Origin: Natronosalvus vescus
GTDB taxonomy: Archaea; Halobacteriota; Halobacteria; Halobacteriales; Natrialbaceae
Length of the DNA: 64,000 bases
Assembly (NCBI RefSeq): GCF_023973145.1
Contig: NZ_CP099546.1
Span: forward strand, 186,001-250,000
Reading direction: 5' to 3'
This document shows, one piece after another, positions 1 through 64,000 of the stretch. Below the pieces are notes generated by a model. It saw only the letters and a list, made by a program, of their open reading frames with translations. It was not told where the DNA came from and ran no database searches. The position numbers were made by a program, and so were the translations under genes. How positions within the stretch are numbered: the first letter of the stretch is position 1; each line of letters begins with the position of its first letter.

Positions 1-1
1 G

Positions 2-487
2 TTCTCCAGCGACATCGTAGAGGAGGATCCACGAGGGGACGACATCCAGCTCACCCGACCCTTCCGAGACGCGTGGTGGCGACACATCAGACGCTTCCGG
101 GATGGGGGAGACGCGACCGCACAGCTCGCCGCGGTACTCGAGGTACCCTCCGATGCTCTCACGATTGAGCCCGACGGCGATCGATTCGTCGTCTCGTTCG
201 AGGGAGCGCCGATCGGGCGATGGCCCTCCGATGCGGCGTTCTACGCCGATCTCGCCGTCGAGCCGACGCTCCGCGAACGGATTCCCGAGTGGGACGAACT
301 GGGTGATCGGACTCGAACGGAACTGATCGCCGGAATGCGGGCGTTTCTCGAACAGTGTCCGACGTGTGACGCCACCCTCGACCCCGTCGAGGACGTCCGC
401 AAGTCGTGTTGCTCGAGCGATTTCACGAGCGTGAACGTCGATTGTACGGCGTGTGGCGCTCGGGTGTTCAGCGGGTCGTATCGGTGA
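2..487 (+). CDS. Zinc-ribbon protein, 5' end cut by window edge
   Basis: An open frame runs from the first full codon of the window to a TGA at 485-487, giving 161 visible residues; the start lies outside. The last 50 residues carry CPTC, a CC pair and CTAC, spaced as in a treble-clef or zinc-ribbon module, so a structural zinc is likely. The part before it is acidic and Arg-rich (PFRDAWWRHIRRF near the left edge) with no family I recognise. It is probably a conserved haloarchaeal protein of unknown role. Confidence is in the frame and the cysteine module, not in a function. Confidence 0.7.
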   Translation, partial: FSSDIVEEDPRGDDIQLTRPFRDAWWRHIRRFRDGGDATAQLAAVLEVPSDALTIEPDGDRFVVSFEGAPIGRWPSDAAFYADLAVEPTLRERIPEWDELGDRTRTELIAGMRAFLEQCPTCDATLDPVEDVRKSCCSSDFTSVNVDCTACGARVFSGSYR

Positions 488-671
488 CGGTGGAAACACC
501 AGCCGACGATTGCGGAAGACTCGAGCGGCACGAGTGCAGCTATCCGATCCGTTCTTCCGGTGGGAATTGGACGTTGGGCGCGTGCTATCGAATGTTGTGA
601 GAAAACACGCGCCGCCTGAAAGCTGGCTACGAGCGATAGGGGGTCGGAACGACTGATGAACTGCCAACGTA

Positions 672-678
672 GTTTATA
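672..678 (+). promoter_or_regulatory. TATA-like box of the 703 gene
   Basis: TTTATAA is centred 28 bases before the ATG at 703. This is the usual spacing for a leaderless haloarchaeal transcript and supports ATG 703 over the upstream GTG at 685. Confidence 0.5.
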
Positions 679-702
679 ACACTTGTGGCCGAACGATCGG
701 CT

Positions 703-1146
703 ATGTCTTGGGGAAGGCTTGGGGGGACGTTCGATCGCGTCCGATCCGTCATCGGATACGACGACACGACCAATGGGCAAACCACGACGACCGAGCGGAA
801 CCGAGCGACTGCAACCGAAATAGCCGCCGGGGAAGGGACTCCTCCTGCGCAGATCAACGAAGAAGAGCCACTCGAGACCCTCGAACCGACCGATAGCGAC
901 CTCGAGTCGCTCCTCGGTGACGTCTCCGACGTGTCCACCACCGCTGATGAAGCGGGCGGTACGACGTCGGATCCCTCCTCGGACGACGAGGAGATCGTCG
1001 AGGCGCTCGACGAGGCGTTCGTCGATCTCGAGTGGATGGTCGGTCAAGAGACTGCAGACCCGACCGATGGTCTCGAGGTGTCACCGGAAGAGACCCGTTT
1101 CGAGTGGGTCGATCCGACGTCGCTCGAGGCCGTCGACGGGCAGTAA
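703..1146 (+). CDS. Acidic hypothetical protein
   Basis: This encodes 147 residues with no domain I recognise. The first 25 residues are basic (MSWGRLGGTFDRVRSVIGYD). The rest is Asp/Glu/Thr-rich and looks largely disordered, apart from a short conserved-looking stretch (EIVEALDEAFVDLEWMVG) that may form a helix. I chose ATG 703 because of the TATA-like box 28 bases upstream; GTG 685 would add six residues. It sits alone between the zinc-ribbon gene and module A. It is probably a cytoplasmic haloarchaeal orphan family. Confidence 0.6.
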   Translation: MSWGRLGGTFDRVRSVIGYDDTTNGQTTTTERNRATATEIAAGEGTPPAQINEEEPLETLEPTDSDLESLLGDVSDVSTTADEAGGTTSDPSSDDEEIVEALDEAFVDLEWMVGQETADPTDGLEVSPEETRFEWVDPTSLEAVDGQ

Positions 1147-1485
1147 CCCGTCGGCGACGACTGGGTATTTTGTTCGGTGGAACGGGAAGGCAGTTTTTTC
1201 GCCTCACTGAACGTCGAATCGACGCCAAACGAGTTGGACGACACAGCGGTGGTCAGCGTCTCGAGCTGATCGCGGTCGCTGCACGACGCTCGAGGTGTAA
1301 CGGGTGAATTCGAACTCGACCTCGAGCCCGTCGAAGACGTGGCACCCCTCCTTGGCGTCCCTCAACGGCGTGAACGCTGAGTGTGCGTCACCGTTCGGTA
1401 AGGTCTGGTAGTAATCGTGCCGGTAAAACCGAACCAGAGCGGACGTCCAGGAAGGAACTGGACGGATGGTGGGGCGTCCATTCGG
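1147..1485. other. Intergenic stretch, nothing recognised
   Basis: About 340 bases between two converging genes. Frames here look like shadows. I see no convincing RNA, repeat or promoter. Confidence 0.5.
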
Positions 1486-2319
1486 TTAGTTGCTCCCACA
1501 GTACTCTGCGTCCACGTGTATGCCGTAGTAGGGATATCGTTCGACGGAGACACCCGTTTCGCGGCCTTTGTACGTCGAGAACAGACCGGGTGCGGGGTTA
1601 CCCGATGGAGCTTCGTCGTATCCCTGGATTTTGATCGCTTCCTCGCCGTCCTGTAGCGACCACCCGTCGTGAAAGTCGATGCCGATCTCCACGACCCCAT
1701 CGGATGAATCGTCGAACGTCACGGTTCCAGCCTTACTGGTCTGTCCAGCGAGGAGGTCGTGAGTCGACCCGTCCACCCACGGTGTATACGTGGCCCAGCT
1801 TCCGGTGCCGTCACTCGAGTATGGTTCGCCGTCAACCCAGGCAGTCTCCGATTCGCAGGGGCACTCACAGGAGACCTCGATCTGCCTGTCACGATCCGTT
1901 TCCACCGAGAACTCCTCTCCGGCGGCCTCGACGCCGAAGGTGATCGTCGTCGTGCGTACGTTGGAGGCGGTACAGTCGACGTCGACGGAAACCACCCCGG
2001 ACTCCCCGATCCCCAGGGTGTCGGGGTACGTGAGACCCCCGACGCGAACGTCGTCATTGGACACGTCGAGTTCAACGTCGAGCGCGGTAATCGCGGCTTT
2101 GAGCTGATTAGTGATCGTAATGAGGTCGACCGTGTGTGTACACTCGATCACGGGTTCGACATCGGCGTACTTTAGCGAAAGGTACGCATCTTCGTCGCCC
2201 TCGACCCGTATTCTGACCTCTCGCTGTGATTTGGCCGTCGAGTACGCACCACTCCCGAGGAGTGCGCTCCCACCGATGCTAGCTGCCGCCGTTCCGACAA
2301 TAAATCTCCGTCGTTTCAT
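1486..2319 (-). CDS. Secreted SipW-type signal peptide protein, module A
   Basis: 277 residues. The N terminus joins a twin-arginine start (MKRRRFIVG) to a hydrophobic run ending in LLGSGAYST, the pattern of SipW-dependent signal peptides. The mature part begins with a strand-like segment (VRIRVEGDEDAYLSL), a DAYLSL variant of the DAYLGL signature in its neighbours, followed by an Ig-like beta-rich region with a conserved VDC. A second half with paired cysteines (CECPCES) follows. It is more like the module B protein at 41571 than the four paralogs to its right. Start ATG 2319 has GGAGGGGG just upstream; the longer start would add four residues. Probably a cell-surface subunit. Function is inferred. 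Confidence 0.8.
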   Translation of the reverse strand: MKRRRFIVGTAAASIGGSALLGSGAYSTAKSQREVRIRVEGDEDAYLSLKYADVEPVIECTHTVDLITITNQLKAAITALDVELDVSNDDVRVGGLTYPDTLGIGESGVVSVDVDCTASNVRTTTITFGVEAAGEEFSVETDRDRQIEVSCECPCESETAWVDGEPYSSDGTGSWATYTPWVDGSTHDLLAGQTSKAGTVTFDDSSDGVVEIGIDFHDGWSLQDGEEAIKIQGYDEAPSGNPAPGLFSTYKGRETGVSVERYPYYGIHVDAEYCGSN

Positions 2320-2914
2320 GTCCCCCTCCACGGCTTCCCCAACCGCTTGGGTACCCTTTTTTCTCGAAGTACTTGGTCATAATCTCGTAGCCCAGTGTAC
2401 AACGAACGGTTGCACGTGATCTATACGAGACAACCTCGAGCTGTAACCGATCGATGCAGAGCGAGAGAACTCGAGTGACCGGGTTGTGCCCCCTCATCGG
2501 ATCACCACCCTGTGCAGTTTGGGTTGGAAGTGTTCGGATGGGGCGGAGGCATTCCATCCAGGTCACCGTGTTCATCGTTTTTTGCTCTTCTCGAGTGAGT
2601 TGCTGGTCACGCGCCGTGCGGAGCGGGGTCGTGGCAGGCGGTTGCTGTCTCTCTGGCAGATGCCCGTCCCTGCTGGCAACTCGAGGTCGTCACTGATCGC
2701 TTGGGGATCTATTTCACAGAGCGGCTCTCAGCCGACGCGAATTCGTCTTCTATTGGTCATCTATCTACCATTGCGGAAAATAATTGTTCGATGTAGATTT
2801 CCAATATTCCATGTCTGATTAGTATATTATCAATACACATGTTGCTGCATATTGTTGCATCTTCGTACATCCACTGCCCGACAGCGGCAGACGGGTGCGC
2901 AAACCAACGAAACT
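2320..2914. other. Divergent promoter region between two module A surface genes
   Basis: About 600 bases without a gene. The right third (2740-2850) is AT-rich and contains TATATTAT at 2823-2830, which could drive the gene at 2915 with a leader of about 60 bases. GTTGCTGCAT and ATTGTTGCAT form a short imperfect direct repeat near 2840-2860. The left part shows nothing clear. Confidence 0.45.
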
Positions 2915-4636
2915 ATGGAGCGACGAAAATTTTTGGTCGGAGTCGGTAGTGCCTCCCTCGGCGGAAGTGCATTGCTTGGCACCGGCGCGTTCAGCAGAGT
3001 CGAATCGAACCGAGCCGTCACGATTCAGGTCGCGGCGGATCCTGACGCCTACCTCGGACTGGACGAGTGTGAGACGTTACACGGGGACAACTACGTCGAA
3101 TTAGACGATAATGGGCACCTGTACGTCGATATCTCGGAGAATCCGAACGCCGGTGAGGGGGTCAATTCGAACTCCCGAACGTGGTTTCACAACGTCTTCC
3201 AGATCTGTAACCAGGGGAAAGAAGACGCCTGCGTCTGGATTGAGCGGGACGACAACTGGCCGGTCGTCGAGAGCGGCCCGTACGAGGGTGACCCACGGGT
3301 CGACTTCTACCTCGAGGACGATGAAGAGGCGTCGATACTCGGTGCCGAGAACGCCACAGCGGTCAGACTCGGCGAGTGTTACTGTATCGGGATCCGGACG
3401 AACACCCACGGGATCAACGCGAACGACGAAGCGGCACTCCTCGATGATCTCGAAGATACGATCACGCTGGTGGCGGACGTGGAGTGTCCCGATCCGGATG
3501 CCCCACCCGAGTGTGTCGAACCGAAAGAAGCGACCTGGGACGAAATCGGTGAGAGGGACGAGGCTGGTGGGCCAGTCATCGTTATGGGGCTGGATTCGGA
3601 GTTGGCACCCGGGAGTGATGGTCACGGACCACCGGAAGAGCATGCCGAGATGGTTGCCTCACTACTCGACGATGTCACCAATGGGCAGGACGGAATACTC
3701 GTGTTGGGTGGGAACCCTACCTCCTACTCGAATATCATCGATTACTGGGAGGGCGATGTTGGCAAGGATCCACAGGTCGACGAAGACGTAGACTTCGTGT
3801 ACGAAGAGGACGAGATGGAAACAGTCGACTTCGACAACTACGCTATGCTCGGGGTCGTCAGTGGAGACGACCAACTCGGCTGGGGATCTGGTAACGGCCT
3901 CACCAACAGTCAGAACGAGGTACTGATCGATCGTTCTGACGACATCGCTGACTTCGTCAATGCTGGAGGCGGCCTGCTCGTCAAAACCCAGGATGGGCTG
4001 GACGACCCGGCTGGCTTCCTTGGTCCACTTGGGCAGTTCGATGGACTGTTCGGGATCGATGGCGCAGGCTACGGTGATGCACCCGACACCATCGAAATCA
4101 CCGAAGCCGGCGAAGAGCTTGGCCTCGATGCCGGGCCTGATGGAAGTGGTATGAACAACTGGGAGAGCTGGTGCTGCTGGCACGACGTCTACACCGAATA
4201 CCCCGATTTCCTCGAGGTGTTAGCGTGGAACACTGACTCCACGTCGGCCGGTGAGGGTCATGCAGCGGCCCTCGGCGGCGACCAGGTACTGGTTCCGCGC
4301 GAAGTCGCGCTTTCCATCACCGGCGTCAATGCACTTGGTGACGGTCAGTCGTCGTCCTATAAGGTCGAACTCGAGAACCAAGGAGGTGAGACGATCGAGG
4401 GTGACTTCGAGATCGATGTCATCAGTGGTGGCGTCTCGATCGATCACCAGCTGCCCGATGGCGAACTCGAACTCGGATCTGGTGAAGGCGAAACGTGGGA
4501 GGATGGCCTCGAACTAACTGCTGACGGGCCAGGTATGCTGGAAATCGAAGTCGCGTTCACTGACGAAGATGGCGTCGAGTTAGTATCAGTGAATATGATG
4601 GTCGATTCTATCCCCGAAGATCCTGGCATCTGCTGA
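2915..4636 (+). CDS. Module A secreted protein with ThuA/GATase-like and Ig-like head
   Basis: 573 residues from ATG 2915, chosen because it opens the signal peptide MERRKFLVG...LLGTGAFSRVES. Residues about 30-190 are the shared module A domain: DAYLGL, then GEGVNSNSRTWFHNVFQICN, then paired cysteines (ECYCIGI). Residues about 215-450 form a Rossmann-like part (VIVMGLDSELAPG, DGILVLGGNP, GGGLLVKTQDGL) like the ThuA/glutamine-amidotransferase fold; I see no catalytic Cys-His pair. The last 110 residues resemble a CARDB/Ig-like domain. No C-terminal membrane anchor is seen. It is probably exported and assembled or bound at the surface through the N-terminal domain. The fold call for the middle part is tentative. 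Confidence 0.8.
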   Translation: MERRKFLVGVGSASLGGSALLGTGAFSRVESNRAVTIQVAADPDAYLGLDECETLHGDNYVELDDNGHLYVDISENPNAGEGVNSNSRTWFHNVFQICNQGKEDACVWIERDDNWPVVESGPYEGDPRVDFYLEDDEEASILGAENATAVRLGECYCIGIRTNTHGINANDEAALLDDLEDTITLVADVECPDPDAPPECVEPKEATWDEIGERDEAGGPVIVMGLDSELAPGSDGHGPPEEHAEMVASLLDDVTNGQDGILVLGGNPTSYSNIIDYWEGDVGKDPQVDEDVDFVYEEDEMETVDFDNYAMLGVVSGDDQLGWGSGNGLTNSQNEVLIDRSDDIADFVNAGGGLLVKTQDGLDDPAGFLGPLGQFDGLFGIDGAGYGDAPDTIEITEAGEELGLDAGPDGSGMNNWESWCCWHDVYTEYPDFLEVLAWNTDSTSAGEGHAAALGGDQVLVPREVALSITGVNALGDGQSSSYKVELENQGGETIEGDFEIDVISGGVSIDHQLPDGELELGSGEGETWEDGLELTADGPGMLEIEVAFTDEDGVELVSVNMMVDSIPEDPGIC

Positions 4637-4799
4637 GGTGTCTCTCGGTTATCTGCCGTTTTTCGGTTGCCTATCGGTTACGGTCGCTTGTAGCTGACAG
4701 GTATCGCACTTTGATTCGTTTTTGCGGAGGAACGGTAGCTGTACGGTGTCTCAACGGTGCTGTATCGAAAAAATAACCGTTAGTTTTGGGCTATCGTCC

Positions 4800-5828
4800 T
4801 CAACAGATCTGCGTGAACGTCCCGGAGCCTGTGCTTTCTCTCCCCCCGGAAACGATTTGCAGTTCGTTCCCCGGGAATACATCCGGGTGAAGGTATTGGC
4901 CAACTTCGACGGTTCTCGAGCAACTCACGTGGAACTCATCATCGGGATCCTCTTCTCCGTCTTGAACCACGCTGATTCCCTCCCCATCGACGTAGAACCG
5001 GGTTTCTGGTGCTCCTTGCGTAAGAAGATCCAGTGTAAACGTGCCCCCTGCATCGACGTCGTCGTCGAATAGCTCCTCCCAGTTGTTGGGCCCCCCAGTC
5101 GCTCGTTGCTCGACCTGGATCGACTTAGTTTCGGTTCCGGTATTCTCGATGGTCAGGTGGCTCAAGCGGCCGACATCCCCTTCGGGACCACAGACGCCGC
5201 ACTCCGACGGTTCGTCACCGTTTCTAGGCTCGGGACAGTCGACGTCGGCGTTGATGACGATACTGTTTCCGAGCGCCTCTAGGAGTTCGTCGCCCTCGGA
5301 CAACCCGTGCGTGCGCGTCTTGATTCCGACACAAAAACAATCCCCGAGTTCGAGACTCCTCCTGTTTTCCTCCCCGATGAGCGATCGTTCGTCGTCGTCG
5401 CCGACGTAAAACTCGACGCGGCGTTCGCCCTCGTACTGTCCCTCGTCGACGCGCGGCCACGACTCGCTGTCCGAAATCCAGACACAGACGTCTTCTTTCC
5501 CTTGGTTGCAGATCTGGAAGACGTTGTGAAACCACGTTCGGGAGTTCGAATTGACCCCGTCACCGAGCGGTGAATCACCGATCGTTGGGTTATCTGGGTT
5601 CATCAGGATCTCGAGGTGGCCGTTCCCGTCGGGGTGTGCGTAACTCCCGTTGGGAGTTGGCTGATCGCCACCGCACTTGTCGAGTCCAAGGTACGCATCC
5701 CGGTCCTCGGCCACCGCAATCGTGACGTTTCGATTCGATTCGACTCGGCTGAACGCCCCGGTTCCGAGGAGGGCACTCCCCCCGAGCGAGGCGCTGCCGA
5801 CGCCCATCAAAAATTTTCTTCGTTCCAT
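4800..5828 (-). CDS. Module A secreted protein with Ig-like head
   Basis: 342 residues, facing the gene at 2915. The signal peptide MERRKFLMG...LLGTGAFSRVES is nearly identical to its neighbours. The shared domain follows (DAYLGLDKCGG, GDGVNSNSRTWFHNVFQICN, CVWISDSESWPRVDEGQYEG, DCFCVGI) to about residue 200. The C-terminal 130 residues start with cysteines (CGVCGPEG) and look beta-rich (LSHLTIENTGTETKSIQV), so an Ig-like head is likely. GGGGG lies six bases before the ATG and may be the ribosome-binding site. No membrane anchor is visible. It is likely a subunit or adhesin of the proposed surface assembly. Confidence 0.82.
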   Translation of the reverse strand: MERRKFLMGVGSASLGGSALLGTGAFSRVESNRNVTIAVAEDRDAYLGLDKCGGDQPTPNGSYAHPDGNGHLEILMNPDNPTIGDSPLGDGVNSNSRTWFHNVFQICNQGKEDVCVWISDSESWPRVDEGQYEGERRVEFYVGDDDERSLIGEENRRSLELGDCFCVGIKTRTHGLSEGDELLEALGNSIVINADVDCPEPRNGDEPSECGVCGPEGDVGRLSHLTIENTGTETKSIQVEQRATGGPNNWEELFDDDVDAGGTFTLDLLTQGAPETRFYVDGEGISVVQDGEEDPDDEFHVSCSRTVEVGQYLHPDVFPGNELQIVSGGRESTGSGTFTQIC

Positions 5829-6229
5829 GGTATTCCCCCACGCCTGAGCGCGGATACTCGGTAGAGGATTTCACGCGACGTATGGATGCACTCGTTGTCC
5901 GTCCACCAACCACACCGTGTCCGGGTACAACCTGACTTTGGCCGTCGATGTGGCGACTGTCTCGAGGATTGAATCGTGTACACAATCCCTCGAATTTGAT
6001 CCCTGGTCGTCGCTGATCTCGGACGACCTGGTTGGCACGGACGAGACTCGAAACTCGAGGTTGTACACCGGTACGAAGTCTATAGATATGACCTGGGAAT
6101 TCCTCTTTCGATCAACCGACGGGTGACGACTGGGATGGAACAATACGCTCGACAATTCGAGCTCGATGTCGGCGAAGGACGGCGGAGTCACAACGCTGTG
6201 AGGGATCGCCGGGCGGCAGGTGACCGACC
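5829..6229. other. Intergenic stretch upstream of two divergent genes
   Basis: About 400 bases between the start of the 4800-5828 gene and the small zinc-finger gene. I see no coding frame with family support and no clear repeat. Confidence 0.4.
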
Positions 6230-6442
6230 GTGATCGTCTGTTCACACTGCCAGACGTCCCAGTTCCTCCAGATCACCGAGAGTACTATGAAATGTCGCGA
6301 CGGTGACGTCCGAACCCTCGAGGAGTACTATCACTGCACGCAGTGTGACGGAAGGGGCGTCTACTGGTACTTCCTCAAGAAGGAGTGTGTCAGCGGTGCC
6401 GTCGAACTGACGGACGAACGACCTCGAATGATCGAGCAGTGA
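6230..6442 (+). CDS. Small double-CxxC zinc-finger protein
   Basis: 70 residues. CSHC near the start and CTQC near residue 38 give the two knuckles of a zinc ribbon, the common design of haloarchaeal small zinc-finger proteins. An in-frame TGA at 6221-6223 leaves GTG 6230 as the only sensible start. It lies between two module A surface genes but on the opposite strand from both, so a link to them is only positional. A DNA- or protein-binding role is possible. Confidence 0.6.
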   Translation: MIVCSHCQTSQFLQITESTMKCRDGDVRTLEEYYHCTQCDGRGVYWYFLKKECVSGAVELTDERPRMIEQ

Positions 6443-6729
6443 CGTCCCCTCACGGAACCGGTGAGGCCGTACGGGGGAACTGCCCGTTCACTGTGACCAT
6501 CATCTCACTCGAGTAGTGCGAACCGGCGGGTTCGAGCACGTCTGCCCCGTCACGTTTGTCCCCTCGAGCGAGTTCAGGTGGTTATGGACGCTCGGGGGGA
6601 TCGTGCTCACGAACCTGCTGACGCCGTTCGACCCGGGCGGTGTATACGTAGTTCGTTTGGATACACAGCACTCCCGGTACCGACTCGAGTGATTTGAAAA
6701 TAATCGAAAATCGACCGAATCCGCTGGCG
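6443..6729. other. Intergenic stretch, nothing recognised
   Basis: About 290 bases between converging genes. Frames here look like shadows, and no structured element is evident. Confidence 0.4.
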
Positions 6730-8118
6730 TTATTCGCCGTCGATGAACCCACACCGTGCGAGATCCGAGTATCCCTGTGTGTTCGCCACTGGATCGTCCT
6801 CATTGTGGGCACCGGTCTCCAGGTCGACCGTCCACCAGTCACCGTCCCAGGCGTGGTGGGCCCAGAGAACGCCGTCGTCGTCGAACGCGAGCTGCTTGTT
6901 CGTCGCATAGTCCTCGTCGGAACCGTCCGTAATCAGTTCCTGCGTGTCGGTGTCATCGAGGTCGATGCTGAAGAGCGTGGTTCCCCGATCCGACGAGGCC
7001 GTGCTGACGTACAACGTTGCGGCGTCTCGATCGATGGCCAGGTCGCCCAGTCCGATATCTGCGGCGACATCTTCGTCCAGGTCGACGACGACTCTGGTAT
7101 CCACACCGCCTACCCCATCAAGTTTCGCCGCCTTGAGCTCGTCTCCTCCTTCTTCGATGAACAGGTACTCGCCCATTTCGTCCCAGAACGCAGCCCCGGC
7201 GATACCTGCACCGCCGGTGGTGATATCGCCGTACTCCTCGAGACCCATGTTACCGTCCTCGTTCATCGTGAACAGGACGCCGTCCGTGCCCTCGAAGTCC
7301 TCGGCGAAGTAGAACACGTCGTTCTCGTCGTCGAACGCGAGTCCGTTCGGCCTCGCGATGTCGTGTGGGCTCATGTTGCCGATGTTACCGACCGTTTCGG
7401 TGACAATTTCATCGCTGGCAGCGTCGTACCGGATCTCGTGGATCTCCGTCGGATCCTCCATCGTAGTGCCGTAGAACGGACACTCCGGCAGTGGTGGTCG
7501 CTCGAAGCAAACCCCGTCGACGTCGGCATTGATCTGGATCGTGTTCTCCAGATCCTCGAGTAGTTCGTCGGCCTCCACGAGGTCGTAGGATCGAACCCGC
7601 AGGCCAACGCAGATGCAGTCACCGAGTCCCAACTCGTAGGCGTTCTCCTCGCCGATGAGCGACCGATCGTCGTCGTCGCCGAGGTAGAACTCGACGCGTC
7701 GTTCACCCTCGTACTGTCCCTCGTCGACGCGCGGCCACGACTCGCTGTCCGAAATCCAGACACAGACGTCTTCTTTCCCCTGGTTGCAGATCTGGAAGAC
7801 GTTGTCGAACCACGTCGTTGAGTTCGAGTTGATACCGGCCCCGAGGTACTCGGCTTGTTCCCCGTTGTGGGTCGGGTTGTCCTCGTTCATGAGGAGTTCG
7901 AGGTGGCCGTTGTCGTCGAGATGTGCGTAACTCCCGTTGGGCGTCGGATTGTCGTGACCGCCACACTTGTCGAGCCCGAGGTACGCGTCCGGATCTTCCG
8001 CGACTGCGATCGTCACCGATCGATTCGATTCGACCCGGCTGAACGCGCCGGTTCCGAGTAAGGCGCTGCCTCCGATGCTGGCACTCCCCACCCCCATTAC
8101 AAACTGTCTTCGTTTCAT
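6730..8118 (-). CDS. Module A secreted protein with beta-propeller-like head
   Basis: 462 residues. The signal peptide (MKRRQFVMG...LLGTGAFSRVES) and residues about 30-205 match the neighbouring paralogs: DAYLGLDKCGG, GAGINSNSTTWFDNVFQICN, CVWISDSESWPRVDEGQYEG, DCICVGL. The C-terminal 250 residues contain repeated blade-like units (RPNGLAFDDENDVFYFAE, LGDLAIDRDAATLYVS, NKQLAFDDDGVLWAHH), as in six-bladed NHL/SMP-30-type propellers. Sequence identity with the 4800-5828 protein is highest in the signal peptide and in the segment around the SESWPRVDEGQYEG motif, then drops sharply. No anchor is seen. A propeller head suggests ligand or surface binding; this is inferred. Confidence 0.82.
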   Translation of the reverse strand: MKRRQFVMGVGSASIGGSALLGTGAFSRVESNRSVTIAVAEDPDAYLGLDKCGGHDNPTPNGSYAHLDDNGHLELLMNEDNPTHNGEQAEYLGAGINSNSTTWFDNVFQICNQGKEDVCVWISDSESWPRVDEGQYEGERRVEFYLGDDDDRSLIGEENAYELGLGDCICVGLRVRSYDLVEADELLEDLENTIQINADVDGVCFERPPLPECPFYGTTMEDPTEIHEIRYDAASDEIVTETVGNIGNMSPHDIARPNGLAFDDENDVFYFAEDFEGTDGVLFTMNEDGNMGLEEYGDITTGGAGIAGAAFWDEMGEYLFIEEGGDELKAAKLDGVGGVDTRVVVDLDEDVAADIGLGDLAIDRDAATLYVSTASSDRGTTLFSIDLDDTDTQELITDGSDEDYATNKQLAFDDDGVLWAHHAWDGDWWTVDLETGAHNEDDPVANTQGYSDLARCGFIDGE

Positions 8119-8154
8119 AATGAATTGATTGTCAGTCGTTTCTCGAGCGGTGAG

Positions 8155-8811
8155 TTACTCGGGCACCGAGCCAGCACCGTCGGAGATGGCAGTGACGACG
8201 GCGTCCCCACTGACTAGCGGTTCGCCCGCGGTCGCGTCGATACCGAACGTGCTGGTGACGATCGATGCGGTCACACACTCCCCGACGTCGAGGGCGACGG
8301 CACCGGGGCCGTGAACCCATCCGTCGTCGTCATCGCGGATGATCGACTGGTCGTAAATCTCCAGGTTTTCGTTGGTGACCTGAACGTCTGCGACCGGCTC
8401 GCCCGCGTCGTTGATTCCGTCGTTGGAACTCGAGTGGAACTCCAGGCCGCCAACGTCGATGTAGACGAGCGCCTCGTCTTTCCCCTGATTACAGATTTCG
8501 AACATGCCGTTGAACCAGGTTCGGGAGTTCGAATTGACGCCTTCGCCGATGGGGCCGTCACCGCCGACGTCCTGCTGATCTCCCTCGCCGTCGATCTGGA
8601 CGTACAGGTGGCCGTTCTCGTCGAGCGCCACGTAGTTCTGACTGTTGGGCGTGTCCAGAGGCTTGAGTCCGAGGTAGGCATCCTCGTCCGTCGCAACCGC
8701 GATGTTCACCGCACGAGTCGATTCGACTCGAGAGAACGCGCCCGTACCGAGCAGTGCGCTTCCACCGAGTGCTGTTCCGCCAACGCCGACCAGGAAGTTT
8801 CGTCGTTTCAT
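8155..8811 (-). CDS. Module A secreted protein, shared domain only (DUF1102-like)
   Basis: 218 residues from ATG 8811, at the signal peptide MKRRNFLVG...LLGTGAFSRVES; an upstream start would add six residues. It is the minimal form of the group: DAYLGL, GEGVNSNSRTWFNGMFEICN, a terminal cysteine (GECVTASIV) and then the end, with no added head. It resembles DUF1102 / TasA-type fibre proteins in length and beta-rich content, so it is the best candidate for a main polymer subunit. It lies 36 bases upstream of the 6730-8118 gene on the same strand, so the two may share a transcript. The polymer idea is inference. Confidence 0.85.
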   Translation of the reverse strand: MKRRNFLVGVGGTALGGSALLGTGAFSRVESTRAVNIAVATDEDAYLGLKPLDTPNSQNYVALDENGHLYVQIDGEGDQQDVGGDGPIGEGVNSNSRTWFNGMFEICNQGKDEALVYIDVGGLEFHSSSNDGINDAGEPVADVQVTNENLEIYDQSIIRDDDDGWVHGPGAVALDVGECVTASIVTSTFGIDATAGEPLVSGDAVVTAISDGAGSVPE

Positions 8812-9344
8812 AGTCTTGCTCCGAGGCACGGGTCTATTGCGCCCGAACCTCTTACTCCAGGCCGTTGCTTGCAGCCCCCGTATGTATTCACAAATTGTCT
8901 ATTTTCGACCCGAGGGTACCCTGATATTGTTCACTCGGGCACTGAATTGGCGATGAAAACGGGCACCGACAACGAGGGATTGGTGGATGGTGTCCCCACC
9001 ATGTCCCAGTTCTACGCTCGCTTGCGGCGGTACACGTCGACGTTTCCGTACGCCTTGACAGGAACAGTCGTAGCAACAGTAGCCAGAAATCGGTAGCAGG
9101 CGTTCGGGTCAACGGAGATTGTACTGGCTCGAGTATTGGGGGTGTCCGAGCCTTGGTACGTACGATCGACCACATCGTCGGCCCTGCTCCAGCGGTCGAA
9201 ACCGGGTGCTGTGCGGAGGACACGATTTGTATATGGCGGCGGTGAACCCTGCCCACCGAACGCGGCGAGTCCAGGTATCAAATGAAAGATTGCCACTCCG
9301 ATCACAGACTCGTTTTATGTTCGAATGGTATTGACGGTCAGTGG
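8812..9344. other. Intergenic stretch, nothing firm
   Basis: About 530 bases between two leftward genes. It should hold the promoter of the 8811 gene and the end of the DUF5305 gene's transcript. A 47-codon frame at 8953-9096 is too weak to call. Confidence 0.4.
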
Positions 9345-10802
9345 CTACTCGAGTGGTTCCCCATCATTGACCGGTTCATCCGAGTCACCCGCTTCGACGG
9401 TGGTCTCCGTGGTACCGACGTTGTCGTCAGGAACCTCGGTATCGGAACGGTGGGCGCCGTCGCGGTCTTCGTCTCCGACGGTAGCGATCGAGTCGGCCCA
9501 GTCGTCGGAATCGGTGGCTTCGTCGTGACGATCGACGGTATCATCCTGAAAGAGCATCTGGCCGCCTGAACCGTCTCCCGGGACGGAATCGACGAGTAAC
9601 TCGAGTCTCTCGTCCTGGATGGCAGTCCCGGTTTCGCCCGCCCGCTCACTTTCGGTAGATGGGGCCGTTTCCCTGGACGGTGTGTCTTCGATGTCTCCGC
9701 CAGAGGTCTCGCGCCAATCGGGTTCGTGGACGTGATAGACGTCCCCTTCGACGACGTAGTAAGCCCCCCGCCGCCTGTCCTCGATCACGCGTCGGTCGGA
9801 GTCGATGGCGACGTCCACGATTCCTTCGAGGGAGTCGATGTCGATGCGCGGCCCTTCGAGATCGGCTTCCCCGACCCGGCCGGTACTGATCCAATCGTCG
9901 AACGCCTCGCGCTGGCTGACCGCCTCGAACAGTTGGCGTTCTTCGTTGGTGACGGTAATCCATCCCGTGTGTCGACCGTAGCCGAGGGTGGCGATACCCA
10001 CCAATCCGAACAGCATCAGTCCGAGCGAGCCGTACGACCGGAGCGGCCCGTAGCGCTGCTCAACCTCGAACGACTCGGTGAACGCGTGCTCACCGACGTT
10101 TTCGGTGTCGGTCTCGACGCCGTACGTCGAGCCGCCCGTCTCCAGGACGTACGCCGCGGTGTGTCTATTCGAGACCGGCTCGTCGTTCACCGTTCCGGCG
10201 ACTCTCGTGGTAACCACGACTGTGGCTTCACTGGTACCGGGACTGGCCCCAAGACTGTTTTCGATCGCCTCGATCCGGGATTCCACGTCGCTTACGTTGA
10301 CGTCGAACGAGAGCTGCATCTCTTGACCCGGTTTCAGCCCTTCGACGGCGTCCTGTCGGAGGGGCTCTCGCTCGCTCCAGTACGCGTTGCCGTCGTCGTC
10401 GACCGACTGGAGTAACAGGGACATATCGACGTCGACGTCGAACTCCCCGTCCGGAGCGTCGTACGCGTACGCGTACGTCCCCTCGAGTGTCGGCGAGATC
10501 CGTGTGTAGTACAACGGTTGGTTGCGCAGCACCTCGCCGTCGCTGAACACGGGATTTGGCCGCTGGACTTCGGCCTGATGACTGAGCGTCGGCTGTTCGA
10601 CCCACGTGTCGATCGTCTGCTCCTCCTCGGTCAGTGCCGGGTCTACGTGTGGTTCGTACGCGAGCCACCCACCCGCCATGACTGTCGCGAGGAGCACCCC
10701 GATCACGAGCAGGAATCGCCGGTCGAGGAACTGGCGAAGGCGGATGCGTCGACGGTCGTCGTCGGATAGTTCGTCGGTCGTGGATGCTGTAGAGCGTGTC
10801 AT
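9345..10802 (-). CDS. DUF5305 membrane protein, module A
   Basis: 485 residues. One N-terminal membrane helix follows a basic, charged start (about residues 28-48: FLLVIGVLLATVMAGGWLAY). Next is an outer beta-rich domain of about 230 residues, then a second helix (about 275-295: LGLMLFGLVGIATLGYG). The cytoplasmic tail starts with a conserved domain (QREAFDDWISTGRV, VDVAIDSDRRVIEDRRRG) and ends in a long acidic, low-complexity stretch. This is the haloarchaeal DUF5305 family. It starts 9 bases after the signal peptidase stop, so the two are almost surely cotranscribed. Function is unknown; the pairing, repeated in module B, suggests it works with the peptidase or the exported subunits. Confidence 0.85.
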   Translation of the reverse strand: MTRSTASTTDELSDDDRRRIRLRQFLDRRFLLVIGVLLATVMAGGWLAYEPHVDPALTEEEQTIDTWVEQPTLSHQAEVQRPNPVFSDGEVLRNQPLYYTRISPTLEGTYAYAYDAPDGEFDVDVDMSLLLQSVDDDGNAYWSEREPLRQDAVEGLKPGQEMQLSFDVNVSDVESRIEAIENSLGASPGTSEATVVVTTRVAGTVNDEPVSNRHTAAYVLETGGSTYGVETDTENVGEHAFTESFEVEQRYGPLRSYGSLGLMLFGLVGIATLGYGRHTGWITVTNEERQLFEAVSQREAFDDWISTGRVGEADLEGPRIDIDSLEGIVDVAIDSDRRVIEDRRRGAYYVVEGDVYHVHEPDWRETSGGDIEDTPSRETAPSTESERAGETGTAIQDERLELLVDSVPGDGSGGQMLFQDDTVDRHDEATDSDDWADSIATVGDEDRDGAHRSDTEVPDDNVGTTETTVEAGDSDEPVNDGEPLE

Positions 10803-10811
10803 GTGTGTGAA

Positions 10812-11963
10812 TTAGTCAAAGAAGCCGCCGGTTCGAGATCGCGTGCGCTGTCGGAGTCGAATCCTGTGACTGGTTCCGCCGAACAGTGTCCAGCTGACGA
10901 TCAGCGGTGTGGCAACGACGGCATTGACGGCCAGGTAGGGCGTCCACGGGTGGATCGCGTACAACGCGCCGATCACCGTCGGCGGCAGAACCAGCAGGTA
11001 CCGATACTCCGTCATCGATTCGACGTGGTAGCCGGTTTCGTCGTTCGCGTGGAGGGTTACCGTCGAATTGACCGACTCGTTGGCCGACAGTCTGTGTGGC
11101 TCGATGTCCGTCTCGATGCCGCTGCTGCGGGGCTCGAGATAGGAGACGATAGGGACGACTCCACCGTTGTGGATCGTGTACTCGAACTCGTCCGTCTCCC
11201 CCACGGGGATGATCGTCGGGTTCGCAGAGCCGCTCCCGTCGGTGCTGACGATGCCGTAACTCTCGGTTCCCACGGGAACGACCATCGCTGCGGTCGCACC
11301 GGCACACAGGAGGAGGACGCACGCGAGGAGGATGTACCTGGAGTCGATTCCGGTGGATCGAGTTCGTGATCGTTCGTCCGATCCCGTTCGCAGGCGTTTG
11401 CCCCTCCCTGTCAGCATGCTCGAGCCGAACAACACGACCCCGAGACCGAACAACACGTACGTCAGTTCGTCGGAGCCGACCTGTTGCCAGCCAAAGAGGC
11501 CGGCGATCGTCCCCTCCACCCGGTCGATGCCGCTCTGGAGGGCCATCACGCCCGTCCCGAGGTGGGGGATGCGGACGACCTCCCCGTTCATCGTGAGCGC
11601 AACGGTCAGGATCTGGCCGTCCGTCACCGGCGGCTCGTTCCGGCTCTGATCCGGGAACGGGTTGGCGTCACCCTGAGTCAGGTAGCCGTTCCCCTGCGTC
11701 CCGACCACGCGGTGGGTCGTCGGCCGTCCGCCGTGAAGCTCCTCGGCTTCGAACGTGACGACGTCGCCCTGCTCTATCTCACCGGCGACGGCCGCTGGAA
11801 TGGCGACGAACCCATCACCGGCGTTCAGCGTCGGCTCCATGCTCCCGGTCTCTACGTACGCGAACAACACTGGCTGTCCGAGTAGGTAGCCCACACCGAG
11901 TGAGATGACCAGTACGACGAGTACGATGGCCAACGCGTATTCCGCAAGCGTCCTGACTCTCAT
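10812..11963 (-). CDS. S26 signal peptidase with Ig-like membrane tail, module A
   Basis: 383 residues. An N-terminal helix precedes the catalytic motifs: Ser41 in TGSMEPTLNAGD, His84 in PTTHRVVG, Asp99 in GDAN. A His replaces the bacterial Lys, as in archaeal/ER and SipW-type enzymes. Beyond the usual ~200 residues it has a helix near 170, another near 215, an Ig-like outer segment (about 235-320) and two more helices near the end. Start ATG 11963 has GGGGG three bases upstream. It is the likely processing enzyme for the module A GTGAFS signal peptides, judged from position and type. Confidence 0.88.
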   Translation of the reverse strand: MRVRTLAEYALAIVLVVLVISLGVGYLLGQPVLFAYVETGSMEPTLNAGDGFVAIPAAVAGEIEQGDVVTFEAEELHGGRPTTHRVVGTQGNGYLTQGDANPFPDQSRNEPPVTDGQILTVALTMNGEVVRIPHLGTGVMALQSGIDRVEGTIAGLFGWQQVGSDELTYVLFGLGVVLFGSSMLTGRGKRLRTGSDERSRTRSTGIDSRYILLACVLLLCAGATAAMVVPVGTESYGIVSTDGSGSANPTIIPVGETDEFEYTIHNGGVVPIVSYLEPRSSGIETDIEPHRLSANESVNSTVTLHANDETGYHVESMTEYRYLLVLPPTVIGALYAIHPWTPYLAVNAVVATPLIVSWTLFGGTSHRIRLRQRTRSRTGGFFD

Positions 11964-12886
11964 TATCCCCCTCTACCGTGTCGATTCGGTTCGCCCAGTT
12001 TCGACCACGGACGATCAGCAGACCGACTCTCGATCACTGCTCAGTTCCTGTCCTCCCCCTGTCGTCGATACGTTCTCGTTCGTATCTCTGCGGTGACGTT
12101 ATCGGTCACCCCCATATACATACTGACGTTGTACCCCGCTTTTCGACACGAACACCCTCGAGAACGGGCCCGACATCCACACAACTCGGCTGAGCTCGAG
12201 AATTGGCGACTATCAACCGGTGCGCGTGACAATTGGTCGATGATCCATACGTCAACGCGTCTGTGACTCTCATCTGTTCCAGACGCCGTTTGAGATTGGG
12301 CGTACTGACGGTTGGCGACTACCAGGCAAACCGAACGTAACAGATTCTAATTAGTAAGCTGGTGCGCGGGCAACTCGCGTATGGCCGGCAGCATACGTGC
12401 AGGTAAGCGCGTAGGTAACCTGCGCGTAAATGTCAAATTACGATTAGGTAAGTGCATAGGTGACCTGCGTGTAACGTGTGGCGAACGATCCATTCAAAAA
12501 CAACACCAATATGACACTTCTTCCAGTACCACGAATCAATGAATCCATAGAACCGCAATACTTGGCCTGTCTTTCAAGACCGAACGACACAACAGAAAAT
12601 ATCGAAAGTTGGATGCATTCGGAAAACTTCCCGGAAGATTATCCTTCCTCGAACGCTCAACGAGAATGGCAACGAGCCACCCATCTCGAGTTGTTTCGAT
12701 CGTAACGAGAGCATTCCGTTTTCTGAGAAATTGCCAATCGATGTTGGGCCGTGAACGGTTACCTACCTTAAATATTCTGGCCGCTGTCATCAGATTCGTG
12801 GGTGACGACACCTCAGATGGTAGGGAATTCCTACCGGGGGAGGAGGTGCGTGCCGACGTAACCCACTCGTAGAGGGGGGAAATCCG
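11964..12886. other. Long regulatory spacer between divergent peptidase and regulator genes
   Basis: 923 bases separate the signal peptidase start from the winged-helix regulator start. The middle holds a 29-base direct repeat pair (12401-12474). The right half is lower in GC than its surroundings. The regulator start is preceded by GGGGGG at 12874-12879. I see no gene here that I can support. Confidence 0.5.
12401..12474. repeat. Two 29-base direct repeats with GGTNACC dyad, operator-like
   Basis: Copies lie at 12401-12429 and 12446-12474, 45 bases apart, matching at 25 of 29 positions; all four differences are transitions. Each centres on AGGT-N-ACCT. In the first copy the dyad extends through 12407-12427 with flanking GC pairs; in the second it is weaker. 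The location, in the spacer between the divergent peptidase and regulator genes, suggests a protein-binding site. Confidence 0.6.
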
Positions 12887-13483
12887 ATGAAAGCTAGTTT
12901 ACAACACAATTCGAGGGGGAAACGCAGCGTCCCAGTACGGGACGACTCGGGAGAGATTCCGCAGAACGACATCTTCGACATTCTCAGCAACTATCGTCGC
13001 GTCTGTGTGATCCAGTACTTGCAAAACGTGGAGCGGGACGTCGTCGAACTACGAGACGTCGTCGATTACGTGACCGAGCGAGAGACAACCAATTCGTCAC
13101 AGGAGACCAACTACAGCACCCGAAAGAGCGTCTATACGGCGTTACGCCAGACACACCTGCCGAAGCTCGACGACTTGGGCGTCATCGACTACGATAAGTC
13201 TCGAGGCGAGATGCGCCTGACCGATCGGGCGAACCAGGTGCGAATGTACCTCGAGTACGTTCCGGAGAACGACATTCCCTGGCACGTCCATTACCTGGCC
13301 CTGACGGGACTCAGCGGTCTGCTGTTGGTGACGACCTACGCCGGACTGTATCCGTTCGACATCGGGTGGGGCATGCTTACGGCGACGCTGTTCCTGATGT
13401 ACGGCATTTCGGCGGTCGTGCACACGTACCAGACACGACAGTCGCGATTACGGGATTTTGACTTCGCCCCGATCGAGGGGTAA
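12887..13483 (+). CDS. Winged-helix regulator with two membrane helices (DUF7344 type), module A
   Basis: 198 residues. Residues about 28-120 form a winged-helix region opening with DIFDILSNYRR and including TRKSVYTALRQTHLPKL, typical of DUF7344 proteins. Two helices follow (about 140-160 and 165-185), then a short basic tail, so it is a DNA-binding protein held at the membrane. Start ATG 12887 has GGGGGG seven bases before it. It diverges from the signal peptidase operon across a 923-base spacer holding a repeat pair that it might bind. The module B homolog at 40975 is closely similar. The regulatory target is inferred. Confidence 0.83.
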   Translation: MKASLQHNSRGKRSVPVRDDSGEIPQNDIFDILSNYRRVCVIQYLQNVERDVVELRDVVDYVTERETTNSSQETNYSTRKSVYTALRQTHLPKLDDLGVIDYDKSRGEMRLTDRANQVRMYLEYVPENDIPWHVHYLALTGLSGLLLVTTYAGLYPFDIGWGMLTATLFLMYGISAVVHTYQTRQSRLRDFDFAPIEG

Positions 13484-13705
13484 CACGGCTGCCAGTCCAC
13501 CAGGGCATCGCGGTACTCGACCGTCGACCGGCTGCCGATCTTCACACTGTAAGGAGAGCGGCGACACCGTTCGTCCACACGGCCGTCAGTTCATACGGGA
13601 CCACGATCGGAACTTCGGCTGCCATCGACCGTCGACCGGTCGCCTATCGTCCCTTCGTCAGGTCGCCACACGCACAGTAAAAATCGTCTCCGGTGATTCG
13701 ACCGA

Positions 13706-15673
13706 TCAGTCGTCAGCCGACGCCGCACCCGACTCCTCGGCCTGGGCCTTCGTCCAGGCGAGTTTGCCACCGGCGGCGAGGATGTCGCGCTCGCGTTCGG
13801 AGGCGTCGAGCGTCGCGGTGTACTCGTCGCCGTTGATGCGAACGGTGAACTCCTCCTGGCCGCTCGTCACCGCCTCGTAGACGTCCTCGACGATCTCGAT
13901 TTCGTCGCCCTGGTCGATCGACTCGTAGGTGTCCTCGTCGATCGTCAGCGGGACGATACCGAAGTTAAAGAGGTTCGCGCGGTGGATTCGGGCGAAGCTC
14001 TGGGCCAGCACGCCCTCGATGCCGAGGTACATCGGACAGAGGGCGGCGTGTTCGCGCGAGGAACCCTGACCGTAGTTCTCCCCGGCGACGAGGAAGCCGC
14101 CGTCGGCCTCGAGCGCCCGCTGGGCGAAGGTGTCGTCGACACGTGAGAGGGTAAACTCGCTCAGTTTGGGGACGTTCGACCGGTACATCAGGATGTCCTG
14201 GGTCGCGGGGATGATGTGGTCGGTCGTGATGTTGTCGCCCATCCTGAGCAGGGCTTCGCCGGCGATCTCCGAGCCCAGCTGGTCGCGAAGCGGGACGTCG
14301 CCGATGTTCGGCCCCTTGATGAGTTCGTCGTCGACCGCCTCGTCGGGGGCGATGAGGTCGGTCTTGGAGCCGTCGTACTCGTCGGGCAGTTCGATGCCGG
14401 GATCCTCGAGATCCTCGAGTTCGTCCGCCAGGTCGCGCGGATCGATGATCTCGCCCTTGAGCGCCGCGGCGGCGGCGACCTCGGGCGAACAGAGGTAGAC
14501 GTTGTCGTCTTCGATCCCCGAGCGGCCCTCGAAGTTGCGGTTGAAGGTTCGCAGCGAGACGGAATCGGAGGCGGGGACGTGGCCGATACCGATACACGCC
14601 CCGCAGGTGGCCTCGGAGAAGTTGACGCCGGCGGCCATCATCTCGGCGACCCAGCCCTCGCGAGCGAGCATCTCGGAGGCTTGCTTCGAGCCGGGGGCCA
14701 CGATGGTTTCGGTCTCCATCGAGGTTTCGCGACCCTCGAGCATCTTCGCGAACGGGAGGATGTCCTCGTAGCCGCCGTTCGTACAGGAGCCGACGATGAC
14801 CTGCTCGACGGACTGGCCGGCGACCTCGCGGACGGGTACGACCTTGTCGGGCATCGAGGGTTCGGCGATCAGCGGCTCGAGATCCGAGAGGTCGACGACG
14901 ATCTGGTCGTCGTAGTCGGCGTCGTCGTCGGGCTGGAGTTCGACGTACTCCTCGCCGCGGCCGACGCGCTCTAAGTAGTCCTGGGTCTGTTCGTCGGTGG
15001 CGAAGATCGACGTCGTCGCGCCGAGTTCCGTCCCCATGTTGGTGATCGTCATTCGCTCGGGGGCGGTGAGGCTCTCGGCACCCGGGCCGGTGTATTCGAG
15101 GATCTTGCCGACGCCGCCTTTCACGCTCAGACGGCGCAGCATCTCGAGGATGACGTCCTTTGCGGTGGCCCACTCGGGGAGTTCGCCCTCGAGGCGGACT
15201 TCGACGACTTCTGGCATCTCGATGTAGTAGGGTGCGCCACCCATGGCAACGGTGATGTCGATGCCACCGGCCCCGATGGCGAGCTGGCCGAGGCCGCCAG
15301 GCGTGGGGGTGTGGCTGTCCGACCCGAGCAGGGTCTTGCCGGGGGCGGCGAAGTTCTCCCGATGGACGTTGTGACAGATGCCGTTGCCGGGGCGGGAGAA
15401 GTGGGCCCCGAAGGTGCCGGCGGCAGAACGCAGGAACCGGTGGTCGTCGGTGTTTTTGAAGTCGAACTGGTAGGTCTGATGGTCACAGTACTGGGCGGCC
15501 AGTTCTGTCTGCACTTCATCGAGGCCCATCGCCTCGAACTGGAGCCAGACCATTGTCCCGGTGGTGTCCTGTGTCAGCACCTGGTCGATCTCGATCCCGA
15601 TCTCCTCGCCGGTCTCGAGTTCGCCCTCGACGAGGTGGTCGTCGAGAATTTTCTCGGTGAGCGTTTGTCCCAT
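13706..15673 (-). CDS. acn: Aconitate hydratase
   Basis: 655 residues. It interconverts citrate and isocitrate in the TCA cycle, in the cytoplasm, using a [4Fe-4S] cluster. The cluster cysteines sit in VIVGSCTNGG and EATCGACIGIG. The substrate-binding C-terminal domain carries NYGQGSSREHAAL. The gene could be read open to 15877, but the family starts at MGQTLTEKIL (ATG 15673), and GATAAA at 15701-15706 on the plus strand is a TATA-like box about 30 bases before that ATG. Length fits the archaeal short form. No clear operon partner. Confidence 0.95.
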   Translation of the reverse strand: MGQTLTEKILDDHLVEGELETGEEIGIEIDQVLTQDTTGTMVWLQFEAMGLDEVQTELAAQYCDHQTYQFDFKNTDDHRFLRSAAGTFGAHFSRPGNGICHNVHRENFAAPGKTLLGSDSHTPTPGGLGQLAIGAGGIDITVAMGGAPYYIEMPEVVEVRLEGELPEWATAKDVILEMLRRLSVKGGVGKILEYTGPGAESLTAPERMTITNMGTELGATTSIFATDEQTQDYLERVGRGEEYVELQPDDDADYDDQIVVDLSDLEPLIAEPSMPDKVVPVREVAGQSVEQVIVGSCTNGGYEDILPFAKMLEGRETSMETETIVAPGSKQASEMLAREGWVAEMMAAGVNFSEATCGACIGIGHVPASDSVSLRTFNRNFEGRSGIEDDNVYLCSPEVAAAAALKGEIIDPRDLADELEDLEDPGIELPDEYDGSKTDLIAPDEAVDDELIKGPNIGDVPLRDQLGSEIAGEALLRMGDNITTDHIIPATQDILMYRSNVPKLSEFTLSRVDDTFAQRALEADGGFLVAGENYGQGSSREHAALCPMYLGIEGVLAQSFARIHRANLFNFGIVPLTIDEDTYESIDQGDEIEIVEDVYEAVTSGQEEFTVRINGDEYTATLDASERERDILAAGGKLAWTKAQAEESGAASADD

Positions 15674-15700
15674 AGCACTACGAACTGGGCTATCCTGCCT

Positions 15701-15706
15701 GATAAA
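15701..15706 (-). promoter_or_regulatory. TATA-like box of acn
   Basis: Reads TTTATC on the minus strand, centred about 30 bases before ATG 15673. It argues for a short-leader or leaderless transcript and for this start. Confidence 0.45.
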
Positions 15707-15907
15707 TCCAGCGTGTTCTCGAGCCGTTTCGTCCACAAAATCCGTGCATTCGCCCCCCAATCGCGCAAGATTTGCGCAGATTCGTGGGGATTGGAACAAC
15801 ACCTCGAAATTACTATTCGGATTTGTGTACTTCTTTCCCCTCCGCACGACGCGATCGTTACGGTGAGGAGAAAGCATATAGGGATTGGATCGTCATCCGA
15901 TGATGTA

Positions 15908-16114
15908 ATGGCTGGAGATCTGACTGTCGGGGAGATCCTCGAGAAGGTGCACGAACGACGGCGACAGAAGCGGTGTCCCGACTGTGACGCCGTCGTGACG
16001 ATTCGCGGCCTCGGCGGCGAGTACCGCTGGGAGTGCCTCGAGTGTGACACGCTCGGCATCGGATACCGCACTCGCTCGGAAGCGCTGGCGGATCTTCAGA
16101 GCCTCCGCGGGTAG
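15908..16114 (+). CDS. Small zinc-finger protein
   Basis: 68 residues from ATG 15908. CPDC (about residue 22) and CLEC (about 43) make a zinc ribbon with a WECLECDTLGIGYRT core, common in haloarchaeal small proteins. The N terminus is helical and basic (EILEKVHERRRQKR), which could contact nucleic acid. It is divergent from acn with about 230 bases between. Role unknown. Confidence 0.65.
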   Translation: MAGDLTVGEILEKVHERRRQKRCPDCDAVVTIRGLGGEYRWECLECDTLGIGYRTRSEALADLQSLRG

Positions 16115-16222
16115 TCCGTCGGTCGATCGTTCCCCTCCTTCAACTGCCCTGCTCTCGATTGGCCTGCCTTCGACTGCCCCTGCTTTAGGTAGCTCTCCGT
16201 CGTACCATGGCTGGGTTTCACT

Positions 16223-16642
16223 ATGGCATTGAGAGAGATGGCTACAGCCGAAGTCGTGACAGCACACACGGACACCGGTATCCGGGACGTTCTGGATCAG
16301 ATGGATGAGAACGACGTTGGAAGCGTCATCATTACCGACGACGACGAACCGGTCGGCATCGTCACCGATCGCATGATCGCGATGGGCCTTCGCGACGTGG
16401 AGTCGATCGACGACGTCACGACGGCGGATATGATGACCGAGGATCTCGTCACCATCAGCGAGGACGAGACGCACTTCGAGGCGCTCGAGACGATGAGCAC
16501 CGAGGGAATCCGACGCTTGCCGGTCGTCGACGCTGACGGCATGCTCAGGGGAATCATCACGCTCGACGACATGCTGGTTGTCACCGCGAGCGAACTGAGC
16601 AACGCCGCGGACGTCATCGAGCAACAGACCGAATCCCACTGA
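16223..16642 (+). CDS. CBS-domain pair protein
   Basis: 139 residues made almost wholly of two CBS motifs: about 8-60 (TDTGIRDVLDQMDENDVGS, PVGIVTDRMIA) and 70-130 (MMTEDLVTISED, GIRRLPVVDADGMLRGI). Such stand-alone pairs bind adenosyl nucleotides and act as energy or redox sensors for a partner. No partner is obvious next door. Start ATG 16223; the in-frame upstream region has no better start. Confidence 0.85.
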   Translation: MALREMATAEVVTAHTDTGIRDVLDQMDENDVGSVIITDDDEPVGIVTDRMIAMGLRDVESIDDVTTADMMTEDLVTISEDETHFEALETMSTEGIRRLPVVDADGMLRGIITLDDMLVVTASELSNAADVIEQQTESH

Positions 16643-16792
16643 TCGGACGGTTTCGTCACTCATTTTTCCGAGCGATACGGTCGACACGAGCGCGGCGTAG
16701 ACGAAAAGTGATCGATAGGTACCCGCTCGAGCGACCGATTGCTCGAGCCGGCTGCATCCGGCTCGAACCGTCCACGGTGCACCGAGAATCGA

Positions 16793-18313
16793 CTACAGCC
16801 CGTACAGGTCGGTGAACTTCTCGTCGACGTACTCGAGGAAGTACTCGGCAGTCAGCGGCTCGCCGGTGGCGACCTCGATCAGTTCCTCGCTCGGGTAGCG
16901 CTGGCCGTGGCGGTGGACGTTCTCGATCATCCACTCCCGCAGCGGCTCGAACTCGCCCTCGCGGATGAGGTCGTCCACGTCTGCATCGAGATCCTCGCGC
17001 ATCGCCGCGTCGAGCTGGGCGGCGAGCACGCTCCCAACGGTGTACCCCTGGAAGGTGGCGAAGCCGTACGACCAGTGGGTGTCCTGGAGACAGCCGTCGG
17101 TGTCCGTGTCGGGGCGGACGCCGAGGTACTCCTCCATCTTGTCGTTCCACACCTGCGGGATGTCGGCGACCTCGAGGTCGCCCTCGACGAACGCCCGGTC
17201 GATCTCACACCGGAGGATGATGTGGAGGTGGTAGGTGAGTTCGTCCGCCTCCACCCGGATGAGATTGTCGGGGTAGATCCGGTTTGCCGCCGCGTAGGCC
17301 TCGTCGACCGTGACGTCCTCGAGGTGGGGGAAGTGCTCCTTGACCGTCGGGAGGAACAGTTCCCAGAACGCCTTCGTCCGACCGACGTGGTTCTCCCAGA
17401 ACCGCGACTGGGACTCGTGGACGCCCGAGGATCGCGAGGCCCCCAGCGGTGTGCCGTACTCGTCCTTCCGGAGGCCGAGCTGGTAGGTCGCGTGGCCGAA
17501 CTCGTGGATGGTCGCCGTCAGCGCGTCGAGCGGGTCGTCCTCCCGGAAGCGAGTGGTCACGCGGGCGTCGAACTGGTTGCCCGACATGAACGGGTGCGGG
17601 GCGGTGTCGAGACGACCGTGTTTACGATCGTAGCCCAGCACGTCGAGGGCAGCCTCCGAGAGGGCCATCTGGGTCTCCTCGTCGTAGGTGTGCCCGGCGA
17701 ACGGCGACGGCAGGTCGCGGCCGTTCTCCTGAATCTCGGCGATCAACGGCACCAGGTGCTCGCGGAGTTCGTCGAAGATGCGCTCGACCGTCTCGAGGGG
17801 CAGGTACGGAAGGCTGTCCTCGTACAGCACCCGATACGGATTCTCGGCGGGATCGATGGCGCTCGCGCGCTCGCGATGGAGATCGATCAGTTCCTCGAGA
17901 GCGGGCGCAAAGTGTCCGAAGTCGTCGTTGCCCTTGGCCTCCTGCCAGACCTGCTGCGTCTGGGTCTGGTGGGTAGTGAGCCGTCCGACCAAATCGGCGG
18001 GGACGTCGACGGCACGGTCGTACTTGCGACGGAGTTCGCGGACGACGGCCGCCTGCTCGTCTGTGAGTTCCTGGCTCTCGAGTGCCGACAGCCACGCCCC
18101 GACGTCGTCGTCGACGAGGAGTTCGTGCCCCATCGACGACAGCGTCGAGAGCTGGCCGGCCCGGGCCGGCGTTCCCCCTTCCGGCATCATTACGCGCTGA
18201 TCCCACCCCAGTACCATCGACGCCATCCGGACGTTCGTCAGCTTCTCGGATCGCTCGAGGAGCTGTTCGTAAGCGTCCGGGGTGTCGGTGGCAGACTCGT
18301 CAACAGTTGCCAT
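16793..18313 (-). CDS. M32 carboxypeptidase (Taq type), copy 1
   Basis: 506 residues, the usual M32 length. A metallo-carboxypeptidase that removes C-terminal residues from peptides in the cytoplasm. Zinc ligands sit in HEFGH (His270, Glu271, His274). The family's GVHESQSRFWENHVGR and LDTAPHPF motifs are present. A paralog at 20786-22315 shares the same residue numbering for HEFGH, so the two arose by duplication with little length change. Start ATG 18313 is the natural one. Confidence 0.95.
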   Translation of the reverse strand: MATVDESATDTPDAYEQLLERSEKLTNVRMASMVLGWDQRVMMPEGGTPARAGQLSTLSSMGHELLVDDDVGAWLSALESQELTDEQAAVVRELRRKYDRAVDVPADLVGRLTTHQTQTQQVWQEAKGNDDFGHFAPALEELIDLHRERASAIDPAENPYRVLYEDSLPYLPLETVERIFDELREHLVPLIAEIQENGRDLPSPFAGHTYDEETQMALSEAALDVLGYDRKHGRLDTAPHPFMSGNQFDARVTTRFREDDPLDALTATIHEFGHATYQLGLRKDEYGTPLGASRSSGVHESQSRFWENHVGRTKAFWELFLPTVKEHFPHLEDVTVDEAYAAANRIYPDNLIRVEADELTYHLHIILRCEIDRAFVEGDLEVADIPQVWNDKMEEYLGVRPDTDTDGCLQDTHWSYGFATFQGYTVGSVLAAQLDAAMREDLDADVDDLIREGEFEPLREWMIENVHRHGQRYPSEELIEVATGEPLTAEYFLEYVDEKFTDLYGL

Positions 18314-18423
18314 GTTTCGTCTCGATGTATACGACTGACTATCATTAAACTCTCGGCCGGGGATCGGGCTCGAGCTCGAACTCGAGTATCGACAGCATCA
18401 GTATCGACGGCTCTCTCCTGCCC

Positions 18424-19170
18424 TCAGAACCCGGTGAACTTGTCGCGCCGGTAGAGGTCGAGTTCGCTGACCGCGGATGCCTCTCGAGTGGCCGCGAAGA
18501 CGATGGCCTCGGCGATCTCTTCGGGTTCGGTTACCTCACCCTCCTCGAACCGCTCGGCGAACGTGTCGCCGTCGGTCGTCTCGAACTCGCTTCTGACCTC
18601 GGATGGGTTAACGATCGTGACGCCGACGCCGGCGTCGCCAACCTGGGCCGCCACGCTCTTGGCGAACCCACGAACCCACCACTTCGTCGCCGCGTAGACG
18701 GGGTTGAACGGCCGGGGGTACTGCCCGGCGAAACTGCCGACGAAGATGAGGTGACCCTCCCGTTCGCTGACGTGGGGAATCGCCGCTCGCGTCGCGTAGA
18801 AGACGCCGTCGACGTTCGTCTCCTGCATCGTCTCGTACTCCTCGGTCGACAGCTCGGCGACCTCGTGGCCGCGAGCGAGTCCCGCGTTGTTCACGAGGAT
18901 ATCGAATCCGCCGAACGCCTCGACGGTCTCCTCGATCAGCGCGTCGACCTGTGACTCCTCCCGGACGTCCGTCGGAATCACTAGGGTCTCGACGCCGTGA
19001 TCGGCCTCGAGTTCTTCGGAGAGGCTCTCGAGACGATCCCGGCTTCTCGCGGCGAGCACGACGCTCGCGCCCTCGCTTGCGAGTTTTCGACAGGTCGCCG
19101 CGCCGATGCCGGAACTCGCGCCGGTAACGATTGCCGTTCGATCCTCGAGTCTGTTTGAGGGAGCTGCCAT
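18424..19170 (-). CDS. SDR family oxidoreductase
   Basis: 248 residues. Short-chain dehydrogenase: the TGASSGIG nucleotide loop is near residue 17, NNAG near 90, and Tyr-x3-Lys in VYAATKWW near 160. It probably uses NAD(P) on a small alcohol or ketone; the substrate is not evident. I took ATG 19170 (MAAPSNRLEDRTAIVTGAS) over the start five codons upstream because the fold begins right after it. It is flanked by the M32 carboxypeptidase and the BBE-like flavoprotein. Confidence 0.9.
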   Translation of the reverse strand: MAAPSNRLEDRTAIVTGASSGIGAATCRKLASEGASVVLAARSRDRLESLSEELEADHGVETLVIPTDVREESQVDALIEETVEAFGGFDILVNNAGLARGHEVAELSTEEYETMQETNVDGVFYATRAAIPHVSEREGHLIFVGSFAGQYPRPFNPVYAATKWWVRGFAKSVAAQVGDAGVGVTIVNPSEVRSEFETTDGDTFAERFEEGEVTEPEEIAEAIVFAATREASAVSELDLYRRDKFTGF

Positions 19171-19327
19171 GTGTGTCACATACACGCGAGGGTGGTTTGC
19201 TGTTTCGCCTATTTGATCCAGTTTGACTCGGTTTCGTCTCAGCTGTAAGCGCGACGACCTATCTGTCTGATTGATTTTCTCATAAAATTGGTGTCATGTT
19301 CTTGGTCGTGCTTGCCGTACACAGTGT

Positions 19328-20731
19328 ATGGGAACGAACCGACGAACACCACAGGAACGGACGACTGACGACCTCTCGGGGCGGGCTCTCGACGCCCTCG
19401 AGGCAACTATCCGGGGGGACGTACTCCGACCATCCGATCCGTCCTACGAGGACGCACGTCGGGTCTGGAACGGAATGATCGATACCCGTCCGACACTGAT
19501 CGTTCGCTGTTCGGGTACTGCGGACGTCGTCTCGGCGGTGGACTTCGCCCGGGAGAACGACCTCGAGGTCTCCGTTCGCGGTGGCGGTCACAACGTCGCC
19601 GGAACGGCCGTCCATGACGACGCCCTCGTGATCGACCTCTCGGAAATGACCGGCGTACGCGTCGATCGCGAGGCACGAACGGTTCGAGCCGAAGGCGGTG
19701 CCACCCTCGGCGACGTCGACCGCGAGACGCAGTTGTTCGGTCTCGCGACGGCACTCGGCGCCGTTTCGGAGACGGGCATCGCCGGGCTGACGCTCAACGG
19801 CGGGTACGGTCACCTGAGTCGCCAGTACGGCCTGTCGCTGGACAACCTGATCAGCGTCGACGTCGTGACAGCCGACGGTCGAGTACACACTGCGAGTGCC
19901 GATCGGAACGAAGCCCTGTTCTGGGCGATTCGCGGCGGCGGCGGAGCCTTCGGCGTCGTCACCTCCTTCGAGTACGCCCTCCACGAGGTCGGCCCCGAGG
20001 TGTATGCACTCTTCGTGTGGTTCCGCGCCGACGACGCGGCCACCGTCATGGACGAGTTCCGGAAGTGGACTGCCGAAGCGCCACGGGAAGCAGGCGCCCT
20101 CGCGTTCACCGCTCACGTCCCCGACCTCGAGGAGTTCCCCGAAGATTCGTGGGGCGAATCCGCTCTGGCCTTCCTCGGTTCGTATCGTGGCGACCTCGAG
20201 GACGCCGAGGAGGTATTCCGACCGGTGCTCGAAAGCGTGGCCCCGATCGTCGACTTCAGTGGCCCGATGGACTACGCCGATCTGCAGTCGATGCTCGACG
20301 AGGACTACCCGGACGGGATGCGCTACTACTGGAAGTCGACGTATCTCACGGAACTCAGTGACGAACTCGTCGATATTCTGGTGGAGTACACCGACTCCGC
20401 CCCGTCGGCGCTCTCGACGATCGACCTCTGGCACCTCGGGGACGCGGTCGCCGACGTCCCGCAGGACGCGACCGCGTTCTGGCACCGGGACAAGCCGTTC
20501 ATGTTCAACGTCGAGGCGAACTGGACGGAACCCGCGGACGACGACGTCAACGTGGCGTGGGCCCGCGAGGCGATGGCCGCGGTCGAGGCCCTCCCCAGTG
20601 CAGCGGGCCGGTACGCCAACTTCCCGGGGCTCGAGGAGGATCCGGCCGCGATGCGCTACGGCGAGAACTACGAGCGCTTGGTCGAGCTGAAAACGAGATA
20701 CGATCCGACGAATTTGTTCGGTTCGGTTTAA
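19328..20731 (+). CDS. BBE-like FAD-linked oxidoreductase
   Basis: 467 residues. The N-terminal FAD domain (about 45-210) has RGGGHNVAG with His88, the usual site for covalent FAD attachment. The second, cysteine attachment site of two-link enzymes is not seen (AGLTLNGGYGHLSRQYGL), so one link is expected. The C-terminal BBE motif is present (YDPTNLFGS). Such enzymes oxidise sugars, alcohols or amines. It sits between the two M32 genes, divergent from the SDR. No signal peptide is seen. Confidence 0.92.
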   Translation: MGTNRRTPQERTTDDLSGRALDALEATIRGDVLRPSDPSYEDARRVWNGMIDTRPTLIVRCSGTADVVSAVDFARENDLEVSVRGGGHNVAGTAVHDDALVIDLSEMTGVRVDREARTVRAEGGATLGDVDRETQLFGLATALGAVSETGIAGLTLNGGYGHLSRQYGLSLDNLISVDVVTADGRVHTASADRNEALFWAIRGGGGAFGVVTSFEYALHEVGPEVYALFVWFRADDAATVMDEFRKWTAEAPREAGALAFTAHVPDLEEFPEDSWGESALAFLGSYRGDLEDAEEVFRPVLESVAPIVDFSGPMDYADLQSMLDEDYPDGMRYYWKSTYLTELSDELVDILVEYTDSAPSALSTIDLWHLGDAVADVPQDATAFWHRDKPFMFNVEANWTEPADDDVNVAWAREAMAAVEALPSAAGRYANFPGLEEDPAAMRYGENYERLVELKTRYDPTNLFGSV

Positions 20732-20785
20732 ATCACTTCTGACGGGTCGGGCGACGTGGCGGGCATCCGCCTGGCGCTGTCCCGC

Positions 20786-22315
20786 TCAGTACGCCTCGAG
20801 GTCGTACAGCTCGCCGTACTTCCCTTTCACGTACTCGAGGAAGTAGTCGGCCGTGTAGCCCTCGCCGGTTGCCTCCTCGACGAGGTCGGGCGTCGTGTAG
20901 CGCTTGCCGTGGGCGTGGATGTGCTCGCGAAGCCAGCCGTTGAGGTCGTCGAACTCGCCCTCACGGGTTCGGTCGTCGAGGCTCCCCAGTTCGTCCTCGA
21001 CGGTCGCGTACAGCTGTGCCGCGAGGACGGAACCCAGCGAGTACGTCGGGAAGTAACCGAAGGAGCCGTGGCTCCAGTGGATGTCCTGCAGACAGCCCTC
21101 GGCGTCGGTCTCGGGTCGGATTCCGAGATACTCCTCGTACTTGTCGTTCCATGCCTCGGGAACGTCCGAGACCTCGAGGTCGCCCGAGATGAGGTCGCGC
21201 TCGATCTCGAAGCGGACGACGATGTGGAGGTGGTAGGTGAGTTCGTCAGCCTCGACGCGGATGAGGTTGTCGTCGTACACCTGGTTCGCGGATTCGTAGG
21301 CTTCCTCGGGTGTAACGTTCTCGAGTTCGGGGAAGCGCTCTCGTGCGGTCGGGAGGAAGTGCTCCCAGAAGGGACGCGACCGGCCGACGTGGTTCTCCCA
21401 GAGCCGGGACTGGGACTCGTGAACGGTCAGGTCGCGGGACTCCCCGAGCGGGGTGCCGTAGCCCTCGTCGGGCAGCCCCAGCGTGTAGTTGGCGTGGCCG
21501 AACTCGTGGATGGTCGAGGTGATCGACCCGAGCAGGTCGCTCTCGTCGAACCGGGTCGTTACGCGGGCGTCGAACTGCGTTCCCGAGGAGAAGGGGTGCG
21601 GGGCCGTGTCGAGACGGCCGCGATCCCACTGGTAGCCCAGCGAGTCCAGCACGTCCCGAGCCAGCGCCTCTTGATCGTCGTCGTCGAACGTGCCGGCGAA
21701 GGCGTCGGTCTCGATATCGGTATCGGAGTCGTCGATCGCCTCGAGCAGCGGGACGAGTTCGTCGCGCAGGCGCTCGAGCACCTGCTCGGCCGTCTCGAGG
21801 TCGAGGTAGGGTTCGTAGTCCGCAAAGAGCACCTCGTAGGGATCGGCGTCGGGGTCGATGTGGTTCGCGTACGCCTTTTTGAGTTCGACCAGCTTCTCGA
21901 GGGTCGGTTCGAAGACCGAGAAGTCGTCGTTCTCTTTGGCCTCGACCCACGTCGGATGGGCGTTCGAGGTCGTCTCCGAGATCTCCTCGACGAGTTCCTG
22001 GGGGACGCTCGTCGCCCGGTCGTACTGCCGGCGAGTCTCGCGGACGACGGCCGCCTTCTCGTCCTCGAGGTCAGCCGCCTCGAGTGCCTCGAGGAGTTCG
22101 CCGGTGCGATCCTCGGTCAGCAGTTCGTGGCTCAGCGACGACAGCGTCGAGAGCTGTTTCGCCCGGGCGGGCGTCCCGCCTTCGGGCATCACGACCTCCT
22201 GATCCCACCGGAGGATGCCGGCGGCGTTACCGATGTTCGTGATCTGCTCGATTCGGCGCTCGAGTTCCTCGTAGGCGGCGTCCGTCTCGCTGTCGGTCGC
22301 CTGTTCGGGTGCCAT
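20786..22315 (-). CDS. M32 carboxypeptidase, copy 2
   Basis: 509 residues from ATG 22315. Family motifs match copy 1: WDQEVVMPEGGTPAR, LDTAPHPF, HEFGH (His270, His274), VHESQSRLWENHVGR. Both copies look intact, so two active enzymes are likely, perhaps with different specificity or expression. The longer start at 22387 lacks family support. The gene converges with the BBE-like gene. Confidence 0.95.
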   Translation of the reverse strand: MAPEQATDSETDAAYEELERRIEQITNIGNAAGILRWDQEVVMPEGGTPARAKQLSTLSSLSHELLTEDRTGELLEALEAADLEDEKAAVVRETRRQYDRATSVPQELVEEISETTSNAHPTWVEAKENDDFSVFEPTLEKLVELKKAYANHIDPDADPYEVLFADYEPYLDLETAEQVLERLRDELVPLLEAIDDSDTDIETDAFAGTFDDDDQEALARDVLDSLGYQWDRGRLDTAPHPFSSGTQFDARVTTRFDESDLLGSITSTIHEFGHANYTLGLPDEGYGTPLGESRDLTVHESQSRLWENHVGRSRPFWEHFLPTARERFPELENVTPEEAYESANQVYDDNLIRVEADELTYHLHIVVRFEIERDLISGDLEVSDVPEAWNDKYEEYLGIRPETDAEGCLQDIHWSHGSFGYFPTYSLGSVLAAQLYATVEDELGSLDDRTREGEFDDLNGWLREHIHAHGKRYTTPDLVEEATGEGYTADYFLEYVKGKYGELYDLEAY

Positions 22316-22487
22316 GCCTCGCAATTCTTGCGGGACGCCTATCAACGTCGTGGTTCCGGAGATGGCCGTTGCTTCGACAGCCACCAATCCGTCTCATCGA
22401 CGACCAGTTTCGGTCGATCCTAGAAGGTAGCTCTCACCCACATGATTTTATGTGTCCTGTCAGTAGTGCCATGCGAGGGACACGCAT

Positions 22488-23069
22488 ATGGCAACCCAAC
22501 CAAAGGAACAGACGCTCCGTTCGGAGCTATTCGGCCGGCAAGTGGAGTTCAACTACTCGGAAACGTGGCTCGCGTACTCGATGCTCGGTCTCCGGGTCGT
22601 CATGGCCTGGATCTTCCTGCAGGCCGGCCTCGAGAAACTGTTCGACGGCGGGATCGGTGATCCGTTGTACTGGTCGTCGGCAGGCTTCCTGGAGAACGCC
22701 GTCGCCGACGCAAATCCGCTTCAGGGACTGTTCCTGTGGTTCGCAGACTTCGGCGCCATCGTCGACCCGCTCGTCATCTTCGGCCAGATCCTGATCGGTC
22801 TCGCGCTCCTGTTCGGGATCTTCTTCCGGTTCGCCGCACTGATGGGCGCACTCATGATGGCCATGTTCTGGACGGCCGCCTGGGAAGGTGGGCTCATGGC
22901 CGGGTTCCCCGTCCCCCACGGCTACCTCGTCGACAGCTCGTTCGTCTACATGCTGTTGCTGTTCGGCCTCGGTGCCTGGGGTGCCGGCCGCATCCTCGGA
23001 ATCGACCGGCAACTCGAGCAGACGAGGATCGTTCAGCAAAACCCCTGGCTTCGGTTCCTCCTGGGGTAA
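22488..23069 (+). CDS. DoxX family membrane protein
   Basis: 193 residues with four membrane helices (about 28-50, 85-105, 110-130, 145-165). It has the DoxX pattern: GLRVVMAWIFLQAGLEKL at the start and ILIGLALLFGIFFRFAALMG in the middle. DoxX/DoxD proteins link to quinone or thiol oxidation at the membrane; the exact role is unclear here. It ends with a soluble QNPWLRFLLG. No operon partner. Confidence 0.85.
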   Translation: MATQPKEQTLRSELFGRQVEFNYSETWLAYSMLGLRVVMAWIFLQAGLEKLFDGGIGDPLYWSSAGFLENAVADANPLQGLFLWFADFGAIVDPLVIFGQILIGLALLFGIFFRFAALMGALMMAMFWTAAWEGGLMAGFPVPHGYLVDSSFVYMLLLFGLGAWGAGRILGIDRQLEQTRIVQQNPWLRFLLG

Positions 23070-23345
23070 ACTGAGTCCGCACCCGCTGAACTGATCGAGA
23101 ACACGGTTGCCCATCGATTTTTGGGACATCCAACCCGCTATTTTTCAGTCCACCAGCCGCGCGGCCGACGTCAGCGCCCGTTCTCTGTCCACCCAACAAC
23201 GTTCGGCACTGCTCGAGACAGCGCCCGAGCGCTCTAGAGCCACCGATCACGGACACGATTCGTCCGAGCGGGCTCCGAACGAGGAGCGATTGCTGTGTTG
23301 AACCGTGACGAACCGTTATCTGTCTCGGTCGACAATGGGTGGCAA

Positions 23346-23615
23346 ATGGGATTTTTCGAAAACCTCGGACGGAAGGTCGGGCAGTTCACCCACGAGGCGA
23401 AGCAGACGGCCGCGGACGAAGCGGCGTACGCGTGTGAGCACTGTGGCGAGCGGTTCCACGTGGAGCGAGACGAGTGCCCCCAGTGTGGCAGCGATCGGGT
23501 GGTCGAACGCGACCTGCCCGACGGGGGCCAGACCAGCGACCCCGATACGAACGTCCAGGATGACGACGTGGGCGATCGGACGGAAGCGTCGGATCCCGAC
23601 TCCGAACGCGACTGA
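23346..23615 (+). CDS. Zinc-ribbon protein with disordered tail
   Basis: 89 residues from ATG 23346. A basic, helical N terminus (FFENLGRKVGQFTHEAKQTA) precedes CEHC and CPQC, a clear zinc ribbon. The last 35 residues are acidic and low in complexity. It sits between DoxX and an ArsR-type gene, with no sign of cotranscription. Function unknown. Confidence 0.7.
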   Translation: MGFFENLGRKVGQFTHEAKQTAADEAAYACEHCGERFHVERDECPQCGSDRVVERDLPDGGQTSDPDTNVQDDDVGDRTEASDPDSERD

Positions 23616-23693
23616 GCCGCCGTCGGCACGGTTGCGCCTCGGACGCGGGGAGGGGTCGGCGCAGCGCTCGAGAGCGGCGTACCGAACGGAACG

Positions 23694-23700
23694 TTTTACA
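23694..23700 (+). promoter_or_regulatory. TATA-like box of the 23723 gene
   Basis: TTTTACA centred about 26 bases before the ATG, consistent with a leaderless transcript. Confidence 0.4.
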
Positions 23701-23722
23701 TAGGGGGTGAATATAAAGAGGT

Positions 23723-24724
23723 ATGACACGTTGTGGGAGCAACGACGTGGGGACGCTGTCGCCGGACGACGCCTTCGCGGTTCTGGCCAACGAAACGCGC
23801 TTCGAAATCGTTCGGACGCTGTGGGAGCTGTACGAACCGAACGACCCGGCCAACGTGATCAAGTTCTCGGATCTGTACGACGGGGACACCGCGGTCTCGT
23901 TTTCGGATCTGTACAACGAGGTAGGGTACAGCGACACCGGAAATTTCAACTATCACCTCGAACAGCTTACCGACCACTTCGTCCGTCGGACGGACGATGG
24001 GTACGAACTCACCCAGGCTGGCTTCGAGATCGCCCAGGCGGTCGTCGCGGGAACCGTTCGCGAGCGCCCGCGCATCGACGCCACGGAGATCGATGCGGGC
24101 TGTCCACTATGTGATTCCCCTGTCGTGGTCGATTACGATAACCACCACCTGGTCGCGTCGTGTAGTCGCTGTCCGGGCCTCTGGCAAAACGCCGACGGCG
24201 ACGACGGCGTCCTGTTCACGCTCCCGCTCCCGCCGGCGGGGCTGTCGGAGCGAACGGTGGAGCAAACGTTGCACGCGACACTCGCGTTCAATCTCACCCG
24301 AATCCGGTCGTTCATCGGCGGCGTCTGCCCGGATTGCTCGAGCGCGGTCGAGCAGTCACTCGACATCTGTGAGGCACACGCCCCTGGAAATCGGGGCGGC
24401 TGTCCGCAGTGTCACCGTCGCCACCAGATCGAGGTAGCGGAAGTCTGCCACCTGTGTAAATCGGTCGCCCGCGGGCCGATCACGATCGCGATCCTCGCCC
24501 ACCCATCGGTGACGGCGTTTTACTACGACCGCGGCATCGAACACCGGTTCGCGACCTGGGAGACGTTTCGACGTGCACAGACCGTTGAAGAAGAGATTCT
24601 CGAAACTGACCCGCTGAGCATCCGCATTACCGTTCCTTGCAAGGGCGACAGGCTCCGTTTGACGCTCGACGAGACGCTCGACGTCGTCGATATCGTCCGA
24701 GAAACGCCAGGCGCTGTCTCGTAA
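23723..24724 (+). CDS. ArsR-type winged-helix regulator with zinc-binding C-terminal domain
   Basis: 333 residues. An ArsR-like winged helix fills residues about 12-100 (FAVLANETRFEIVRTLWEL, NFNYHLEQLTDHFV). The rest has three cysteine clusters, CPLC (~130), CPDC (~198) and CPQC/CHLC (~230-245), and resembles haloarchaeal DUF7351-type domains. It is probably a transcription factor with a zinc-stabilised sensing domain. It stands alone with its own TATA-like box. Ligand and targets unknown. Confidence 0.85.
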   Translation: MTRCGSNDVGTLSPDDAFAVLANETRFEIVRTLWELYEPNDPANVIKFSDLYDGDTAVSFSDLYNEVGYSDTGNFNYHLEQLTDHFVRRTDDGYELTQAGFEIAQAVVAGTVRERPRIDATEIDAGCPLCDSPVVVDYDNHHLVASCSRCPGLWQNADGDDGVLFTLPLPPAGLSERTVEQTLHATLAFNLTRIRSFIGGVCPDCSSAVEQSLDICEAHAPGNRGGCPQCHRRHQIEVAEVCHLCKSVARGPITIAILAHPSVTAFYYDRGIEHRFATWETFRRAQTVEEEILETDPLSIRITVPCKGDRLRLTLDETLDVVDIVRETPGAVS

Positions 24725-25000
24725 TTCGCTATCGCCCTCGAGTCCCGTACTTATGGACGATTTCTCCACTGTCATGTGGGGTGCCAATAGCTTACCCTTC
24801 GCACACGGGTGCGCCTGATTTTCGCTCCAGGTGTAATCGGGAGCAGTCGCTTGCGTTCTGTAATCGGCACCAGGTGCTAACGTTGCGATCCGTTCTGTCT
24901 ACCGAATAACAGTAATCGTCTACAGAAATCAGAATTACAGTAATATCATACAGATTATGTTTATTGGCGGCAGGTGTCTGTGTGAATTTGATATTTCGCG

Positions 25001-25438
25001 ATGACTACCGAAAACGGATCCGAAGCACGTTCGACTCCTGCCCATTTGCTGCTCCGGGAGGTCTGGAACAGGGGGGATCTGGCACTGATAGACGAACTGG
25101 TCACGGAAGACCACATCCACCACGATCCCCTGCTTCCGGAACCACTCGAGGGCCGGGAGGCGCTGAAGGGGTGGGTCGAGACGGTTCGGGAAGGAACGCC
25201 CGACCTGACGAAGACCGTCCACGAGACGTACGTCGACGGCGACGCGGTGATCGTCACCTACACCACGACTGGAACGCACGAGGGTGAGATCATGGGGATC
25301 GCGCCGACCGGTCGCTCGCTCGAGGTCGATGGGGTTTACGTCCACCACCTCGAGGACAGCAGAATCACGGAGACTCTCGACACGTGGGACGCGTTCGGGC
25401 TCTTCGCACAGCTCGGGACGTTCCCGGAGGTGGTTTGA
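25001..25438 (+). CDS. SnoaL-like polyketide-cyclase-fold protein
   Basis: 145 residues of the SnoaL/NTF2-like fold: REVWNRGDLALIDELV at the start, the family's DHIHHDP, then GEIMGIAPTGRSLEVDGV and ITETLDTWD. Such proteins act as cyclases, isomerases or hydrolases on small molecules, or only bind them. Start ATG 25001 follows an AT-rich stretch. It ends one base before the likely start of the giant surface protein, so the two may be cotranscribed. Confidence 0.85.
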   Translation: MTTENGSEARSTPAHLLLREVWNRGDLALIDELVTEDHIHHDPLLPEPLEGREALKGWVETVREGTPDLTKTVHETYVDGDAVIVTYTTTGTHEGEIMGIAPTGRSLEVDGVYVHHLEDSRITETLDTWDAFGLFAQLGTFPEVV

Positions 25439-25439
25439 G

Positions 25440-28400
25440 TTGTTGCTAATCAGTGTAACCGACTCCCGTCCTCACGTCAGTCGCGTTCTTCTGTTCGGAG
25501 CGCTTCTCATAACGGCTGTTGCCCTCCTAAGTGCGGGTGCCGTTACCTCAGAAGGCGAACCTACTGAAATCGACTCGTGCATGGAGATCAACTCTCCAGG
25601 TACCTACGAATTGGCTAGTAACATCTCGCCTGAGAGCCCGTCGCAATGGGAGGTTCAAGATGCATGTCTCGTCATCAATAGTAGCGGAGTGACGCTGGAC
25701 GGGGCGGGATACACAATCGACGGGTATCCCGTCTCTGAAGACGAAGAGGACGTCTCGGATACGCGGGGTATCCTCGTCAGAAATGAGTCACACGTGGGTC
25801 TTGGCTGGTCCGACTCAGACGGCTGGTTGTCGGATATCACGATTCGGAACACCAACTTCGAGTACTGGGATCAATCAGTTCGGGTCGTCGGAGCGTCGGA
25901 CGTGACCATCGAGGACATCGTTTCCAGGTATGACGAGCAGTACCCACACGGGAATTACGCCGATATCCACGTCCGATACGGTGGGGAGATAGAGATTTCC
26001 TCGGTGGAGGCCACAGAGGAGCAGATTGGCCGAGCCATCTATGTAGATTCTGTATCGACAGCGACCATCCAGGGGGTTATGGTCGAGAGAGACCGTCACG
26101 GGACAAATCCGATGATCGACGTTCAGGATTCGTCGGACGTGACTGTGAGTGAAACTGTGCTCGACGATACTGTGGCTATCAACAGCATGTCTGCCCTGTC
26201 GACCTCCGGCATCGGTGTCAAGAACACAGACGGTGTCACGATAACCAACAACCAACTCATCGGAATTGGATCCACCACCGATGACGACCTGGATCGTCAC
26301 GGGATTTACTTCGACGGCCAGGTCACGGATGCACACGTAGAAGGTAACGAGATAATCGGTGGCGAGGATCTGGCGGGTGGTTCCGAGGTGGGAATCACAG
26401 CCAACTCGGCTGACGGAATCGTGCTCACTAACAATGAGATCGAGACCTGGTCAGGAATCGAATTGCTCGGTGGCGATAGCGCGACCATCACCGGGAACGA
26501 TATTCGTGAGGGGAGTCGTGACGGAATCCGACTGAGCGATTCGACGAATTCGGCCGTCTCCGACAACGACATCCATATGGAAAGTGGAACCGGAATAGAA
26601 ATCATTGATTCCTCACCAGAAGTCGTCGAGAATATCGACATTCAGGTTGACGGCCCTGGAGTCAGCATCTACCTGTTAGCCAACGATAACGACCCGGATG
26701 AGTTCTTCCATCTCTCAGATCTCTCGATATCAGGAGGCGGGATTGAGATCGACCGGCGGAATAATCTGCAGATTTCGGAGACGACCATCGAAGACGGTCG
26801 ACTCGAATATTCGGGCCCCTTCGGCGACTTCGACCAGAACGTGAGCATCGTCGATGTCGAAATTAGAGATTATCCTGGATTCGGTGCCACGGTTGAGTTA
26901 GAACGAGCAACCGGTGTTACGATCGAGAATGTGTCGTCGAAAGGTGGGATGAAACAGGGACTCCAGATAGGTCAGAGTAGCGAGGTTTCGGTCGATGGTT
27001 TCACGATAACCGACCATGGCGGCGAGGATGATTTCGCGTTTGTCACGTTGGAAGACTCCGACAACGTCTCAATTGATAAGTTAAATGTGTCACACAATCC
27101 TGCGACCGTAGAGGACGGCTCGTCCAGGGAAAAGGGATTGCTCTACCTCGGAGAAACGTTCCTAGGGGATGGTAACGAGGATATCCAGATTTCCAACCTC
27201 AGTGTGATTGACAACAACATCGAGGCACCGGCCCTGAAAATCGAAGACAGTCGGAACGTGTCGTTATTCGACGTAGCGATGTCTTCGCTGGATTCTGATT
27301 TCGCGGAAATCCACGATACGTCATCGGACGTTCAGGGAACCAACGTCACGCTCGGCCTCGACGCCCCGACCGAGGTGACCTTCTCGTTCGAAGGTGCCGG
27401 CATCGACCTCGGAGAGGCGGACAGCCCTCCGGCAAATCAGGATGCAGATTCCATCGAACAGTACCTCCGCGTCGAACCGGACGAATGGGCAGATGAACCG
27501 TATCTCGACCTTTCGTTCCACTATACGGATGACGACGTCAGTTCGGTCGAGGAAGATTCGTTGGACGTCTGGCACTACGCCTCTTGGGCGTCGTGGACCA
27601 CGACGCCAGATTCGACGGTGGAACCCGATCAGAATACCGTCAGCGTCTCGTTGAGCGAATTCCCCGATGATCTCGATGACACAAGGCCAGTGTTTGGAGC
27701 CTTCGCGGGGGCCTCGGCGGAGCTCCAGGTTACGTCCGCTTCGATTAACAAATCGGAAATCGAAGTAGACGAACCCGTGGCGGTGACCGCCGAGGTTGAG
27801 AATACCGGCGACGCGACGGGTACGCACACCGCGGAACTCGAGATCGACGGCAACGTCGAGGCCACCGAGACGGTCTCGATAGACGCCGGCGACACGGAGG
27901 AGATCACGTTCACGCACACCTTCGACGACGCCGGCGAGTTCGACGTGCGCGTCGACGACGTCGACGCGGGTACGGTGACGGTAGAGGAAGCCGAACTCGA
28001 CTTCGGCGGACTTCGAGTGACCGTTACCGACGCGACGGGTGACCCGATCGAAGGGGCCGGCGTCTGGGTCGTCCCACTGAGCGAGCCAACAGAGGGCGAG
28101 CCCGACGGGACGACGAACGAAACCGGCGTCTACGAAGAGGACAGCCCGGCCAGCACGTGGGACGTCGTGGTCGACGCCGACGGCTACGAGACCGAGCGTA
28201 TCGAGAACGTCGAGGTCGTCGCCGAGGAGTGGACGACCGTCGACGTCGAACTGCACCAGGTTGAAGCACCGCAGCCGGTGGTGACGGTGATCGACGCCAC
28301 ACTGAGCGAGGCAGACGTCGACGAGGGCGAGGCGGTGACGATAACCGCCACCCTCGAGAACACGGGCGACGCGACCGGAACGCACACCGCCGAACTCGAG

Positions 28401-30272
28401 ATCGACGGCACCGTCGAGGACGACGAGACTGTCGAGGTCGAAGCCGGTGAGACCGAGGAGATTGCATTCACGCACACGTTCGACGACGCCGGCGAGTTCG
28501 ACGTGCGCGTCGACAGCGTCGAGGCAGGCACGGTGACGGTGAGCGAGGCGGACGAGTCGACCTCGTCGCCATCACCGTCACCCTCGCCGTCGCCCACCCC
28601 CGACCCCGACCCAGAGCCGGCCGTGACGGTCGAACCGATTACCAACGGAACAGCGGTGTCGGTCACGGACGCAATCGCGAACGAAACGGTGTCGATCCCG
28701 ATCGCCGACGAACTCGAAGGCAGCGACTCCCACCTCGCCTGGCTGAACGTGACGACTACCGTTGACGGCGACTACGAGGCAACGATCAGGACAAGCGACG
28801 AACTCCCCGATGACGTCACTGAGCTCCCGGCCGATCCGGCGCTGTTGGAACCCCTCCAGATCACTACCTCGCTCGAGAGCGAGGAGATCGAGAACGCTAC
28901 ACTTGAGTTCGTCGTGCCAGCCGACGAATTGGACGCTCGTGGGCTCGAGCCTGAAGACGTGACGCTATACCACTACGACGACGGTGAGTGGATCGAACAC
29001 GACACGGAAAGTGTGTTCCCTGGTGATACCTGGAACGTCGAGGAGATAGGCGACAGTGAGGTACGGTTCCCGGGCGGGATGTGGGACGTCGCGGACGTCG
29101 GTGACACCGAAGTACTGTACCCGGGTGGAATGTGGGACGTCGAGGAGGTCGACGGCGACGTGGTGTTGTACCCCGGCGGCATGTGGGATCGCGAAGAGAT
29201 GGAGGGCCGAGAAGAACTGTTCCCCGGTGGCATGTGGGAGGTCGTAGAAATCGGTGACACCGAGGTGCTGTACCCCGGGGGCATGTGGGACGCTGACGAG
29301 GCTGATGACGTGGAGGAACTGTTCCCCGGTGGCACGTGGGAAGTCGCAGAAATAGGGGATACCGAGGTTCTGTACCCGGGCGACATGTGGAGTGTTGAGG
29401 AGGTTGAAGCCGGCATGGTGCTGTTCCCCGGTGGCACGTGGAACGTCGAAGATAGCGACGTCGAAGATGTAGACGACCTGGATGAGCTGTTCCCGGGCGG
29501 AATGTGGGAGGTTGCGGACGTCGGTGACACTGAGGTACTGTACCCCGGTGGGATGTGGAACCTCGAGAAGGTCGATGATCGTGCAGTGGTGTTCCCTGGC
29601 GGGATGTGGACTGTCGAAGAGGTAGGCAATGCTGGAATATTGTACCCGGGCGGAATGTGGGACGTCGCGGAGGTCTATGACCGTGCTGTACTCTTCCCCG
29701 GCGGTACGTGGGAGATTACCTACCGCGCCGAGACGCCCCACTTCTCCGCGTTTGCTCTCGCCGGCGATCGACCCCACCTCGAGGTCGTCGACAGTTCGGT
29801 GTCGCCGTCGGAGTTGTCGGTCGGCGAGGAGGCGACGATCGAGGCGACGGTGCGAAACGACGGCCGTGCAGCTGGCGAGATCGACCTCGATCTGGCGGTC
29901 GACGGCACGGTCGAGGAGACGAAAACCGTCACGCTCGAACCGGGCGACGAGCGGGTCGTGGCGTTCGGCCAGGCCTTCGACGAGCCCGGCGAGTTCGAGG
30001 TGACTGTTGCCGATCTCGAGGCAGGATCCGTGACAGTGGAAGCCGATGTCGACGAGGAGGCGACCGACGAAACCGACAGGGACGAAGCGGTGGCCGACGA
30101 CGATACGTCAGACGAGGGGACGACCGACGAGGAGACGACCGACGAAACCGATACGGACGAGGGCTCGGCCGACGAAACGGTGGCCGACGGAACCCCCGGG
30201 TTCGGCGTCCTCGCCGCCGTTGGCGCGGTTCTCGCCGTCCTCGGCGCGCTATCGATCCGCAGCCGCTCGTAA
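25440..30272 (+). CDS. Giant secreted protein: beta-helix, CARDB repeats, PGF-CTERM
   Basis: About 1610 residues. No ATG fits, so I take TTG 25440 or 25443, just before the signal peptide (VLLFGALLITAVALLSAG). Order: right-handed beta-helix (about 40-620) with NosD-like coils; an unassigned beta domain; CARDB (~758-850); a carboxypeptidase-regulatory-like domain (~855-940); a second CARDB (~948-1035) nearly identical to the first over long stretches; a Ser/Pro linker (~1040-1060); a PGF-pre-PGF domain split by a repeat array (~1193-1424); a third CARDB; an acidic linker; a PGF-CTERM end (TPGFGVLAAVGAVLAVLGA). It should be cut and lipid-anchored by archaeosortase A at the surface. The role may be carbohydrate binding or adhesion. 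Confidence 0.92.
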   Translation: MLLISVTDSRPHVSRVLLFGALLITAVALLSAGAVTSEGEPTEIDSCMEINSPGTYELASNISPESPSQWEVQDACLVINSSGVTLDGAGYTIDGYPVSEDEEDVSDTRGILVRNESHVGLGWSDSDGWLSDITIRNTNFEYWDQSVRVVGASDVTIEDIVSRYDEQYPHGNYADIHVRYGGEIEISSVEATEEQIGRAIYVDSVSTATIQGVMVERDRHGTNPMIDVQDSSDVTVSETVLDDTVAINSMSALSTSGIGVKNTDGVTITNNQLIGIGSTTDDDLDRHGIYFDGQVTDAHVEGNEIIGGEDLAGGSEVGITANSADGIVLTNNEIETWSGIELLGGDSATITGNDIREGSRDGIRLSDSTNSAVSDNDIHMESGTGIEIIDSSPEVVENIDIQVDGPGVSIYLLANDNDPDEFFHLSDLSISGGGIEIDRRNNLQISETTIEDGRLEYSGPFGDFDQNVSIVDVEIRDYPGFGATVELERATGVTIENVSSKGGMKQGLQIGQSSEVSVDGFTITDHGGEDDFAFVTLEDSDNVSIDKLNVSHNPATVEDGSSREKGLLYLGETFLGDGNEDIQISNLSVIDNNIEAPALKIEDSRNVSLFDVAMSSLDSDFAEIHDTSSDVQGTNVTLGLDAPTEVTFSFEGAGIDLGEADSPPANQDADSIEQYLRVEPDEWADEPYLDLSFHYTDDDVSSVEEDSLDVWHYASWASWTTTPDSTVEPDQNTVSVSLSEFPDDLDDTRPVFGAFAGASAELQVTSASINKSEIEVDEPVAVTAEVENTGDATGTHTAELEIDGNVEATETVSIDAGDTEEITFTHTFDDAGEFDVRVDDVDAGTVTVEEAELDFGGLRVTVTDATGDPIEGAGVWVVPLSEPTEGEPDGTTNETGVYEEDSPASTWDVVVDADGYETERIENVEVVAEEWTTVDVELHQVEAPQPVVTVIDATLSEADVDEGEAVTITATLENTGDATGTHTAELEIDGTVEDDETVEVEAGETEEIAFTHTFDDAGEFDVRVDSVEAGTVTVSEADESTSSPSPSPSPSPTPDPDPEPAVTVEPITNGTAVSVTDAIANETVSIPIADELEGSDSHLAWLNVTTTVDGDYEATIRTSDELPDDVTELPADPALLEPLQITTSLESEEIENATLEFVVPADELDARGLEPEDVTLYHYDDGEWIEHDTESVFPGDTWNVEEIGDSEVRFPGGMWDVADVGDTEVLYPGGMWDVEEVDGDVVLYPGGMWDREEMEGREELFPGGMWEVVEIGDTEVLYPGGMWDADEADDVEELFPGGTWEVAEIGDTEVLYPGDMWSVEEVEAGMVLFPGGTWNVEDSDVEDVDDLDELFPGGMWEVADVGDTEVLYPGGMWNLEKVDDRAVVFPGGMWTVEEVGNAGILYPGGMWDVAEVYDRAVLFPGGTWEITYRAETPHFSAFALAGDRPHLEVVDSSVSPSELSVGEEATIEATVRNDGRAAGEIDLDLAVDGTVEETKTVTLEPGDERVVAFGQAFDEPGEFEVTVADLEAGSVTVEADVDEEATDETDRDEAVADDDTSDEGTTDEETTDETDTDEGSADETVADGTPGFGVLAAVGAVLAVLGALSIRSRS
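29016..29711 (+). repeat. 51-base tandem repeats coding F/Y-P-G-G-M-W units
   Basis: Thirteen units in frame, twelve of 17 residues (51 bases) and one of 22, plus a final FPGGTW. The consensus is FPGGMW-(D/E/N)-V-x-E-V-x-D-x-x-V-L, with F and Y both common at the first position. Units differ at the wobble and acidic positions but keep P-G-(G/D)-(M/T)-W. The array lies inside the PGF-pre-PGF domain, between EWIEHDTE and TYRAETPHFSAFAL. Confidence 0.95.
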
Positions 30273-30326
30273 CCGGATCAGACTCCCTGCAGCGTCAGGT
30301 CGACCCGACGCCGACGAGTTCGCTGT

Positions 30327-31553
30327 CTACTGGAGCCAGCGTTCGGCCACCCGCCGGTAGGTTTCGGTACAGCGCTCGAGCACCGCGATCGAGACGCTCT
30401 CGTCTTTCGTATGGGCCTCGCCGGGTTCGGAGGGGCCACAGATGACGCACGCGGTGCCGGCCTCGGCGAGCCACCCCGCGTCGGTCGCGTGGGGCTTCGT
30501 GACGAATTCCGGCGACCCCGACTGGACGTCTCGAGTGGCCTCGAGCACGGCTGCGGCGAAGGCATCGTCCGAACACTCCATCGGCGGGAGATCCTGGTCG
30601 ACGAGCCACTCGATGCCGGGGAGCTCCTCGACGCTTTCGATGGCTGCTCGCTCGCCCGGTACTGTGCGTTCGTCGACGGTGAGCGTACAGCTGTCGGGGA
30701 TTACGTTGATCGCCGAACCACCCTCGATCTCGGTGACGGCGAGGGTTCCACGGAGGGATTCGCCGGCGACCGTGACTTCCGGGAACTCGAGATCCCTGAG
30801 GACGTCGACCGCGTCGGCTGCGCGGTAGATGGCGTTCTCGCCGACCTCGGGCTCGCTGGCGTGAGACGACGTTCCGGAGACGGAAATCGTACTGCCACGG
30901 CGGCCGCGGTGGGCGACCACGACGTCGGTCACCCCGGGGCCGGAGTAGTTCGTCGAGCCCTCGCCGACGAGGGCGTAGTCGGGGACGAACCCGCGTTCGA
31001 TGGCGTGACGGGCACCGGTACCGCCGACCTCTTCGCCGACGAAGCTCGCAAACCAGAGCTCGCCACCGTCCGTAGGATCCTCGCCGTCACCGGAATCGGC
31101 TCTCCTGCTCGAGCCGGACAGATCGGCGTCCCGGAACGCGAGTGCTGCCGCGGCGACGGCGCCTTTCATGTCGGCAGTGCCGCGACCGTAGAGACGGCCG
31201 TCGCGTTCGTCGACGACGTACGCACCGTCGTCGTCCACCTGTTCGGGAGCCGGGGGCACGACGTCGTGGTGGCCCACGAGCGCGAGCGAGCCTGGGCCTG
31301 GCTCGACTCGACTCGACTCGCTACTCGAAGATTCGTGGTCGGAGGACGGCTCACTGCTCGAGGAGTCGCGGCCTCCGGACGACCCGCCACTCGTCCCGGG
31401 CGACCGACGGGCCAGCACGTTCCCCACCTCGTCACGGATCACCGTTGCGTCGGTCTCCCGGCGAAGCCACTCCTCGAGGGCGTCTCCGGCGGCGGTTTCG
31501 TCGGTATGGCTGGGGATCGAGACGAGTTCGCGGGTCAGGTCGGCGACACTCAT
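30327..31553 (-). CDS. M20 family metallo-deacylase
   Basis: 408 residues. ArgE/DapE-type: metal motifs GHHDVV (His95, Asp97), GRGTADMKGA, EEVGG and the C-terminal EAHTKDES are present. It probably removes an acyl group from an amino acid or a peptide bond in the cytoplasm; the exact substrate is not evident. Residues about 51-88 are a Ser/Gly-rich insertion before the first metal site that most family members lack. It converges with the giant protein gene. Confidence 0.92.
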   Translation of the reverse strand: MSVADLTRELVSIPSHTDETAAGDALEEWLRRETDATVIRDEVGNVLARRSPGTSGGSSGGRDSSSSEPSSDHESSSSESSRVEPGPGSLALVGHHDVVPPAPEQVDDDGAYVVDERDGRLYGRGTADMKGAVAAAALAFRDADLSGSSRRADSGDGEDPTDGGELWFASFVGEEVGGTGARHAIERGFVPDYALVGEGSTNYSGPGVTDVVVAHRGRRGSTISVSGTSSHASEPEVGENAIYRAADAVDVLRDLEFPEVTVAGESLRGTLAVTEIEGGSAINVIPDSCTLTVDERTVPGERAAIESVEELPGIEWLVDQDLPPMECSDDAFAAAVLEATRDVQSGSPEFVTKPHATDAGWLAEAGTACVICGPSEPGEAHTKDESVSIAVLERCTETYRRVAERWLQ

Positions 31554-31644
31554 TGTGGCACCTACGTGGTCGGGGGTGTTGGATCCACCGGGATCGACCC
31601 TCGCCCTGGAATCGATCGGATACGGATACCGCCGGTTCGAGCCC

Positions 31645-33063
31645 TCAGTCGCCGAACAGGAGATACCCGATCGCGAGGGTGCCGAGTACCGCGCCGGGAG
31701 ACCACCAGAACAGGGTGTAGGATTCGAACAGCTGGTGGACGGCCCAGCCGACGGCGAGCGCTAGCATCGCGACGTCGACCTCGCGGTACCGGAGCGTGCC
31801 GGCGACGACGGCACCGACGACGAGGCAGAGGTAGGCGAGGCCGCCGACCAGCCCAACCCGGACGAACACCGAGAGGTAGGAGTTGTGTGGTGATGCGGAC
31901 AACCCACTGCCCAGGTAGGGTTCGATGATGAATCCCGGAGGACTACCGTACCCGAACAGGAGCGGGCCGTCCCGGATCGCTGCCAGGCTCCCGGCCCAGA
32001 GGTCGAACCGGTTCGAGTCGGAGATACCGATGACGCCGACGTACATCCCGAGGAGGAATCCGACGATCGTGAGAACGGTCGCGACGACCACCACGGGGAC
32101 GGCGCGTCGGCCACCGACGACGTTCCCGGCGTAGATCACGATGGCGACCGCCGCGGCGAGCATCGACGCCCGGGCGTTCGAGAGGAAGAGCCCGAGTCCA
32201 CAGATTACGGCGAGGGCAGCGGTGACGGTCGCACCGAGGGGACGCCGGGCGACAACCGAGCGGTGACACTCGACGGCCGCAGCGACGAATCCGGTGAACG
32301 CGAGCACGCCGAGGGAGTTCGGGTTCCCGAAGATCGATCGAAGAATCGTGGCGTCGGTCTCGATTCCCGGAACCGATGGCGAACCGGACCACTGGCGAAC
32401 CTCGAGCATCCACAGCGTGTAGTCGCCGACGACGTACGTGGCCAGTCCGAGCAGGACGACGACGGCGGCCAGTCTGGAGAGCACCCAGAGGAACACCCGT
32501 TCGGGAATGAGCCGCGGGATCACGACGAGGCTCCCAGCCATCACGACCAGAGACCACACCGGCCACCGCGACTGTGCACTCGAGGGGGCGTACGAGAGCG
32601 TATGTGCGAAGTAAACGGCGGCGAGGATCGCGAAGCACCCGACCGCCGTCCACTGACCCCGCGTGTACCGTCTGGCGTCCGTGACCAGGAGCAAGAACGA
32701 GACGATGACGAGGAAAGCGACGACGAGCCAGAGCGGTCTGTTCGATCCGAAACCGAACCCCGGTGTGGTACTCCGGTAGACGACACCGAGGGCGGCGACC
32801 GCCGAGAGGAGAATCACGAGAAGACCCAGTCGGCGGCGGGTAGCGTCTCGAGCCGAGTCTACGGCGAGACGACAGCCGAGATCTGCCCCGAGGACGACCG
32901 TGGAGGCGGCGAGGTGCCATGCGAGCACCGAGTCGGTTGCGTGTGCGACGACGACCAGCCCGAGGTGGAACGCGAAGAGGAGGCCGGTCAGGCCGTTCGC
33001 GAGCCGGTCGGTGCTCCAATCGACGCCGAACGGCGGCGCTGGTTGTCGGTCGACAGTACTCAC
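31645..33063 (-). CDS. O-antigen-ligase-like polytopic membrane protein
   Basis: About 472 residues from GTG 33063 (MSTVDRQPAPP). The frame is open to an ATG at 33174, which would add 37 residues over the promoter of the neighbouring gene, so I prefer the shorter form. About 10-12 membrane helices are visible, with outer loops carrying the family's NPNSLG and ASPHNSYL-like motifs. The Wzy/WaaL superfamily joins glycans to lipid or protein carriers, so a role in surface glycan or S-layer glycosylation is plausible. It is divergent from the PIN/KH ATPase. Confidence 0.82.
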   Translation of the reverse strand: MSTVDRQPAPPFGVDWSTDRLANGLTGLLFAFHLGLVVVAHATDSVLAWHLAASTVVLGADLGCRLAVDSARDATRRRLGLLVILLSAVAALGVVYRSTTPGFGFGSNRPLWLVVAFLVIVSFLLLVTDARRYTRGQWTAVGCFAILAAVYFAHTLSYAPSSAQSRWPVWSLVVMAGSLVVIPRLIPERVFLWVLSRLAAVVVLLGLATYVVGDYTLWMLEVRQWSGSPSVPGIETDATILRSIFGNPNSLGVLAFTGFVAAAVECHRSVVARRPLGATVTAALAVICGLGLFLSNARASMLAAAVAIVIYAGNVVGGRRAVPVVVVATVLTIVGFLLGMYVGVIGISDSNRFDLWAGSLAAIRDGPLLFGYGSPPGFIIEPYLGSGLSASPHNSYLSVFVRVGLVGGLAYLCLVVGAVVAGTLRYREVDVAMLALAVGWAVHQLFESYTLFWWSPGAVLGTLAIGYLLFGD

Positions 33064-33167
33064 GGTGAGACCAATCAGAACGGTCTGTAAATAGCTGTTC
33101 CAACCGACAATCTGTTCGACGTGTAGGGTCTCGGCGGGCCGTAGTCGCCGTTGGCTGTGGACACCCT

Positions 33168-33172
33168 TATAC
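33168..33172 (+). promoter_or_regulatory. TATA-like box of the PIN/KH ATPase gene
   Basis: TTATA about 25 bases before ATG 33195, in line with a leaderless transcript. Confidence 0.4.
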
Positions 33173-33194
33173 ATCTCCGTCGATCAGATATCGT

Positions 33195-35084
33195 ATGAAC
33201 GTCGTACCGGACACGAGTGTGGTCATCGACGGCCGCGTCTCCGCGGCGATCGCCGATGGCCAGTTCGAGGGAGCGACCGTGTCGGTGCCAGAAGCCGTCG
33301 TCGCCGAACTTGAGGCCCAGGCAAACGACGGCCTCGACAGCGGCTGGGACGGTCTTGGCGAACTGAAACGCCTAGCCGAGTACGCCGACGAAGGGACGAT
33401 CACCCTCGAGTACGTCGGGGAGCGCCCCTCCGCGATCGAACGCGGTCACGCCTCCGAAGGGGAGATCGACGCAGTCATCCGCGACATCGCCGAGGAGCTC
33501 GAGGCCACGTTCGTCACCAGCGATATCGTCCAGGCAGAGGTGGCCCAGGCGAAGGGGCTCGAGACGGACTACCTCTCACCGGAAGTCCGTCGCGTCGGCA
33601 CGCTCGCCATCGAGGAGTTCTTCGACGACCAGACGATGAGCGTACACCTCAAGACGGACGTGATCCCGATGGCCAAACGCGGCGAAATCGGCGAGATGCA
33701 CTACCAGGAGATTGGCGACGAGCCACTCGACGAAGGCACGATGGACGAGTACGCCCGAGAGGTCGTCGACGGCGCTCGCGAGGCGACCGGGGGCTTCATC
33801 GAGCTCTCGGAGCCGGGCATGAAGATCGTTCAGTTCCGGGATTACCGGATCGCCATCGCTCGCCCCCCGTTCGCGGACGGCATCGAGATCACCGCCGTCA
33901 GACCGATCGTCCAGACCGACATCGAGGACTACGAACACGCCGACGAGCTCAAGGATCGGTTGCTCGAGCGCCAGCGCGGCGTCCTCATCTCCGGCTCGCC
34001 AGGGGCCGGGAAGTCGACGTTCGCCCAGTCGGTCGCCAGGTACCTCTCCCAGAACGACTACGCGGTGAAGACGATGGAGAAACCGCGTGACCTTCAGGTC
34101 GGCCCCGAGATCACCCAGTACACCGAACTCGGCGGGCAGATGGCCAAAACCGCCGACGCCCTGTTGATGGTGCGTCCGGACTACACCATCTACGACGAGG
34201 TCAGAAAGACCGACGACTTCGAGGTGTTCGCCGACATGCGCCTGGCCGGGGTCGGCATGATCGGCGTCGTCCACGCCACCCGTCCGATCGACGCCCTCCA
34301 GCGACTGGTCGGCCGCGTGGAGCTGGGGATGATCCCCCAGGTCGTCGACACCGTCGTCTACATCGATGCCGGGGAGGTGTCGACGGTGTACGACGTGAAG
34401 ACGGAGGTCAAGGTGCCTGCGGGCCTCACCGAGGAGGATCTGGCCCGGCCGGTCATCCTCATCACTGACTTCCAGACGGGGAAACCCGCCTACGAAATTT
34501 ACACGTTCAACCGCCAGGTCGTCACGGTTCCGCTCGAGGAGGACGGCAACGGCAGAGAGACCGGCGTCGACCGGATCGCGAAAGGCGAGATCGAACGCGA
34601 GATTCGCTCGATCGCTCGCGGCTACGTCGACGTCCAACTCAAGAGTCAGAATCGGGCCGTCGTCTACGTCGAGGAGGACGACATTTCCACCGTCATCGGC
34701 AAGGGTGGCGGACGGATCACCGACGTCGAGAATCGGCTGGGGATCGACATCGACGTCCGCACCCACGACGAGAATCCCCACTACGGCACCGGACAGGGAC
34801 AGACCGGCGGTGGAGACGGCCACGGTGACCGCGCCGACTCCGGTGTAAGCGGCGGCCAGCAACCCGGCCAACTCGTCACCCCGGAGATCACCTCGAGGCA
34901 CATCATCGTTCCCGTCGACGGCAACCAGGGCGAGACCGTCGAGGTGCAAGCCGGCGGCGAGTACCTGTTTACCGCGACGGTGAGTCGCGGCGGCGAGATT
35001 CAGGTGTCTCGCGGGAGCGCGATCGCGGACGACCTGGAGGCGGCGATCGATCGGAAACGGCCGATCACGGTCGTGCCGTCGTAG
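33195..35084 (+). CDS. PINc/VapC-KH ATPase
   Basis: 629 residues of a conserved archaeal family. The PIN domain (about 1-150) has acidic residues (Asp6, Glu39, Asp92, Asp110). A PilT/VirB11-like ATPase follows with Walker A GSPGAGKS at 267-274. A KH domain with VIGKGGGRITDVE lies near residue 500, and a beta-rich tail follows. It probably acts on RNA in the cytoplasm; the precise target is not known. The tail end (EIQVSRGSAI) has a second, broken copy just downstream. Confidence 0.95.
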   Translation: MNVVPDTSVVIDGRVSAAIADGQFEGATVSVPEAVVAELEAQANDGLDSGWDGLGELKRLAEYADEGTITLEYVGERPSAIERGHASEGEIDAVIRDIAEELEATFVTSDIVQAEVAQAKGLETDYLSPEVRRVGTLAIEEFFDDQTMSVHLKTDVIPMAKRGEIGEMHYQEIGDEPLDEGTMDEYAREVVDGAREATGGFIELSEPGMKIVQFRDYRIAIARPPFADGIEITAVRPIVQTDIEDYEHADELKDRLLERQRGVLISGSPGAGKSTFAQSVARYLSQNDYAVKTMEKPRDLQVGPEITQYTELGGQMAKTADALLMVRPDYTIYDEVRKTDDFEVFADMRLAGVGMIGVVHATRPIDALQRLVGRVELGMIPQVVDTVVYIDAGEVSTVYDVKTEVKVPAGLTEEDLARPVILITDFQTGKPAYEIYTFNRQVVTVPLEEDGNGRETGVDRIAKGEIEREIRSIARGYVDVQLKSQNRAVVYVEEDDISTVIGKGGGRITDVENRLGIDIDVRTHDENPHYGTGQGQTGGGDGHGDRADSGVSGGQQPGQLVTPEITSRHIIVPVDGNQGETVEVQAGGEYLFTATVSRGGEIQVSRGSAIADDLEAAIDRKRPITVVPS

Positions 35085-35181
35085 TCCCTTTCTGGTCGCG
35101 AGGAGCGAAACGAGTCGCGGTTTTTAGTAGAAACTTTCGCGAGGGGTGGGCGAAGCGAACGCGAGCGGAAACGGGACGTGT

Positions 35182-35229
35182 GAGATTCAGGTCTCCCGTG
35201 GGAGTGCCATCGAAAACGCCCTCGAGACC
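35182..35229 (+). pseudogene. Duplicated fragment of the PIN/KH ATPase 3' end
   Basis: Codons from 35182 give EIQVSRGSAI followed by an ENALETT variant of the parental ADDLEAA. Ten of ten residues match the parent (codons starting 34995), then similarity fades. It lies 98 bases after the stop, with no start of its own. A short partial duplication or a remnant of a longer original tail would explain it. Confidence 0.55.
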
Positions 35230-35239
35230 ACTGCCGGAT

Positions 35240-35635
35240 TCATTCGGTCGGCCGGTACAGTTCCGGATTGCGCCACCAGAACAGGATCCAGCCGGTGAGG
35301 AAGCCAGCGACCATCGCGAGGATGTCGCGGAGGAACCGGTTGCCGATCAACTCGAGGGTGAACGCGACGGCGATGCCCGCACCGATGCCCGTTCCGACGA
35401 CGAGAAACAGCAGGTCGCCGGAAATCTTTGCCCGGGAGTGTTCCCAGTAGTGTTGTCGCTCTTCTTCGTACCAGATCCCGACGTAGATAAGGACGGGAGC
35501 CATCATCGTGACGACGATGGTGATCTGCCAGTCGTCCGAGACACCGAACAGGACGCTCAGTACGTTTGCCAACAGCGCGGCAACCATCAACGCGAGCAAC
35601 AGCCACATCCACTGTGGAAACCGATCTTTGTTCAT
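35240..35635 (-). CDS. Small multi-pass membrane protein
   Basis: 131 residues with four membrane helices (about 8-30, 38-55, 75-95, 100-120), ending in WWRNPELYRPTE. ATG 35635 is followed at once by the first helix. I do not recognise a family. It converges with the PIN/KH ATPase. A membrane-structural or transport-accessory role is possible. Confidence 0.7.
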   Translation of the reverse strand: MNKDRFPQWMWLLLALMVAALLANVLSVLFGVSDDWQITIVVTMMAPVLIYVGIWYEEERQHYWEHSRAKISGDLLFLVVGTGIGAGIAVAFTLELIGNRFLRDILAMVAGFLTGWILFWWRNPELYRPTE

Positions 35636-35751
35636 ATGGGCGTTCGGTCAGTCCGACAAAATAACTGTGCCGTTCCTCGCTCGCCACCAGGAGCGTCTGT
35701 TTTCGTCTCGAGACGACCCAGAAGCGAGACCGGTGCGTGTCTGCCTACTCA

Positions 35752-36051
35752 CTATTCAGCACAGCAGGCGTCCTTGCGGGTCGCCTCTCCGCTCTGGCCG
35801 CCGTCTGCTGCAACCGGCTCCGGCTCCGTGATTCGGTACAGGCTCTGCCGTGCGTCTGCGAAATAAATGTCCTCGTCGACGATGCCGATTTCGGCCAGTC
35901 GCTCGAGGGCGTACCTGACCGTCCGTGCCGAGAGCATCGACTCCTCGACGATCTGTTTCTGGGTGAGTGGGCCATCGTACTCGAGCACTTTGAAGACCAA
36001 CTTCGCGCTCGGTGGCAAGTCTGCGATGTCCTCCCCATCTGTGTTTCCCAT
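35752..36051 (-). CDS. MarR-like winged-helix protein
   Basis: 99 residues from ATG 36051. A winged helix covers residues about 12-70: PSAKLVFKVLEYDGPLTQKQIVEES, SARTVRYALERLAEIGI. A tail with a terminal CCAE follows. TTTTATA about 29 bases upstream supports this start over a longer frame beginning at 36165. It lies just beyond the module B DUF5305 gene on the same strand, so a link to that module is possible but not shown. Confidence 0.82.
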   Translation of the reverse strand: MGNTDGEDIADLPPSAKLVFKVLEYDGPLTQKQIVEESMLSARTVRYALERLAEIGIVDEDIYFADARQSLYRITEPEPVAADGGQSGEATRKDACCAE

Positions 36052-36076
36052 GTTACGAATCGAAATGCTCCAGCAG

Positions 36077-36083
36077 TATAAAA
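36077..36083 (-). promoter_or_regulatory. TATA-like box of the 36051 gene
   Basis: TTTTATA on the minus strand, centred 29 bases before the ATG; a leaderless promoter is likely. Confidence 0.55.
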
Positions 36084-36280
36084 GTTGAGCCTTACTGACT
36101 GTCATGAGTCGATATTTATACTCCGGGTTTTTGGAGAAATTAGCCTTTAGATGGCTTCTACACACCGAACACAGAACAATTTGACCAGTCAGTCAGTACC
36201 CTGTCACCAACGATGTCGTGACTACCGGCGCTCGAGTCAGGGATTGTCAGGAATTAGTACTATTCCTTACAGGTATTCTC

Positions 36281-37426
36281 TCACAGCTTATGCCAGGCGT
36301 CGTCGTCTTCAGGATCCGGGAGATCAGTGGCTGGTATCACGTCTTCCTCCTCTTCGGATGCCGCCATCTCGTCAGGAGACGGCTGTGACTGGGATTCAGG
36401 CTGCTCTTCGAGGTTGAAATCCGGCCAGGCCGTTTCCTCCCAGCGGCCGCGGTCGCTGTAATAGTAGACGACGCTCTCGCTGACGACGGCAAAGAGGCCG
36501 CGATTACGGTCGTGAATCACGCGTTCATTCGTGTCGATGGCGACGTCCACCACGTCCTCGAGCGTGTCGAGTGCAATGTGTTCCTCGCCGACCCACATCG
36601 GCAACGAACCGTTTGAAATCCACTCCGCGTATCGGTTCTTGTGAACAGCCTGTTTGGCCTGGTCGACGTCGACATCCGACCTGGCGTTGACAAACGCTGC
36701 GCCACCGAACGATCCAGCGGTGAGTATCACCAGCAGTCCAACGAGGGTTGTACTCGCCGACTGGGGCTCCTCAACGGTCTGGGTGAGCGGATGGGTCTCT
36801 GATGCTGAGGGGTGTTCCTCGAGATAGTAGGTGTTCTCGGTGATGACGACAGGGGTCGAGGCCACCTGGTCACCGACGTGTGGGCCGGTATCGTAGGTAG
36901 CCCTGACGATCAGTTCCATGTCGACGGTGCTGATTCCTGCCAGTTCGTCCTCGAGTTCATCTTGCTGCTCTTGCAGGTTACGAACGTCGATCGTCGCCTG
37001 GGTGACTCCCGATCCATCCGCAATCGAGGATGATCCGCTCGCCAGGATCGTTTCATCCTCCCAGAACGCCTCCCCATCACGCGTCGCCTCGTACCTGAGC
37101 ACGATCTCGTGCTCGAAGTCGGTGCCCGAAGGTGCGGCGCTTTCGGCCGTGATCGCGACCACCGGCGTGGCGTTGAGAACGTAGGCTGGTTTGTTCTCGA
37201 GCACCGTTCCCTCCTCCCAGAGTCCGTCTTCGACGACTTCGGCACTTGTTTGGACGTCCGTCTCGATCGTCTGGTGGCCGACCTCCTGGGTGGTCGTGGC
37301 CGTCGTTGGATTGGCAACGACCCAACCGGTCGCGACCAGCGCAACCGCTCCAATCACGAGCAGAGCAATCAGGAGTGCCCGCCTGTTTTGGGCGATCAGC
37401 AAGTCGAGTCGCGGTGTGGAACTCAC
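36281..37426 (-). CDS. DUF5305 membrane protein, module B
   Basis: 381 residues from a GTG start. The plan matches the module A protein: a basic start, a helix (about 15-37: LLIALLVIGAVALVATGWVV), an outer beta-rich domain, a second helix (about 225-245) and a cytoplasmic domain with YAEWISNGSLP and VDVAIDTNERVIHDRNRG. The tail is shorter and acidic. It follows the module B signal peptidase on the same strand with 172 bases between. Role unknown; the repeated pairing suggests a shared task. Confidence 0.85.
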   Translation of the reverse strand: MSSTPRLDLLIAQNRRALLIALLVIGAVALVATGWVVANPTTATTTQEVGHQTIETDVQTSAEVVEDGLWEEGTVLENKPAYVLNATPVVAITAESAAPSGTDFEHEIVLRYEATRDGEAFWEDETILASGSSSIADGSGVTQATIDVRNLQEQQDELEDELAGISTVDMELIVRATYDTGPHVGDQVASTPVVITENTYYLEEHPSASETHPLTQTVEEPQSASTTLVGLLVILTAGSFGGAAFVNARSDVDVDQAKQAVHKNRYAEWISNGSLPMWVGEEHIALDTLEDVVDVAIDTNERVIHDRNRGLFAVVSESVVYYYSDRGRWEETAWPDFNLEEQPESQSQPSPDEMAASEEEEDVIPATDLPDPEDDDAWHKL

Positions 37427-37598
37427 GTATCGTTTTCCTCGTTTTCGTCGTCAGCTCTCTATTCGTGCGGGTTAGGACGATGACCGACGACGCTCGCTCC
37501 TCGAGCAACCACCGTTCCGCCTTCCCCCGCCCCGTCCTATTCGATACAGACAGTCATCGTTCAAATAGTATAACAGTAGTGGCCGCTGACGGCCCTCA

Positions 37599-38768
37599 TC
37601 AGCGCCACTTTCGAACCAGCCGTTGGAGACGTCGTGAGAGCGGGACGTGTCTGCCCGGTGTTCTGATACGGAGGTCGCCACCGCCGAATATGAACAACAC
37701 GAGTCCGATCGTGACGCCAACGAGGACGACGTTGACGGCACCGATCGCGAGGAACGGGTGGACGTCGTGCAGCCAGACCAAGAGCGTCGGCGGCAACACG
37801 AGCAGGTATCGGCTCTCGACGATCGTCCGGGTGTACTCCCCTTCTGTTTCGGGTGCGGTCATCGAGAGCGAAACGTCAGTTGTGGTTCGACTCCCGACCG
37901 TCGTCGCACGGGGTTGGGCGTCGACGGTCGGATGCGGCGTGTCTACCACTGCAACGACCGGAACGTAGCCGCTGTTGTCGATCGTCCGGGTGATCGTCGT
38001 CGTCTCCCCGGGGGCGACCATCTGCGGATCGTCCGTTGGCGAAGCAGTGCTCACGAGGCCGTAAGCGCTGCCACCGGCAGGGATCACCATCGACGCGGTC
38101 GCAAACAGAGCGATCAGAACCACGATGACCGAAATCGCCGACCAGAGACCGATCACGTTCTCTCGATCCGTCCGCCGTTTGGTCGATCGCTCGGTGACGC
38201 CGACGCGCTCGAGCAGGAGTCCAACGCCGAGCAGTCCGATGCCGAGGGCGACGAGGATCGAACCCGTTCCCTCTGCGTCGAAGGCTGCCGTAATGCCGAG
38301 GGGTGCTGTGAGGGCACCGAAGACGAGTGCGGCGAGGCCGTGGACGCCCATGACGACCGTGCCGAGATGTGGGAGGCGGACGACCGTGTCGCCGACCTGC
38401 CAGGCTTCGGCGACGATCTGTTCGTCGGTGACCGGCGGCTCACTGCTGTCCTGGTCGGTGAACGGGTTCGCATCACCCCTCGTCACGTACCCTTCCTCGG
38501 TCTCGCCGACGATTCGGTGTGTCGTCAGTCCACCCCCATGCAGTGTCGTCGCCTCGAAGACGACTACGTCCCCGACCTCGGGCGAGTCGGTGACAGCGCT
38601 CGGGATCGCGACGAAGCCGTCACCCGCGTTCAACGTCGGCTCCATGCTGCCAGTGGCGACGTAGCCCAGGAGGATCGGCTGTCCCAGTAACTGCCCAATT
38701 ATCAAGAGGACGACGACAAGACCGACAACGCCCAAAAACGCCTGTTTGGCCATCGTCGCCGCGTTCAT
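37599..38768 (-). CDS. S26 signal peptidase with Ig-like membrane tail, module B
   Basis: 389 residues. The catalytic layout matches the module A enzyme residue for residue: Ser41 in TGSMEPTLNAGD, His84 in TTHRIVG, Asp99 in GDANPF. After about 140 residues come a helix, a second helix near 215, an Ig-like outer segment (about 240-315) and two helices near the end (LLVLPPTLLVWLHDVHPF). GGGGG lies 11 bases before ATG 38768. It probably processes the module B surface proteins. Confidence 0.88.
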   Translation of the reverse strand: MNAATMAKQAFLGVVGLVVVLLIIGQLLGQPILLGYVATGSMEPTLNAGDGFVAIPSAVTDSPEVGDVVVFEATTLHGGGLTTHRIVGETEEGYVTRGDANPFTDQDSSEPPVTDEQIVAEAWQVGDTVVRLPHLGTVVMGVHGLAALVFGALTAPLGITAAFDAEGTGSILVALGIGLLGVGLLLERVGVTERSTKRRTDRENVIGLWSAISVIVVLIALFATASMVIPAGGSAYGLVSTASPTDDPQMVAPGETTTITRTIDNSGYVPVVAVVDTPHPTVDAQPRATTVGSRTTTDVSLSMTAPETEGEYTRTIVESRYLLVLPPTLLVWLHDVHPFLAIGAVNVVLVGVTIGLVLFIFGGGDLRIRTPGRHVPLSRRLQRLVRKWR

Positions 38769-38907
38769 TGTCCAGCTTTCCCCCGTCCACTCATCCCTGA
38801 ATCACCGCGTGTTCTGCTCCGTTCTCGAGGCTGCACCCTCTTAATAGCACGTCCCGCGGGCTCGAGGGCGTTCGACTCCTGAAGTAATCCAGTGGCGCTC
38901 AAGCTTA

Positions 38908-40032
38908 TCACGAGCGCCGACGATGGGCAACGAGTCCTGCCCCAAGCGCGAGGGGAACGGCAAGGGCGGGCGCCGCTTCGTTCGGCAAGTCGGCAATCGC
39001 CGCAGCGACGGTTCCCTCCTCGGCGACCGTCACCGTTCCGACGTCGACGCTGTTGACGGCCAGCGAGTACGTCCCGACGCGCTCGAATCGCTGCTCGAAC
39101 CGAATCTCACGCGTCTCCCCCGGCTCGAGAGTGACCGTCTTCGTCTCGACGACGAAGTTACCAACGGCGAACTCGAGGGTGCGTTCCCCCGTCGCGTCAC
39201 CCGCGTTGGTAACCGTTATGGCGACGGTCGCCTGTTCACCGGGTCGAACGTGTGTCCGATCGAGGGTCGCGTTCGTGACGCTGATGTTGGCTGCTTGCGC
39301 TGCCGGTTCGGCGGGTTCGGTGACCGTGACGGTCTCGGTCTGGCCGTCGATACCGACCTCGAACGTGCCGGGTGTGTCCATCGTTCGGTCGAAGGAGACG
39401 GTTTCGGTCTGGCCGCCGAACACCATTATCCGGCGCTGGGTGACGACAACGTCGTCCTGGGTTAGCGTCGCGGTCGTCACCATCGACTGCGTGCTGCCCT
39501 GGTAAACGCCCGTCACGGTGATCGTTTCCCCGACGGTCACCTCGGTGTCCGACACGGTGACGTTCACGAGTTCGGGCGGTTCGGCCTCACTTTCGTCGTC
39601 ATCGTCGTCCTCGTAAATCACGTGGATCGTAAACGACAACGTACCCTCCTCGGCGTCTCGAGAATCGATCGCCATCCCTACTCCCTGTGATTCACCCGTC
39701 TCGAGGATCAACGGCGTGTCAGTATCGACTGCGACGTCTGGATAGTCGCTCTGATAGAAACTGATTCCCTCGCTCTCGGCCTCGAGGGTTATCGCCGCGA
39801 CATCGTCGTCGGTCGTCTGGACGGTGAACACCTCGTCGATGGTCGTCACTGAGTCGGCGTTCAGCCGGTCGAAGTTGACGTGGAGTTTGCCGTCTTCGAT
39901 GGTCGCGTACTGGCTCGAGGCCTCGAGGACGAGGGAGTCAGTGGTGTCGGTTGGCTCGAGGGAGATGGCCGCTGTTGGGACTGCAAGGGTGAGAGCAAGT
40001 ACAGCACAGATTCCAAACAGCTTGACTTTCAT
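38908..40032 (-). CDS. Module B secreted protein with CARDB-like domain
   Basis: 374 residues. A classical signal peptide (VKLFGICAVLALTLAVPTAA) replaces the RR-GTGAFS type. Residues about 27-145 look like the DUF1102-like group: LHVNFDRLNADSVTTIDEVF recalls the NSNSRTWFHNVF motif of module A. A strand-rich domain (~155-245) and a CARDB-like domain (~250-335) follow. It ends in a single helix and RRRS, a membrane anchor. It is upstream of the signal peptidase on the same strand. Likely a surface-anchored partner, perhaps the base of a fibre; that is inference. Confidence 0.8.
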   Translation of the reverse strand: MKVKLFGICAVLALTLAVPTAAISLEPTDTTDSLVLEASSQYATIEDGKLHVNFDRLNADSVTTIDEVFTVQTTDDDVAAITLEAESEGISFYQSDYPDVAVDTDTPLILETGESQGVGMAIDSRDAEEGTLSFTIHVIYEDDDDDESEAEPPELVNVTVSDTEVTVGETITVTGVYQGSTQSMVTTATLTQDDVVVTQRRIMVFGGQTETVSFDRTMDTPGTFEVGIDGQTETVTVTEPAEPAAQAANISVTNATLDRTHVRPGEQATVAITVTNAGDATGERTLEFAVGNFVVETKTVTLEPGETREIRFEQRFERVGTYSLAVNSVDVGTVTVAEEGTVAAAIADLPNEAAPALAVPLALGAGLVAHRRRS

Positions 40033-40114
40033 CAGATTAGTACTGTAGTATTATTTATAGTATCGTTCGCTTATGGAATAGATTCAGTCCACTATAACGG
40101 GTATAGGAACTGGA

Positions 40115-40690
40115 TTAGACCGATTCTTGCGCCTCTGCAGTGAAAGTAATCTCTTCTATGACATCTGCTACAGAGGTATCTCCCTGAAGATCATAGCCAT
40201 TTGTGTCGATAACAATAACTGTCTTCGCAACCTCATTTTCGGCGAGTGTAAGTGACACATTTGTTAAATCAGTCAGGTCACCTGTTCCAACTTGTGCCTG
40301 CAACTCAAGGATTGTATCATCCCCTTCGACTTCAGCGGTAAGAGTAACTGTATTCTCACCGTTGTTTGTGACCGTCAGGGCGGCAACCTCGACATCATCA
40401 TTATCATCGATCTTCCCGATGGTTGTTACAGCTCCGACATTTACACCTTCTCCATCAGGTTGGCCAAATTCGCTGCTTAGGTCGATCTTAAGCTGTTCCC
40501 CGCTATTATCCACCGCATTAGTATGGAGCTCCGATCCTTTTTCAAGCGCTAGGAAGGCATTGGCATCATCAGCAACACCGACACTCACTGTTCGTGTTGC
40601 TTCGACGCTGCTAAACGCGCCCGTTCCGAGGGCTGCGCCGCCGCCAGCAACAATCGTTCCCAGTCCGATCAGCACATTCCGTCTGTTCAT
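40115..40690 (-). CDS. Module B DUF1102-type secreted protein
   Basis: 191 residues from ATG 40690 (MNRRNVLIGLGTIVAGGG). The signal peptide ends ALGTGAFSSVEAT, the SipW-type pattern with a twin-arginine start. The mature part is one beta-rich domain: VSVGVADDANAFLALEKG, DGEGVNVGAVTTIG, then VAALTVTNNGENTVTLTAE. It has no cysteines and no added head. It is the module B counterpart of the 218-residue protein and the best candidate for its main subunit. GC is lower here than in the core genes. Confidence 0.85.
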   Translation of the reverse strand: MNRRNVLIGLGTIVAGGGAALGTGAFSSVEATRTVSVGVADDANAFLALEKGSELHTNAVDNSGEQLKIDLSSEFGQPDGEGVNVGAVTTIGKIDDNDDVEVAALTVTNNGENTVTLTAEVEGDDTILELQAQVGTGDLTDLTNVSLTLAENEVAKTVIVIDTNGYDLQGDTSVADVIEEITFTAEAQESV

Positions 40691-40807
40691 TCTCATTGGT
40701 ATGGTCTCCGTTCGATCCACCCCGGCTCTCGTAGGCTACGGGTACCGGCGAGGTTCTTACTCCACTCACTCGAGGCTACCCCCTTTGTATTAGGCCGCCA
40801 GAAACCC

Positions 40808-40860
40808 TGAACGGTCAGCCAGAGCCCGTTCAAGGTGGGCCTGAAACGCCGATTTCGGCG
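40808..40860. repeat. Two inverted repeats in the module B divergent spacer
   Basis: TGAACGG (40808-40814) pairs with CCGTTCA (40826-40832). CGCCGA (40847-40852) pairs with TCGGCG (40855-40860) around a TT loop. Both lie between the divergent DUF1102 and DUF7344-type genes and could be operator sites or transcript hairpins. Confidence 0.4.
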
Positions 40861-40974
40861 GTTTGAGCGATCTGGGTGGGTGAGATCCACATTCAAGTGA
40901 TCCGTGTTCACACGATGGCAACAAGCGTTATGTGCAAACAGTCCAGTATCACTAGACGAATTCCGGGGGAATCG

Positions 40975-41568
40975 ATGGCAACGACCACAAAACAAGCCGA
41001 GGAGGGAGACGTAGGTGACGGCGTCGATACCAGCGGTTCTGCGACCGATTTTAGCCCAAATAGCGGCGACATTTTCGACCTCCTGAGCAACCACCGCCGA
41101 CGCTACGCCATCCACTACCTCAAGCGAACGGACGATCGCGTTGAACTCGGTGACCTCGCCGAACACGTCGCGGCCTGGGAACTCGACAAGGACGTCCAGG
41201 CGATCACCTCCACCGAACGCAAACGGGTGTACACTTCGCTCCAGCAGACTCACCTCCCGACGCTCGAGCGCGCCGGGATGATCGAGTTCGACGATCGAGC
41301 GATCGAACTCACAGACGACGCGAAGACGCTCGAGGTCTACCTGGACGTCGTTCCCGGGGACTCGATTCCGTGGGGCGTCTACTACCTCGGCCTGTCTGCC
41401 GTTGCAGCCGTTGTGATGGGTGGATTGTGGCTCGAGCTGATTCCAACGGGGACGATTCCAGAACTCGGCTGGCCGACCCTGGTCATGGCCCTGTTCACGG
41501 TCTCGGCCGTGGTGCACGTGCTCGAGAATCGACGGATGCGACTGGGAGAGGGGGAGCAGCCACCGTAA
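40975..41568 (+). CDS. Winged-helix regulator with two membrane helices (DUF7344 type), module B
   Basis: 197 residues from ATG 40975, which has GGGGGA five bases before it; ATG 40915 would add 20 residues. The winged helix (DIFDLLSNHRRRYAIHYL, ERKRVYTSLQQTHLPTLE) and two C-terminal helices (about 140-160, 165-185) match the module A regulator closely. It starts divergently from the DUF1102 gene, and its stop is followed two bases later by the next gene, so those two form an operon. Confidence 0.83.
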   Translation: MATTTKQAEEGDVGDGVDTSGSATDFSPNSGDIFDLLSNHRRRYAIHYLKRTDDRVELGDLAEHVAAWELDKDVQAITSTERKRVYTSLQQTHLPTLERAGMIEFDDRAIELTDDAKTLEVYLDVVPGDSIPWGVYYLGLSAVAAVVMGGLWLELIPTGTIPELGWPTLVMALFTVSAVVHVLENRRMRLGEGEQPP

Positions 41569-41570
41569 CG

Positions 41571-42359
41571 ATGCACTTCTTTGGCAAACTCGCGGTTCTG
41601 TTTCTTGTCGCGGGGGTAGCATTGCTTATAAGCCCGGCTTTTGGGTTCAGTTCACTTACGGCTGATCGAGGAGTCTCGGTTGATGTCGCCGATGCACCAA
41701 ACGCTCTATTGCAAATAGATGTTACCACTAACGTCGTCGGTGACGACCGAACGACTGTAGTGAAAATTACTAATAACTTCAACACGGCACTCGAAATTGA
41801 AGGAGATGTTATCATTTCCGGCGATGGTGGGAACTTCGACGTAGATGATTTCGATGGCGCCACGCTCGAAAGTGGTGAAACCGTCGAGTTACAGGCTGAA
41901 TGTACAGGTGGTCAAGAAAGCGGCACAGCTACTGCGAGCGTTTCTCTCGACGAGGCGTTGGGAGGTGGAATCACGATAACTGGGGTGTCCTATTCGGAAG
42001 AGTTCGAGTACAACTGCGGCAGTGACAGCGTTAGCGGTGGAGAAGACCTATTCACGGAACTTACAGCTGAAGTACCGTCGACAACGAACGAAGGCAATGC
42101 GGACAGAGTCGAATTCGTCTTCGAATACGATGGTGATTCCGAAGACGAGATTACCTTTAGCGTTACTTATGGCCCGAATCAGAATCAAGGCTCCTCGAAG
42201 ATAGTTACCAGCAACGAAACTGAGGGAACCGTCGTCTTCGACGCTTCTGACCTAAACACCCAACAGACGGATTTGCCGATATATGTATCTGTAGAGACTG
42301 AGGAAGGGGGTTGTAGCGGATACCTGGACAACGAAGACGAACCGGTTGACCTCTGCTAA
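41571..42359 (+). CDS. Module B secreted protein with split head
   Basis: 262 residues. It opens with a hydrophobic signal peptide (FGKLAVLFLVAGVALLISPA) and no twin arginines. The mature part begins VSVDVADAPNALLQIDV, the strand-like pattern seen at 1486 (VRIRVEGDEDAYLSL), followed by VKITNNFNTALEIEGDV and a cysteine (LQAECTGG). A second half has ENEF-like beta segments and ends in a cysteine (DLC). Its start lies two bases after the regulator stop, so expression is tied to it. Probably a cell-surface subunit of module B. Confidence 0.78.
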   Translation: MHFFGKLAVLFLVAGVALLISPAFGFSSLTADRGVSVDVADAPNALLQIDVTTNVVGDDRTTVVKITNNFNTALEIEGDVIISGDGGNFDVDDFDGATLESGETVELQAECTGGQESGTATASVSLDEALGGGITITGVSYSEEFEYNCGSDSVSGGEDLFTELTAEVPSTTNEGNADRVEFVFEYDGDSEDEITFSVTYGPNQNQGSSKIVTSNETEGTVVFDASDLNTQQTDLPIYVSVETEEGGCSGYLDNEDEPVDLC

Positions 42360-42430
42360 CCGTTGAATTTGCACCGATTGTCCAAGACTTTCGATGTTCG
42401 CGCACGAGTCCCCTTGCACAATGCGAACGG

Positions 42431-42440
42431 CTTTTTAACA
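42431..42440 (+). promoter_or_regulatory. TATA-like box of the 42461 gene
   Basis: CTTTTTAACA, centred about 26 bases before ATG 42461; a leaderless promoter for the EMC6-like/ABCE1 pair. Confidence 0.45.
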
Positions 42441-42460
42441 CCGGAAACAGACGTACCGGT

Positions 42461-42784
42461 ATGTCAACCGAAACGATGAGCGATCGGCGCGAGCACGTTC
42501 GCTCCATCGGCGTGACGGCCGTCGCCTGTCTCGCCGGGGTTGGCGCGGCCTTCGGCTCCGAGGCACTGACCGCCGGTGCGAGCCTCAACGATGCCGCGAC
42601 CGATCCGCTCACCTACCTTCTCGTCTTCGGGCTCATCGGTCTGCAACTGTTCCTGTTGCCGACCATCGGCGTCTACGACGACGAGGAGTTCGGCATCAAA
42701 CACTACCTGTTCATCAGCCTGATGACCTTCTCCTTCTGGTTCATCACCTGGGGGATCATGCTCAGTACGGGAGCAACCTTCTAA
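42461..42784 (+). CDS. EMC6-like small membrane protein
   Basis: 107 residues with three helices (about 18-38, 50-68, 82-102), the size and layout of archaeal EMC6-like proteins. EMC6 is a subunit of the ER membrane insertase; its archaeal form may help membrane-protein insertion. It ends two bases before the ABCE1 start, so the two share a transcript. The family call rests on length and topology plus known archaeal neighbours. Confidence 0.72.
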   Translation: MSTETMSDRREHVRSIGVTAVACLAGVGAAFGSEALTAGASLNDAATDPLTYLLVFGLIGLQLFLLPTIGVYDDEEFGIKHYLFISLMTFSFWFITWGIMLSTGATF

Positions 42785-42786
42785 CC

Positions 42787-44601
42787 ATGGCCAAAGACAG
42801 TATCGCCGTCGTCGACCTCGATCGTTGCCAGCCCGATCGGTGTAACTACGAGTGTAAGAACTACTGCCCGCCGAACCGCACCGGCAAGGAGTGCATCACG
42901 CTCCGCGGCGAGGAGGCCGACGAGGGACAACCCGATCAGGTGCGCATCTCCGAGGAGATCTGTCTGGGCGAAACCTGCGGCATCTGCGTCGAGAAGTGCC
43001 CCTTCGACGCCATCGAGATCATCAACCTCCCACAGGAGCTCCAGGACGACCCCGCTCACCGCTACGGCGAGAACGCCTTCTCGCTGTACGGGCTGCCAGC
43101 GCCCCAGGAAGGAACGGTCACCGGTATCCTCGGCCCGAACGGCATCGGGAAGACCACGGCCGTGCGAATCCTCGCGGGCGAACTCGAGCCCAACCTCGGC
43201 CGGTTCGATGATCCACCGGGCTGGGACGACGTCCTCGAGGCGTACCGCGGCACCGAAATCCAGGACTACATCGCCGACGTGCGCGACGGCGACATCTCGG
43301 TCGCGCGAAAACCCCAGTACGTCGACCAGATTCCCAACCAGTTCGACGGCAACACCCGGGAACTGCTCGAGCGGACGAACGAGCGCGACGCACTCGAGTA
43401 CCTCGTGGAACGACTGTCGATTGGGCCAGTGATGGAACAGTCGATCGACGACCTCTCCGGCGGGGAACTCCAGCGGGTTGCGCTCGCCGCTACGTTGGCC
43501 CGGGACACGGACTTCTACTTCCTCGACGAGATCACGCCGTACCTCGATATCGGCCAGCGTGTCACCGCCGCTCGCTTGATTCGCGAGTTGGCCGAGGAGG
43601 AAGGCAAATCGATGCTCGTGGTCGAACACGACCTCGCCGTCCTCGACCTGCTCGCGGACACCCTCCACGTCGCCTACGGTGAGCCGGGTGCCTACGGTGT
43701 CATCACGACGCCCAAATCGGTACGAAACGGCATCAACGAGTACCTCGCGGGCTACCTCGAGAACGAGAACATGCGGATCCGGCCGAACCCGATCGAGTTC
43801 GAGGAACACGCCCCACGAACCGTCTCTCGGAGCGACACGCTCGTCGAGTACCCCGACCTCACGAAATCCTACGGTGACGGCGAGTTCAGCCTCGAAGTCG
43901 AAGGCGGCGAGATACGGAAAAACGAGGTGCTCGGCATCGTCGGGCCGAACGGGATCGGGAAGTCGACGTTCGCAAAGCTACTGACGGGTGCGCTCGAGTC
44001 CGACGAGGGTGACGCCGATCTCGACCTCGAGATCTCGTACAAACCCCAGTACGTCACCATCGACCAGCACATGCGCGTCGACGTCTTCCTCTCGTCCATT
44101 ACGGATCAGTTCGGCTCTTCGTACTGGAACACCGAAATCGCGGGGCCGCTCCAGCTCGAGCGGATCATGGAGCAGAACCTCTCTGATCTCTCGGGTGGTG
44201 AGCGCCAGCGCGTAGCCATCGCGGCCTGTCTCTCGGATACCGCAGATCTGTACCTGCTCGACGAGCCGTCGGCGCACCTCGACGTCGAACAGCGGGTGCA
44301 GGCAACCCGGGCGATCCGTCGCTACGCCGAACAGCAGGACGCCACGGTACTGGTCATCGACCACGACATCTACATGATCGATCTCCTCGCGGATCGCCTG
44401 ATGGTCTTCGATGGCGAACCGGCCATCCACGGGCGTGCCGGGACGCCACAGTCGATGCGTGGCGGGATGAACGAGTTCCTCGCGAACCTCGAGGTGACGT
44501 TCCGGCGGGACGAGCGCACCTCGCGGCCGCGAATCAACAAGCCGGACTCACAGCTGGATCGGAAGCAAAAACGAGAAGGCGAGTACTACTACGCGCCCTG
44601 A
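42787..44601 (+). CDS. ABCE1/Rli1 ribosome-recycling ATPase
   Basis: 604 residues, full length. The N-terminal Fe-S domain has the eight cysteines (DRCQPDRCNYECKNYC; CLGETCGICVEKC). Two ABC domains follow, with Walker A GPNGIGKTT and GPNGIGKST and signatures LSGGELQR and LSGGERQR. The enzyme splits ribosomal subunits after termination. It is in an operon with the EMC6-like gene. Confidence 0.97.
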   Translation: MAKDSIAVVDLDRCQPDRCNYECKNYCPPNRTGKECITLRGEEADEGQPDQVRISEEICLGETCGICVEKCPFDAIEIINLPQELQDDPAHRYGENAFSLYGLPAPQEGTVTGILGPNGIGKTTAVRILAGELEPNLGRFDDPPGWDDVLEAYRGTEIQDYIADVRDGDISVARKPQYVDQIPNQFDGNTRELLERTNERDALEYLVERLSIGPVMEQSIDDLSGGELQRVALAATLARDTDFYFLDEITPYLDIGQRVTAARLIRELAEEEGKSMLVVEHDLAVLDLLADTLHVAYGEPGAYGVITTPKSVRNGINEYLAGYLENENMRIRPNPIEFEEHAPRTVSRSDTLVEYPDLTKSYGDGEFSLEVEGGEIRKNEVLGIVGPNGIGKSTFAKLLTGALESDEGDADLDLEISYKPQYVTIDQHMRVDVFLSSITDQFGSSYWNTEIAGPLQLERIMEQNLSDLSGGERQRVAIAACLSDTADLYLLDEPSAHLDVEQRVQATRAIRRYAEQQDATVLVIDHDIYMIDLLADRLMVFDGEPAIHGRAGTPQSMRGGMNEFLANLEVTFRRDERTSRPRINKPDSQLDRKQKREGEYYYAP

Positions 44602-44638
44602 TCCGACGGCGACGGCCTGTTCTGGCTTGCTGGCGGTG

Positions 44639-44881
44639 CTATTCTGCTTGCTCTGAGCGAAGCCCGCGGACGTTCTCTTCGCCGCGTGCTTTCAGTTCCT
44701 CGAGCCGTGACTCTGCCGAGGGGCGGCGTTCGCCGATCGCGGCTCCAGCGAGTGCGCCGAGGGCAGCACCGGAACTCGCGGCGTTTTTGCTGATCAATCC
44801 ACCGACGAAGCCGCCGATGGCGGCCCCGATGGCGGCGTATCGTGCGCGACTGAGCATGCGTTCGAGTCGATCTTTCACCAT
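44639..44881 (-). CDS. Small glycine-zipper protein
   Basis: 80 residues with a Gly/Ala-rich helical middle (AAIGAAIGGFVGGLI, GALAGAAIGE) and charged ends. It resembles small glycine-zipper proteins that insert into or line membranes. It converges with ABCE1. Role unknown. Confidence 0.6.
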   Translation of the reverse strand: MVKDRLERMLSRARYAAIGAAIGGFVGGLISKNAASSGAALGALAGAAIGERRPSAESRLEELKARGEENVRGLRSEQAE

Positions 44882-44999
44882 GGGTGAGTATTCGCTTCTC
44901 AGAAAGATAAGCGTGTTCCCGGTTTGCAGGGTGGTCGTTCCGGTTTTCTCGAGTCGAGGGTTCGCCCCGTGAGTGCACTGTCAGGGGCCGTCGGTTCCT

Positions 45000-45821
45000 T
45001 CACTCGGTGTCGACGTGGGTACTGATCGCCAGCCCGATCACGACGAGACTGAGCCCAAGGATGATCGCTGCGAGGGCCACACCAGAAACGACGATTGCGC
45101 CGGCCGTTCCGTACATCGTGCCCACGGCGGCGACGAGCACGCCGAGTAACGCGAGTCCAGCACCGACGGGTATTCGCCAGACTCGAGTGGCATCCCCCTC
45201 CTCGACCCGCTCGAGCGGATCGACGAGTCGCCACTCTGGGCTGTGGTCTTCCTCGAGGCGGAACTGTCCACCGAGGGTGTCGAGCAGCGCGTTCCCGGTC
45301 GTGCGGACGAAGCCGTCCCGCCACTCGTCCCAGCCCCACGCCCATCCCGACGCAGGCTCGTCCTCGGGATCGACGCGGGCGACGTAGATCGGTTCGCCGA
45401 CCAGGTGGTCGATCGAGGCGGCGTCGTAGCCGACGTCCTCGACGATGCGGGCGAGCAGGTACGTCCGCGACCACGGAATCGGCTTCTCGAGGCGGAACGT
45501 CGTCGTGACGTCGTGTGGGAGCGTGACCTCGAGTTCGACGGTCGTCTCGTCGATCGGCGTCAGTCCGGTGACTCGGCCCTCGACGTAGCCGTCGGGCGTG
45601 GTCATGAGGTCGATGCGGCCAAGTTCGTCCGCGAGATCGTCGGGGGTCGCGGTGGTGCGATCGTCCTGGGCGTCGTCGCCGTCGTAGTTGCTCGAGCGGT
45701 CGTTTGCCGTCGCAGCGGCGTGATCGTCGGACGCCCACCCACGACCAGTGTCACGTTCGGAGTCGATTTCGATTTCGATCTCGTCTCCGTCGTCTTCGGT
45801 GTGACGCCAGCGATCACTCAT
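45000..45821 (-). CDS. Haloarchaeal membrane protein of unknown function
   Basis: 273 residues from ATG 45821 (MSDRWRHTEDDG). The first 60 residues are acidic and disordered, then comes a soluble beta-rich region, and two helices near the end (LALLGVLVAAVGTMYG and IVVSGVALAAIILGLSLVV). No known domain. The longer start at 45923 lacks support. It stands alone. Confidence 0.65.
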   Translation of the reverse strand: MSDRWRHTEDDGDEIEIEIDSERDTGRGWASDDHAAATANDRSSNYDGDDAQDDRTTATPDDLADELGRIDLMTTPDGYVEGRVTGLTPIDETTVELEVTLPHDVTTTFRLEKPIPWSRTYLLARIVEDVGYDAASIDHLVGEPIYVARVDPEDEPASGWAWGWDEWRDGFVRTTGNALLDTLGGQFRLEEDHSPEWRLVDPLERVEEGDATRVWRIPVGAGLALLGVLVAAVGTMYGTAGAIVVSGVALAAIILGLSLVVIGLAISTHVDTE

Positions 45822-46085
45822 CGGTTTCCCTCCGTGTGTGCGTTTGCGGGGTGGCCCCGATCGTTTCGGCTCGAGATAGTCTCGGGTGTGCGTCCCGCTA
45901 TTGACCGTCCTGACCGACCCCATCGCGAACGCGTCGCTGGAACGGAACCCGGTGCCGTCGCTCCGTTGGGTAGCGTAACAGGGGTTTCATCGTGAACGGG
46001 GGTCGAGGGGGCCACGGTCGTCGACTGCGTCTACTGGCGCCGGAGGGATAAGCCGTTCTTTTGTAGCCGATCCAACCACTCCCGC

Positions 46086-46607
46086 TCAGTCGACCAACCG
46101 CTGACAGCTCCCACAGAGGTGTTCTTCCTTGATGTCGACCTCGCGAACCGTGGGCGAGAAGTTCATCACACAGCGCTGGTTGTCACAGTGCTCGAGCCCG
46201 TAGGTGTGGCCGATCTCGTGGACGATCTCCTTGCGGACGCGATCCTCGAAGATGTCCGCCGCGCTCTTGTTCGAGAAGCCGCCGTCGCTCGAGGTCTGGA
46301 GCCGGTAGGTGGAGACGACGCTGCCGCTGCCGTCGAGGTAGGCCAGGCCAAAGACGTAGTTTCGCCGGCGGTAGAAGAGGTCGTGCGGGGTGATGGCGAT
46401 GTTCTTCTCGCCGCGCCCGACGCGCTCGGCCAGCTGGATGAAGGTCTCCGCACAGTACTGGTTACGCCCGGAGTCGTACGCGCCGTTTGGAATCGACTGG
46501 GAATCGTTGACCGTGACGTCACAGTCGTAGACCGAGCGAAGCGCCGCGGAGGCCTCCCGTTTGACCGTCGCAGGAACGGAGCCAACCGGCACGATGTCGA
46601 CGAGCAT
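46086..46607 (-). CDS. amzA: Archaemetzincin metalloprotease
   Basis: 173 residues from ATG 46607. The zinc motif HEIGHTYGLEH (130-140) is followed by Cys141, Cys146, Met148 and the CGSC pair at 165-168, the full archaemetzincin signature with its second zinc site. It is likely a cytoplasmic aminopeptidase-type enzyme. TTTATG at 46632-46637 (minus sense) sits about 27 bases upstream. The UPF0146 gene starts 39 bases away on the other strand. Confidence 0.93.
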   Translation of the reverse strand: MLVDIVPVGSVPATVKREASAALRSVYDCDVTVNDSQSIPNGAYDSGRNQYCAETFIQLAERVGRGEKNIAITPHDLFYRRRNYVFGLAYLDGSGSVVSTYRLQTSSDGGFSNKSAADIFEDRVRKEIVHEIGHTYGLEHCDNQRCVMNFSPTVREVDIKEEHLCGSCQRLVD

Positions 46608-46631
46608 AGCAACGTCTATGCCGTCCCGTGG

Positions 46632-46637
46632 CATAAA
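46632..46637 (-). promoter_or_regulatory. TATA-like box of amzA
   Basis: TTTATG on the minus strand, about 27 bases before ATG 46607; it overlaps the short space before the divergent UPF0146 start. Confidence 0.45.
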
Positions 46638-46646
46638 CATCCCGCC

Positions 46647-47051
46647 GTGGCACGCTTTCGCCGGAACCAGGCAGCACTCATCGAGAAATTGGCCGCCTAC
46701 GACGCCCTGGTCGAGATCGGAATCGGTCGCCGGACGGGGGTCGCGAGCGCGCTGCTCGAAGGCGGGTGTTCCGTCGTCGCGACGGACATCCAGCATCGTG
46801 AGGTTCCTGACGATCTGCCGTTCGTCCTCGACGACGTGACCGATCCGACGCTCGCACGCTACGCGGATGCCGACGCGCTCTACGCACTGAACCTGCCGCC
46901 GGAGTTACACCGTCCAACGCTCGAGGTTGCGCGGGCAGTCGACGCCGACTTCCTGTTTACGACGCTGGGTGGCGACCCGCCGCTAGTCCAGGTTGAGCGG
47001 GTGGCACTCCCTCGAGAGACGCTATTTGTGGCGCGCCGAGCTACCGGATAG
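46647..47051 (+). CDS. UPF0146 family protein
   Basis: 134 residues from GTG 46647. A Rossmann-like pattern (VEIGIGRRTGVASALLEGG, VVATDI) and the family's ALYALNLPPELHRP match UPF0146, which looks like a degenerate SAM-methyltransferase fold. Role unknown. The frame is open far upstream, but the fold begins here. Divergent from amzA. Confidence 0.85.
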   Translation: MARFRRNQAALIEKLAAYDALVEIGIGRRTGVASALLEGGCSVVATDIQHREVPDDLPFVLDDVTDPTLARYADADALYALNLPPELHRPTLEVARAVDADFLFTTLGGDPPLVQVERVALPRETLFVARRATG

Positions 47052-47119
47052 GGTGACACCCATACGCACCCTGTGTATGCCGGGTGCACACTTCTCCCTA
47101 CAGCAGCGCTGGCTCGAGC

Positions 47120-47566
47120 ATGCGCATTTCGATCCCCGGACTACCCGGCGTTTCCTACGACACCGACGGCCAATCGACCGCACTCACCGTCGCGCTCACT
47201 GCGGCGGGGCGACGGGCACCGAAACCACACGGCTACGCGGTTCAGGTGCTGCCGTACCTCTGGGAACTGGAGATCGATCTCCAGGAGGTGCCTCCCGACC
47301 ACCCGATCCAGTATCTTCACCCCGACGGGGCACGCAGCGTGCAGTCGGCCGCTCCTCACGAGTCGCTCGAGGTGGCCGCCGGCAACGTCGACCGACTCGG
47401 TCGGCTGCTGTGGGCTATTAGCGAGGAGACCGAACGGGGCTTCGAACAGCTGGCTGGTGCGGAGCCGATCGAGACCCGCGAGCACGCCGACGGCGGCGTC
47501 GTGATCGAGATCGACGACGGGTCGCTCGAGGACGATTCCGGATCGGGCTCGACTGACCGCTCTTGA
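47120..47566 (+). CDS. Hypothetical haloarchaeal protein
   Basis: 148 residues from ATG 47120 (MRISIPGLPGVSYD). It has a compact N-terminal part (HGYAVQVLPYLWELEIDLQEV) and an acidic tail (EIDDGSLEDDSGSGS). I do not recognise a family. The longer start at 47084 is less likely. It follows UPF0146 on the same strand by about 70 bases. Confidence 0.6.
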   Translation: MRISIPGLPGVSYDTDGQSTALTVALTAAGRRAPKPHGYAVQVLPYLWELEIDLQEVPPDHPIQYLHPDGARSVQSAAPHESLEVAAGNVDRLGRLLWAISEETERGFEQLAGAEPIETREHADGGVVIEIDDGSLEDDSGSGSTDRS

Positions 47567-47633
47567 ACATTCACATCATTTCGAATTGTGCGTTGACACA
47601 TAGTGCGAGCACATACCCGCGTCTTCACAGTAG

Positions 47634-48796
47634 TTGCCGAAGTGTCTGAGAGACGGGTATCTCTGGTGGAACCGTACGATGAGTATGGTCGCTCCCGTCG
47701 AGGCACGGCAGGTCTGCCGTGCCGCAGGATCGTTGCTGTATCCGCCACTTGACTTCGGAACGAAGGTCAACGGCACCTATCCGAGTGAGGACTTCGCCTG
47801 GGTCCTCACTCGGAATGCATTCGAACAGGAGTTTACCAACACCAGTGCCAGACACCTGTAACTTACCAGAGGCGAGATGCTCGATCTCGACGACCGCAGT
47901 CCGCTAGCGAAATCACTCCTGTACAATCTTGGCACGATGGACGTGGACGCCATTGACGGCCAGTTCGATGGCGTCCGCGACCAATTCATCGCTCAGGCAC
48001 GCAAGGCTCGTCGCTTCCCGACCACTGCAGAGGTCGCCCTAGACCTCCACGAGTGGCTCTACTACGGCTCGAAGCAGACACCGATGGTGGCACGAATCAA
48101 CCCGGATCGTGGAACGAATCTCGCCTACGTCTTCGTGACACTCTGCATCGTTTCACCGTCAACACGCTTCACGCTCGCGTCCAAGCACGTTCCTCGAACC
48201 GACACAACGTCGCTGATTGGAGCGATCCTGGACATGATCGAGACGGCACGAGAAGCCGTCTCGATCACCCGTCTCTACTGTGACCGTGGTCTCTATCGGG
48301 TGGAACTGGTCAACGCACTTGTCGATCTCGACGTGGAGTTTGTGATGCGCGCACCCAAAACACCAGGAATCAAGCGCGTCCTCTCTGAGCACGACGCCGA
48401 GAGATTCGTCACCAACTACGAGTTAGTCAGGAGAGCCTCACCGACGATGCGAGTGCCGGTGACGCTCGTCGTCGTCCCGCACAACTCGCGGGACGACGAC
48501 TCGCTGTGTCTTATCACGAACCGGACGAGAACGGTTGACGAAGCGGTGCCACTCGCTCAGGCGTATCAGCGCCGGTGGGGAATAGAAACGTCCTACCGGA
48601 AAACCGGTGGGTTTCTGCCCCGAACCACGTCGCCAGTGTTTGCGGTGCGGCTGTTCTCTTTCTGTTTGCTGTGGCAGTGTACAATCTCTGGATCATCGTG
48701 TGTCTGTTGCTCTCTGAGCAACGGCGAGTGAGAACACGGCCAGCCGTGTCAACGGCGACATTTCGGTTCTTCCTGGGCACAGTGACGTACGGCTGA
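47634..48796 (+). pseudogene. Decayed IS4-superfamily (ISH3-like) transposase
   Basis: About 390 codons in total. The N-terminal part stops at TAA 47859-47861, where a conserved LTRGEMLDL would continue; a GAA-to-TAA change would explain it. The main part holds DDE-type features: DLHEWLYYG, YCDRGLY and the Y-x2-R-x3-E motif (YQRRWGIETSYR). Near 48653-48662 a one-base loss shifts the frame; the end (FLFAVAVYNLWIIVC) continues in another frame to 48796. I see no clear inverted repeats at the ends, so the element is degraded. Confidence 0.8.
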
Positions 48797-49127
48797 CCGT
48801 CTTGAGGGCGCTAGCCCGGGTCAGCACGCCTTTTCGTACTGGCGAGACTCTCTGTCAGCGTGAATTACTTGTCTCGTCCGTCACTGCCGGCTCAAACCAC
48901 TGCTCGAACAACCGACTTAACCCGAATTTCAGTGACCGCGCCCTGTTTCAGCGAGCGCTCTGCAATCTGAATCGGCAACTACTCTTCAGGCGCGGGAGGA
49001 GGTCAACACCCTCTGACCCGTCGACTGGCGACGATCCACGACAACTGCGGTCGGTCACAGCTTCGAGACCCACCCAACATCTGCACCCTTCGGAAGGGTT
49101 TACCTCGTCCGCGCGATTGACTCGCAC
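48797..49127. other. Intergenic stretch after the transposase remnant
   Basis: About 330 bases. The end, GGGTTTACC near 49096-49104, could serve as the promoter of serA about 29 bases on. No gene is supported. Confidence 0.4.
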
Positions 49128-50711
49128 ATGAAGGTGCTAGTCACCGATCCCATCGACGATGCGGGTCTGGCCGTGTTGCGGGACGCCGGCCACGAGGTCG
49201 AAACGGGCTACGAACTCGAGGGCGAGGAACTCCTCGAGGCGGTTTCTGCGGCGCATGGACTCATCGTCCGCTCTGGAACCGAGGTCACCCGGAGTGTCCT
49301 CGAGACGGCCGAGAACCTGGTCATCGTCGGGCGAGCGGGGATCGGTGTCGACAACATCGACATCGATGCAGCCACGGACGAAGGGATCATCGTCGCCAAC
49401 GCCCCGGAGGGGAACGTTCGTGCGGCCGCCGAACACACCGTCGCGATGACGTTCGCCGCCGCCCGATCCATTCCACAGGCACACGCTCGTTTGAAGGTGG
49501 GTGAGTGGGCGAAAAGCGACTACCTCGGCACCGAACTCAACGGCAAAACCCTCGGCGTCGTCGGCCTCGGTCGCGTCGGCCAGGAGGTCGCCAAAAAGCT
49601 CGACGCCCTCGGAATGGACGTTGTCGCCTACGACCCGTACATCTCCGAGGAGCGCGCCGAGCGCATCGGGGCCGAACTCGCCGACCTCGAGGCGTGTCTC
49701 GAGCAGGCGGACTTTCTGACGATCCACACGCCCTTGACCCCCGAGACGGAGGGGCTCATCAGCGACGCCGAACTCGAGCGCTTCGGCCATGGCTACGTCA
49801 TCAACGTCGGCCGGGGTGGCATCATCGACGAAGACGCCCTCGCCGCGAAGGTCGAAGACGGGACGGTCGCCGGCGCAGCCCTCGACGTGTTCCGCGAGGA
49901 GCCACTCCCCGAGGAGTCGCCGCTGCTGTTCGTCGACGACATAATCGTCACGCCCCACCTCGGTGCGTCGACGGAGGCCGCCCAGGAGAACGTCGCGACC
50001 TCAACGGCGAGCCAGGTCGTCGCCGCCCTCGGGGCCGAACCCGTGGCCAACGCGCTGAACGCGCCCTCGATCGACGAGAGTGCGTTCCCGCGAGTCGAGC
50101 CCTACATCAACATCGCCGAGACGGCGGGCAAAATCGCCGCCCAGCTCCTCGATGCTCGCATCAAATCCATCGAGGTTCGCTACGAGGGCGAGATTGCCGA
50201 CGAGGACGTCGAGTTCGTTACCGCGAGCGCACTGAAGGGCGTCTTCGAACCGCTCGAGTGGCAGGTCAACGCGGTCAACGCCCCCCAGATTGCCGAGGAT
50301 CGAGGCGTCGAGGTAACGGAGTCCAAGAGCCACCAGACGGCGGACTTCCAGAGCCTGATCTCGGTGACGGTCGCGAGCAGCGACGATGCGATCACCGTCG
50401 ACGGGACGCTCTTCGCGGGCGACGATCCGCGAATCGTTCGGATCGACGACTACCGCGTGGACGCCATCCCGCACGGCAAGATGGTCGTCACCCGGAACAC
50501 CGACGAACCCGGAGTCATCGGCCTCATCGGTACCGTGATGGGCTCTCACGGCGTCAACATCGCGGGGATGTTCAACGCCCGCGAAGCCCACGGTGGGGAG
50601 GCGCTGACGGTCTACAACGTGGACGGCGACGTCCCCGAGGAGGCCAGGGAAGAACTCGAGCGCGACGAGCGGATCATCGGGGTTCGGTACATTACGCTGA
50701 ACGGGCAGTAG
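49128..50711 (+). CDS. serA: D-3-phosphoglycerate dehydrogenase
   Basis: 527 residues, the long form. It oxidises 3-phosphoglycerate to 3-phosphohydroxypyruvate, the first step of serine synthesis. The NAD-binding motif GLGRVGQEVAKKL (about 147) and catalytic region (VGRGGIIDEDAL, TPHLGASTEAAQ) are present, followed by the intervening domain and a C-terminal ACT domain (GLIGTVMGSHGVNIAGM) for feedback by serine. It stands alone after the transposase remnant. Confidence 0.96.
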   Translation: MKVLVTDPIDDAGLAVLRDAGHEVETGYELEGEELLEAVSAAHGLIVRSGTEVTRSVLETAENLVIVGRAGIGVDNIDIDAATDEGIIVANAPEGNVRAAAEHTVAMTFAAARSIPQAHARLKVGEWAKSDYLGTELNGKTLGVVGLGRVGQEVAKKLDALGMDVVAYDPYISEERAERIGAELADLEACLEQADFLTIHTPLTPETEGLISDAELERFGHGYVINVGRGGIIDEDALAAKVEDGTVAGAALDVFREEPLPEESPLLFVDDIIVTPHLGASTEAAQENVATSTASQVVAALGAEPVANALNAPSIDESAFPRVEPYINIAETAGKIAAQLLDARIKSIEVRYEGEIADEDVEFVTASALKGVFEPLEWQVNAVNAPQIAEDRGVEVTESKSHQTADFQSLISVTVASSDDAITVDGTLFAGDDPRIVRIDDYRVDAIPHGKMVVTRNTDEPGVIGLIGTVMGSHGVNIAGMFNAREAHGGEALTVYNVDGDVPEEAREELERDERIIGVRYITLNGQ

Positions 50712-50771
50712 TAGCACTCACTCGAGGCGCTGAAGGGACAGTTCTACGCTCTCGCTCGAGGCTCCCTTACT

Positions 50772-52328
50772 TTAACTGAACTTTTGCACCGTCACGTCGA
50801 GCGTGTCCAGATCCACGATCGGCGCGTACCCCGAGTCGGGGTTGATGTTGACGCTCTTCTGAAAATCGGTCTGGGACTGCCAGCAGCCGGAGTTGATCGC
50901 CAGCACGTTGTGATACTTCCCGAAGCCGAGTTTGTGGACGTGACCCGTGTGGAAGATGTCCGGCACCTCGTCGATGATCAGGTAGTCCTTCTCCTCGGGG
51001 GCCAATCGGGTGTGGCCGCCGAACTGGGGTGCGACGTGACGTTTCTTCAGGAGGTGGTACATCGCCTTGTGTGGCTCGTCGTAACTCGCCTTCTCCGCTG
51101 GGAGTTCGGCGATCACTTCGTCTAAACTGACGCCGTGGTACATCAGGACGGAGACGCCCTCGAGGGTCACCGTCGACGGATTGCTGACGATCCGGGGGTC
51201 GTGGGCGTCCATGATCCCGCGCAGACGTTCGTTGAATCCCGGCTGGGGTTCGGCGAGGCGGACGGCGTCGTGGTTGCCCGGGATCATCACGATCTCGAGG
51301 TCGCCGGGAACCTGTTTCAGGTACTCGTTGAACAGTTCGTACTGGTCGTAGATGTCGACGACGTCGAGTTCCTCGTCCTGGTTCGGGTAGACGCCGACGC
51401 CCTCGACCATGTCGCCGGCGATCAGGAGGTACTCGACATGCTCGGCGTCCTCGGTGTGGAGCCAGTCGGTGAAGCCGTTCCAGGCGTCGTGCATGAACTC
51501 CTGGCTGCCGACGTGGACGTCGCTGATGAGCGCCGCCTGGACGTGGCGGTCGGCCGTCGAAGGCTGGTGCGTGCGTGGAACGTCCGGGAAGTACATCGAA
51601 TCGACGAAGGCGATCCCCGAGTCGTCGGCGAGGGTGCCCTCCATCGCGAGCGCCTCGTCACAGAGCAACTCCTCGACGAGGTCGGCGTACTCCCGATCCT
51701 TCATCACCAGCCACGGGAACGTACCGGTGGCGTCCTCGAGTTCGACCAGCCAGTGACCGCTCGCCGTCGACCGAATGTCGTTGACCAGGCCGACCATTGC
51801 CACCTCGCTGCCGCCGGGCATCGACTCGATCGAGGTCGCGGGCCGGTGGTTGACCCGCCCGCGCAGTTTCGAGCCGAGGCGCTCGAGGCGGTCGCGAAAG
51901 ACGGCGACGAAGTCCTCGTACTCGCCGGTGCCGGTGCTCTCACCGGTCATGTCGTTCGTGATCGCGACCGCTTGCCGGCTCGTATCGATCGCCGACCGTG
52001 GTGCGTCCGACCCCTTCGTTTCAACTGGAACTGACCCAGCGCTGGAGGCCGGTTTTGTGGGCTGTGTTCCAGTCGAAACAGGGGGGTCTGTGGTTGCGTC
52101 CAGTGCGGTCGTGTCCGTCTCGGACGCGTCACCCCTGGCACGCTCGAGGGCCGCCCGAACGTGGGCCGTTTCGAGGACGAGTGCGTTCTCGGGCGCCCCG
52201 TCGATCGCCTGCTCGAGCAGTGCGAACGGCTCGTCGGCACTGGCGATGAGTGTCACGGCTTCCCGTTCGGCGTTGTAGCCGCGGCTCGTGAGTTCACTGA
52301 CGATCCGGGCCGGCCCCTCTAATGGCAC
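50772..52328 (-). CDS. polB: DNA polymerase D small subunit (DP1)
   Basis: 518 residues from GTG 52328 (MPLEGPARIVSELTSRGYNAEREA). The frame extends to 52655 but that part is low-complexity and overlaps the next gene. An OB-like domain (~170-260) precedes a calcineurin-like phosphoesterase with intact metal motifs: LISDVHVGSQEF, IAGDMVEG, IPGNHDAVR, MYHGVSL and TGHVHK. This subunit is the 3'-5' exonuclease of PolD. It is divergent from a signal peptidase gene, an arrangement known in other haloarchaea. Confidence 0.94.
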   Translation of the reverse strand: MPLEGPARIVSELTSRGYNAEREAVTLIASADEPFALLEQAIDGAPENALVLETAHVRAALERARGDASETDTTALDATTDPPVSTGTQPTKPASSAGSVPVETKGSDAPRSAIDTSRQAVAITNDMTGESTGTGEYEDFVAVFRDRLERLGSKLRGRVNHRPATSIESMPGGSEVAMVGLVNDIRSTASGHWLVELEDATGTFPWLVMKDREYADLVEELLCDEALAMEGTLADDSGIAFVDSMYFPDVPRTHQPSTADRHVQAALISDVHVGSQEFMHDAWNGFTDWLHTEDAEHVEYLLIAGDMVEGVGVYPNQDEELDVVDIYDQYELFNEYLKQVPGDLEIVMIPGNHDAVRLAEPQPGFNERLRGIMDAHDPRIVSNPSTVTLEGVSVLMYHGVSLDEVIAELPAEKASYDEPHKAMYHLLKKRHVAPQFGGHTRLAPEEKDYLIIDEVPDIFHTGHVHKLGFGKYHNVLAINSGCWQSQTDFQKSVNINPDSGYAPIVDLDTLDVTVQKFS

Positions 52329-52443
52329 GTTCTGGGTATTCTCGAGTGGCGATAAAAGGCTAGCGAATGTCTCGATAGGTGGGATGTTTACGTCCTTCCC
52401 CGGAACAGAAAGTTGATTGCCGACGCCCCCAAACCGAAGGCCG

Positions 52444-53685
52444 ATGAGCGGTAACGGTGCCGACGACTCAGGTGAGGACTCGAGCGATCGCTCCGGGTCG
52501 TCGGATCGCCGTGACGAAGGCTGCGACCCAGACGCGGATCGGCGGGACGAGCCCCGATCCGACTCACCTCCTGTTGCTGACGATGCATCGGGCTCGAGTA
52601 ATCCCGAAGCCGATGATGATACCACTGTCTCGGACTCGAGGCATTCTGATACCAATAATGCGGACTCGAGGCGCGACCTTGATCGCCCGTCTCACTCGAG
52701 TTCCCACCGAGACGATACACAGTCACCGGAATCGGACGACGAGCCCGAAAATCGGACACCTGAGTGGGCTCGTGACCATTCCGGTGGCCCGGCGTCCCCC
52801 GGACAGACGGCAACCGACAGCGACACAGGCCGACGATACGACTCGTCGCCACCGCCACGGAAACGACCCGACGACGATCGGGTGACGATCGAAGACGACG
52901 GCGTCGTCCGCTGGTTTTTCAAGACCGATCACGGCACGGTCGTCGCCGTCCGTGACATTCTGAGCAGCGTCGCCCTCGTCGCGTTTATCGGCCTGCTCCT
53001 GTTCGCCATTAGCGGGATCTGGCCCCCGCTGGTCGCCGTCGAGAGCGGTAGTATGGAGCCGAACATGGAGCGTGGTGACATGATCTTCGTCGTCGCCGTC
53101 GACCGGTTCGTCGGCGACGGCCCCGTCGACGGAACCGGTGTCGTTACCCTCGACACGGGTGTCGAAAACGGCCACGAGAAGTTCGGAAAACCGGGTGACG
53201 TAATCATCTTCAGACCGAACGGGGCGGCGCACGAGACCCCGGTGATCCACCGGGCACACTTCTGGGTCGAGGAAGACGAAAACTGGGTCGACGAGCAAGC
53301 AAACCCCGAGTACGTCAACGGCAACAGCTGTGATCAGATCCAGGCCTGTCCAGCCCCACACGACGGCTTCATCACCAAAGGTGATGCCAATAGCGTGTAC
53401 GACCAGACGACGTGGTCACGCGGTGCGGATACGACGGTCGTCAAACCCGAGTGGACGACCGGAAAGGGAATGTTCCGTATTCCATGGCTCGGCCACATCC
53501 GCCTCGGCTTCGAGCGACTCTTCCCGTCGATGATCGCGATCGGGTTCCAGCCCGGCGTCTCTGTCCCAGTCTCGAGCGGTTTGCTCCCGCCGCTGTCGCT
53601 CTCGACGACCCTTGTCGGTACGGCGGGCGCGATCGGTTTCGCCCGCGTGTCGCAGGTGGATCGAGGTCGACGTCGACGGTTCTGA
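52444..53685 (+). CDS. S26 signal peptidase with long disordered start (Sec11-like)
   Basis: 413 residues from ATG 52444. The first 155 are disordered, rich in Ser, Asp and Arg. A helix (about 170-190) precedes Ser203 in SGSMEPNMERGD, His269 in PVIHRAHF and Asp314 in TKGDAN. A further helix lies near the end. It is the general archaeal Sec11-type enzyme, set apart from the two module enzymes by its long start and lack of an Ig-like tail. It probably handles bulk exported proteins. Confidence 0.9.
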   Translation: MSGNGADDSGEDSSDRSGSSDRRDEGCDPDADRRDEPRSDSPPVADDASGSSNPEADDDTTVSDSRHSDTNNADSRRDLDRPSHSSSHRDDTQSPESDDEPENRTPEWARDHSGGPASPGQTATDSDTGRRYDSSPPPRKRPDDDRVTIEDDGVVRWFFKTDHGTVVAVRDILSSVALVAFIGLLLFAISGIWPPLVAVESGSMEPNMERGDMIFVVAVDRFVGDGPVDGTGVVTLDTGVENGHEKFGKPGDVIIFRPNGAAHETPVIHRAHFWVEEDENWVDEQANPEYVNGNSCDQIQACPAPHDGFITKGDANSVYDQTTWSRGADTTVVKPEWTTGKGMFRIPWLGHIRLGFERLFPSMIAIGFQPGVSVPVSSGLLPPLSLSTTLVGTAGAIGFARVSQVDRGRRRRF

Positions 53686-53817
53686 CGGTTCGGGTTCTCG
53701 TTTTGGTCTCGATTGGGTCTCATGTCCCGTCTCTCGAGTTCCGAGTTCCGTGTCTCGTTTGAGGCTCGAGTCTCGAGAGTCCCGTATCACGAGTGCTGCG
53801 AGTACCGTGAGCACGCC

Positions 53818-54408
53818 CTACGACGTCGTTCTGTCGTCGACACCTGTCCCGAACGCCTCCGTTTCGATTCGAACGGCTTTCGGCGTCGGCCCCACGAGAG
53901 CGAACCCCGATTCGGTTGTCAGCCGGACGCTGGCGTTCGCTCGCGGTCGGTCGCTCGGAGTCGTTCTAGCGCTTTCGAACGCTTCGTCCCTGATTCGCGT
54001 CTCCGTCCACGCCGCCCGCTCGAACGCCCGACGCCAGGCTTCCGGGATCGTCGCGTCAGATCGATTGTCCGTCTCGCCTTGCTCGGGCCCGTCGGATTCC
54101 GTTTCGGTGTCCTCGATTGCTCCGTCGTCGAAACCGAACCACTCCCCCTCCTCGAGATCCCAACCTGGGGATTCCATTCGGCTCTCGCCGGCCTCGAGTT
54201 CGCGGGCCACTCGCTCGAGTTCCTCGAAGAGCTCGCTCGCGACGGTGTCGTCGGCGTCGATCGATTCGTCTCGAGTTGGATCATGTGCGCCGTCCGCGCT
54301 GGCCAGCACGTCTTCGGGCGAATCGACGCCGAAGGCATCGAGTACAGCGTCCGGGTCGGGATCGATCTCCTCGAACACGTCCGTTTCGTCGGTGGGCTGA
54401 TCGTCCAT
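53818..54408 (-). CDS. Conserved haloarchaeal hypothetical protein
   Basis: 196 residues, acidic throughout. A helical middle (TVASELFEELERVARELEAG) and a C-terminal beta part (NASVRLTTESGFALVG) are visible, with disordered parts between. No known domain. It sits next to the heme-NO-binding-like gene on the same strand. Confidence 0.6.
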   Translation of the reverse strand: MDDQPTDETDVFEEIDPDPDAVLDAFGVDSPEDVLASADGAHDPTRDESIDADDTVASELFEELERVARELEAGESRMESPGWDLEEGEWFGFDDGAIEDTETESDGPEQGETDNRSDATIPEAWRRAFERAAWTETRIRDEAFESARTTPSDRPRANASVRLTTESGFALVGPTPKAVRIETEAFGTGVDDRTTS

Positions 54409-54579
54409 GGGTGCCCGCCCGTTCCAGACGGCTCCCCTTGGTTAGCCCCCTGCTACCGTCTCACAACATTGCCTGGCAGCGTCGTTGCGTCGAGTTTGGC
54501 AGTGCCTACTCGTCTCTCGTGAGCAGGGTCTCTGCGTGGGGACAAGCGCTCCTATGCGCCCGCTCACTCGAATCCGACC

Positions 54580-55119
54580 TCACTCGAGCCCCTCGACCAG
54601 AAACACACACTCCGTATCCCCGTTCACACGTCTCGTTTCGAGCCGCGTCACCGTCACGTCGACGTTGAACTCCCTGGCCATCCCTTCGAGGACGCCGTGG
54701 GCAATCGCCGGATAATCACGCGAGGATCGGTAGGTCACCCGAAGCCCGTCGCCGGCTTGCATACAGCTCAGCGTCGGCGGTTCGGTATCGTTATCTTTCG
54801 AGCGAATCTCGTCGGTGATCGCCTCGAGACCGCTGAGCAACTGGGGGTACGACCAGTCGTTGCGCCAGTGGGCGCGAAAGGTCTGGAGAAGCGCTGGCCC
54901 AAGGGTGCGGCCGAAGTCGCGTTCGATGATTGTACGCTCGTGGCCAGACAACTGGGCGACTGTCTCGAGAACCTTAGGAATCTCGTCGTCAGGATAGTGT
55001 GAGATCTGCAGGTACAGTTGTGGGTCGATCCCCGCACGATCGAGGACGACCGTCCAGCTCGCTTCGTCGGTTTTATCAACGACATAGGTCTTGAGCGTCT
55101 GGTGGACGAGTCCGTGCAT
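54580..55119 (-). CDS. Heme-NO-binding (H-NOX)-like protein without the heme histidine
   Basis: 179 residues, the family's length. It has the family start (MHGLVHQTLKTYVVDK), WTVVLDRAG, the DFGRTLGPALL motif and YRSSR at 130-134, the family's heme-propionate motif Y-x-S-x-R. The proximal heme ligand, His about residue 102 in relatives, is replaced by residues of ITDEIRSK (Thr102 by simple count). It may not bind heme in the usual way. Family call is good; function is open. Confidence 0.82.
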   Translation of the reverse strand: MHGLVHQTLKTYVVDKTDEASWTVVLDRAGIDPQLYLQISHYPDDEIPKVLETVAQLSGHERTIIERDFGRTLGPALLQTFRAHWRNDWSYPQLLSGLEAITDEIRSKDNDTEPPTLSCMQAGDGLRVTYRSSRDYPAIAHGVLEGMAREFNVDVTVTRLETRRVNGDTECVFLVEGLE

Positions 55120-55297
55120 TCTGATGGGTTCCCCCTGATGAAATTGTTAGTCGAGGGTTGGAGCGTGACGTAATATGTTGTTCGGATCAGGAATGTTTGC
55201 CGACGTGAGTTCGGTGGGAGGTAATTGCGTTCGGGAGCGGAGGGCGGCGTCGGTGTCTGTGTAGTGTGGCTACGTGGCCGTCACCTCACCACCGTTC

Positions 55298-56170
55298 TTA
55301 CTCGAGCGCTGCCGCGACCGCCGAGGCGACCGACACGGCGCTGACGGGACGCTCGAGGGTGTCGGTGCCGTAGATCGCGTCGACACCTGCTTTCGTCAGT
55401 CGGGTGTAGGCGTTTCGAGCCAGCAGCGGGTGGACGCAAGTGACGAAAATTCGGGCGGCCCCGCGCTCAGTGAGTACGCCAACGGCTTCGCTCATCGTAC
55501 CGCCGGTCGCGATGATGTCGTCGGTGACGATGACGTCTCGGCCCCCGACCGCGACGTCGCTCGGCGAAATGTCGACGTCGGTTCCCGAGTGGCGGGTCTT
55601 CTCGAAGTAGTCGACCTCGCCGCGACCGTAGGTGTCGCGAACCGTTTCGGCGAGTTCGATCGCGCCGGAATCGGGGGAGAGAAAGACGGGGTCGTCCAGA
55701 TCCGTAGGCAGTGGCTCGGCGAGGACGCCGGCGGCATCGATCGCCGTCGCCGTCGGCTCGAAGAACGCACAGACGTCCGTCTCGTGGGGGTTGACGACGA
55801 ACACTGAGTCCGTTCCCGTGGAGATGGCTCGAGCGACCGCCCGCGCAGACACCGGCTGGCCGGCTTCGAACGCTCTGTCCTGACGACCGTACCCCATGTA
55901 GGGGATGACGGTGACGACCTCGGCTGCACCCGCCTCGCGGGCGGCGTCTTGCAACAGGAGGAGTTCGACGTGGGCGTCGCTCGAATCCGTCGAGGCGACG
56001 ACGACGACCCGTTCGCCCTCGAACTCGGGTGCTGGGTCGGATTCGAGGCTGAAAAATAGCTCGCCGTCGGGAAAGCGGTCGTAGGTGGCGGGAGCGAGCG
56101 ACGCGCCGAGTTCGTCCGCGAGCGCCGCTGCCAGCGCCTGGGATCTGGAGCCGCTAACGATAGTCGTCAT
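55298..56170 (-). CDS. prs: Ribose-phosphate diphosphokinase
   Basis: 290 residues. It makes PRPP from ribose 5-phosphate and ATP. Present are FPDGELFFSLE, IPYMGYGRQDRAF with the family's ATP contacts, NPHETDVCAFF, and the PRPP loop DDIIATGGTMSEAV. Length fits archaeal forms. ATG 56170 is the first start. It follows the lipoprotein gene at 56225 by 54 bases on the same strand. Confidence 0.95.
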   Translation of the reverse strand: MTTIVSGSRSQALAAALADELGASLAPATYDRFPDGELFFSLESDPAPEFEGERVVVVASTDSSDAHVELLLLQDAAREAGAAEVVTVIPYMGYGRQDRAFEAGQPVSARAVARAISTGTDSVFVVNPHETDVCAFFEPTATAIDAAGVLAEPLPTDLDDPVFLSPDSGAIELAETVRDTYGRGEVDYFEKTRHSGTDVDISPSDVAVGGRDVIVTDDIIATGGTMSEAVGVLTERGAARIFVTCVHPLLARNAYTRLTKAGVDAIYGTDTLERPVSAVSVASAVAAALE

Positions 56171-56224
56171 ACTCGGGGGGACAGCCTCCGGGGTAAAACC
56201 GGTTTTCGTTCGCGTTTCGATCGA

Positions 56225-56755
56225 TTAGGCGTCGTCGCCGTTGTCGTCATCGTCCGCCTCGGCAGCATCCTCGGCGTCCGTGATGTCGACGTCGCCGTCA
56301 CCGCAGGGGCCACCGTCGGTGACGCCGGCGATGCGGATCGTTCCATCACGACGAACGAAGATAATCAGGTTCAGACAGGCCGGATTACTCCAGTTCGTGG
56401 GGGTCACTTGCGTGAACTCGCCTTCGTCGAGGCGCGCGGTTACCCGGAAATCGCCCCGCTGGTCGGGCCAGTCGCCCTCGAGGGTGACCCCTTCGGTCGT
56501 GTCGTCGAACTCGTGGGTCGACCAGTGGTCGATTTCGCCGTCGAACTCGACGAGGACGTCGACCGTGTGTCCCTGGTCGTCGAGGTTCTCGACGGTGATT
56601 TCGCCCAGGCGTGTCCCGGTCGGTTCGGGCGAATTACCCTCGTCGTCCCCACTTTCCCCGTCGTCCTCTTCAGCCGAACTCGTACACCCGGCGATCGCCA
56701 TTGCACCGACAGCACCCGAGGCGGCGAGCACCTTCCGCCGCGTTAGATCGCTCAT
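56225..56755 (-). CDS. Tat lipoprotein
   Basis: 176 residues. The N terminus has TRRKVLAASGAVGAMAIAGC, a twin-arginine signal ending in a lipobox, with Cys after AG. An acidic linker (EEDDGESGDDEGN) leads to a beta-rich domain (GEITVENLDDQGHTVDVLV) and two cysteines. A membrane-anchored protein at the outer face. No known family. Confidence 0.8.
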   Translation of the reverse strand: MSDLTRRKVLAASGAVGAMAIAGCTSSAEEDDGESGDDEGNSPEPTGTRLGEITVENLDDQGHTVDVLVEFDGEIDHWSTHEFDDTTEGVTLEGDWPDQRGDFRVTARLDEGEFTQVTPTNWSNPACLNLIIFVRRDGTIRIAGVTDGGPCGDGDVDITDAEDAAEADDDDNGDDA

Positions 56756-56803
56756 GATCCGGCGAATGGGGTGCCCGGTAGATAACTCCCCGTCAGACGC
56801 TCG

Positions 56804-57832
56804 TCAGACTCCGCGGTCGGGTGACGCCGCGAGCGGAACCGCCAGCCCACAGACGCCCGAAATTCCGATGGTGTGCGCCCGCCACGACGGGTCGTCCGCC
56901 GATGCGGTGTCGGCGGCCAAAACCGTTCCCGTCGTCGTCACTGCGTAGACCGCCTCGCCGTAGGCCACCCCTGCAATGGGATCGCTCGAGGAAATCGCCT
57001 CATCGTCCTCGACGCGTGTCCACTCGCCGCTGGCAGTGGTCGTGGTCGTAGCGCTCGAGCCGGCAGAACTCGAGGAGGCGTCCGCGCTCGCGGAGCCGTC
57101 GGCAAACACGTACCATTCGTCGGCCACCACCGCGTGCGCGCGAGCCAGCGACCCGGGTTCGCTCACCGGATCCGCACAGACAAGATCGACCGACCCGTCG
57201 AGTTCCTTCATCCAGCCGTTACCGAGTTTGTAGAGTCCCTCGGCGGTCGCCGCAAGCGGGACGCCCGCGGCGGAGACGTCCCGGACGTCCGTCAGCCCAG
57301 CGTGCTCGAGGCGGCCGTCCCAGTCTCGGAAGACGCCGACGTCGGTCGCGAGCAGGTCGCCAGCGATCGATCGGACGCTCGAGGGGGCGGGCGCGTCGGT
57401 TCCGTACTCGAGGGGGAGCCAGTCACCGGTTGCCGTACTGCCCGTCTCCGACTCGAGTTCGTACCGTGCGACGACTCCATCCTCGTCGGCGGCCAGCACC
57501 GCTCCCTGGTGTACGCCGACGGCGACGGCGGGGCCGAAGCCGGTCGGCTCGAAGCTGAGAGTGGATCTTTCGTCTCCGTCTCCGTCTTCGCCCCCAACTC
57601 CATTCCCGCCACCCGTCTCGAGTCGACACACGAGAACGTCTTCGTCGGTTGCGACGGCTAGCACGTCGACACCGGCGGCGATATCGCGGGCGGTACAGCG
57701 CTCGAGCAGGCCGAACTCGCCGACCGTCGTTCCCGAGACGAGCACCCGGACGACGCCGACGTCGCTGGCGACGTAGACCGTCGTCACCCCGCTCCGGTCG
57801 CCGTAGACGCGCTTTTCGTCGATCGATTGCAT
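56804..57832 (-). CDS. Beta-propeller-like haloarchaeal protein
   Basis: 342 residues. Repeated short beta motifs (VTTVYVASDVGVVRVL, VDVLAVATDEDVLVCRL, HQGAVLAADEDGVVARYEL) suggest a propeller; it resembles the HVO_0234-type family. Ser/Ala-rich segments interrupt it. No signal peptide, so it is cytoplasmic. It is divergent from glmM. Role unknown. Confidence 0.72.
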   Translation of the reverse strand: MQSIDEKRVYGDRSGVTTVYVASDVGVVRVLVSGTTVGEFGLLERCTARDIAAGVDVLAVATDEDVLVCRLETGGGNGVGGEDGDGDERSTLSFEPTGFGPAVAVGVHQGAVLAADEDGVVARYELESETGSTATGDWLPLEYGTDAPAPSSVRSIAGDLLATDVGVFRDWDGRLEHAGLTDVRDVSAAGVPLAATAEGLYKLGNGWMKELDGSVDLVCADPVSEPGSLARAHAVVADEWYVFADGSASADASSSSAGSSATTTTTASGEWTRVEDDEAISSSDPIAGVAYGEAVYAVTTTGTVLAADTASADDPSWRAHTIGISGVCGLAVPLAASPDRGV

Positions 57833-57965
57833 GGTTGAACGTTGGTGCGGTGGGTGGAAAACGTTCCCGACGCTGGCGACCGCCTCGAATGCGCGGGGCG
57901 TGTCGACGGTCGGTGCCCACTGTAGTTCGCAACCACTTTGATGATTCCCGACCTATTATGTCCTA

Positions 57966-59330
57966 ATGAAGGTATTCGGTTCGAGTGGCACCCGTGGCGT
58001 CGCAAACGAGGAACTGACGCCGGCGTTCGTTCTGCGGGTGGCGAAAGCGGCCGGAACCGCGTGGGGAGCCGACCGCGTCGCCGTCGCTCGAGACACCCGC
58101 TACACCGGGCGCATGATGGCCGATGCCGCCTCGAGCGGCCTGGCAAGCACCGGGACGGACGTCGACCGACTCGGCATCCTCCCCACGCCCGGCGCCCAGT
58201 TCTACGCCGAACGCGAGGGCGTGCCGACGATCGTCATCACCGCCTCGCACAACCCGCCACCGTACAACGGCGTCAAACTCGTCGGCGCTGACGGCGTCGA
58301 ACTCGCCGTCTCGGATCTCGAGGAGATCGAACAGACGCTCCTCGGGGAGACGTTCGCCGTCGCCCGCTGGGACGAGACCGGCCGCGTCCGGGAGGTCGAC
58401 GGCGTTCGCCAGGACTACGTCGCCGAACTGCTCGCGAACGTCGACCGCGAGACGATCGAAGCGGCGGAGTTAACCGTGGCGCTCGATCCTGGCCACGGCG
58501 CTGGCTCGCTCACCAGCCCTGAATTCTTCCGAACGCTGGGCTGTCGCGTCATCACGGTCAACGGCCAGGCCGACGGCCACTTCCCCGGCCGCGACCCCGA
58601 ACCCGTCGCCGAGAACCTCGTCGACCTCGGTCGACTGGTTCGTGCCACCGATGCCGACGTCGGCATCGCCCACGACGGGGACGCCGACCGGGCTATCTTC
58701 TTCGACGAGGACGGCACCTACGTCGAGGGGGACGCCACGCTCGCAGCGCTGGCCGCCGCGGAACTCGAGCCCGACGACGTGACGGTCTCGGCGGTCAACG
58801 TCTCCCAGCGTCTGGTCGACGTGGCCAACGACGTCGGGGCCGACCTCGAGTTGACGCCGATCGGCTCGACCAACATCATCACCCGAATCGAGGAACTCGA
58901 GATCAACGACCGACACGTCCCGATCGCGGGCGAGGGCAACGGCGGCATCTTCTTCCCGGACTTCCGGCTCTCCCGCGATGGAGCATACACGGCCGCCCGG
59001 TTCCTCGAAATCGTGGCCGAGCGACCGGTGAGCGAGATCGTCGCGCCCTACGACGGCTACGCGAACGTCCGGCGCAACATCGATTACGGCTCGACGGCCG
59101 AACGGGACGCGATGCTCGACGCGGCGGCCAACCATGCTCAGGCCTCCGACGCCGAACTCAACACACGCGACGGCTACCGCCTCGATCACGGCGACGCCTG
59201 GGTGCTCGCCCGACCCTCGGGCACCGAGCCGCTGGTACGGATCTATGCGGAGGCTCGGGATCTCGAGCGGGCAGAGACCCTCGCTGGCGACATGTACGAG
59301 GCGCTCGCGGAGGCGAAAGCGAGCGCCTGA
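57966..59330 (+). CDS. glmM: Phosphoglucosamine mutase
   Basis: 454 residues of the phosphohexomutase family. The phosphoserine loop TASHNPPPYNG (Ser94) and the metal loop AHDGDADRAIFF are intact, as is the sugar-binding region (GEGNGG) and the C-terminal phosphate site (RPSGTEPLVRIYAE). It makes glucosamine 1-phosphate for UDP-sugar and glycan synthesis. Related enzymes act on phosphomannose or phosphoglucose, so the substrate is less sure than the family. Confidence 0.9.
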   Translation: MKVFGSSGTRGVANEELTPAFVLRVAKAAGTAWGADRVAVARDTRYTGRMMADAASSGLASTGTDVDRLGILPTPGAQFYAEREGVPTIVITASHNPPPYNGVKLVGADGVELAVSDLEEIEQTLLGETFAVARWDETGRVREVDGVRQDYVAELLANVDRETIEAAELTVALDPGHGAGSLTSPEFFRTLGCRVITVNGQADGHFPGRDPEPVAENLVDLGRLVRATDADVGIAHDGDADRAIFFDEDGTYVEGDATLAALAAAELEPDDVTVSAVNVSQRLVDVANDVGADLELTPIGSTNIITRIEELEINDRHVPIAGEGNGGIFFPDFRLSRDGAYTAARFLEIVAERPVSEIVAPYDGYANVRRNIDYGSTAERDAMLDAAANHAQASDAELNTRDGYRLDHGDAWVLARPSGTEPLVRIYAEARDLERAETLAGDMYEALAEAKASA

Positions 59331-59413
59331 GAACCCGTCTGTTCGAATCCTTTTGAGACGCGCTGTACGTTCGCAAACGGGCAGTTAGCTAGCAACCCGA
59401 GATGACGGCGATA

Positions 59414-59917
59414 CTATTGCAACTCGAGGCGGCGAACGAACGCCAGCTCCCGAATGTCGGTGATCACGTTCCCCGGGAGATCCTGATCGGTGACGAGGTG
59501 GAGCCGTGGCTCGTCGGTGAACTCCGGATCCTCGCTGATCGTCTGGCGGATCGAGATGTCGTGATCGGCGAGCACCCCGGTCACCGCGGCGACGATTCCC
59601 TGCTGTTCGGCGTCGCTGACCTCGACGGATAGCACCGTCAGGTCGAGCACGGGGGCCAGATCCATCAGACTCGGCACCTGCGAGATGTTCTGAAAGATCC
59701 GTCGCAACTCCGGATCCTCGAGGATGACGTCCGTCGTGGAATCGACGACGCGCCGATCGACGTCGATCTCGCGGGCGATGCCAGTGTTTGGGATTTCGAT
59801 ACCGCCAGAGACGACCCGTCCGTCGTCGTTAACCGAGAAGCCGCGCTCGAGGAGCAATCGGATCACCGCCTGTTGACTGGGCGATCCCTCGAATTTCTCC
59901 ATGATCTCGTCGAACAT
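59414..59917 (-). CDS. ACT-domain amino-acid-metabolism regulator
   Basis: 167 residues from ATG 59917 (MFDEIMEKFEGSPSQQAVIRLLLERG). An N-terminal winged helix (residues about 10-75) and a C-terminal ACT domain (about 85-165: LTVLSVEVSDAEQQGIVAAV) match the COG2150 type. It probably responds to an amino acid. Start 60121 would add a low-complexity tail, so I prefer 59917. Confidence 0.85.
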   Translation of the reverse strand: MFDEIMEKFEGSPSQQAVIRLLLERGFSVNDDGRVVSGGIEIPNTGIAREIDVDRRVVDSTTDVILEDPELRRIFQNISQVPSLMDLAPVLDLTVLSVEVSDAEQQGIVAAVTGVLADHDISIRQTISEDPEFTDEPRLHLVTDQDLPGNVITDIRELAFVRRLELQ

Positions 59918-59985
59918 TCTTTGGCGGTCAGTACGCGCCCTGTCGTATAATGGTGGGTGATCGTCCGGTGGTCGGTTCCACGCTC

Positions 59986-60033
59986 GTGGTTGTGCAGATG
60001 GTGGTAGTGGTGGTTGTGCAGATGGTAGTAGTG
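59986..60033. repeat. Two 24-base GT-rich tandem repeats
   Basis: Copies at 59986-60009 and 60010-60033 differ at one position. GT-rich with a GTGGTTGTGCAG start. They lie upstream of the ACT regulator and probably reflect slippage; no protein is coded with support. Confidence 0.6.
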
Positions 60034-60170
60034 GTGCTCGTGATGCTGGTGGGCTATCGAGTGGGTTTCGACTGCGTGTCCCTGTCTCGTGTGGATCGGA
60101 TGGTGATCCGACTCCCGACACTTAAAAAATATGACTACATAAACATAATGGATATAATAATTTGATTAAA

Positions 60171-60180
60171 AATTATATAT
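60171..60180 (+). promoter_or_regulatory. AT-rich TATA-like box of the amidase gene
   Basis: AATTATATAT centred about 32 bases before ATG 60207, in a region richer in A and T than its surroundings. Confidence 0.5.
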
Positions 60181-60206
60181 CTTCGTGTGGTTGTGTGTGC
60201 CACACC

Positions 60207-61268
60207 ATGGATGTTAACAGGCGACAACTCCTGAAAGCCGCCGGCCTCTCGGTCGGCGCTGGTGGCGTCGTAGCGGCAAGCACCACGGCGGCCGCAGCTG
60301 AGGAACCGGTCGATCAGTGGCGACCCGCGGACTCGAGCAACTACTCCGCGTCGAACCGAGGCGTGAACGACATCAACTGGATCGTGATCCACTACACGGT
60401 CGGTTCGTACGGGGGTGCGATCAACTGGTTCCAGAACCCGGACGCGAACGTCTCGGCCCACTACGTCGTCCGAAACTCGGACGGCCACACGACGAAGATG
60501 GTCGACGAATCCGACGTCGCCTGGCACGCCGCCGGCTTCAACTCGAACTCGATCGGGATCGAACACGAGTGGGTCGAGGGCCAGGACGGCTTCACCGACG
60601 CGCTCTATCAACGCTCGGCGGCGATCATCGACTACCTGGCCGAGACCTACGACATACCGAAAAACTACTACACGAGTCACACGGCCCCCTGTAACGCCAG
60701 CGGCGGCATCATCGGCCACATGCACACCCCGACAGATAGCTACTGCTCGAGTTCGAACTCGACGTCCTGTCCGGGGCCGTACGATCCCGACAAGTTACAG
60801 CAGTACCTCGGTGATGGCGACGGTGGCGACAGCACCTTCGAGATGGATCAGGCGGTTCACACCACTGCCGACCTCAACGCCCGCGAACAGCCCGGTACCG
60901 ACTCGCCCATCGTCGCCACGATGCCCGAGGGCTCGGCCGGTCGGGTCGTCAACGGCCCCGAGTCGGCCGACGGCTACACCTGGTGGGGGCTGCACTTCCA
61001 TGCGGAGAACGTCTGGGCCTGGTGTGCCGAGCCGTGGCTCGAGGCCTGCCCGACGTTCTGTCACGGCACTTACGTCGAGTCAACGGGCGACCTGAACGTC
61101 CGTTCGGGGCCGAGCGTCAACGACACCGTCCGGTCGACGGTTCCTGAGGGAACCCGCGGCGTCGTCACCCAGGGGCCACAGAACGCCGACGGCTACCAGT
61201 GGTGGTACGTCGAGTGGAACGACGGCTCGGAGGGGTGGTCGGTCGTGGACTATCTGCAGACGGCCTGA
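60207..61268 (+). CDS. Secreted N-acetylmuramoyl-L-alanine amidase-like protein with SH3 repeats
   Basis: 353 residues from ATG 60207. The start (NRRQLLKAAGLSVGAGG...TAAAA) is a Tat signal. An amidase_2 domain (about 45-200) holds WIVIHYTVG (His), SIGIEHEW and GHMHTP, then SCPGPYDPDKLQQYL; the His, His and Cys zinc ligands fit, although the usual Lys is not at its place. Two SH3-like repeats follow (DLNAREQPGTDSP; DLNVRSGPSVNDT). In archaea, which lack murein, such an enzyme would act on bacterial walls. AT-rich DNA precedes it. Confidence 0.88.
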   Translation: MDVNRRQLLKAAGLSVGAGGVVAASTTAAAAEEPVDQWRPADSSNYSASNRGVNDINWIVIHYTVGSYGGAINWFQNPDANVSAHYVVRNSDGHTTKMVDESDVAWHAAGFNSNSIGIEHEWVEGQDGFTDALYQRSAAIIDYLAETYDIPKNYYTSHTAPCNASGGIIGHMHTPTDSYCSSSNSTSCPGPYDPDKLQQYLGDGDGGDSTFEMDQAVHTTADLNAREQPGTDSPIVATMPEGSAGRVVNGPESADGYTWWGLHFHAENVWAWCAEPWLEACPTFCHGTYVESTGDLNVRSGPSVNDTVRSTVPEGTRGVVTQGPQNADGYQWWYVEWNDGSEGWSVVDYLQTA

Positions 61269-61299
61269 TTCCTTCGACCGCTGCAGATACCTGCCTCGA

Positions 61300-61671
61300 T
61301 CACGGATTGAGCAGGCCGCCGAGCGCCCCAGCGACGGCGCTCTCGAGCGCCATGACGAACGCCACGATCACGGCGAAGGCGAAGATGCTGGCCCCGAGGA
61401 CGCTCGAGATGGCGGCACCGGCCGGACCGAGCGCGAAGCCGACGAGCCCGACGACGAGCGCCAGGATCAGTCCGCCGACGATGCCACCGAGCGAGCCCGC
61501 GAGGAGGCCGTGCCAGAACCCCGAACCGAGGCCGCCCCCGGCGAGGTAGCCCGCGACGAAGCCGCCGACGAGGCCGGCGGTGAGCTGGCCGAGTCCGGGG
61601 GCGGCGACGCCGAGTACGCTGAGGACGACGATCACGAGAAAACCGATGCCGACTGCTCTCCAGCTGGTCAT
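61300..61671 (-). CDS. DUF5518 membrane protein
   Basis: 123 residues, almost all hydrophobic and glycine-rich, with three or four helices (FLVIVVLSVLGVAAPG, GLVGGFVAGYLAGGG, LAGSLGGIVGGLILALVVG). This is the haloarchaeal DUF5518 type. Role unknown. It converges with the amidase gene. Confidence 0.75.
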   Translation of the reverse strand: MTSWRAVGIGFLVIVVLSVLGVAAPGLGQLTAGLVGGFVAGYLAGGGLGSGFWHGLLAGSLGGIVGGLILALVVGLVGFALGPAGAAISSVLGASIFAFAVIVAFVMALESAVAGALGGLLNP

Positions 61672-61722
61672 GCTCCCTCATAGAAGGGCCGGACAAAAAT
61701 ACGCATCGCGTAACGAACGACC

Positions 61723-61729
61723 TTTTATG
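61723..61729 (+). promoter_or_regulatory. TATA-like box of the NOG1 gene
   Basis: TTTTATG centred about 26 bases before ATG 61752; a leaderless start is likely. Confidence 0.5.
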
Positions 61730-61751
61730 ACCGGCCCACCTAGTCGAGCAC

Positions 61752-62720
61752 ATGATTTTCGAAGACCTTCCGACCACGCCCACGTCGGAAGAGCTGATCG
61801 ACAAGGCGTTCTCCCGGGCGTCACGAGCCGGTCGAGCCCAGAAAGGGCTCGACGCCCAGCAGTCGATGCTCCAGACGGCGGCGAACATCATCTCCGACAA
61901 CCTCGAGAACGTGGTCACGTCCTGGCCGGATTTCAGCTACGACGTCCACCCGTTTTACTACGAACTCGCCGACGCCATCGTCGACGTCGACCGGCTTCGC
62001 CAGAGCCTCTCGGAGGTGACGTGGGCCAGCCGAAAAGCCCGCGAGATTCACGAGGAGTACCAGTCGAAACTGCGCAAGACCGACGTCGACACGGCTAGAA
62101 AGCACCGCAAACAGGCGTTCGCCCGGCTGGCCGACATCGTCGAACAGGTCGGGGACGAACTGCTGTACATCAACCAGTCGCGCAACGACCTGCGCGACCT
62201 CCCCGAGATCAACCCCGAGGAGCCGACGATCGTCGTCGCCGGCTACCCGAACGTCGGGAAGTCCTCGTTCGTCAACGACGTGACCAACGCGCGCGGGGAG
62301 ACCGCTTCCTATCCCTTTACGACCAGGGGGATCGGACTGGGCCACTTCACCCGCGATCACATCCGTCACCAGATCGTCGACACGCCGGGGCTGCTCGACC
62401 GCCCGCCACAGGATCGCAACGAGATCGAATCCCAGGCCGTCAGCGCCCTCGAGCACCTCGGCGACTGCATCCTCGTCCTCGTCGACGCGAGCGAGGAGTG
62501 TGGCTACCCGCTGGCCGACCAGCTCGAGTTGCGCGACGCCGTCGCCGACCAGTTCGGCGACATCCCGGTGCTCACCGTGTGTAACAAGGCCGATCGCTCG
62601 CGAGACGTCGAGGCCGACTACTACATGAGCATCGAAACCGGCGAGGGCGTCGAAGAGGTGCTCCAGGCTGCCATCGACGTCATCGATTTCCAGCCGGAGT
62701 TGCCGTCTCGAGACCGTTAG
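61752..62720 (+). CDS. NOG1 family GTPase
   Basis: 322 residues. Helical N-terminal part (about 1-150), then the G domain with GYPNVGKSSF (G1), DTPGLLDRP (G3) and NKADRS (G4). NOG1 proteins help mature the large ribosomal subunit. It is divergent from the DUF5518 gene and followed by the broken flaG-like gene on the other strand. Confidence 0.93.
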   Translation: MIFEDLPTTPTSEELIDKAFSRASRAGRAQKGLDAQQSMLQTAANIISDNLENVVTSWPDFSYDVHPFYYELADAIVDVDRLRQSLSEVTWASRKAREIHEEYQSKLRKTDVDTARKHRKQAFARLADIVEQVGDELLYINQSRNDLRDLPEINPEEPTIVVAGYPNVGKSSFVNDVTNARGETASYPFTTRGIGLGHFTRDHIRHQIVDTPGLLDRPPQDRNEIESQAVSALEHLGDCILVLVDASEECGYPLADQLELRDAVADQFGDIPVLTVCNKADRSRDVEADYYMSIETGEGVEEVLQAAIDVIDFQPELPSRDR

Positions 62721-62744
62721 CGCACGTTTTCTCTTCCCGGATGA

Positions 62745-63559
62745 TCAGGCATCGGTCTCGGTATCGGCCTCGGCCTCGTCCTCGTCCTCGGAGACGATCC
62801 GAACCACCACCTCGTCGGTGCCCCAGCCAGCGTCCACGGTGACGCGAACGGTCTCGTCGACGTCGTCCTCGTCGGCGAGTTCCTCGAACGATAGGGCGGT
62901 CGCGTTCTCGCCGTCCGCATCCGTCGTTCCCGCTGTTCGCGTGAGGCTGATCTCCTCGCGGGTGTCATCGGGGATCGAATACGTGACGTCCACGCCGTCT
63001 TGAACCGGATCGGTGCCCATCGTCAGCGTCAGGTTCGCCTCGCTGGCGGCGACGGCACACTCACCGTCCTCGCACGTCGCCGGCGGCTGATCGGCCAGCC
63101 AGAAGGCCTCCCGGTGGGCGAACTCGAGCGTCGAGCGGGCGCCGTCGAGGGTGGCGACGAGCCGGTGTGGGCCGGGCTCGATGGTGCGATCGATCGTGAC
63201 CTCGAAGACGGCTCCTTCGCGCCAGTGGTCGCCGTCGACGACAGTTCGATCGGTGATGGCACCGTCGGAGACGTACTACCCGTCGAGCAGGACGTCGAGT
63301 GCGTCCGGCTCGAGGGTCGTTTTGCCGACGCTTTTCACGTACAGGGTGACGGTTTCGGTGTCGCCGTCGTAGGTCGCTCCAGACTCTGGATCGTTGATGA
63401 TCGTCAGGTCGGTCTCGAGGCTGCCTGCTCGCGCTCGTTCTCGTCGTCGATCGCCTGCGCGTACAGGCCGGCTTCGGTGACTAGCACCCCGGCGGCGATG
63501 GTCGCCGCGCTCACGACGGCGAGAAAGAGGATCAGGTGGGTGATCGAGATGCGGGCCAT
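62745..63559 (-). pseudogene. Broken flaG-like archaellar gene
   Basis: The start (MARISITHLILFLAVVSAATIAAG at 63559) is a FlaG-type helix, followed by a beta domain (LTIINDPESGATYDG, TVTLYVKSVGKTTLE). The reading frame breaks by one base at about 63420-63440, and TAG at 63276-63278 interrupts the downstream part. The last 91 residues (from ATG 63020) remain open. FlaG normally caps or holds the archaellum stator. It could be a pseudogene or could reflect sequencing errors. Confidence 0.72.
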
Positions 63560-63876
63560 TGGGTCTCGCTCGAGTTGCTGTGTCGGGTGGCCCTCGTGTC
63601 GCCCGTTGTCGTCGTATCGATCCCGTGAGACGACATCTGGCGCTCGAGGGTCAGGACTGCGCTCGAGACACTAGCCGAACGGGGGCGGGATAATCCTACC
63701 TGCCAATCGCGTCTCACGCTCACATGTGGCATCCACGGCGACGATCGCCTCGGAATCCGGCGCTCGAGAAACCCGCCCGACGACCGCCCGATACGTCCGT
63801 CGATGTACGTTCGGGGCACCCAGTCCCCAGAAAGGCGCAGATGCATTGAACTACCGCCCGACCACAACATCCGGCT

Positions 63877-64000
63877 ATGGTGCAGTACAAATCGAAGATG
63901 GTCGAGCGGATCCACCTCCCCGAGCGCGCCGAACGCGAGCACGCGCTCGAGGCCGCCGGCTACAACGTCTTCAATCTCGACGCCGAGGACGTCTTTATCG
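63877..64000 (+). CDS. tnaA: Tryptophanase-like gene, cut by right edge
   Basis: 41 codons to the window end. MVQYKSKMVERIHLPERAER and AAGYNVFNLDAEDVFI match the start of tryptophanase / tyrosine phenol-lyase proteins. The PLP site lies beyond the edge, so the exact enzyme is not settled. Confidence 0.7.
   Translation, partial: MVQYKSKMVERIHLPERAEREHALEAAGYNVFNLDAEDVFI

Follow-up and report, generated by a model that had tools for sequence, protein, structure and literature searches.

The host gene and its neighbourhood

The window, i.e., the whole stretch of 64,000 nucleotides analysed here, contains a gene for a predicted surface protein of a Natronosalvus species, in which one domain is interrupted by a tandem array of hexapeptides. 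Two of the genomes used for comparison, those of Natronosalvus amylolyticus (G001) and Natronosalvus hydrolyticus (G004), belong to the same genus. The features of the locus are as follows (amino acid positions are those of P0001).

25001-25438, + strand: upstream neighbour, SnoaL-like/ketosteroid-isomerase-related protein (synteny with G023 and G420)
25440-30272, + strand: host gene, predicted surface protein of about 1610 amino acids (open reading frame and domain matches)
26205-26684, + strand: NosD-type right-handed beta-helix, best stretch (PF13229/PF05048, amino acids 257-416; profile match)
28614-29015, + strand: N-terminal part of PGF-pre-PGF, to ...GEWIEHDTESV (positions 48-130 of the TIGR04213 profile)
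29016-29711, + strand: array of 14 [FY]PG[GD][MT]W hexapeptides with acidic 11-residue linkers (one of 16 residues)
29712-29762, + strand: resumption of PGF-pre-PGF, EITYRAETPHFSAFALA (positions 137-153 of the TIGR04213 profile)
29772-30011, + strand: third CARDB domain (amino acids 1446-1525; profile match, AF2, Foldseek)
30180-30269, + strand: PGF-CTERM-like C-terminus with an acidic linker, ...TPGFGVL, a hydrophobic stretch and RSRS (read from the sequence)
30327-31553, - strand: downstream convergent neighbour, M20-type (ArgE/DapE) deacylase/peptidase (synteny with G420)

The start of the host gene is uncertain, as TTG codons at 25440 and 25443 are in frame, and a GTG at 25284 would result in overlap with the upstream gene. 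From the N-terminus, the protein consists of a hydrophobic segment, the NosD-type beta-helix, CARDB, CarboxypepD_reg, CARDB, a Ser/Pro linker, PGF-pre-PGF, CARDB, an acidic linker, and the PGF-CTERM-like tail. CARDB (PF07705) is recognized in three stretches with 68.8 bits at a cut-off of 22.7, and the third of these domains is modelled by AF2 with pLDDT 83-95 and matches the CARDB structure 3idu in Foldseek. The C-terminus (TPGFGVL...RSRS) was identified by eye, with no Pfam PGF-CTERM match at E 0.1; the C-terminus of the homologue L082 matches PGF-CTERM below the cut-off. The tail is predicted to hold the protein at the cell surface.

The upstream SnoaL-like gene is common to the window genome (G000), G023 and G420, and the downstream M20 deacylase gene, to G000 and G420. 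The syntenic genes differ at the N-terminus, which is a beta-helix in the window and a PQQ propeller in G023 and G420. In its N-terminal half, the window protein most resembles G383, and in its C-terminal half, G420/G023, and thus, judging from these similarities, the gene appears to be mosaic. The surface gene is absent from six other Natronosalvus regions next to the M20 gene (one of these loci ends at a contig end). A viral origin was rejected: there was no match in phage records, the domain has no relative in viral contigs, and the lone IMG/VR pattern match is a different low-complexity repeat.

A short distance upstream of the window, this genome has two further PGF-pre-PGF genes, both array-free (G000:C1:180596-180796 and 183831-184052). 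A separate 24-bp tandem repeat of about 2.5 copies (window positions 59986-60050) is located at the start of a possible small open reading frame and inside the 5' part of one on the opposite strand.

The array and its insertion site

The array is in frame with the reading frame ending at 30272 and comprises residues 1194-1425 of P0001, 232 residues in total. It is made up of 13 units, twelve of 17 residues and one of 22 residues (29424-29489), followed by a terminal FPGGTW. The original prediction of thirteen F/Y-PGGMW repeats of 17 residues each at 29016-29711 was thus correct in location, but there are 14 motifs and one unit is longer; likewise, the alternation of F and Y starts is partial, the first residues of the 14 motifs following the order FFYYFYFYFFYFYF, and the peptide GDTEVL, counted there five times, has exactly four copies, in units 2, 5, 7 and 10, with one GDSEVR in addition. 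The array is strongly acidic (60 Asp/Glu and six Lys/Arg out of 232 residues). Searches of the array against NCBIfam, Pfam and PHROGs gave no match, no family library names the hexapeptide motif, and none of the six variants looked for was found in the literature searched.

Expansion by duplication, as had been proposed, is supported by the similarity of the units, which have a mean DNA identity of 67%, and by the 51-nt autocorrelation of the array, 0.62 compared with a maximum of 0.39 in 2000 codon shuffles. Since the closest pairs of units are non-adjacent (2/10 with 90% and 5/7 with 86% identity) and the identity at lag 2 (0.70) exceeds that at lag 1 (0.64), the array was likely formed by block-wise duplication that is not recent. 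The native strand GEWIEHDTESV is not a convincing source of the unit, as the likeness is mostly due to the GxW anchor (p 0.02-0.55 with the shared GxW fixed).

The copies have diverged unevenly. In pairwise comparisons of 12 window units, the motif Pro differs synonymously in 45 of the 66 pairs and Gly3 in 41, with no non-synonymous differences at either position; Trp is invariant, and linker codons mostly change the residue. The same is seen between species, where identity is 0.30-0.61 for linkers vs. 0.60-0.92 for motifs. As the motif keeps its shape while the linkers differ in length and sequence, the hexapeptide is the conserved unit, with selection acting on it. Since, in addition, relatives differ in copy number at this site and the motif recurs in an unrelated surface lipoprotein of the same genome (see below), the motif itself, rather than the spacing of its copies, looks like the working part.

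The interrupted domain was predicted to be a PGF-pre-PGF domain, and the whole protein indeed matches PGF_pre_PGF (TIGR04213) with 38.1 bits, above the cut-off of 28. When the beginning of the array is kept, the match yields 35.3 bits and covers profile positions 48-130; with the array cut to one FPGGTW, it rises to 53.4 bits and runs from 47 to 153, the end of the profile, which the native protein does not reach continuously. The tail alone matches from position 137, and hence the array interrupts the profile between 130 and 137. These matches uphold the further claim that the units split a normally continuous domain, and according to them the host domain is a split member of PGF_pre_PGF and not a non-member. 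As six profile positions are left between 130 and 137, one hexapeptide fits the turn.

In array-free relatives, both flanking segments are present and only a short turn separates them, e.g., LETEVVGTTGDRIILEAETP and LETEIVDRDDEFVVIEAETP, and the array-free L093 from the same genome has the short turn EWEALETEVVGTTGDRIILEAETPRFSYFAV at the array site. Thus, where the array-free PGF_pre_PGF members examined have a turn of few residues, the host domain has 232 residues. Among 125 Natrialbaceae, no single-motif intermediate was detected with a narrow pattern, which also missed some known arrays. In an AF2 model based on six homologues, the flanks of the array are strands (residues 125-134 and 367-384) with pLDDT about 57-85, higher further out, and in the N-terminal PGF-pre-PGF part, most pLDDT values are 77-91, falling locally to 57 and 72. 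From the profile and this strand assignment, we infer that the insertion site is the last beta-hairpin of the domain.

The hexapeptide in related and unrelated proteins

In a scan of 125 Natrialbaceae genomes, one per species, multi-copy F-PG..W patterns were found in eight. Reversed-pattern controls repeatedly match some genomes, and hence the mere existence of tandem arrays is not unusual. Arrays at the PGF-pre-PGF site are present in six genomes, that of the window and five other Natrialbaceae, with 14 motifs in the window genome, 13 in G420, 12 in G023, nine in G021 (Natronobiforma cellulositropha), seven in G383, and 29 in G004 (N. hydrolyticus), and they differ between species in linkers and motif variants. 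Array length, which was suggested to vary between strains, differs across the six species, and an array fixed among relatives, named as a finding that would speak against the original prediction, is excluded by copy numbers ranging from 7 to 29 at the same site. The other such finding, a domain that is not PGF-pre-PGF, is excluded by the profile match.

A search for F/Y-PG..W repeats in other proteins, of the kind suggested along with the original prediction, identified several families, including long DUF6517 (PF20127) lipoproteins. In the long form of DUF6517, a large insertion contains runs of similar hexapeptides (FPGDTW, IPGSTW, YPGSMW, FPGSEW), but the domain is unrelated, the N-terminus is of the lipobox type, and the runs are mostly linker-free, with a period of six residues. 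The runs are FPGG[MT]W/FPGD[MT]W in the window genome, IPGS[ST]W in G001 and G004, FPGD[ST]W in Natrialba swarupiae, FPGSEW in G409, and YPGSMW in G077, G183, G329 and G356 (two other haloarchaeal families). In the window genome, the PGG[MT]W variant is common to the DUF6517 gene and the array of the host gene: in this 3.84-Mb genome, the pattern [FY]PG[GDE][MT]W has 21 matches, 13 in the host gene and eight in the DUF6517 gene, and is limited to these two genes (no match for the control). The overlap of variants between the PGF and DUF6517 arrays is 0.90 and 0.88 within a genome, while between genomes it is mostly far lower; this comparison covers the two genomes that have both arrays, and each variant also occurs without the partner array (G001, G021).

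In N. hydrolyticus, both genes encode PGS[ST]W, with the serine at motif position 4 encoded by AGY in 28 out of 28 cases in one gene and by TCN in all nine motifs with this serine in the other. Since these codon sets are disjoint, the variant common to both genes did not spread between them by DNA copying; for this species, gene conversion was rejected on the same ground and because the longest DNA word found in both genes is 10 nt. In the window genome, where gene conversion is conceivable, the longest word common to the two array genes is 16 nt. That one cell encodes an identical peptide with different serine codons in two unrelated proteins points directly to convergence at the protein level.

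Beyond the archaea, FPGNDW arrays split the DUF2911 domain (PF11138) of Psychroserpens and Algibacter between profile positions 77 and 78, much as in the host domain, and cutting the array to one unit gives a single full-length match of 72.0 bits vs. 61.3 bits in two stretches; array-free DUF2911 paralogues have VPKDSAW or VPKDSVW at the turn. These flavobacterial proteins differ from the host in being bacterial and in their domain and linkers, and their arrays are probably convergent, an independent evolution of the same solution. FPGQDW (seven copies) or FPGLEW (eight copies) occurs in a long beta-helix-like protein of Myxococcota and other bacteria (L047, L060, L069). Both the DUF2911 and the Myxococcota beta-helix-like cases lie in long open frames, whereas some other bacterial FPG..W matches (e.g., in Microseira, Desulfonema and Treponema) were rejected as repetitive or out-of-frame sequence.

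Several other repeat proteins were encountered. In G409, a 189-codon frame (L115:7460-8026) encodes a small predicted secreted protein that largely consists of ten FPG[AS]DWDEKN copies (4-residue linkers) and has weak PHROG matches (phrog_15350, E 1e-8), possibly due to the repeats; two further proteins of this genome contain FPGDTW/FPGDTL runs. The DUF6517 protein of Natrialba swarupiae (L081:7404-9782) also has repeated YPxGWSDW and VGRL-type short motifs.

Possible roles of the array

It was originally suggested that the array could form a beta-solenoid stalk. In this reading, it would fold as a regular solenoid or beta-meander, each unit contributing two short strands linked through PG turns, and would act as a rigid stalk or spacer. 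Proline–glycine pairs favour tight turns, 12 of the 13 window units have exactly 17 residues, and in the AF2 model, which is of low confidence, the first units appear as alternating strands about six residues long. However, spacing in relatives is irregular, with linkers of 3-16 residues in the array family and of 0 (DUF6517) or 4 residues in other families; pLDDT is 23-48 for the array and about 22 for the array of the second family, values that could also result from the small depth of the alignments (6 and 9 rows); a search for PDB relatives by sequence gave chance-level matches only; and entry and exit at one hairpin turn would fit a side-arm more readily than a stalk placed in line. Such a stalk is unlikely, its positive support being limited to the regular 17-residue spacing in one species. 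We consider just as doubtful a harmless expansion of a permissive surface loop, with the motif kept by solubility or folding limits only. Hairpin tips tolerate insertions, tandem arrays are common, and the flavobacterial FPGNDW arrays occupy a corresponding kind of turn, but the purely synonymous variation of Pro and Gly and the invariant Trp in diverged copies, as well as the use of the same hexapeptide, differently encoded, in unrelated surface proteins, argue against mere tolerance.

We give about an even chance to a flexible side-arm at the tip of the hairpin, on which a binding motif with an aromatic PG turn would be presented many times over. One [FY]PGxxW would fit the turn between the strands ...GEWIEHDTESV and EITYRAETP..., and duplication of the hexapeptide with its linker in blocks would have produced an acidic arm of 232 residues whose exit from the PGF-pre-PGF domain coincides with its point of re-entry. 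Selection acts on the hexapeptide, and the linkers would serve as spacers. At the cell surface, the many aromatic PG-turn motifs of the arm could provide avidity, as weak contacts of the Phe/Tyr...Trp pairs, made either to a surface partner or to further copies of the motif (e.g., those of the DUF6517 lipoprotein), would add up, leading to adhesion or assembly.

The hexapeptide might instead be a substrate site, with Trp or Ser/Thr modified by a dedicated enzyme (a cross-link or a glycan), making the array a multiply modified scaffold. This reading would agree with the repetition of short, nearly identical motifs whose Trp never varies, with the Ser/Thr that many variants have at position 4 or 5, and with the small repeat protein of G409, but no modifying enzyme was found among the scanned neighbours, and G, D, M and H also occur at positions 4-5, so that we give it the slimmest chance of all.

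In some species, array genes have a recurrent neighbour. The PGF-array genes of G004 and G383 are adjoined by divergent HTH-FilR1-nSTAND-TPR genes, 54% identical to each other, and the DUF6517-array genes of G001 and G004, by genes of the same type, 46-49% identical to those beside the PGF-array genes; in N. amylolyticus, such a gene is located beside an array-free NosD/CARDB/PGF-CTERM-like gene, and none was found beside the host gene of the window. At E 1e-20, relatives of the N-terminal 779 residues occur in only six plasmid records, so that, judging from plasmids, the family seems to be uncommon. The homologues (HTH-FilR1-nSTAND_NTPase5-TPR) are L009:1-3237, L082:13184-16000, L165:2-2821, L248/L164, and L258:9058-12441, and the encoded protein is possibly a regulator or a conflict-type partner of the surface proteins. 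In a broader, very improbable reading, [FYIV]PGxxW would serve as a species-specific tag for recognition or self-association, shown on unrelated surface proteins of a single haloarchaeal cell (PGF-pre-PGF proteins, DUF6517 lipoproteins and small secreted repeat proteins), its sequence having converged within the genome. In some species, it would be linked to the adjacent HTH-FilR1-nSTAND-TPR protein, and the whole would form a kin-recognition or contact-sensing system of short tandem peptides. Among known systems, the VARTIG modules of Thermococcales belong to large secreted archaeal CARDB/Ig proteins with a variable C-terminal part and have been proposed to function in conflict or self recognition, but they vary by recombining whole Ig domains and not short tandem motifs (PMC8416519).

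The convergence of the peptide in two unrelated proteins of one cell turns its binding target into a question that a short synthetic peptide, e.g., (FPGGMWDVEEVGDTEVL)n, can address. If the motif binds a surface partner, the array would be a tunable multivalent adhesion module of haloarchaea, with valency evolving by copy number.
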